Source: a virus
IMG/VR virus record: IMGVR_UViG_3300030101_001132
Span: 1 to 28,183 of that record
Reading direction: 5' to 3' (one strand)
Length of the DNA stretch: 28,183 nucleotides
In this document: one piece after another, positions 1 through 28,183 of the stretch
Numbering within the stretch: position 1 is the stretch's first letter
How the letters are laid out: each line of letters begins with the position of its first letter
Position numbers and translations under genes: made by a program
The notes under the pieces: generated by a model
Databases searched by the model: none
What the model was told of the DNA's origin: nothing
Seen by the model: the letters and a program-made list of their open reading frames with translations, nothing else

Positions 1-864
1 CACCCATGTTGATTTGCCAGCGTGCTTTTCCATAATTTTTTCTCGATTTAAACAAATTAAATTCATTTTGTTAAGGTACTTTTCTAAATTTTTTGGTTTT
101 AAAAATTCGCAATTATCTGGAGAAAACACCTCGCAGCTATTTTCATTTACAACTACAAGATGAGGTTTTTTTCTTGTAGCCAAATAATAAAAGGCAACTT
201 GTAAAATATGTTCTTCCCATCCCATATATTTTTCTTTTATTTTTACTACAGAAAAGCTGCTAGTGCCGTCTGCTTTTGGTTTATTTTTCTTTCTCCATTT
301 TGTTTTAAGCTCCACAAAATTGTGCATATCCTCAAAATCCACTCTCCCGATAACTGGCAACTTGCAATCTGGAAGATCTAAACTTACAGATCTTTCGCAT
401 TCAATTGGCTCTTTCATACCAACTTTATCTAAACCTTTTTGTAATTGGTCCCAGGTTAGTGCTAAAGAATTTTTGTTTGCATCGTGTTTTAATTGGTCAT
501 TATCATCAACTGGTTCATATTTATTAAATCTTTCAACAGCTGCCTCAAAAATTTTCTTTTCTTTTTTAATTTCTTTTTTGGTTAAGCCAGATCCTTTTTC
601 GTACTTCCAAATAAAATTTCCGTATTTTTTTTGTGCAAGCTCTCCAACAATAACACCGCTAAACATATTAGTATTACCAGGTAAATTGCGTCTTTCTTCT
701 TGTGATAAATATAAATATTTATAACCCCACATATCATCTGCTGCATTTATTTGGCTGGGACTATGATGGTTTAAATTATAAAGTTTAACCCATGCTGGAA
801 GTTTTTTTATAGAATTAATCCAATCGTTTAATTCATTTAATTTTGCATCTTCTTTTAAAATCAT
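1..864 (-). CDS. PD-(D/E)XK exonuclease (RecB/Cas4-like), C-terminus cut by window edge
   Basis: An uninterrupted minus-strand frame of 288 codons runs from an ATG at 864 to base 1 with no stop, so the gene continues to the left. It carries the PD-(D/E)XK nuclease core: GRVD (Asp176), VELKTK (Glu185, Lys187) after a short loop, and then a QVAFYY helix (Gln222, Tyr226) typical of the RecB/Cas4 branch. An SPSQIN stretch (about 35-40) and a GELAQ helix (about 74-78) match the usual N-terminal part of phage RecB-like exonucleases (PDDEXK_1). Such enzymes degrade DNA ends during phage replication or recombination. It is the only convincing minus-strand gene, diverging from the late genes across a shared control region. 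No good Shine-Dalgarno precedes the ATG. The exact biological role is inferred from the family. Confidence 0.85.
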   Translation of the reverse strand, partial: MILKEDAKLNELNDWINSIKKLPAWVKLYNLNHHSPSQINAADDMWGYKYLYLSQEERRNLPGNTNMFSGVIVGELAQKKYGNFIWKYEKGSGLTKKEIKKEKKIFEAAVERFNKYEPVDDNDQLKHDANKNSLALTWDQLQKGLDKVGMKEPIECERSVSLDLPDCKLPVIGRVDFEDMHNFVELKTKWRKKNKPKADGTSSFSVVKIKEKYMGWEEHILQVAFYYLATRKKPHLVVVNENSCEVFSPDNCEFLKPKNLEKYLNKMNLICLNREKIMEKHAGKSTWV

Positions 865-873
865 AAATCAATA

Positions 874-897
874 GAACATTTATAAAATAATTTTGAA
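874..897 (-). repeat. Operator/promoter-like element, left copy
   Basis: Reading on the minus strand, this 24-nt element matches the copy at 1006-1029 at 21 of 24 positions. Shared ends are TTCAAAAT and TATAAATGTTC. It lies about 10 nt upstream of the exonuclease ATG. It could be an operator for the neighbouring Cro-like protein, or a phage promoter with a TATAAA -10 box. Confidence 0.55.
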
Positions 898-1005
898 TAA
901 AATAAAAACAAAATCAAACTTTTATTTTTTTTTCAATTAATAATTGTGTGGGGAACGCAAGGGATAACTTTTATTTTTTTTCCACACACTTAACAGACAC
1001 CAATG

Positions 1006-1029
1006 TTCAAAATATTTCTATAAATGTTC
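1006..1029 (+). repeat. Operator/promoter-like element, right copy
   Basis: This is the inverted partner of 874-897 (21 of 24 identical on opposite strands), 37 nt upstream of the Cro-like ATG. ATGTTC also occurs twice in direct order around it (1003-1008 and 1024-1029). Both copies face outward to their own gene, as expected for a two-sided switch. I did not notice another copy in the other intergenic gaps. Confidence 0.55.
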
Positions 1030-1066
1030 GTTTGCTTTTTCGGTAATTGAGAAAGATAAAAAGATT

Positions 1067-1264
1067 ATGACGCTTGAGCAATTTAGAAAATCAAAAGGCT
1101 ACTCACATAAAAAACTTGCAGAATTTTTAGGAATAACTGGCGTGTCGCCAGAGGGTTCCGTTTGCCGTTGGTGTACTGGCGAAAGAATACCAAGAAAAAA
1201 AACAATTAAATTAATAAAAGAAAAAACAGATGGCAAAGTAAAGGCTGCAGATTTTTATGTCTAA
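1067..1264 (+). CDS. Cro/XRE-like helix-turn-helix regulator
   Basis: This 65-aa protein is about the size of a lambda-type Cro repressor. The first 60 residues look like a single HTH_XRE fold: TLEQFRKSKGYSHKKLAEFLGI (helices 1-2), then GSVCRWCTGERIP with the recognition-helix-to-turn pattern VxRWxxGxRxP, then a final helix and the ADFYV tail seen in many alphaproteobacterial phage Cro-like proteins. It is the first gene right of the divergent control region and so probably binds the paired 24-nt elements there, controlling the leftward exonuclease module, the rightward late module, or both. Its 3' end overlaps the next gene by 8 nt. DNA targets and direction of regulation are inference. Confidence 0.8.
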   Translation: MTLEQFRKSKGYSHKKLAEFLGITGVSPEGSVCRWCTGERIPRKKTIKLIKEKTDGKVKAADFYV

Positions 1265-1538
1265 AAAAAAAATTAAATTAAAAGGTACAATAGATGATTA
1301 TCCGCTGGTTAAAGTTTCTACTCTTGATTGGGTTTCTCATTCTGAGTGGATGCACATCGACAAAGCACGCAGACTTAAACCCGATAAGTGTTTTGCGGTG
1401 GGTCATCTCCTCACAAAAAAACGATCTGTTGTTCAAACATTTGCATCCTATTCCTATGACGATGACGGAGCAATCTCAGTTGGAACAATAGAAACAATCC
1501 CTGGTTCTTGGGTTTTGGAGGTTAAAAAAATTAAATGA
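1257..1538 (+). CDS. Conserved phage protein of unknown function
   Basis: A 93-aa soluble protein starting with a lysine-rich MSKKKIKLK segment. The body has a pattern I recall from other phage hypotheticals: a DWVSHSEW start, CFAVGHLL, then a SYSYDDDGAISVG strand pair and a terminal IPGSWVLEVKKI strand. It is probably a small all-beta domain. It overlaps the Cro-like gene by 8 nt and the next gene by 4 nt (ATGA), so it is translationally coupled. No catalytic motif is visible. A second reading frame inside it (1294-1491) encodes a lipoprotein-like signal, discussed as a finding. I prefer the 93-aa frame because it fits the overlap chain and resembles a known protein pattern. Confidence 0.7.
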   Translation: MSKKKIKLKGTIDDYPLVKVSTLDWVSHSEWMHIDKARRLKPDKCFAVGHLLTKKRSVVQTFASYSYDDDGAISVGTIETIPGSWVLEVKKIK

Positions 1539-1780
1539 GAATATTTTTTATTTTATCAATTGTATTTTACTTCTGGTTAATTTGGGATGATCTTGTTATT
1601 GCAAATGAAAACTGGACACCAGAGTTTAAAGAATTTTGCGAAAAATATATGCCGTATGTAAATAAATACAAAGGCATCAACGCTGGCTGCTGCGATATAG
1701 ATCATCCCTCAAACGACATAATGAAAGCTGGATGGAAAGGAGAAACACTTTTAATTTGTGATGGAAAAGAAATCTTGTAA
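1535..1780 (+). CDS. Small exported or membrane-anchored protein
   Basis: An 81-aa protein whose first 23 residues (MRIFFILSIVFYFWLIWDDL...) form a hydrophobic segment like a signal peptide or N-terminal anchor. Cleavage is plausible after VIA, before NENW. The remaining about 57 residues are polar and aromatic with three close cysteines (one in CEKY, a CC pair before DIDH) and a fourth near the end (ICDG). These suggest disulfides in a periplasmic domain. The start overlaps the upstream stop in ATGA, indicating coupled translation. I know no function. A role in lysis or superinfection control is possible but nothing specific supports it. Confidence 0.65.
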   Translation: MRIFFILSIVFYFWLIWDDLVIANENWTPEFKEFCEKYMPYVNKYKGINAGCCDIDHPSNDIMKAGWKGETLLICDGKEIL

Positions 1781-1967
1781 ATGCGCAGAAACAATTAAGC
1801 AGCTTAAAAAAGATCGAGATCGGTTAGCTGAGGAGAATAGTAATATTTTAACAATAACAAGTTCACACAAAAAATTAAACGGGGAGCTGCAAGTAAAATT
1901 AACAGAGGCAGAAAAAAAAATTAAAAATTTTGAAGAAAATTACATAAGGATTGATGGCAAGAAATAA
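1761..1967 (+). CDS. Short coiled-coil protein
   Basis: A 68-aa protein from the ATG at 1761; a GTG one codon earlier (1758) is an alternative start. It has an N-terminal KSCKCAE cysteine pair, then a charged, heptad-like helix from about residue 10 to 60 rich in Lys, Glu and Leu. It should form a single long coiled coil with no catalytic site. It overlaps the preceding gene by 20 nt and the next by 14 nt. An AAAGGAG stretch at 1736-1742 is too far upstream to be an ideal ribosome binding site, so coupling is likely. Function unknown. Confidence 0.55.
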   Translation: MEKKSCKCAETIKQLKKDRDRLAEENSNILTITSSHKKLNGELQVKLTEAEKKIKNFEENYIRIDGKK

Positions 1968-2331
1968 TTATTTTAACAAAGGCGATCCCTATTCGGAATG
2001 GCACAGATCTTTAAAAAACGATCTTGGTTATATTGATATTGATAGCTGCGGTCTTTGTTTAAAATGCAAATATCCTCTTTACCTTGCAGAAACAGCTTTC
2101 GATGTTGGTCAAAAATATAAGGCTACAACTACAACAGAGGCTTTGGCTAAATTGGCTGGTCTGCCGAGTTTTTTAATTTTTTATAAAGTTAATGATGAAA
2201 GAGAAGTTATTAAATTAAGAGTGCAGCAGCTCACGCCACAAAAAGGCGAGCTTATTACTATGGATCCTGGAGCCTGGGTTCAAGCTATGGAATTAATGAA
2301 AGATAAACATTTAAAGGATTGTAAAAAATGA
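1954..2331 (+). CDS. Conserved phage protein with CxxC pair, possible nuclease-like fold
   Basis: A 125-aa protein from the ATG at 1954 (TTG at 1951 is in frame just upstream). AAGGA at 1946-1950 is close to the start. The N-terminus is MARNNYFNKGDPYSEWHRSL. Residues about 28-60 read YIDIDSCGLCLKCKYPLYLAE, with cysteines spaced CxxCxxC, followed by AFDVGQKYKATTTTEALAKL and a buried LPSFLIFYKV strand. An acidic IDID, an AE in the next strand and a hydrophobic strand later loosely resemble a PD-(D/E)XK layout, but the canonical lysine is not evident. I therefore call no enzyme. It overlaps the next gene by ATGA. Confidence 0.6.
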   Translation: MARNNYFNKGDPYSEWHRSLKNDLGYIDIDSCGLCLKCKYPLYLAETAFDVGQKYKATTTTEALAKLAGLPSFLIFYKVNDEREVIKLRVQQLTPQKGELITMDPGAWVQAMELMKDKHLKDCKK

Positions 2332-2936
2332 GCTTATATTATGTGGGGGATCTAAATATTTTAGCAGACACAAAGCTCACGGCTCTTGATAAGTTAGTTT
2401 ATTTTGCTTTGGTTTCGTATATGAACAAAGATAGCGGCAAATGCTTTCCCAGGTACGAAACAATAAAAAAAAGGCTTGGCTCTTCTGCTGGGGTTAGATC
2501 TATACAACGCAGCTGCAAAAACCTTGCCAGACACAACTATATTACGATTAAACGCTTATCTAGCTCGAACCTTTATTTATTAACTCGACAACTGGAATTA
2601 GAGAAAGTTATTAAAAAGAGAGTGATAAGCCTCTCTGGCTCTAGTGATAGGTCTAATAGGCGTTTATTAATAAAACCATATAATTTAACTAATAGTAGAT
2701 TTAATAGAAAGAGAGAGTTTATATCCGCACCCCAGCTTGAAAAACAATTTATAGAACATAAAAAAGAAATCTACAAAGAGAGTGGACGGGAGGGTCCCTG
2801 GATTGAGTATAGAAGTGATAAAGGAAAAAAGATCCGAAAGCATAGTTTCAAAAATATAATTGAAGAAATTAAGGAGAACACCCGCCAAAAAAAGTTTAAT
2901 GCTGCTGCCAGAAAGGCGGTGGCTTTATGCGGTTAA
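2328..2936 (+). CDS. Winged-helix (HTH_36-like) DNA-binding protein
   Basis: A 202-aa protein. Residues about 15-90 form the winged helix typical of HTH_36 replication-initiation-like phage proteins: LTALDKLVYFALVSYMN, then CFPRYETIKKRLG, then VRSIQRSCKNLARHNYITIKR as recognition helix and wing. The remaining half is Arg/Lys-rich and low in hydrophobic residues, likely a flexible nucleic-acid-binding tail. Such proteins are often annotated as replication or plasmid-initiator relatives. Here it sits just before the packaging genes, so either replication or transcription control is possible. It starts in an ATGA overlap and overlaps the next gene by 10 nt. Confidence 0.7.
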   Translation: MSLYYVGDLNILADTKLTALDKLVYFALVSYMNKDSGKCFPRYETIKKRLGSSAGVRSIQRSCKNLARHNYITIKRLSSSNLYLLTRQLELEKVIKKRVISLSGSSDRSNRRLLIKPYNLTNSRFNRKREFISAPQLEKQFIEHKKEIYKESGREGPWIEYRSDKGKKIRKHSFKNIIEEIKENTRQKKFNAAARKAVALCG

Positions 2937-3334
2937 TGGGTCCCAAAATTGTTGAAGTCTTTGACTTAGCTGGTAGAGCAGAAAGGTTGATGCCTGGATT
3001 AAAGAAACCAGGCTCGCCATCTATGTATCAGCTATTAGAGATGTCTTATGATAAAAAAGATCTTGGCTTTTATGATAAAAAACCTCTTAAACTCCGTGCC
3101 AATCCAAAACAAATAGCTTGCTGGGATCTCGCCATAGATCTATTAACAAAAGTACCAAAGTTAGAAAATAGGCGACTTATATGGGCTAAAGCCATGCGTT
3201 TCTCATGGGTTGCATTAGGCAAGCAATTCGGCTGCCATCGTACAACTATAAAAAAGAGATATATCAGCGCCATCTTGGATCTTGAATTTCGCCTTGATAA
3301 ATTAACATTAGACAAAATTGACAAATTAATTTAG
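2927..3334 (+). CDS. DUF6362-like helix-turn-helix protein
   Basis: A 135-aa protein. The second half reads ENRRLIWAKAMRFSWVALGKQFGCHRTTIKKRYISAI, the pattern of the DUF6362 family: a helix with RRLIWA, then a helix-turn-helix (WVALGKQFGCHRTTIKKRY) that resembles sigma-like or resolvase-like DNA-binding segments. The N-terminal half is variable, with KPGSPSMYQLLEM. DUF6362-type genes commonly sit a few genes before small terminases in phages, as here. ATG at 2927 overlaps the previous gene; an in-frame ATG at 2936 is an alternative. GGCGGTGG at 2914-2922 is a partial ribosome binding site. Probably DNA-binding; target unknown. Confidence 0.65.
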   Translation: MRLMGPKIVEVFDLAGRAERLMPGLKKPGSPSMYQLLEMSYDKKDLGFYDKKPLKLRANPKQIACWDLAIDLLTKVPKLENRRLIWAKAMRFSWVALGKQFGCHRTTIKKRYISAILDLEFRLDKLTLDKIDKLI

Positions 3335-3372
3335 TAAGAAAGATAGGGTCAAATAAGTGTTTTTTTTAAATT

Positions 3373-3630
3373 ATGGCTGGTAGACCCCTCCACAAAATAC
3401 AATGTGAAAGTTTTACTCGCAGCTCTAAGTATACCAAACAATGCAGAGCAAAAGGGTATTTTCAAAAAACTTCTGGTAGGTGGAGATGTCGCCACCATGG
3501 AGGCTTTTCAACTGGACCAAGATCTGTTGAGGGTAAAATAAAAGCGTTAAGAAATTTAAAATATTTTAAAAATAAAACTGAACAAGAATTAATTGAATGG
3601 ATCAAATTGAAAAGATATGCGAAAGATTAG
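3373..3630 (+). CDS. HGGxSTG-domain small phage protein
   Basis: An 85-aa basic protein with the signature RCRHHGGFSTGPRSVEGK at about residues 38-55, the hallmark of the HGGxSTG phage family. Upstream cysteines in ESFTRSSKYTKQCRAKG and WRCRHHGG suggest a small zinc-binding knuckle. The family is usually found beside small-terminase genes and its function is not established. Here it overlaps the small terminase by 34 nt. A 38-nt gap precedes it with no recognisable Shine-Dalgarno; a T-run (3360-3367) lies just before the start. Confidence 0.75.
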   Translation: MAGRPLHKIQCESFTRSSKYTKQCRAKGYFQKTSGRWRCRHHGGFSTGPRSVEGKIKALRNLKYFKNKTEQELIEWIKLKRYAKD

Positions 3631-4073
3631 AGCTTGGCGAACCGCTTAGCGCTATCTGTAAAGCAAAAGATTTGCCAGATGTTTCCACCATCTACAAAAA
3701 ATGCAGATCTGATAAAAATATAGATGAAAAAATAAAAGCAGCTAGGCAGCGAGGCGTTTGGACTTTATTGGATAAGATTGCGGAGGATATGCAAGTACCA
3801 AAGACACCACAAGAAACACATTTTTTAAGAGAGAAATGGAGCCATATTAGATGGCTTGCAACAAAATTGGCACCATCTCAGTTTGGAGATAAAACACAAA
3901 TAAAACAAGATATTGATAATAAATTAATTATTACATGGGGAGATCCTGGCAATGATATTAAAGACGCTGAAAAAATTATTAATCAAGTATCAAGTGTGGA
4001 TGCTGCGGCAATACCTGGAAATGTCGGGATTAATCAAGAAACAACAAAAGAAGAACAGAAAGTGAACAAATAA
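3597..4073 (+). CDS. terS: Terminase small subunit (Sf6 gp1-like)
   Basis: A 158-aa protein, typical length for Sf6-type small terminases. Residues 1-60 contain the helix-turn-helix of this family: ICERLELGEPLSAICKAKDLPDVSTIYKKCRSD, followed by IDEKIKAARQRGVWTLLDKIAEDM in the oligomerisation helices. The motif HFLREKWSHIRWLATKLAPSQFGDK at about 82-106 is the conserved segment that precedes the flexible C-terminus in this family. It recognises the packaging start on concatemeric DNA and hands it to TerL. The start lies inside the HGGxSTG gene without a clear ribosome binding site. The large subunit is unusually far away (5978), separated by accessory genes and a noncoding tract. Confidence 0.85.
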   Translation: MDQIEKICERLELGEPLSAICKAKDLPDVSTIYKKCRSDKNIDEKIKAARQRGVWTLLDKIAEDMQVPKTPQETHFLREKWSHIRWLATKLAPSQFGDKTQIKQDIDNKLIITWGDPGNDIKDAEKIINQVSSVDAAAIPGNVGINQETTKEEQKVNK

Positions 4074-4112
4074 AAATTTAATTTTTTTTATTTTGTGGGT
4101 TGTATTCCTTGT

Positions 4113-4136
4113 CTAATTTGCTAAAAAAGCAATTAG
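4113..4136. other. Hairpin upstream of accessory gene pair
   Basis: CTAATTTGCT and AGCAATTAG form a 9-bp stem with one bulged T and a loop of five A. There is no T-run after it, so it is not an obvious intrinsic terminator. It ends three bases before the AAAGGAG ribosome binding site (4139-4145) of the next gene, where it could affect translation or stabilise a processed 5' end. Confidence 0.4.
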
Positions 4137-4151
4137 TGAAAGGAGTACATT

Positions 4152-4577
4152 ATGTTTAAAAATGTATCGTTATGTTATCTAAAAAATTTAGATGGCAAAA
4201 AAATTCCAATTTCTAACGCTAGGGATTGGGTTCAAGCGCAACATACAACAATGTCTTGGAATGCAACAGAGGTAAGATATAACTCTTTTGCTTTTGATAA
4301 CTATGTTAAAAAGTTGTGGTTGAAAGGTCTTGAAGTATTACAAAAAGAAAATAAAAATTTTGTAATTACTTTAAATGACAAAGGAAGAAATTGGCAAGGT
4401 TTTAGAACATATAATTATGTTAAAAAACCAATAGCCAAATTTAAAAAGATAGTTTGTTATGTTCCTTTAGTTAAGAAAAAATTAAAAGGATCTAGCAAAA
4501 AATATCATCCAACAAGCTACTTAAATAAATTTATCTTAGATCAAGATAAAAATTTTATTTCAAAGGAGGTTGTTTAG
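4152..4577 (+). CDS. Hypothetical basic protein
   Basis: A 141-aa Lys-rich protein with no family I recognise. Visible features: an N-terminal SLCYLKNLDGKKIP strand pair, a WVQAQHTTMSW segment rich in Trp and His, and a YNYVKKPIAKFKKIV strand before a very basic VKKKLKGSSKKYHP stretch. It has no signal peptide and no membrane segment. The start has one of the best ribosome binding sites in the window (AAAGGAG, 6-nt spacing), preceded by a 78-nt gap with a hairpin. Its last codons carry the ribosome binding site of the next gene, so the two are a coupled pair. It is likely an accessory gene inserted between the terminase subunits. Confidence 0.65.
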   Translation: MFKNVSLCYLKNLDGKKIPISNARDWVQAQHTTMSWNATEVRYNSFAFDNYVKKLWLKGLEVLQKENKNFVITLNDKGRNWQGFRTYNYVKKPIAKFKKIVCYVPLVKKKLKGSSKKYHPTSYLNKFILDQDKNFISKEVV

Positions 4578-5048
4578 ATGACTACACAAACTAAAGCAGT
4601 TCAGACGCTTAACCTAGATGGAGAAAAACCAGAAAGAGAAAAAAAGTGTTCTGAAATAGTAGCTCAAAAATATAGAGAAAGACTTGAAGAGTTTAAAAAC
4701 GCTCAATTCTTTTTTAAATTGTGTCCCGAAATTATGGATGCTGATGAGCTTAAATCTTATAATCAAGAAAAAAAGCAATATGATGGTTATGAAAATTTTT
4801 TTGATTATGCAAATCAAGCGGGATTATCTTTTGATCGTGTAAAGGCTGGAACCTTTAAAGATCAAGAGGAACCTTATTGGAGATGGCAGCTCTGCTGGGG
4901 TGGACCCTCGCAAGAGTTTAGATTGTTTGATGATGGTAATCTTGAGTTTTGGCATCTCGATTGGTTTGATGGTGCTTGCGTTATTGTTCAAGATGAAATT
5001 TTTAAAGATCTGATGAATGAGTTTAAATCTCTTTCTGTAGATCTTTAA
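4578..5048 (+). CDS. Conserved WGGPS-motif phage protein, unknown function
   Basis: A 156-aa protein. The C-terminal half reads YWRWQLCWGGPSQEFRLF and then LEFWHLDWFDGACV, a pattern I recall from many phage and plasmid hypotheticals with WGGPSDEF and a WFLDWFDGA motif. The N-terminal half is a charged helix (EIVAQKYRERLEEFK). It is acidic and probably cytosolic. A full AAAGGAGG ribosome binding site at 4562-4569 lies within the upstream gene with 8-nt spacing, predicting high expression. The gene is followed directly by a perfect intrinsic terminator, so this pair ends a transcription unit. Function unknown; a host-modifying or anti-defence role is only speculation. Confidence 0.7.
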   Translation: MTTQTKAVQTLNLDGEKPEREKKCSEIVAQKYRERLEEFKNAQFFFKLCPEIMDADELKSYNQEKKQYDGYENFFDYANQAGLSFDRVKAGTFKDQEEPYWRWQLCWGGPSQEFRLFDDGNLEFWHLDWFDGACVIVQDEIFKDLMNEFKSLSVDL

Positions 5049-5065
5049 TATTTAAAAATTCAATG

Positions 5066-5097
5066 AGCTGGGGGGAGAAATCCCCCTGGCTTTTTTT
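5066..5097 (+). terminator. Strong rho-independent terminator
   Basis: An 11-bp stem (5066-5076 with 5081-5091, two wobble pairs, six G against C) closes a GAAA tetraloop and is followed by seven T (5091-5097). It sits 18 nt after the stop of the WGGPS gene. It would end the early/accessory transcription unit before the terminase large subunit operon. Confidence 0.9.
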
Positions 5098-5402
5098 GTG
5101 CCTGGTTCTCTCCTTGGTTCAGCCTTAAAAGTCTGTATCTGTATAGCAGCGCCACTCTTCTCACGCACACGGGATGGAGTTCTAAAAGCCTGGATCTCTG
5201 GGGTCGCAGCTATAAACCCTGGCGCTTTGTGGCTATAAACAAGGATTATTTACAGATTAAGTCAGTAAAAGAGTAGTAAGAGAGTAAAAAGCTACAAAAA
5301 AAAAGTAAAAAGCAAAAAAAAAGAGGGGGTACACCCCAAAAACCAGGCGCAAAATATTATATATATATAATCGGGAGTTTAAGACACAAACACACACGCA
5401 CT
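5098..5402. other. 305-nt noncoding tract with nested inverted repeats
   Basis: No ORF of note on either strand and no tRNA found. The left half (about 5098-5240) is clearly more GC-rich than the surrounding genes. GCCTGGTT (5100-5107) pairs with AACCAGGC (5341-5348), and inside it AGCGCCA (5148-5154) pairs with TGGCGCT (5220-5226). GCTATAAAC occurs twice near 5208 and 5233. The right half has A-tracts in a tandem-like repeat (5284-5304, 5305-5322), then GGGGTACACCCC (5327-5338). Because it lies between the terminase subunits, candidate roles are packaging/terminus site, origin, or noncoding RNA. Confidence 0.5.
5356..5378 (+). promoter_or_regulatory. Candidate promoter of the packaging/head operon
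   Basis: A 16-nt perfect palindrome of alternating A/T (5356-5371) ends in a consensus TATAAT (5366-5371). No good -35 lies 17 nt upstream, so an activator or a phage factor may be needed. Transcription would start near 5378, giving about a 25-nt leader for the gene at 5403. A terminator just upstream at 5066 makes a new promoter here likely. Confidence 0.4.
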
Positions 5403-5672
5403 ATGAGAAAAGAACACAAGAGCAAAACGGGTGGATTAACTGCCAAAGGTAGAGCCTACTTTAAAAGAACTGAGGGATCTAACTTAAAACCCCCAGTAAA
5501 ATCTGGTAAAAACCCAAGACGGGTCAGCTTTGCTGCCAGATTTGCTGGAATGCGTGGACCCATGAAAGATAGCAAAGGGAAACCAACTAGAAAAGCACTC
5601 GCACTAAGGAAGTGGGGATTTAGATCTGTGGCGGCTGCTAGAAATTTTGTAAAGAATAATAAAAAAACATGA
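5403..5672 (+). CDS. DUF6321-like small basic protein
   Basis: An 89-aa very basic protein matching the DUF6321 pattern: KTGGLTAKGRAYFKRTEGSNLKPPVK, then PRRVSFAARFAGMRGPMKDSKGKPTRKALALRKWGF. The conserved SFAARFAGMRGPM and ALRKWGF blocks are at about residues 40-55 and 66-73. The family occurs in marine phages near terminase genes. It is probably nucleic-acid binding given its charge, but its role in packaging is unproven. No Shine-Dalgarno lies close to the ATG; GGGAG is about 25 nt away. It overlaps the next gene by 4 nt. Confidence 0.75.
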   Translation: MRKEHKSKTGGLTAKGRAYFKRTEGSNLKPPVKSGKNPRRVSFAARFAGMRGPMKDSKGKPTRKALALRKWGFRSVAAARNFVKNNKKT

Positions 5673-5863
5673 TGCCTAAATATACTGATAGCCTTATTAC
5701 TGCCATGGTTTTTGTTGCCGAAGAAACAAATGGCTTAGTTATCCACCTAAACGGATTTCAAGATTTAGATCATGCAAATAAATTTGTTAATAAATTAATG
5801 AAGAATAGCGGGATAGAATATACATCCATAAGAGATATATTTGATTTGCCAACTATTCATTAA
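5669..5863 (+). CDS. Small hypothetical protein upstream of large terminase
   Basis: A 64-aa protein, MMPKYTDSLITAMVFVAEETNGLVIHLNGFQDLDHANKFVNKLMKN..., with an alternating strand-helix pattern (AMVFVA strand, GLVIHLNGF strand, helix HANKFVNKLM). It is probably a compact alpha/beta domain. It starts within the stop of the upstream gene (ATG at 5669 or 5672). The ORF is followed by a strong ribosome binding site for a 32-33 aa membrane peptide. I recognise no function; the position just before TerL suggests a packaging-associated accessory. Confidence 0.6.
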   Translation: MMPKYTDSLITAMVFVAEETNGLVIHLNGFQDLDHANKFVNKLMKNSGIEYTSIRDIFDLPTIH

Positions 5864-5879
5864 TGCGGAGGAGAGAATG

Positions 5880-5978
5880 ATGTTAGGAATAATAGATCAC
5901 ATAGAACACTTTTGGAAAGATCATAAAAAAGTGGTTATTGGTGTTGTTGCTGTCATAGTTATTTTAGTTTTAGTTTAA
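5880..5978 (+). CDS. 32-aa single-span membrane peptide
   Basis: A 32-codon ORF from ATG 5880 (ATG 5877 is one codon earlier) to the TAA at 5976-5978. The ribosome binding site GGAGGAG (5867-5873) is among the strongest in the window. The peptide has a polar N-terminal part (GIIDHIEHFWKDHKK) and then one strong transmembrane helix (VVIGVVAVIVILVLV). Its stop overlaps the ATG of TerL in TAATG, so ribosomes may be passed directly to TerL. Such one-span peptides can be holin-like, antiholin-like or regulators of a membrane protein. No lysis gene is adjacent, so I leave the function open. Confidence 0.7.
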   Translation: MLGIIDHIEHFWKDHKKVVIGVVAVIVILVLV

Positions 5979-7255
5979 TGATTGTTAAAATACCTTATAC
6001 GCCTAGACCCTTGCAAGGAGAGCTGCATAAAAAATTAGATCAATATAGATTTGCAGTTTTATCTTGTCATAGAAGATTTGGCAAAAGTGTGGCAATCATA
6101 AATCATTTGATAAAAGCTGCACTAACTAACAAACTTAAAAATCCAAGGTTTGCATACATAGCGCCTACTTATAAACAAGCTAAGTCTATAGCCTGGGATT
6201 ATTTAAAAATGTTTGCTGGAGATATACCAGGTGTTAAGTTTCACGAAACGGAGCTGCGTTGCGACTTGCCGAATGGCAGCAGAATAACACTACTCAGCTC
6301 TGAACAGCCAGACAGCCTAAGAGGTTTATTCTTAGACGGGGTTTGCATAGATGAGGTGGCGCAAATAGATCCGAGGTTATGGAACGAGATAATTAGACCA
6401 GCTATATCCGACAGAAAGGGATTTGCATATTTCATAGGTACGCCAGCTGGTATGGCAAATTTATTTTATGATTTATACCAATACGCTTTAGGAGATGAGG
6501 AATGGTACACCTACACAGCTAAAGCAAGCGAAACAAAAATTATAGATCAAAAAGAATTAGATGCAGCCAAAGCTCAAATGGGAGATACTAAGTATCGGCA
6601 AGAGTTTGAGTGTGATTGGATTGCAAACATTGAGGGATCTGTTTATGGAGATATTATTAGAACCATAGAAGATAGAAACCAGATAACTGCAATGTCATAC
6701 GATCAGAGTTTAGAAGTACATACAGCCTGGGATCTTGGAGTAGACGATAGCACGGCTATAGTTTTTTTTCAGATTTTAGGAAACCAAATTATTGTTATTG
6801 ATTATTACGAAAACAATAGAGAGGGATTACCTCACTATGTAAAAGTAGTAAAAGATAAAGATTATATTTATGGCGAGCATTATGCTCCGCATGATATAGA
6901 AGTTATGGAATTTTCAACGGGTAAGACCAGACAAGAGGTAGCTTATCAATTGGGGATTAGGTTTAGAATTTTACCTAAACTTGCTTTAGAGGATGGTATT
7001 CATAGTTTAAAAATGATATTACCTCGATGTTGGTTTGATGCAGAAAATACAAAACCATTGATAAGCGCTTTGCGTCAATACCATCGAAAGTATAACGAAA
7101 AAATGAAAATGTTTTCGAACAAGCCAGTTAAGGATTGGTCTAGCCACGCTTGCGATGCTGCAAGGTATATGGCAATGTCCATCCAAGATATGCCATCGAA
7201 AATACAACCAAAACAAAAAATGAGTATAAACGAATATTCAATACACGGAGAATGA
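5978..7255 (+). CDS. terL: Terminase large subunit (ATPase and nuclease)
   Basis: A 425-aa DNA-packaging motor. The ATPase part has a Walker A-like CHRRFGKS (30-37), an adenine-binding Q-motif region before it (TPRPLQGEL), Walker B GVCIDE (121-126, catalytic Glu126) and the coupling motif GTPAG (154-158). The nuclease part has WDLGVDDS (Asp252), APHD (Asp305) and SHACDAARY (Asp393), consistent with the RNase H-like fold that cuts concatemers. The length is shorter than T7 gp19 (586 aa) and closer to the Terminase_6 type. It starts one base inside the stop of the membrane peptide. It works with TerS and the portal at the procapsid vertex. Confidence 0.95.
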   Translation: MIVKIPYTPRPLQGELHKKLDQYRFAVLSCHRRFGKSVAIINHLIKAALTNKLKNPRFAYIAPTYKQAKSIAWDYLKMFAGDIPGVKFHETELRCDLPNGSRITLLSSEQPDSLRGLFLDGVCIDEVAQIDPRLWNEIIRPAISDRKGFAYFIGTPAGMANLFYDLYQYALGDEEWYTYTAKASETKIIDQKELDAAKAQMGDTKYRQEFECDWIANIEGSVYGDIIRTIEDRNQITAMSYDQSLEVHTAWDLGVDDSTAIVFFQILGNQIIVIDYYENNREGLPHYVKVVKDKDYIYGEHYAPHDIEVMEFSTGKTRQEVAYQLGIRFRILPKLALEDGIHSLKMILPRCWFDAENTKPLISALRQYHRKYNEKMKMFSNKPVKDWSSHACDAARYMAMSIQDMPSKIQPKQKMSINEYSIHGE

Positions 7256-7256
7256 T

Positions 7257-7484
7257 ATGGGATTTTTAAAACCAAAGATACCAGCTATGCCGCCAATCCC
7301 TCCCGTTCAGCCAGCTCCCGAACCACCAGCGTTTGACGATGCTGCAAGAGCTGAGGAGCAAAGATTAAAGCGAGCAAGAGCCAGAGCAAATCGAACTGGC
7401 AGAAGATCAACAATTTTAACTGGAGCAGATGGCTTAGCAGATGATCCAAGTAAAATAACTAAGAAAACTTTATTAGGAGGATAG
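7257..7484 (+). CDS. TILTG/LLGG small protein, copy 1
   Basis: A 75-aa protein with a Pro-rich N-terminus (PKIPAMPPIPPVQPAPEPP, residues 6-24), a charged helix rich in Arg and Ala, and a C-terminal block GRRSTILTGADGLADD...KKTLLGG (48-75). The same block ends the next gene, so they are tandem paralogues. Small proteins with STILTG and KTLLG ends are common between large terminase and portal in podoviruses; their role is not known to me. The last codons contain AGGAGG (7475-7480), which is the ribosome binding site of the next gene. Confidence 0.75.
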   Translation: MGFLKPKIPAMPPIPPVQPAPEPPAFDDAARAEEQRLKRARARANRTGRRSTILTGADGLADDPSKITKKTLLGG

Positions 7485-7486
7485 TT

Positions 7487-7708
7487 ATGGGTGGAGTAGC
7501 AAGAAAAGTATTACCAAAACCAAAACCGCCAGCGCCAGCGCCAATATATACGCCAAGCGTGCCAGAGGTTTCGCAAGCACAATCTACAGCTGTTGGTAAA
7601 ACAGATATGGCAAGAGGCAAAGGTAGATCTAGCACGATACTTACTGGAGCAAAAGGTTTAGGGGACAACAAGCTAACAACGCAAAAATATACTTTATTAG
7701 GAGGATAG
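7487..7708 (+). CDS. TILTG/LLGG small protein, copy 2
   Basis: A 73-aa paralogue of the preceding gene: Pro-rich N-terminus (PKPKPPAPAPIYTPSVPE), then GRSSTILTGAKGLGD...KYTLLGG at the end. The two share the C-terminal about 27 residues but little before that. AGGAGG at 7699-7704 lies inside the last codons and sits 4 nt before the portal ATG. Candidate roles are portal or head-assembly accessory, based only on position. Confidence 0.75.
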   Translation: MGGVARKVLPKPKPPAPAPIYTPSVPEVSQAQSTAVGKTDMARGKGRSSTILTGAKGLGDNKLTTQKYTLLGG

Positions 7709-9313
7709 ATGGCAATTAACGCAAAAGCCAGATTTGTATTAGATAAATATTCATCTTTGAAAAATCAAAGATCTACATGGGAAAGTCATTGGCAAGATGT
7801 TGCTAATTTCTTTTTACCAAGAAAATCGAATATAACCTTGAAAAGAACACGAGGGGACAAAAGACATGACCAGATATTCGATGGAACGGCTACACACGCT
7901 TTAGAATTGCTCTCAGCCAGTTTAAACGGCATGCTTACTAACGCTATATCTCCATGGTTTGTTTTAAAATATAGATCAGAAATGATGAACCAAAACGATG
8001 AGGCTAAGGAGTGGTTAGAGAGCTGCGCTAAAATAATGTCCCAAGTCTTTCAAAGATCTAATTTTCAGCAAGAAATTTTTGAATTATACCATGAGCTTTT
8101 AACTTTTGGAACTTCTGCAATGTTTATTACAGATGATCCTCAAGATGATCTAAGATTTAAAACAATTCATATCTCAGAAATTTATATTACAGAAAATGAA
8201 AAAGGTATGGTGGATTGTTTAGTTAGAAGATTTCATTTAAGAAACATGAATATCTTAGCGACATATCCAGAGGCTTTATTACCACAAAATATATTAACAA
8301 AAATAAAATCAGATCCATACGGAGAAACAGCTATTATTCACTCAGTACACCCAGCAGAAAGACAAATGGGTTTTGAGAATAATAAAAATATGGATTTTGT
8401 ATCTTGCCATGTCCACGAAGAGAGCGGTGCAATTTTAAGAGAAAGTGGTTTTAAAGAATTTCCTTATGTTGTTCCTAGATATTTAAAATCTAGCAGCAAT
8501 GAAATTTATGGAAGATCTCCAGCAATGAATGCTTTACCAGATGTTAAGATGCTTAACACAATGGTTAAAACTACAATCAAAGCTGCACAAAAACAAATAG
8601 ACCCACCATTGATGGTTCCAGATGACGGATTTATTTTACCAGTTAGAACAATACCTGGTGGATTAAATTTTTATAGAGCTGGTACTAGAGAAAGAATTGA
8701 GCCAATGAATATTGGTGCTAACAATCCAATTGGTATTCAGATGGAAGAACAAAGAAGAAAAGCTATTAGAGAAAATTTCTTTGTAGACCAGTTAATGACT
8801 ATCCAAGGTCAAAACATGACAGCTACAGAAGTTATGCAGCGTACTGAGGAAAAGATGAGATTACTTGGTCCAGTATTAGGTAGACTACAATCTGAATTGT
8901 TGCAGCCATTAATTACAAGATCTTTTAATTTATTATTTAAAAATAAAAAATTTCCACAAGCGCCAGATGTTATTGGCGAGCAAGATATAGAAATAGAATA
9001 TGTATCTCCGCTTGCAAAAGCTCAAAAGACACAAGAGCTTTCATCAATAATGAGAGGTATAGAAATTTTTGGTTCTTTGCAAAATGTTGCTCCAGTATTT
9101 GATTACTTAGATATTGATGGTTTAGTCGATCATGTAAAAGATGTATTAGGCTTGCCAGCTAAAATTATGAGATCTACTGCCGAGGTAAATGAGATGAAAG
9201 AGCAAAAACAACAAGAGCAAATACAGCAAGCTGAATTACAACAAGCTCAGCAAGTAGCTGAAAGCGCTGGTAAGATTGCTCCAGCTCTAAAGGCGGGTAT
9301 GCTAAGTGAATGA
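7709..9313 (+). CDS. Portal (head-tail connector) protein, T7 gp8-like
   Basis: A 534-aa protein, nearly the length of the T7 gp8 connector (536 aa). Family hallmarks: the N-terminal SSLKNQRSTWESHWQDVANFFLP, the GTSAMFIT strand, the EIYGRSPAMNALPDVKMLNTM segment with AAQKQIDPPLMVP, and MTATEVMQRTEEKM followed by GPVLGRLQSELLQPL, all typical of head-to-tail connecting proteins. The C-terminal 55 residues are Gln-rich and probably helical, as in the connector crown. It forms the dodecameric ring through which TerL pumps DNA and to which tail tubular A docks. It overlaps the next gene by 8 nt. Confidence 0.93.
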   Translation: MAINAKARFVLDKYSSLKNQRSTWESHWQDVANFFLPRKSNITLKRTRGDKRHDQIFDGTATHALELLSASLNGMLTNAISPWFVLKYRSEMMNQNDEAKEWLESCAKIMSQVFQRSNFQQEIFELYHELLTFGTSAMFITDDPQDDLRFKTIHISEIYITENEKGMVDCLVRRFHLRNMNILATYPEALLPQNILTKIKSDPYGETAIIHSVHPAERQMGFENNKNMDFVSCHVHEESGAILRESGFKEFPYVVPRYLKSSSNEIYGRSPAMNALPDVKMLNTMVKTTIKAAQKQIDPPLMVPDDGFILPVRTIPGGLNFYRAGTRERIEPMNIGANNPIGIQMEEQRRKAIRENFFVDQLMTIQGQNMTATEVMQRTEEKMRLLGPVLGRLQSELLQPLITRSFNLLFKNKKFPQAPDVIGEQDIEIEYVSPLAKAQKTQELSSIMRGIEIFGSLQNVAPVFDYLDIDGLVDHVKDVLGLPAKIMRSTAEVNEMKEQKQQEQIQQAELQQAQQVAESAGKIAPALKAGMLSE

Positions 9314-9518
9314 GAAAGATATTAAACAATTAGTCATAGACTACAAAACGACTTTTGGATCAGAGAGCGGTCAAAGAGTGCTTGATGATCTTAAAAAGAG
9401 ATGCAGCTTTGAAACTACAACCTTTATAAAAGGCGATAGCCACGAAAGCGCATTTTTAGAGGGACAACGATCAATGGTCTTGTTCTTAAATAATATGCTA
9501 AACAAAAAGGAGAAATAA
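9306..9518 (+). CDS. Bbp19-like small phage protein
   Basis: A 70-aa protein with a GTG start inside the portal stop region. The pattern YKTTFGSESGQRVLDDLKKRCSFETTTF...GDSHESAFLEGQRSMVLFLNNML matches the Bbp19-like phage domain (a YxxxFxxxxGxxVLxDL start and a FxxGQRxVxxxI helix). Family members are found next to portal or scaffold genes in podoviruses; function not established. AAGGCGGG upstream (9290-9297) may act as its ribosome binding site. Confidence 0.75.
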   Translation: MNEKDIKQLVIDYKTTFGSESGQRVLDDLKKRCSFETTTFIKGDSHESAFLEGQRSMVLFLNNMLNKKEK

Positions 9519-9520
9519 TA

Positions 9521-10375
9521 ATGTCTAGCGAAAATCAAGAGGTAGCAACACCAGCAGCTCCAGAAACAACTGAGCAGAATGCGGTATTGTCTGGAGATCC
9601 TACAACAAAAACTCCAAATGAAAATGTTGATTGGAAAGCAAATCTTTCTGATGAACTTAAAGCAGATAAGTCTTTAGAAAATATTAAAGACATTGAAAGC
9701 CTGGCAAAAAGTTTTGTCCACGCACAAAAGTTAGTGGGTGCAGATAAAATTCCAGTACCAAATAAATATGCAACAGAAAAAGATTGGGATGCTGTTTATG
9801 AAAAATTAGGTAGACCAAAAAATTCTGAGGGATATAAATTTGACTTGCCAGAAGATCAAAATGTAAATCAAGAGGCATTAAAAACTTTTGCAGATCATGC
9901 ACACAAATTAGGATTACTTCCTAATCAAGCAGATGGTGTTGTAAAATTTTATAATGAGATGATTTCTAAAGAGTTATCAGACGCAGATCAAATAGCTCTT
10001 GCACAAAGAACAAAAGCTGAAACCGAACTTAAAACAGAGTGGGGTCAAGCATTTAATCAAAAAGTGCAAGCTGCAAATAATATTGTATCTGAAATTTTCC
10101 CAGAGGGATTTATGAATACTAACTTAGCAGACGGAACAAAACTTGGAGATCATCCAGCTGTTATAAAAGCATTCGCAACTCTTGCTGATAAAATGGGAGA
10201 AGATAAAATTGTGCAAGCCGATGGACCAGCTTATTTAACACCTAAGCAAATAGAAAAAGAAATTGCTAGTATTACAGCTGATCCTAAATCTGCGTATTGG
10301 GATAAAAACCATCCTAATCATGCAGCAGCAGTACAAGAAGTTTTGGAATTACGAGAAAAGAAAGCTGTTGAATAA
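9521..10375 (+). CDS. Scaffolding / capsid assembly protein
   Basis: A 284-aa acidic protein between portal and major capsid, the usual scaffold slot; T7 gp9 is 307 aa. It has an unstructured Ala/Pro/Thr-rich N-terminus (1-35). Then VDWKANLSDELKADKSLENIKDIESLAKSFVHAQKLVG (about 36-74) and IPVPNKYATEKDWDAVYEKLGRPKNSEGY follow, the blocks that mark podoviral capsid assembly proteins. Long helices (about 110-180) and a short charged C-terminus follow; the C-terminus probably contacts the capsid. It would direct procapsid assembly and leave before or during packaging. Confidence 0.88.
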   Translation: MSSENQEVATPAAPETTEQNAVLSGDPTTKTPNENVDWKANLSDELKADKSLENIKDIESLAKSFVHAQKLVGADKIPVPNKYATEKDWDAVYEKLGRPKNSEGYKFDLPEDQNVNQEALKTFADHAHKLGLLPNQADGVVKFYNEMISKELSDADQIALAQRTKAETELKTEWGQAFNQKVQAANNIVSEIFPEGFMNTNLADGTKLGDHPAVIKAFATLADKMGEDKIVQADGPAYLTPKQIEKEIASITADPKSAYWDKNHPNHAAAVQEVLELREKKAVE

Positions 10376-10386
10376 GTAATTTTTTT

Positions 10387-10415
10387 TTGTTAATTCTAAA
10401 AATGATTTGGATAAT
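10387..10415 (+). promoter_or_regulatory. Sigma70-like promoter for major capsid gene
   Basis: TTGTTA (10387-10392), a 17-nt spacer, and GATAAT (10410-10415) match 4/6 and 5/6 of the sigma70 consensus. Transcription would start near 10422, giving about a 113-nt leader before the capsid ATG. A separate capsid promoter followed by a terminator after the gene (11432) fits a high-copy product. Confidence 0.6.
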
Positions 10416-10421
10416 CGAAAG

Positions 10422-10534
10422 ACCCAAATTGACACCAAGAAAGATTGGGATCCAGGAGATCTAAAATCGAGGAGCGACCCGCAAGGATAATCATCCGATT
10501 TAACATTAACAACAACTAATAAGGAGGGTGGATT
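10422..10534 (+). promoter_or_regulatory. Structured 5' leader of capsid mRNA
   Basis: The leader contains several possible stems: CCCAA (about 10423) with TTGGG (about 10447), and AAATCG with CGATTT enclosing about 26 nt that include GGAT-AATC-ATCC and a GC-rich GCGACCCGC. It ends in AAGGAGG (10521-10527), 7 nt before the ATG, the best ribosome binding site for an abundant protein in the window. GATAATC occurs twice. No known riboswitch family is recognised. Confidence 0.4.
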
Positions 10535-11407
10535 ATGTCTACTCAAATTACTACAGCATTTGTAGAGCAATACTCTGCGAATGTATCTATGCTTTCTCAA
10601 CAAATGGGGAGTAAGCTAAGAGGAGCTGTTGATGTGGAAACTATCAGAGGGAAAAATGCGTTCTTCGATCAAATCGGAGCAACTGCAGCTGTGGCAAGAA
10701 CAACAAGACACGGCAACACACCTCAAGTGAACACACCACACTCAAGAAGAAGAGTTAGCCTTTCAGACTTTGAATGGGCTGACTTAATAGATGATCTTGA
10801 CAAGGTAAGAATGCTTGTTGATCCAACTAGCTCATACGCTAAAGCGGCTGCTGCAGCTATGAACAGAACGATTGACGATCAGATTATTGCTGCGTTAGGA
10901 GGAGCTGCTGATACTGGCGTTGCTGGTGCAACATCTGTAGCTTTACCAAGCTCATCTAAATTCTCAACTGCACAACAAACAGATGGTTTAACAATTGCTA
11001 AGTTATTAGAAACTAAGTTTTTCTTTGACAATGGTAGTGTAGACCCGTCTTTAAAAAGATACTTTGTTTGTGGTCCAAAACAGATCCAAGATCTATTAAA
11101 TACTACAGAAGTTAAATCTGCAGATTTCAATACGATCAGAGCTTTAGCTCAAGGAGAGATCAATTCGTTTTTAGGTTTCGAATTTATCATGTCTACAAGA
11201 CTTGATTTCGATAATACTAATACGGATGACAGATTATGTTTTGGTTTTACTGAAGATGCAATCAAGTTAGCGATTGGTGCTGATGTAAAAGCTAAAATCA
11301 CAGAGAGAGATGACAAATCTTACGCAACTCAAGTGTACTACTCTATGGCAATAGGTGCTACTAGAATGGAAGAGGCAAAAGTCTTTCAAGTACCTTGCGA
11401 TGAGTAA
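10535..11407 (+). CDS. Major capsid protein (Phage_capsid_2-like)
   Basis: A 290-aa protein in the capsid slot after scaffold, somewhat shorter than T7 gp10A (345 aa). Typical family features: the N-terminal TTAFVEQYSANVSMLSQQMGSKLRGAV, the DQIGATAAVARTTRHGNTP loop, SRRRVSLSDFEWADLIDDLDKVRMLVDPTSSYAKAAAAAMNRTIDDQII (the spine helix and P-loop region), and the ending DDKSYATQVYYSMAIGATRMEEAKVFQVPC. This is an HK97-fold capsid subunit. It is flanked by its own promoter and a terminator, predicting separate high expression. No frameshift-extended minor form is evident. Confidence 0.92.
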   Translation: MSTQITTAFVEQYSANVSMLSQQMGSKLRGAVDVETIRGKNAFFDQIGATAAVARTTRHGNTPQVNTPHSRRRVSLSDFEWADLIDDLDKVRMLVDPTSSYAKAAAAAMNRTIDDQIIAALGGAADTGVAGATSVALPSSSKFSTAQQTDGLTIAKLLETKFFFDNGSVDPSLKRYFVCGPKQIQDLLNTTEVKSADFNTIRALAQGEINSFLGFEFIMSTRLDFDNTNTDDRLCFGFTEDAIKLAIGADVKAKITERDDKSYATQVYYSMAIGATRMEEAKVFQVPCDE

Positions 11408-11409
11408 TA

Positions 11410-11427
11410 ATTGATAGTAATATCAAT
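11410..11427 (+). other. Hairpin directly after capsid stop
   Basis: ATTGATA and TATCAAT form a perfect 7-bp stem with a GTAA loop, starting 3 nt after the capsid stop. There is no T-run, so it probably works as an mRNA 3'-end stabiliser together with the terminator 4 nt downstream. Confidence 0.5.
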
Positions 11428-11431
11428 TCTT

Positions 11432-11459
11432 AGGGAGGCGGGAAACTGCCTCCCTTTTT
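11432..11459 (+). terminator. Rho-independent terminator after capsid gene
   Basis: AGGGAGGC (11432-11439) pairs perfectly with GCCTCCCT (11448-11455) around an 8-nt loop and is followed by a T-run (11455-11459). The T-run is short, so partial read-through into the tail genes is likely; no strong promoter was seen after it. Confidence 0.85.
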
Positions 11460-11479
11460 AAACAACAATGGAGGATCTT

Positions 11480-11566
11480 ATGCCAGGAGGCAAAGGAACA
11501 TACGGGTCTAAAAAAGGTAGACCACCAAAAAAACCAAAAATGTCAAAAAAGAAAAAGAGGAAATAA
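11480..11566 (+). CDS. Basic microprotein 1 (MPGGKGTYGSK type)
   Basis: A 28-aa protein beginning MPGGKGTYGSKKGRPPKK, a start I recall from many phage microproteins, and ending in SKKKKRK. GGAGG at 11470-11474 gives a 5-nt spacing to this ATG; an in-frame ATG at 11468 is less favoured. About half the residues are Lys or Arg. The stop shares a base with the next ATG. Likely a DNA- or virion-associated peptide, unproven. Confidence 0.75.
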   Translation: MPGGKGTYGSKKGRPPKKPKMSKKKKRK

Positions 11567-11673
11567 TGAAAAGATTATCTCCTAAACAAAAGAAAATTGC
11601 ACGAGTAGCAAAACCAAAAAATAAAATTACTGGTGCAGATTTTAAAAAACTAAGAAAAAAAAGAAGAGTTTAG
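11566..11673 (+). CDS. Basic microprotein 2
   Basis: A 35-aa protein, MKRLSPKQKKIARVAKP...ITGADFKKLRKKRRV. The K-ITGADFKKLR motif recurs in phage small proteins. It starts one base inside the previous stop (TAATG), so it is coupled to microprotein 1. Strongly basic, with one predicted helix at the C-terminus. No function is known to me. Confidence 0.7.
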   Translation: MKRLSPKQKKIARVAKPKNKITGADFKKLRKKRRV

Positions 11674-11677
11674 TATT

Positions 11678-11833
11678 ATGATGAAATTGACAAAAAGACA
11701 GAAAGCAGCTCTTTCCCGTCATAAAAAACATCATACTGCTAAGCACATGGCATCTATGAAAAAACTTATGTCTGAAAAAGGCATGAGTTTTTCTGAAAGC
11801 CATAAAATCACAATGAAGAAAGTAGGAGTGTAA
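11678..11833 (+). CDS. Basic microprotein 3, His/Met-rich
   Basis: A 51-aa protein (ATG 11678 or 11681) with MKLTKRQKAALSRHKKHHTAKHM, then MASMKKLMSEKGMSFSESHKITMKKVGV. The KLTKRQKAAL-xxH and FSESHKITMKKVG patterns resemble other phage microproteins. It has six His and eight Met, unlike its neighbours. Probably helical and nucleic-acid binding. Position between capsid and tail genes is conserved with the other three microproteins here. Confidence 0.7.
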   Translation: MMKLTKRQKAALSRHKKHHTAKHMASMKKLMSEKGMSFSESHKITMKKVGV

Positions 11834-11980
11834 ATGCCAAGAAAAAGAAGAGGCTTATACGCAAATATAAATGCAAGGAAAAGAAAAGGTATCTCAAGAC
11901 CAAAATCTAAGAGTACAATTTCAGCAAAAGCATATAGAAATATGCAAGCTGGTTTTCCTAAAAAAAAGAAAAGAAAATAA
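11834..11980 (+). CDS. Basic microprotein 4 (ANINARKRxGxSR type)
   Basis: A 48-aa protein, MPRKRRGLYANINARKRKG..., continuing SRPKSKSTISAKAYRNMQAGFP and a KKKKRK tail. The LYANINARK...SRPKSKSTIS...AGFP pattern is one I recall as widespread in phages. It starts directly after the stop of microprotein 3 (TAAATG). Only 3 nt separate it from tail tubular A. Probably DNA- or virion-bound; role unproven. Confidence 0.75.
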   Translation: MPRKRRGLYANINARKRKGISRPKSKSTISAKAYRNMQAGFPKKKKRK

Positions 11981-11983
11981 ACC

Positions 11984-12565
11984 ATGGCTAGTGTTGTTCA
12001 AATTTGCAATTCTGCATTAAATCAGCTGGGAGCTGCGTCTATTACTGCGCTTACTGATAATTCAAAAAATGCAAGATTATGCAACGCTAGATATGAAACT
12101 ATTAGGGATGCGGTATATAGAAGTCATCCTTGGAATTGCTTAATGAAAAAACAGCAATTGGCTCAAGATACCGCAACACCCGTATATGGTTTTAAGTTTC
12201 AATTTACTTTACCAAGTGATTGTTTAAGATTAATTCACATTGACGCTTACAACACAGATCACAAAGTAGAGGGAAGAAAAATTTTATGCAACGAAAGTAC
12301 AATTAAAATTACTTATGTTGCACAAATAACAGATCCAAACGAGTTAGATGTATTAACAAGAGAAACTATATCAGCTGGATTAGCAGCAGATCTTGCTTAC
12401 GCTATAACAGCTAATTTACAAGTTTCTAAATTGATGCAAGAAAAATATCAATTTAAGTTATCTGAGGCTAGACATACAGACGCTAGCGAGGGATATAATG
12501 TTGATCCAAATAACGGACAAGTCGATCAAATCTTAACAGAAGATTTTTTAAATAGTAGATTATAA
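11984..12565 (+). CDS. Tail tubular protein A, T7 gp11-like
   Basis: A 193-aa protein, close to T7 gp11 (196 aa). Typical start VVQICNSALNQLGAASITALTDNSKNARLCNARYETIRDAVYRSHPWNC, followed by FKFQFTLPSDCLRLIHI, then TYVAQITDPNELDVLTRETISAGLAADLAYAITAN, the conserved C-terminal helix block. It forms the dodecameric adaptor between portal and nozzle. It starts 3 nt after the last microprotein and ends 2 nt before tail tubular B. Confidence 0.92.
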   Translation: MASVVQICNSALNQLGAASITALTDNSKNARLCNARYETIRDAVYRSHPWNCLMKKQQLAQDTATPVYGFKFQFTLPSDCLRLIHIDAYNTDHKVEGRKILCNESTIKITYVAQITDPNELDVLTRETISAGLAADLAYAITANLQVSKLMQEKYQFKLSEARHTDASEGYNVDPNNGQVDQILTEDFLNSRL

Positions 12566-12567
12566 TT

Positions 12568-15075
12568 ATGGGAAAACAATTATTAAGCATCCCTAGCTTT
12601 ACCGCTGGGGAGATGAGCGATAGCATGCAAGGTAGAACAGATTTTGCAAAATACTTTTCTGCAGCTAGTCGTATTGAAAATTTTGTTGTATTACCTCATG
12701 GACCAATAACTAGACGACCAGGAACTCACTTTGTATCAGAGGTAAAAGACAGCACAGCTAAAACAAGATTGATACCATTTACATTTTCTACAGAACAAAC
12801 TTATATTTTAGAGTTTGGTAATCAATATATTAGATTTTACAAAGATAACGGACAAATAACATCTAGTGGATCTGCTTTTGAGATTACATCTCCATATACT
12901 ACTGCACAATTGTTCGATATTAAATTTGCACAATCTGCCGACATAATGTACTTAACTCACGAAAGCCATCCAGTAAAAAAATTATCTCGTACTGGACACA
13001 CATCTTGGACATTAACTGATTGTAGTTTTACAGATGGACCATACTTAGACACAAACACCACATCTACCACATTAACCCCAGCAGCAACATCTGGAACCGC
13101 AATAAATCTTAACGCATCCGCAGCTGTTTTTGTTTCTACAGATGTTGGTAGACTTGTAAGATTATCTGGTGGTTTTGGAAAAATTACTAATTTTAATTCA
13201 TCAACTTTAGTACAAATAGATATACTTGATGACTTTGATAATACTAATGCTGTATCTACTTGGAAACTTGGAGCTTTCTCTGTTGCAACTGGTTTTCCAA
13301 GATGTGTTTCATTTTTTGAGCAGCGTCTAGTTTTTGCTGGTACATCATCACAGCCACAAACTATGTTTTTTTCTAAATCTGGAGATTATGAAAATATGTC
13401 ATCGGGGACTAATGATGATGACGCTATGGTTTATACAATCGCATCGAACCAAGTTAATGCTATCCAAGCAATGAAAGCTACAAGAACTTTGATTGTAATG
13501 ACAACTGGTGGCGAATATGCCGTATCTTCTGGAGCCAGCCAAGATGCAATAACACCTACAAATATCAATATTAGAAAACAATCAAACTATGGATCATCTG
13601 GCGTGGATGCTTTGTCAATTGGTAATGCAACTATTTTTGTGCAAAGAGCAAAAAGAAAAATTAGAGAGTTAGCTTATAATTTTGATACAGATGGTTATAC
13701 AGCTCCAGACTTAACAATTCTTGCAGATCATATTTCAGAAAGCGGATTAACAGATATGGCTTATCAACAAGAGCCTCATTCTATTGTCTGGGCGGTTCGT
13801 AATGATGGACAATTAGCTGGTCTTACATACAACAGATTAGAAAATGTTGTTGCTTGGCATAGACATATTTTTGGTGGCAAGTCTGATACTGGAAAATCTG
13901 TTAAGCAACAAAAAATTTCTTTTACTGCAAACTCCACAAATGTTTCAACATCTAACAATACAATCACAATAACTGGACACGGATTATCAACGGGAGATGC
14001 TGTTTATTACTTTGCTGGTTCCAATGTCATAGGTGGATTGTCAAATTCAAAAGTTTATTACGCAATAGCCGTAGATGCTAACACAATAAAACTTGCAACA
14101 TCATCTAGCAACGCATCATCTAATACAGCAATTTCTTTAACATCTGCTCCTGGATCCAATACCACACAATTTATTTATCAAGGAGTAAATATAAATAATA
14201 ATTTTTTATTTATTACAAATCATGGATTTAAAACTGGAGATTTTATTTTTTACAAAAATTCAGGTACAGCTATCTCTGGTTTAGCTGAAAATATAAAATA
14301 TTATGTTTCAAAAATAGATGACAATCAAATTCAATTATTTGCAGACGAGGCTAGATCAAGTGTTGTCAATTTAACTTCTGCACACAGCTCCGAACAAACA
14401 GATAAAATTTTAACTCATGCAAAAGTAGAGAGCGTTGCAACAATTGATGGCGATAGTGATGAGGATGAGGTTTATGTTATTGTAAAAAGATTTATAAACG
14501 GATCAGTAAAAAGATATGTTGAATATTTTACACCATTTGAATTTAACGAAGATCTTACAGCGTTTCATTATTTAGATAGTGGTTTAGCTTATGCTGGTGG
14601 AGAAACGGGAACTTTATCTGGTCTAACACATTTAGAGGGAGAGATTGTTGATATTATTGGAGAGGGATCAACGCAAAATTCAAAAGTAGTATCATCTGGA
14701 GCTATATCTTTAGATACAGCAATAGAAGAGGCAAAAGTAGGATTATTGTATTCATCTGATTTACAAACTATGAGATTAGATGAGGGATTTACAGAAACGA
14801 CACAAACAAAAACAATAAGAGTTTTTGATTTATCTGTAAGATTTCAAGATACAATAGGAGCTAGCGTTGGACCAAACTCTGATAATTTAACTGCTATAGA
14901 TTTTAGAGATAGCAGCGCAAGCATGGATTTACCCGTGCCATTATTTACTGGAGATAAATCTGTTGAGTTTGATGCTGGACATGGAGCTGAGGGATTAATT
15001 TATGTAAAGCAGCCACAAGCTCTGCCAATGACAATATTAGGAATATATCCTAGAATGGAAACTGAAAATGTCTAA
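12568..15075 (+). CDS. Tail tubular protein B (nozzle), T7 gp12-like, with inserted repeat domain
   Basis: An 835-aa protein (T7 gp12 is 794 aa). Family blocks: SFTAGEMSDSMQGRTDFAKYFSAASRIENFVVLPHGPITRRPGTHFV at the N-terminus, RLVFAGTSSQPQTMFFSKSGDYENM in the middle, the YNRLENVVAWHRHIFGG segment (421-437), and AKVESVATIDGDSDEDEVYVIVKR (618-641). In most relatives I recall, the last two blocks are nearly adjacent. Here about 180 residues intervene, holding two similar beta-rich modules (about 469-512 and 549-592), each with HGxxTGDxxxY, a GL step and a YYxxxxDxNxIxL end. The protein forms the tail nozzle, and the insert is likely surface exposed. It overlaps the next gene by 8 nt. Confidence 0.9.
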   Translation: MGKQLLSIPSFTAGEMSDSMQGRTDFAKYFSAASRIENFVVLPHGPITRRPGTHFVSEVKDSTAKTRLIPFTFSTEQTYILEFGNQYIRFYKDNGQITSSGSAFEITSPYTTAQLFDIKFAQSADIMYLTHESHPVKKLSRTGHTSWTLTDCSFTDGPYLDTNTTSTTLTPAATSGTAINLNASAAVFVSTDVGRLVRLSGGFGKITNFNSSTLVQIDILDDFDNTNAVSTWKLGAFSVATGFPRCVSFFEQRLVFAGTSSQPQTMFFSKSGDYENMSSGTNDDDAMVYTIASNQVNAIQAMKATRTLIVMTTGGEYAVSSGASQDAITPTNINIRKQSNYGSSGVDALSIGNATIFVQRAKRKIRELAYNFDTDGYTAPDLTILADHISESGLTDMAYQQEPHSIVWAVRNDGQLAGLTYNRLENVVAWHRHIFGGKSDTGKSVKQQKISFTANSTNVSTSNNTITITGHGLSTGDAVYYFAGSNVIGGLSNSKVYYAIAVDANTIKLATSSSNASSNTAISLTSAPGSNTTQFIYQGVNINNNFLFITNHGFKTGDFIFYKNSGTAISGLAENIKYYVSKIDDNQIQLFADEARSSVVNLTSAHSSEQTDKILTHAKVESVATIDGDSDEDEVYVIVKRFINGSVKRYVEYFTPFEFNEDLTAFHYLDSGLAYAGGETGTLSGLTHLEGEIVDIIGEGSTQNSKVVSSGAISLDTAIEEAKVGLLYSSDLQTMRLDEGFTETTQTKTIRVFDLSVRFQDTIGASVGPNSDNLTAIDFRDSSASMDLPVPLFTGDKSVEFDAGHGAEGLIYVKQPQALPMTILGIYPRMETENV

Positions 15076-15520
15076 GGTAGTGATAGTGCCTTTTGAAGAT
15101 AAACACGCTGAACAAATGCTGGATATTGGATTAAACAGCAAGCTATTAGAACTTAAACCAGAACATAGAAAATATACTTATTTTTTAAAAGAGGTTGGTA
15201 TGTCGTTCACGGGTCTTGTAGATAACAAGCCGATAGCGGCTGGAGGTGTCTTTCATCTCTGGGATGGCGTTGCCGAGGGGTGGGTCTTGGCTACAAAAGA
15301 AATTTATAAATATCCAGTTTTTTGTGCTAAGCACATAAAAAAAAGAACTGAGATGCTTATTAAAAATAATAATATAAAAAGATTGCAGACTAGCGTAAAA
15401 GCAGATTGTGAGATGGCTATACGATTTGCAAAATGGTTAGGCTTACAGCCAGAGGGAGTAATGAAACATTATGGTCCCGATGGTGCAGACTTTATTAGAT
15501 TTGCGAGGATAGAAAAATGA
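15068..15520 (+). CDS. Internal virion protein A, T7 gp13-like (DUF2833, GNAT fold)
   Basis: A 150-aa protein close to T7 gp13 (138 aa). It has a GNAT-like layout: VPFEDKHAEQMLDIGLN helix, TGLVDNKPIAAGGVFHLWDGVAEGWVLATKEIY core strands, KHIKKRTEMLIKNNNIKRLQTSVKADCEMAIRFAKWLGLQPEGVMKHYGPDGADFIRFARI. The RFAKWLGL and GxMxxYGPDGxDF parts are characteristic of DUF2833. Acetyl-CoA binding has not been shown for this branch to my knowledge; in T7 it is needed for virion assembly. It overlaps its neighbours by 8 and 4 nt. Confidence 0.85.
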   Translation: MSKVVIVPFEDKHAEQMLDIGLNSKLLELKPEHRKYTYFLKEVGMSFTGLVDNKPIAAGGVFHLWDGVAEGWVLATKEIYKYPVFCAKHIKKRTEMLIKNNNIKRLQTSVKADCEMAIRFAKWLGLQPEGVMKHYGPDGADFIRFARIEK

Positions 15521-15957
15521 GTTTTTTTGGAGATATATTAGGCGGAAGAGCTGCACAAGCTGGCAGAAATTATAATGCAGCTTTACTTGATCGAGATGCA
15601 AAAATTAAAGATCAAGAGGCAAAACAATCTTATCAAGTTTATACTACTTACGATTTACCAAAATTTAATTATCAAGCAGATCAATTAGAGGGTTCAATTA
15701 AAACAAGTTATGCTGCATCTGGTGCAGAGCTTAGTGGGTCTGTTTCTGAGGTTTTGTTTGAGAATGCTCTGAATGTCGAAAGAGATAGAGATATGCTTAA
15801 ATACAATGCTGAGGTTGCTAGAGATCAAAAATATAATGATGCAATCAATGCAAGAGCAGAGGCATCTATAGAAAGATTTAGAGGTAAGGTAGCAAAAAGA
15901 GCAAGCTACTTTGCAGCTGGACAAAGTTTATTAAATTTCGGAAAGGCGTTTATATAA
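15517..15957 (+). CDS. Internal virion protein B, T7 gp14-like
   Basis: A 146-aa, helix-rich protein: MSFFGDILGGRAAQAGRNYNAALLDRDAKIKDQEAKQSYQVYTTYDLPKFN, then SYAASGAELSGSVSEVLFENALNVERDRDMLKYNAEVARDQKYNDAINARAEASIERFRGKVAKRASYFAAGQSLL. The SGAELSGSV...ALNVERDRDMLKYNAE...A pattern is typical of gp14-like ejected proteins, which enter the cell envelope first and help form the DNA conduit. T7 gp14 is 196 aa, so this is a short version. No clear membrane helix apart from a weak one at the C-terminus. Confidence 0.8.
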   Translation: MSFFGDILGGRAAQAGRNYNAALLDRDAKIKDQEAKQSYQVYTTYDLPKFNYQADQLEGSIKTSYAASGAELSGSVSEVLFENALNVERDRDMLKYNAEVARDQKYNDAINARAEASIERFRGKVAKRASYFAAGQSLLNFGKAFI

Positions 15958-15958
15958 A

Positions 15959-18142
15959 ATGGCTATAAAAATTTATCAATCACAAGTAAGACCCACAACA
16001 GAAGTATCAGAAAGAGCAAGTACATCTGGCATGAAAATAGATCAAAACACTATGACTATGATCCCTAGAGCTTTTAAAGGTATGTTGGGAGCTGGAGAAG
16101 ATGTTTATATAAAATATGAAAAACAAAAAGCTGAAAATCAAGTAATAGAGGCTAGCAAAGAAATAGACAAAGACGAATTTACAGAGCATCCAGCTGGAGG
16201 AACTATAACTACATCTGAGGGTCTTGCAACAAGAGTAAATAAATACAAAGAAAGCACAAAACCAGACGAGGCTATGGCTGCTTATAAAGCAGATTGGGAA
16301 AAAACTTTAAAAAAATATGATAATAAATTTACTGGACCATTTGCAAAAAAATTATTTACCAATTACATGAACAAAAGATTTATCTCTGAAAGCGGTACAA
16401 TTAGAGATAATACTTTTATAAATTTTAGAAACGAAAGCAAAACATTAAAAATTAAAGAGCTTGATGGAATAAGCTATAGAATTGCAAATAGCCAGGTAGG
16501 ATCAAGAGAATATGAAATGGCTGTGGCAGACAAAAATGCTTTTTTTACAAATTCAAGTAATGCAGATTTATTTGGAGATAAATTTAAACAATTAGAATTT
16601 GATACAGCAAATAATATTGATGTCTTAACTATTACAAATCATTTAAGCAAAGATCCTATTGCAACATTAGATAATTTTAACAACAATGTTTATAAAGGTC
16701 TAAATGCAGAAACAAAAATAAAAATAGGAAACAAAATAGTTTTAGCAGCTCAAGCTAAAATGACAGAAAATATTACAAGCGATACTGAAAGAGCAAAATT
16801 GGGTTTAGACGCTGAGTTTGACACACAAAGTTATTTAAAAGCATTTGAGGGTTATGAGAACTATAATAAAATAAAAACTGCAGTAGATGCTAATAATTTT
16901 GTAAGATCCAAAATAAAAGATGTGCATTCTGTAAAACAATCTGATTTAGGAAACATACAATTATATGACTTAACTGGATCTGGAGATGAAATTGCTGCAA
17001 TAAAAAATAATAATATTGTTGGTTATCTTTCTAAAGTAGATATGGAAGTTAAAACTATTGATGATGCAATTAGAAATGCGGGAACAATAGAGGAAAAAAA
17101 ATCATTAGCAGAAGAGAAAAAAGTATTACTTGATAAAAAATTTGATGACTTAGGTATATCTGAGAGCAAAAGATTTTATGTAAGCCAAGCAGAAATTCAA
17201 GCAGCTGTAGCACAAATAACTGATCCTGGTAAAACAATGCTTGAAAAGAAAGGTGCTATTTTAAGTTATGGAGAAATTTATGGCAAAGAACACATGCCAC
17301 AAATTTTAAAACAGATGGAGGCAGAGGGAATGCCAAACCATTATTTTATTGCTATGAGTACCAATAGCCAAACTTTAAACGATGATATTTTACAATCATA
17401 TTCAACAAAAGATTTAGAAAAAGTTGTAAAAGCTGAATTGCCTAGCGGAACAACAACAACAGATATAAAAAAAAGAATATCATCAAAAATAAACGATTTT
17501 GAAGAAGTTATTGAAAATCAATTACCTGGTTCTTTCGATGTTATAAATTATAAAAAAAATATTGAAGAAACTTTATATAGAGCTGTTTTATACAGAGTAG
17601 ACAAAGGCATGGATTATAAAGATGCAGTTGATAAAACTGCAAAAGAATTTTTAAGAGATTACGCTATATCTCCAGATAAAAACTTTTTTATACCAAGAGA
17701 TGTAAATGGTGTTGTTGTTAATACTGCAGCTGTTCTTACAAAGACAGAGGCAATAGGTTTAGAAATTGAGCAAGGAGATATGCTTGATAAGTTTATGGGT
17801 AAAGATGGTTATAAACATTATGCAAGTAATTTAGATATTTCACAATTGACAGAAGAAGATATTAATACAAGAGTTAAATCAGCAATACAAAAAAATCATA
17901 AATTTTTATTGAATGACACATCTACTGGTTTAATTTTGTATTATGAAACAGCAGATGGACCAATACCAGTAGTTAATAGCCAGGGTCTTAAAGTAGAATT
18001 TTTATTTACAGATCAATTAAACAACAAAACTGGTCTTGATAGCACAGAGTATGTTTTTCCTCATACGCAAGACAAACTTACAATTATTGAAGAGTACGAT
18101 GTCTTTGGCACAGATGAGGGAGATGGAGGCTTAGCTGGATAA
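15959..18142 (+). CDS. Internal virion protein C, T7 gp15-like
   Basis: A 727-aa, helix-rich protein, near T7 gp15 (747 aa), between gp14-like and gp16-like genes. It starts IKIYQSQVRPTTEVSERASTSGMKIDQNTM, which resembles gp15-like N-termini. Segments such as EYEMAVADKNAFFTNSSNADLFG, and helical hairpins with KSLAEEKKVLLDKKFDDLGISE (about 380-402), suggest repeated alpha-helical hairpins. No lytic transglycosylase motif is visible. The C-terminus is acidic (DVFGTDEGDGG). It is expected to form the core stack and be ejected with DNA. It overlaps the next ATG by one base. Confidence 0.75.
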   Translation: MAIKIYQSQVRPTTEVSERASTSGMKIDQNTMTMIPRAFKGMLGAGEDVYIKYEKQKAENQVIEASKEIDKDEFTEHPAGGTITTSEGLATRVNKYKESTKPDEAMAAYKADWEKTLKKYDNKFTGPFAKKLFTNYMNKRFISESGTIRDNTFINFRNESKTLKIKELDGISYRIANSQVGSREYEMAVADKNAFFTNSSNADLFGDKFKQLEFDTANNIDVLTITNHLSKDPIATLDNFNNNVYKGLNAETKIKIGNKIVLAAQAKMTENITSDTERAKLGLDAEFDTQSYLKAFEGYENYNKIKTAVDANNFVRSKIKDVHSVKQSDLGNIQLYDLTGSGDEIAAIKNNNIVGYLSKVDMEVKTIDDAIRNAGTIEEKKSLAEEKKVLLDKKFDDLGISESKRFYVSQAEIQAAVAQITDPGKTMLEKKGAILSYGEIYGKEHMPQILKQMEAEGMPNHYFIAMSTNSQTLNDDILQSYSTKDLEKVVKAELPSGTTTTDIKKRISSKINDFEEVIENQLPGSFDVINYKKNIEETLYRAVLYRVDKGMDYKDAVDKTAKEFLRDYAISPDKNFFIPRDVNGVVVNTAAVLTKTEAIGLEIEQGDMLDKFMGKDGYKHYASNLDISQLTEEDINTRVKSAIQKNHKFLLNDTSTGLILYYETADGPIPVVNSQGLKVEFLFTDQLNNKTGLDSTEYVFPHTQDKLTIIEEYDVFGTDEGDGGLAG

Positions 18143-19419
18143 TGATAAATGTTGGTTTTGGACAATTTGAACAAACTGAACAAAAAATTGGTTCAGCTTA
18201 CGACAATATACAAGTTGGCTTTTTTGAGGCAGCTAAAGCTACTGCAATAAATGCTTGGAATTATAACCCAACATATTCTTTATGGAGAAAAGGCGAGGAA
18301 TTTTCTGCATACAATCAAGATAATACATATTTAAACAAAGACGAACTTAACAAACAATATGCTGAGCTTGGTCTTAATTTTAAAGAAGATACAAGAAAGC
18401 ATGTTGTAGATTATCTTGTTGAAAGAAAAAAAAAAGAAAGAGAAAGATCACACACAATATCTAAGGGACCACAAAACATATTTGCAAAAGGTGGATATTT
18501 TTTAACATCTCTTGGAACAAGTTTTTTAGATCCAATAAACATAGGAGCATCTTTTATACCCGTTGTTGGACAAGCAAAGTTTGCTGGCATGGTTGCAAAA
18601 TCTGGAAAAAATATAGCAAGAATGAAAAAAGGTTTTGTCGAGGGTCTTACTGGTAATGCTTTAGTTGAGCCTATAGTTTATGGAGTACATAGATCCCAAC
18701 AATCAGATTACGATCAATACGATGCTTTTATAAATGTTGCAGCTGGTGGATTAATTGGTGCAAAATTTCAAACTGGTTTTGGAAAATTAGGAGATTATCT
18801 TGCAGAGGTAAGAGGTAAGCCAAATATTTATCAAAGGCTTGCTGCTATATCTCCAGAAAATCAACAAGCATTATTAAAGTATTCTGTTGGCAAACACCTT
18901 AGAGGAGAAAAAGTTGATACTGGAGATTTGATTGTTAATAAAACAAGATCTGGCGATAAAGAATTAAATAAATTAGACGATCAAATGGCAGAGTTTAAAA
19001 GATTGTATGCAGATGCAATAAAAAAAAATGACAGAAAGTCTGCAAAAATTTATTTACAAAATTTAAGAAATTTACAAAAAACTGAAAGACAATTAGTTGA
19101 GGCTAAAAAAAGACTTAACGATCAAGCGGTGCAAAAAGATCAAGCGCAAATGGTCGTTAGAGAAGAAACTGGTTATATTACACCTAAACAATTATCGGTT
19201 GCTGAAAAAAATACAAATCAATTAGAGGCTGAGGCAGAAACTTTAAATCAAAGACAAAAATTACATCAAAAACAATTAGATGTAAAAGATGAGGATCTTG
19301 TTGATAGTGTTGCAGTAGATAGAGCTGAGATAGATAAAATTGATAATAATATAAAAAACAAACAAACAATTAGAGATGCAATTAAAGCTGGTGCTAATTG
19401 TGTTAAAAGAGGAACCTAA
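18142..19419 (+). CDS. Internal core protein, N-terminal part of gp16-like, no transglycosylase
   Basis: A 425-aa protein. The N-terminal part (NIQVGFFEAAKATAINAWNYNPTYSLWRKGEEFSAYN) looks like the segment that follows the transglycosylase domain in gp16-like proteins. A hydrophobic stretch GGYFLTSLGTSFLDPINIGASFIPVVG (about 117-143) and AAGGLIGAKF (200-209) could insert in the membrane. The C-terminal third (about 270-400) is a charged coiled coil. Together with the next gene (825 aa) it totals 1250 aa, similar to T7 gp16 (1318 aa), so I read the pair as a split gp16. No SLT catalytic motif is seen. The join is TAATG with one base shared. Confidence 0.7.
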   Translation: MINVGFGQFEQTEQKIGSAYDNIQVGFFEAAKATAINAWNYNPTYSLWRKGEEFSAYNQDNTYLNKDELNKQYAELGLNFKEDTRKHVVDYLVERKKKERERSHTISKGPQNIFAKGGYFLTSLGTSFLDPINIGASFIPVVGQAKFAGMVAKSGKNIARMKKGFVEGLTGNALVEPIVYGVHRSQQSDYDQYDAFINVAAGGLIGAKFQTGFGKLGDYLAEVRGKPNIYQRLAAISPENQQALLKYSVGKHLRGEKVDTGDLIVNKTRSGDKELNKLDDQMAEFKRLYADAIKKNDRKSAKIYLQNLRNLQKTERQLVEAKKRLNDQAVQKDQAQMVVREETGYITPKQLSVAEKNTNQLEAEAETLNQRQKLHQKQLDVKDEDLVDSVAVDRAEIDKIDNNIKNKQTIRDAIKAGANCVKRGT

Positions 19420-21896
19420 TGGCTAATCCAACAATAAAAACAATAAGTAAATGTTTTAAAGAAGTAAAAAGATTAACTGGAGATCTATTGCCAGATCAAC
19501 AGATAAATCAAATTTTAGACGAGGTTAAAGTTAAAATTAATGAAAATAAATTTAAACAACATCAACAAGAAACAGACGATCTTATTGCTGAGGGTTTAAT
19601 TAATAAATTAGAATACGAGCAAGCATTAAAAAAAAGAAATTTAGCTGAAAATAATATTAAGGCTTTAGAATTATCAGAAAAAGTTATTGATGCTGTTGCT
19701 TTGTCAGAGGGTAAAATATCTCCAGATCAAGCATTAAGAGGTGTGTTAGTAGGTATTCAAGATTTTTCTACACTTGCAAGAAATTCTATTGGTTCCAAAC
19801 AAGACACAATTGAAGTTGTTGAATTAACAAGAATGTATCAAAAAATAAAAGATATTGGTCCCGATGTTTGGGATGATTTTACAAGTGGAGCTTTTGATTT
19901 AGAAGTTAAAAAAGCTATGAGAGGAGAACCCGTATTAAACGAAAATGCTTTGACAATCGCTAAAATTTTAAAAGAGGCTCAAGAAGAATGGAGATTAAGA
20001 TTAAATGATTTAGGAGCAAATATTGGTGTGCTTGATGATTGGATTACAAGACAAATGCACAATACAGAAAGAATGGCTAATGCGTCTAAACTTTCAAAAA
20101 TTGTTGGCGACAATAGAACTGCTTGGAGAGAATTTATAAAAACCAGATTAGATTTACAAAGAACTTTTCCAGAAGTTTCTGATCCTGGAAAGCAAGATGA
20201 AATATTAGATCAAATATATAACAGCCTTATGAATAACGATCATTTAAAACATGACGGAACCTCATCAATGTATGGCACAAGAAATATAACTAACAGATTA
20301 AATGCAGCTAGAGTTTTACATTTTAAAGATGCTACAGCTAGACATGAGTACGACATTTTGTTTGGCGAGCCATCATTAAAAGAAAGTGTCTTAGCTGTGT
20401 TAAGTAATACATCAAGGAATATAGCTTTAATGCAAGAACTTGGCACAAATCCAAAAGATACATTTAACAAAGCATTAACAATTTTAAGAAAAAAATATAG
20501 AGATGATCCAGAAATTTCAAGAAAACTTACTGAAAGAGAATTTAAAAATGAATTTGCAGAAATTGATGGCTCTATAAATGGTATAGGCAATCAAGTCGGA
20601 GCAAAAGTAGGAATGACAATAAGAGCTATACAATCCATGGGTAAATTAGGATTTGCAGCTCCTACATCAATTGCCGATGTTGGACAATATATGCAAACAA
20701 CAAATTTTCAAGGCAGAGGAATTTTTTATGGTTTGTTTGAGGCGCTAGGAGCTTTATTTAAAACTCAAGATAAAGCAGCTATGGAAAGTCTTGAAGTTAT
20801 GAGTAATTCTATTCACTCATTCCAAGGAAATAAATACGGCAATAGTAGTGATACTTGGGGAACAATGGGAAAATTACAAAATTTATTTTTTAAATGGAAC
20901 AGCTTAAACAGATGGATTTCAAGTCTTAAATCTGGAATGACTATTGGTTTAGCAAAACATTATGGAGCCTTAGCAAATACAAAATGGTTAGATCTTGATG
21001 TACGAGAAAGAAACTTATTAAAATTATATGGTTTTGATGAGGGTAAATGGGACATGCTAAGATCTATTAAAACGCTAGATGTTGAAAATAGAAGATATAT
21101 TACAGCTGAGGATGCAATGGATATTCCAGATGATGTTGTAAGAACTTATTTAAAAAAAAATGCAAGTGAAAGAGAAATAAGAAATTTTAAAAGAGATTTA
21201 GAATTAACATGGCGTAATGTTTTAGTCGATCAAGCAATGCACGCAACACCAGAGCCAGATACAGCTGTTAGAGCTTTTATGAACCAGGGACAACAAAAAG
21301 GAACTGGTACTGGAGAATTATTAAGATTTATTGGACAATTTAAAGCATTCCCTATTACTATTTGGAAAAAAATAATTGGTAGAGAATTAAGATCTTATGG
21401 ACCAGATGATAGTAAATTTGCAAGAATTTCTGGTTTAACATCTTTGTTAATTTTATCAACAATGTTTGGTTATATTGCAATGTCTGTTAAAGATATGCTC
21501 AGAGGAAGATCTCCTAGAGATCCAAGTAAAGCTGGTGTTTTAGCTCAAGCGTTTGCGCAAGGAGGAGGTGCTGGTATTTATGGCGATTTTTTATACAACG
21601 AAATTCAAAACGAATATGGCGGTGGTATGGCAGAAACAATACTTGGACCAACTTTTAGTGATTTAACTAAAGTAATTAATATTGCATTTAATATTAATGA
21701 CCCGAAAAAAGCTGGTAAAAAGTTTGTGCAGTTTGCAGAGGGTAATGTTCCATTTTTGAATATGTATTATAGCAAGGCTGCATACGATTATATTATTGGC
21801 TATCAAATCAAAGAATTCTTAGATCCTGGATTTTTCTCAAGAATGGAGGATAAACACGAGGAACAAAGGGGTCAAAGTTATTATTTTAAACCATAA
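19419..21896 (+). CDS. Internal core protein, C-terminal part of gp16-like
   Basis: An 825-aa helix-rich protein immediately following the 425-aa core protein. Blocks such as RHEYDILFGEPSLKESVLAVLSNTSRNIALMQELGTNP (about 305-350) and ALLKWNSL-like FFKWNSLNRWISSLKSGM match the C-terminal body of marine gp16-like core proteins. Two hydrophobic stretches (about 413-445 and 671-695) may contact the inner membrane during ejection. In T7 this protein helps pull DNA into the cell. Its stop is followed by a 89-nt gap before the tail fibre, the first clear gap after tail tubular A. Confidence 0.75.
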   Translation: MANPTIKTISKCFKEVKRLTGDLLPDQQINQILDEVKVKINENKFKQHQQETDDLIAEGLINKLEYEQALKKRNLAENNIKALELSEKVIDAVALSEGKISPDQALRGVLVGIQDFSTLARNSIGSKQDTIEVVELTRMYQKIKDIGPDVWDDFTSGAFDLEVKKAMRGEPVLNENALTIAKILKEAQEEWRLRLNDLGANIGVLDDWITRQMHNTERMANASKLSKIVGDNRTAWREFIKTRLDLQRTFPEVSDPGKQDEILDQIYNSLMNNDHLKHDGTSSMYGTRNITNRLNAARVLHFKDATARHEYDILFGEPSLKESVLAVLSNTSRNIALMQELGTNPKDTFNKALTILRKKYRDDPEISRKLTEREFKNEFAEIDGSINGIGNQVGAKVGMTIRAIQSMGKLGFAAPTSIADVGQYMQTTNFQGRGIFYGLFEALGALFKTQDKAAMESLEVMSNSIHSFQGNKYGNSSDTWGTMGKLQNLFFKWNSLNRWISSLKSGMTIGLAKHYGALANTKWLDLDVRERNLLKLYGFDEGKWDMLRSIKTLDVENRRYITAEDAMDIPDDVVRTYLKKNASEREIRNFKRDLELTWRNVLVDQAMHATPEPDTAVRAFMNQGQQKGTGTGELLRFIGQFKAFPITIWKKIIGRELRSYGPDDSKFARISGLTSLLILSTMFGYIAMSVKDMLRGRSPRDPSKAGVLAQAFAQGGGAGIYGDFLYNEIQNEYGGGMAETILGPTFSDLTKVINIAFNINDPKKAGKKFVQFAEGNVPFLNMYYSKAAYDYIIGYQIKEFLDPGFFSRMEDKHEEQRGQSYYFKP

Positions 21897-21932
21897 ATAG
21901 TTATAGACATTATGGACAAAAACAATTATTAA

Positions 21933-21968
21933 GGAAAATATGCTAGGTGTATCACGCCTAAATTTTCC
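21933..21968 (+). other. Hairpin in gap before the tail fibre gene
   Basis: GGAAAAT (21933-21939) pairs with ATTTTCC (21962-21968), and inside it TAGGTG (21944-21949) pairs with CGCCTA around TATCA. There is no T-run after it. It spans the ribosome binding site (AAGGA, 21931-21935) and start of a 27-codon ORF, so it may control translation rather than termination. Confidence 0.5.
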
Positions 21969-22023
21969 AAAAAATATAAAAAATTATGACAATATCAAGT
22001 TTAAATGTAAAAAATTCTTATAA
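21940..22023 (+). CDS. Candidate 27-aa leader peptide before the tail fibre
   Basis: An ORF from ATG 21940 to TAA 22021-22023 encodes MLGVSRLNFPKNIKNYDNIKFKCKKFL. AAGGA lies 4 nt upstream of its ATG, whereas the fibre ATG at 21986 has no visible Shine-Dalgarno. The ORF overlaps the fibre start by 38 nt, so ribosomes on it could feed fibre translation. It could be chance; only comparison with relatives can tell. Confidence 0.35.
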   Translation: MLGVSRLNFPKNIKNYDNIKFKCKKFL

Positions 22024-24208
22024 TGCAGATGGGTCTACTACAAGTTTTGCGTACACTTTTCCTATTCACAGCACAGCAGAATTAAAAGTTATTTTAAGAG
22101 CTGCTAATGGAACAGAAACAATACAAACTTTAACAACTCATTATTCTATTGTAGACAATGGAGCGTCTGGTGGACAAGTTAATTTTGTATCAGCTCCCGC
22201 ATCTGGAATTGCTGTAGTGTTATTAAGAGATACAAATTTAACTCAAGAAACAGATTATATAGCAAATGATCCTTTTCCAGCTGAAACACATGAGGCAGCT
22301 CTTGATAAATTAACTTTACAACAACAAGAGCTACAAGAAGAATTAGATAGAGCTTTAAAAATTTCAAGATCAAATGATATTGCGTCATCTGAAATAGTAC
22401 AAACTGCAACAACTAGAGCTGGCAAATTATTAGGATTTGATAGTAGCGGAAATTTAGATACAAGTCTTGATGCAAGCTCAATAGCAACAAATGCTACAGC
22501 TGCAGCTAACTCAGCCACAGCAGCGGCAGCATCAGAGGCAGCAGCTCAGACAGCTCAAGCAGCAGCGGAAAGTGCAAAAAATGCAGCTGAGGTTGCTTTA
22601 GATACTTTTGACGATAGATTTTTAGGAGCTAAATCATCTGATCCAAGCGTTGATAATGACGGCAATGCTTTAGTAGACGGCAGCCTTTATTTCGATACAC
22701 AAAATAATGTTATGAAAGTGTACGATTTAGGTAATACTATTTGGCGACAACTTTCATTAACTGGTACAAATCAAACAAATGTAAATCTTGTTGCGGGTCA
22801 AATATCTCCAACAAATAATATATCTACACTTGCTGCTCAAAATGCAAATTTAACTACTTTAGCTGGATTAAATTCAGAAATTTCAACACTTGCTGGAATT
22901 ACAAATTTAGGTAATTTGGCAAATGCTCACGCAGCTGTGACTAATGTTAATAATAATTTAGCTGGAGTAAATAGTTTTAACGACAGATACAGAGTGACGG
23001 CTGGTGTACCAACAACAAGTTTAGATGTTGGGGATCTTGCGTTTGATACAAATGCGGGAGAATTAAAAGTTTATAAAGCATCTGGTTGGGCAAATGCTGG
23101 TTCCTCTGTGAATGGAACTTCTGCAAGATTTAGATATATAGCAACTGCTGGTCAAACTGCATTTTCTGGAGCAGATGTAAATTCAAATGTAATGAATTTT
23201 GACAGCGGCTTTGCGGATGTATATTTGAATGGCGTTAAGCTCGTTTCTGGAGCTGGCAATGACTACACAGAAAATGGTACATCTGTCACTTTAGCAGCTG
23301 GAGCTGGTGTTGGAGATATTTTAGAGGTTGTTGGATTTGGAACTTTTAATGTTGCAGCTATAAATGCAGCAAATATTTCTAGCGGACAAATTAGCAATGA
23401 TCGACTACCATCGCCAACTTTAATAGTAAAAGGAGATGGCTCAAGTATTGATGGAGCAATTCAATTAAACTGCCATGTAAATACTCACGGAGTTAAAATT
23501 CAAGCTCCTCCGCATTCTGCTGGAGCTACATATACTTTAACTTTACCAAATAATACTGGATCTAATGGACAAGTTTTATCTACAAACGGATCTGGAGTTT
23601 TAAGTTTTATAGATGCTGTTGAAACAAAACCAACAATAGCAAATGTTTCGCAAACTATTGCTCCAGCAACAGCAACAACTATTAATATTACTGGGACAAA
23701 TTTTTCAAATATTCCACAAGTAGAATTTATAAATTCTTCTACTGGAGCTATAACCCAGGCAAACACTATTAGCTTAACAAACTCAACAACGCTTGCAGTT
23801 AATGTCACTTTAGCAGCGGGTACTTATTTTGTAAGAGTAGAACTAGACGATGGTAATGCTGGTAGATCAACAAATGCTATTATTACGGCATCCTCAGCTC
23901 CAAGTTTTTCAACGGCTGCTGGATCTTTGGGAACTTTTGCTGGCAATTTTTCTGGAACTTTATTTACAATCCAAGGTTCATCAGATAGTGCAATAACTTT
24001 TTCTGAAGTAGGATCTAATTTAGCAACAGCCAATGTCACACTTTCCTCAGCTGGGGTATTGGCAACAACAGATTTTGGTGGTAGTAGTACAGCAGCAACA
24101 CAATACAATTTTACAATTAGAATTACAGACGCAGAGGGTCAAACAACAGACAGAGCTTTTAGTTTAACTAGCAGCTTTGGAGCAAGCGGAGGAGCGCAAT
24201 TTAACTAA
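21986..24208 (+). CDS. Tail fibre, T7 gp17-like N-terminus with IPT/Ig-like C-terminus
   Basis: A 740-aa protein. Residues 1-135 match the T7 tail-fibre N-terminal domain that docks to the nozzle (YNADGSTTSFAYTFPI, GQVNFVSAPASGIAVVLLRDT, PAETHEAALDKLTLQQQELQEELDRAL). An Ala-rich coiled coil follows (about 166-205), then two similar short beta modules, RFLGAKSSDPSVDNDGNALVDGSLYFD...MKVYD (211-247) and RYRVTAGVPTTSLDVGDLAFDT...LKVYK (335-364). A DVYLNGVKLVSGAGNDYT module (388-457) comes next. An IPT/TIG-like domain (548-632) and a second Ig-like domain (638-732) end it. No Shine-Dalgarno is seen at the ATG. It overlaps the next gene by one base. Confidence 0.88.
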   Translation: MTISSLNVKNSYNADGSTTSFAYTFPIHSTAELKVILRAANGTETIQTLTTHYSIVDNGASGGQVNFVSAPASGIAVVLLRDTNLTQETDYIANDPFPAETHEAALDKLTLQQQELQEELDRALKISRSNDIASSEIVQTATTRAGKLLGFDSSGNLDTSLDASSIATNATAAANSATAAAASEAAAQTAQAAAESAKNAAEVALDTFDDRFLGAKSSDPSVDNDGNALVDGSLYFDTQNNVMKVYDLGNTIWRQLSLTGTNQTNVNLVAGQISPTNNISTLAAQNANLTTLAGLNSEISTLAGITNLGNLANAHAAVTNVNNNLAGVNSFNDRYRVTAGVPTTSLDVGDLAFDTNAGELKVYKASGWANAGSSVNGTSARFRYIATAGQTAFSGADVNSNVMNFDSGFADVYLNGVKLVSGAGNDYTENGTSVTLAAGAGVGDILEVVGFGTFNVAAINAANISSGQISNDRLPSPTLIVKGDGSSIDGAIQLNCHVNTHGVKIQAPPHSAGATYTLTLPNNTGSNGQVLSTNGSGVLSFIDAVETKPTIANVSQTIAPATATTINITGTNFSNIPQVEFINSSTGAITQANTISLTNSTTLAVNVTLAAGTYFVRVELDDGNAGRSTNAIITASSAPSFSTAAGSLGTFAGNFSGTLFTIQGSSDSAITFSEVGSNLATANVTLSSAGVLATTDFGGSSTAATQYNFTIRITDAEGQTTDRAFSLTSSFGASGGAQFN

Positions 24209-25569
24209 TGCCTAGTACATATTTAACAAGAACTATATCTACAAATAATCCTACTGGTAGAAAAACTATGACTTTTTCTGTTTGGCTTAGGAGAGGAAAT
24301 TCAAATGCTGTTCATTGTATTTTTGCTACTGGGACTGGCTCTGAAAGAGATATGATATTATTTGAAAGTGATGGGAAACTTCAATTTTCAAGATATAATA
24401 ATAGTTATATATATCATTTAAAAACAAACAGAAAATTTAGGGATTGTAGCGCATGGTACCATTTCGTTTTTGTGTACGATAGTACTCAATCAACTTCGTC
24501 TGACAGATTAAAAATTTATGTAAATGGGGTACAGGAAACATCATTCCATACAGCCTCTTATCCATCACAAGATTACCAAAGTAATTATAGTCAAAGTACA
24601 TACACTCAAACTTTGGGTAGAGATACAGATGGAAATCAGCCTTTTGAGGGTTGTATGAGCCATGTTCATTATATAGATGGAGTAGCTTTAACGCCAACGG
24701 CATTTGGCAGCTTTGATAATGTGACGGGAAACTGGATGATTAACACATCTCCAAATGTGACTTATGGCACAAATGGTTTCTTTTTATTAAAAGATGATAA
24801 TTCTAATTTAGATAGAGGAGGAAGTAATAATTTTACAATAAATGGTACACTTTCAAAAACACAAGATAACCCAAGTAATGTATTTTGCAGAATGAACCCT
24901 TTACAATTTCCTTTAGGTGGCGATGCTCCAGCTTTTGAATATTCTGGAACAAGAGTGCGTGGAAATTCAAATAATTGGAATAGAGCTTATGGATCTCTTG
25001 GAGCTAGATCTGGCAAATGGTGGTATGAACTTTATATTGGTACGCAAGATAACTCTGGTCGAATAGGTTGGGATAGTATTGATAGAATAAATAATTACAA
25101 TACAGAAACTTATTATAGTGGCTTGACTATTCAAACTGGCACGGGTTCGGTCAGAGGTGGAAGATTGGGAACCTCAGCATACTCTCCAGACGCTGTTCAA
25201 TTACCCGCAGATGGTGGCGGTAGTGCTACTTTTGCACAAGGAGATTATTTAGGAATGGGAATTGATTTAGATAACAACACAATTACTATTCATAAAAACG
25301 GATCAGCTTTAGCAACTAACTGGAGCTACAATGGTTATAACTCAAGCTGCAAAGCAAACACCTATGGACATTTCGTGGCTCCATCTGTGAATTGGTATAG
25401 CAGTAGTGGTCATCAAAACATTTACGATTTTAATTTTGGAGATGGAAAATTTGGATCTTCGGCAGCATTAACTGGAATAACTTATACAGATAGTGCTGGA
25501 AGAGGGGTGTTTAAATATAGTGTACCATCAAATTACCTTGCTTGGTGTACGAGGAACTTAAATGAATAA
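24208..25569 (+). CDS. LamG + SPRY adhesin (tail-associated)
   Basis: A 453-aa protein. Residues about 20-168 form a LamG/concanavalin-like beta sandwich: MTFSVWLRRGN, RLKIYVNGVQETSF, TLGRDTDGNQPFEGCMSHVHYIDGVAL. Residues about 248-412 form a SPRY domain: GKWWYELYIGTQDN, AQGDYLGMGIDLDNNTITIHKNGSAL. The ending GRGVFKYSVPSNYLAWCTRNLNE is the block that usually leads into DUF7483-type domains in marine phages. Both domains bind sugars or proteins in other systems, so a receptor-binding or fibre-tip role is likely. It starts within the fibre stop, so it is part of the fibre operon. Confidence 0.8.
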   Translation: MPSTYLTRTISTNNPTGRKTMTFSVWLRRGNSNAVHCIFATGTGSERDMILFESDGKLQFSRYNNSYIYHLKTNRKFRDCSAWYHFVFVYDSTQSTSSDRLKIYVNGVQETSFHTASYPSQDYQSNYSQSTYTQTLGRDTDGNQPFEGCMSHVHYIDGVALTPTAFGSFDNVTGNWMINTSPNVTYGTNGFFLLKDDNSNLDRGGSNNFTINGTLSKTQDNPSNVFCRMNPLQFPLGGDAPAFEYSGTRVRGNSNNWNRAYGSLGARSGKWWYELYIGTQDNSGRIGWDSIDRINNYNTETYYSGLTIQTGTGSVRGGRLGTSAYSPDAVQLPADGGGSATFAQGDYLGMGIDLDNNTITIHKNGSALATNWSYNGYNSSCKANTYGHFVAPSVNWYSSSGHQNIYDFNFGDGKFGSSAALTGITYTDSAGRGVFKYSVPSNYLAWCTRNLNE

Positions 25570-25583
25570 GGAGAAAATATAAT

Positions 25584-26606
25584 ATGGCATATTCTGCAAT
25601 TGACAAGCACACAGCTTTTTTTAATCAAGTTTTATTTAATGGAACAACAAATGCGCAAAGCATAACTGGCGTGGGACACCAGCCAGATCTTACCTGGATT
25701 AAAGTAAGGGATGCAAACGCACAGCACGTTTTACAAGATAGTTTGCGGGGAGCTACTGGTACGGATAGTTATTTAATGCTTACAAATGCTGCGGCATCGG
25801 ATGTTAGCGATGCAATTACAAGTTTTGATAGTGATGGTTTTTCATTAGGAACAGATGCAAACGACAGATCAAATTATAGTGGTCAAGCTCATGTAGCTTG
25901 GAATTGGAAAGCTGGAACAACTGGATCTGGAAATACTGGAGGATCTGGATATTCTAAAACCTATTCTTATTCCACATCAACAACTGGCGGTTTTTCTATT
26001 ATAAAATATCAAGGCAACGGAACTGGTGGACACACAATCCCACATCATTTGGGAGCAGCTCCAACTATTGTAATTATAAAAGATATTACAGCAACTAATT
26101 CTTGGATTATGAAAATGGCTGACGCAGATGGATATTTTTATTTTGAAAAAGACGATGCTATAACTTCTAATTCAACTTGGTTGCCGTGTGATGCAAACAA
26201 TATAACTTTAGCAAATACTTGGGGAGCTTATAATACAAACAATGTAGAATATCTAATTTATTGCTGGACACCTAAACCTGGATTTTCTCATTTTGGAACC
26301 TATCGTGGCAATAATAATAGCGATGGTCATTTTTTTTATACTGGCATGCGACCCGAATTGTTAATTTTAAAAAGACATACATCAGAGGCATTTATTATTG
26401 TTGATAGTAAAAGAGGATCTCAAGCTGCTTGGAATTATTTATTAAATAATTCTAATGCTCCAGAGGTGGCATCTGTACCATACGAATTTTTAAGTAATGG
26501 AGTTAAATTTAGAGGAACAACACAAAACGCAACAGACGAATATTCCTTTATGGCATTTGGTCAAAGTATTGTTGGGTCAAATAATGTTCCAAATTGTGCG
26601 GAGTAA
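25584..26606 (+). CDS. DUF7483-like structural protein with three internal repeats
   Basis: A 340-aa protein. Three similar units are visible, each with a P-[DE]-L/I-x-x-I/L-K strand and a Y/H-x-A/I-W/F-x-W-like end. Unit 1 (about 12-110) has PDLTWIK, HVLQDSLRG, HVAWNWK. Unit 2 (about 136-230) has HHLGAAPTIVIIK, YLIYCWTP. Unit 3 (about 234-328) has RPELLILKR, FIIVDSKRG, YSFMAFG. They are linked by a Gly/Ser/Thr-rich stretch (110-135). This is the DUF7483-type of marine phage virion protein. AAGGAG at 25568-25573 precedes it. Probably a fibre or nozzle-associated adhesin. Confidence 0.75.
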   Translation: MAYSAIDKHTAFFNQVLFNGTTNAQSITGVGHQPDLTWIKVRDANAQHVLQDSLRGATGTDSYLMLTNAAASDVSDAITSFDSDGFSLGTDANDRSNYSGQAHVAWNWKAGTTGSGNTGGSGYSKTYSYSTSTTGGFSIIKYQGNGTGGHTIPHHLGAAPTIVIIKDITATNSWIMKMADADGYFYFEKDDAITSNSTWLPCDANNITLANTWGAYNTNNVEYLIYCWTPKPGFSHFGTYRGNNNSDGHFFYTGMRPELLILKRHTSEAFIIVDSKRGSQAAWNYLLNNSNAPEVASVPYEFLSNGVKFRGTTQNATDEYSFMAFGQSIVGSNNVPNCAE

Positions 26607-26609
26607 ATT

Positions 26610-28091
26610 ATGACAAAAGCAAGAGATATTGCAGATTTTAAATTTGAAAATATTGTAGATACTGGAACAGAGGGAACTAAAGTTGCATCTGGTACTACAG
26701 CTCAGCGTGGTTCTACTACTGGTCAATTTAGATTTAATTCTACGACAGGAAAATTTGAGGGTAGAAATGCTAGTAGTTTTGTGACTTTAGAAGTCACACC
26801 AGTAGTTTCATCGGTTAATAATACAAATATTACACAAGCACAAATAGACGCAAATTTTGATTTAGTTATAACTGGTGCAAATTTTGCTAGTGGAGATGTT
26901 GTAAAATTTATTGCAAATGATAATACAGAATATACATCTCCAACAGTCACAATAGACAGCTCAACACAAATTACAGCTAGAGTGCCATCAAGTGTAGATG
27001 CAACAAAAGAACCTTATACAGTACAAGTCACATCTACTGGTGGTCTTGCTGGTTCATTATCAGCTGCTTTTAATATTGACGCTGCACCAGTTTGGTCAAC
27101 AGCTGCTGGCAGTTTAGGTAATGTTTCAGAGGGAACTTCTGTTAATTTTTCAGCGACAGCAACAGATCCAGAAAGCGATACAGTTTCTTATAGCGAAACG
27201 GGAGGCACAGTATTAGCAACGAACAGCTTGACAATAAATTCTTCAACGGGTGCAATTACTGGAACAGCACCATCAGTTTCATCGGATACTACATTGTCAT
27301 TTAACTTACGAGCAACAAGTGGAACAAACACAACAGACAGAGCATTTAGTATTATTGTAAATCCTCAATTAGATGGTTCATCTGCTGCAAAAGCAAATGT
27401 TTCAGCCTCAGCAATTAAAACGCTTACATCAACAACAACTAATGGATACTATTGGATACAAGCTAGCGGTATGGCAAATCCTAAACAACTTTGGTGTGAT
27501 ATGAATACAGATGGTGGCGGCTATATGCGTTTCTGGTGGTTTAACACTTTAGAGCAAGATGGTGGTTTAAGTGCGTCATGGCAAACTGGAACAAAATTTG
27601 GAATAGGAGATATTTCTACAATTACACATACTCAAAACTATGGTTATGGAAGAATACCAAGTGGAGTGACACCAACTAAATTAATGGTAAAAGGAACATC
27701 TTCTGACCAAACTTCTAGCAATCCAGTAAGTTATGCAATTTGGACTTTTAACAGTAGCATTGGAACATCTAACGCAATGTTAGATAGTATGCAAAATGGA
27801 ACACTCTATACCATGAGTGACAGAGATAGTTTTCTACCATCAAGTGGAAATTTAGATACCCATTATAGTGCCTTTCAAGGCGCAGGAGAATGTGACCATT
27901 GGGGATATGGAACTAATTTAACTGGTGGTTCTGCTAACGAAAGCTCATTTGATTTGAATGATGATAATGGAAGAGATAATACTGCCTTTTCTGCTGGTCA
28001 TGATGCAGCAGCTAGTGGTACTGACTTTTTTCAAAGAGGTAATCCAGCTGATAATGCAACGGGTAGATATTTAGCTCTATATTGGAAATAA
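26610..28091 (+). CDS. IPT + Ig + fibrinogen-like adhesin
   Basis: A 493-aa protein. Residues 1-60 resemble a fibre attachment piece (AQRGSTTGQFRFNSTTGKFEGRNASSF). Residues 63-156 are IPT/TIG-like (PVVSSVN, FDLVITGANFASGDVVKFI). Residues 158-251 are an Ig/cadherin-like putative domain (AAPVWSTAAGSLGNVSEGTSVNFSATATDPESD). Residues 278-492 are fibrinogen-like (GYYWIQASGMANPKQLWCDMNTDGGGY), a lectin-like fold usually binding sugars with calcium. GDISTITH and an acidic DLNDDNGRDN loop near the end are compatible with metal binding. The IPT-Ig pair mirrors the fibre C-terminus. GGAG at 26600-26603 is its ribosome binding site. Confidence 0.8.
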   Translation: MTKARDIADFKFENIVDTGTEGTKVASGTTAQRGSTTGQFRFNSTTGKFEGRNASSFVTLEVTPVVSSVNNTNITQAQIDANFDLVITGANFASGDVVKFIANDNTEYTSPTVTIDSSTQITARVPSSVDATKEPYTVQVTSTGGLAGSLSAAFNIDAAPVWSTAAGSLGNVSEGTSVNFSATATDPESDTVSYSETGGTVLATNSLTINSSTGAITGTAPSVSSDTTLSFNLRATSGTNTTDRAFSIIVNPQLDGSSAAKANVSASAIKTLTSTTTNGYYWIQASGMANPKQLWCDMNTDGGGYMRFWWFNTLEQDGGLSASWQTGTKFGIGDISTITHTQNYGYGRIPSGVTPTKLMVKGTSSDQTSSNPVSYAIWTFNSSIGTSNAMLDSMQNGTLYTMSDRDSFLPSSGNLDTHYSAFQGAGECDHWGYGTNLTGGSANESSFDLNDDNGRDNTAFSAGHDAAASGTDFFQRGNPADNATGRYLALYWK

Positions 28092-28183
28092 TGAAAATAG
28101 CATTAGTTATGCTTATGTGCAGCACATTCCACGGCTGCCTTGAGCCATTTGTTATGCCAACAACATACGACAATTATTATGAT
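28091..28183 (+). CDS. Small exported protein, cut by window edge
   Basis: A 31-codon open start running off the right edge: MKIALVMLMCSTFHGCLEPFV..., then MPTTYDNYYD. The first about 16 residues form a short signal-peptide-like segment; HGC could be a weak lipobox. The CLEPFVMPTTYDNYYD pattern matches a small marine-phage protein family I recall, function unknown. It starts one base inside the adhesin stop (TAATG), so the operon continues past the window. Confidence 0.6.
   Translation, partial: MKIALVMLMCSTFHGCLEPFVMPTTYDNYYD

What the first reader, a model, noticed from the sequence alone, without database searches (positions are those of the whole stretch)
865..1066. Two-sided genetic switch: paired inverted 24-nt elements beside a Cro-like gene in a T7-like virion module
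A T7-type phage would not be expected to need a lambda-like switch. Here a minus-strand nuclease and the plus-strand late genes diverge from a 202-nt gap with two outward-facing copies (21/24 identical) of one element, and the first rightward gene encodes an HTH protein of Cro size. Each copy ends in TATAAATGTTC pointing to its gene. The layout suggests either mutually exclusive early/late expression or a temperate remnant.
Basis: partly seen in the sequence, partly recalled or inferred. Interest (0 to 1): 0.62.

Follow-up and report, generated by a model that had tools for sequence, protein, structure and literature searches.

The report
Repressor-less lambda-type switch in SAR11-type phage
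The two-sided gap is the early control region of a probably temperate ocean phage related to the HTVC010P phages of SAR11 bacteria; most close relatives carry a lambda-like repressor gene there, this one lacks it but keeps a Cro-like protein and sites resembling those of the DNA-damage (SOS) response, so it bears on how such phages choose between dormancy and killing.

Summary
In detail: a 202-nt divergent gap, two outward 24-nt copies (21/24 identical) and a Cro-sized HTH gene. Corrected for AT-rich composition the pair is moderately unlikely (5 of 2000 shuffles), and it is not conserved as a pair even in the closest relative (Cro 92% identical). Relatives show what the gap is. The window is a fragment of an HTVC010P-type podophage without recognised RNA polymerase, from a branch with integrase and an adjacent tRNA-Pro. 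Most relatives have nuclease <- cI | cro ->, a lambda-type immunity region; in the window and seven other loci cI is missing. The conserved Cro/CI operator is another sequence: a 15-bp palindrome TTGNC-N5-GNCAA, at 1032-1046 here, which recurs in relatives over the cI start, before the integrase operon and after terS. The left copy is the nuclease-operon promoter. In relatives this promoter carries GTTY-N7-GTTY, the alphaproteobacterial LexA (SOS) box type, in 31 of 38 distinct cases, and the operon encodes a 71-aa LexA DNA-binding domain. Both window copies contain a degenerate LexA-type box over TATAAAT. Best reading: a lambda-type switch that lost its repressor, leaving Cro and LexA-type control. 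Binding and transcription are untested.

The parts
1..864 (-). RecB/lambda-exo-like nuclease, first gene of the leftward operon (C-terminus cut by the window edge)
   Evidence: Homologue of the 'putative nuclease' HTVC034P gp15 by position; sequence shows GRVDFED-x-ELKTK and QVAFYY motifs of PD-(D/E)XK nucleases; no Pfam or PHROG match
874..897 (-). Left 24-nt copy = core of the leftward promoter pL; TATAAA as likely -10
   Evidence: position homologous to pL of relatives
874..888 (-). Degenerate LexA-type box ATTT-TATAAAT-GTTC
   Evidence: Rank 8 of about 56,000 positions with a matrix made from relatives only; relatives carry GTTY-N7-GTTY here in 31 of 38 distinct promoters
978..986 (+). DnaA-box-like TTTTCCACA
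   Evidence: 13 of 25 distinct relatives have [AT]TCCACA-type sites before cro, 0.36 expected
1006..1029 (+). Right 24-nt copy, upstream of the cro promoter
1015..1029 (+). Degenerate LexA-type box TTTC-TATAAAT-GTTC
   Evidence: Rank 3 of about 56,000 positions; both sides together P 2.5e-4 by shuffling
1032..1046 (+). Predicted Cro/CI operator TTGCTTTTTCGGTAA, overlapping the -35 (TTGCTT 1032-1037) of the cro promoter; weak -10 GATAAA 1055-1060
   Evidence: Palindrome TTGNC-N5-GNCAA at this place in all close relatives
1067..1264 (+). cro: 65-aa Cro-like HTH protein
2328..2936 (+). Replication-initiator-like gene of the rightward operon
   Evidence: PHROG replication initiation families, Pfam HTH_36
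4118..4132 (+). Second operator-like palindrome TTGCTAAAAAAGCAA between terS and ORF 4152-4577
   Evidence: Best-scoring site of the window; relatives carry operators at the same place

Best explanation
The gap is the left/right early control region (pL-pR, lambda-type) of a temperate-lineage HTVC010P-type phage, in a variant lacking the cI repressor gene that stands between the two promoters in most relatives. Cro (65 aa) is predicted to bind the palindrome at 1032-1046, over the -35 of its own promoter, and to shut off the rightward operon; in relatives the same operator marks the cI start codon, the integrase operon and a site after terS. The leftward operon (nuclease, annealing protein, SSB, mini-LexA, integrase) is predicted to be held by a LexA-type repressor, the host's or the phage's own 71-aa LexA DNA-binding domain, at GTTY-N7-GTTC over the -10, which would couple the phage to DNA damage. 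In the window both promoters carry a degenerate version of that box; together with the shared TATAAAT core this is the 24-nt pair. Shown by sequence: gene layout, cI absence, conservation of operator and box, integrase and tRNA-Pro in relatives. Inferred: binding, start sites, LexA as ligand, temperate life, SAR11 host.
For: cI between nuclease and cro in most close relatives and absent in eight loci; integrase and tRNA-Pro in the closest relative L003; operator matrix trained on cro sites alone finds sites at cI start, integrase operon and after terS; GTTY-N7-GTTC at pL in 16 of 25 distinct promoters against 0.06 expected, spacer 7 only, and 31 of 38 GTTY-N7-GTTY in a larger set; LexA-DNA-binding-domain-only protein in the operon; window boxes ranks 3 and 8, joint P 2.5e-4; GTTCN7GTTC as alphaproteobacterial LexA box (PMC12700426).
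Against: The window's boxes are degenerate on both sides and L003, the closest relative, keeps neither well. The window's cro operator is weak (10.5 bits). No SAR11 genome was reachable to see the host's own LexA boxes. Integrase and mini-LexA lie outside the window, so their presence in this genome is assumed from L003 and others.
Confidence: 0.6

Rival explanations
1. One reading: the 24-nt pair are two operators of the 65-aa Cro-like protein that make leftward and rightward transcription mutually exclusive.
For: Two outward copies beside a Cro-like gene, better than chance.
Against: The pair is absent as a pair in L003, L013 and the cI-bearing relatives, while Cro is 69-92% conserved and another palindrome is present in all of them. 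The copies are not palindromic, as Cro-type operators normally are (general knowledge).
Confidence: 0.1
2. The copies are two ordinary AT-rich promoter cores (TATAAA -10 boxes) whose further likeness is chance; no LexA-type protein acts on them in this phage.
For: AT-rich gap; p only about 0.003 for the pair; boxes degenerate; L003 lacks them; 53 sites within one mismatch of GTTY-N7-GTTC in the whole window.
Against: Both lie exactly where relatives have pL and the cro promoter; joint P 2.5e-4 for box scores on both sides; L013, another cI-less phage, also has a box-like site before cro.
Confidence: 0.25
3. The copies are promoters of a phage-encoded single-subunit RNA polymerase, or transcribed antitermination signals (boxA/nut-like) at the head of both early operons.
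For: Several relatives share TGTTCTMTTGA at both operons, a little like boxA; a 24-nt repeat is about the size of a T7 promoter.
Against: Only two copies in the record; no RNA polymerase among window ORFs or in the HTVC034P and HTVC010P annotations; HTVC010P-type phages are held to use host RNA polymerase (PMC10504331). TGTTC is missing from the cro side of a whole branch.
Confidence: 0.04

Closest known systems
Phage lambda immunity region (OL/pL - cI - OR/pR - cro)
   Same: In relatives: recombination operon leftward, cro and replication genes rightward, cI between, shared palindromic operator at cro and at the cI start, integrase
   Different: Window lacks cI; operators were recognised at cro, cI, integrase operon and after terS, but not clearly at pL, which carries a LexA-type box instead; CI has no recognised S24 protease domain
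GIL01 of Bacillus thuringiensis: temperate phage without its own classical repressor, held by host LexA, with gp6, a truncated LexA homologue (PMC4551915, PMC6182141)
   Same: Predicted LexA-type control of an early promoter and, in relatives, a phage-encoded LexA DNA-binding-domain-only protein
   Different: Different phage group and host phylum; integrase present in relatives; Cro and its operator kept; nothing tested at the bench
Gifsy, 186 and N15 prophages: non-cleavable repressor, LexA-controlled antirepressor (PMC3121763)
   Same: In cI-bearing relatives: CI without recognised protease domain plus LexA-type box on another early operon
   Different: No antirepressor gene identified here
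Cultured HTVC010P-type pelagiphages (HTVC010P, HTVC034P, Skadi; proposed Ubiqueviridae)
   Same: TerL 60-64% identical, nuclease divergent from a Cro homologue
   Different: No integrase or cI annotated in HTVC010P and HTVC034P; no strong palindrome found at their cro with this matrix

Membership tests
Lambda-type immunity region | Cro-like HTH gene heading the rightward operon with an operator at its promoter | tested here: met
   HTH family hits and model; palindrome at 1032-1046
Lambda-type immunity region | Divergent cI repressor next to cro | tested here: not met
   Absent from the window; present in most close relatives
Lambda-type immunity region | Integrase and attachment site in the same genome | tested here: inconclusive
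   Outside this fragment; present in L003, L004, L015 with tRNA-Pro beside integrase
Alphaproteobacterial LexA regulon | GTTC-N7-GTTC box over the promoter | tested here: inconclusive
   Strong in relatives' pL; one mismatch on each side in the window
Alphaproteobacterial LexA regulon | Binding by LexA and induction by DNA damage | not testable with these tools
   Needs protein and infected cells
GIL01-type LexA-held phages | No phage repressor; LexA maintains lysogeny | tested here: inconclusive
   cI absent from this fragment and from the 37.6 kb contig of cI-less L046; the role of LexA is untested
HTVC010P-type pelagiphages | Shared terminase and virion module | tested here: met
   TerL 60-64% over 99% of length
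T7 group (Autographivirales) | Single-subunit RNA polymerase and its repeated promoters | tested here: not met
   Element occurs only twice; no polymerase recognised in the record or in the HTVC034P and HTVC010P annotations; the record is a fragment

The most novel reading that the evidence does not exclude
Phages of this branch repeatedly discard their lambda-type repressor while keeping integrase, Cro and operators, and in some (window, L013) LexA-type sites then stand on both divergent early promoters, so that host LexA or a phage-encoded truncated LexA takes over the lysis/lysogeny decision.
Probability: 0.2. Interest if true: 0.75.

Novelty: new variant of a known kind. Interest (0 to 1): 0.5.

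Why it matters
HTVC010P-type phages are among the most abundant viruses in the sea. If one branch carries a lambda-type switch wired to the SOS response, with the repressor gene present or absent between genomes that are otherwise about 88-98% identical, then whether and how SAR11 is lysogenised becomes testable with named sites and proteins.

Tried and rejected
T7-style promoter: only two copies, no polymerase. Shared TGTTCTMTTGAY as a boxA/nut-type signal: motif missing from the cro side of one branch; not pursued. The 24-nt pair as the conserved operator: not upheld in L003 and L013. Exact search for the element in IMG/VR: none. A replacement repressor in cI-less L046: its unshared ORFs show no convincing HTH (a 54-aa protein has a weak E 0.006 match to a repressor domain). 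Host SOS boxes: no SAR11 genome was reached. Nuclease structure model too poor to use (pLDDT 39). Upstream regions of S. meliloti and Cereibacter lexA were looked at as a check; both carry box-like sites.

Full report
Observation. The gap 865-1066, the copies 874-897 (-) and 1006-1029 (+), and the 65-aa HTH ORF are as described. The copies differ at three of 24 positions. Their match is better than chance in this AT-rich gap, but moderately: 5 of 2000 shuffles.

What phage this is. TerL is 60-64% identical to cultured HTVC010P-type pelagiphages. The window is a 28,183-base virus record without a recognised RNA polymerase, so the T7 premise of the finding does not hold, although several virion genes are T7-like in name. 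SAR11 as host is inferred from these relatives.

Relatives. Searches with Cro and with the nuclease brought in over a hundred loci. In most of the close ones the leftward genes are cI, nuclease, annealing protein, SSB-like protein, LexA-like protein and integrase, and the rightward genes are cro, small genes, replication initiator and terminase. L003, the closest (Cro 92%, nuclease 79%), has no cI but has integrase with a tRNA-Pro beside it. Eight loci lack cI: window, L003, L013, L046, L048 (with its near-copy L051), L055, L056 and L150. On the nuclease tree well-supported branches force at least four changes. L046 and the cI-bearing L041 are 88-98% identical over most of their length and share a 98% identical integrase. 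Against L034 the cI stretch of L046 is simply missing between flanks of 97% and 90% identity; L013 against L012 is the same, 93% and 82%. L046, L048 and L150 share nearly the same cro promoter next to different nuclease promoters, which suggests exchange of the repressor-less module by recombination. No cI turns up elsewhere in the cI-less contigs, while two cI-bearing controls score E about 1e-116.

The operator. A 15-bp palindrome TTGNC-N5-GNCAA starts 34-41 nt before cro in every close relative. A matrix trained only on such cro sites then finds copies over the cI start codon, in a cluster of two or three before the integrase operon, and after terS in several genomes. Cro and CI are the obvious ligands. 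In the window it is TTGCTTTTTCGGTAA at 1032-1046, weak (10.5 bits) but in the exact place, and there is a second, TTGCTAAAAAAGCAA at 4118-4132; the same 15-mer stands before the integrase operon of L003.

The pL box. Upstream of the nuclease 16 of 25 distinct promoters hold GTTY-N7-GTTC, 0.06 expected, and no other spacer from 3 to 12 gives any. In a larger set 31 of 38 hold GTTY-N7-GTTY. The box moves relative to the start codon between branches but persists. This is the form of the alphaproteobacterial LexA box (GTTCN7GTTC; PMC12700426). The same operon encodes a 71-aa protein that is only a LexA DNA-binding domain (PF01726), whose best matches in the plasmid collection are mostly alphaproteobacterial LexA-type proteins, comparable to gp6 of GIL01 (PMC6182141). 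CI of relatives has no recognisable S24 domain, so an SOS link through LexA rather than CI cleavage, as in Gifsy phages (PMC3121763), would be coherent. That step is inference.

Back to the pair. The copies contain ATTT-TATAAAT-GTTC (874-888, -) and TTTC-TATAAAT-GTTC (1015-1029, +). With a matrix from relatives they rank 8 and 3 among about 56,000 positions of the window, and both sides together have P 2.5e-4 by shuffling. L013, another cI-less phage, also has a box-like GTTA-ATGAAAT-GTTC before cro, whereas its near-identical cI-bearing kin do not. L003 does not support the pair. The shared element is therefore best read as two promoter cores carrying a degenerate LexA-type box, and the Cro operator is the neighbour at 1032-1046.

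Limits. There are no binding or transcript data and no SAR11 genome was available; the left part of this genome is missing from the record. The number of independent cI losses rests on one gene tree, and recombination blurs it.

Verdict. A real control region, lambda-type by layout, of an unusual repressor-less kind.

Noticed in passing
window 4118-4132; L005, L015, L040, L041, L055 after terS: Operator-like palindrome just after terS and before variable accessory genes in several genomes, so a small accessory region may be under Cro/CI control.
   Followed up: partly
window 978-986; L013, L015, L034, L037, L039, L040, L041, L047, L050 about 60-90 nt before cro: DnaA-box-like [AT]TCCACA sites recur before cro (13 of 25 distinct regions, 0.36 expected); possible origin or DnaA input.
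   Followed up: partly
L046 versus L041 and L034; L013 versus L012: The repressor gene is present or absent between otherwise closely related integrase-bearing genomes.
   Followed up: yes
L003 2642-2718, L004 3062-3138, L015 3363-3439: A tRNA-Pro (TGG) gene sits beside the integrase, the likely attachment site.
   Followed up: partly
L018 30568-30768 (HTVC010P) and H62-H76: The cultured HTVC010P and Skadi phages, with no integrase or cI seen, keep a Cro homologue divergent from the nuclease.
   Followed up: partly
L102 (NHDJ01000020.1, titled Verrucomicrobia MAG): The contig holds a 69% identical mini-LexA and looks like a phage contig binned into an unrelated MAG.
   Followed up: no
just upstream of the nuclease start, e.g. 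window 865-873 (-), L046, L057: A short CTATTGATTTG is conserved before the nuclease start codon, separate from the LexA-type box; role unknown.
   Followed up: no
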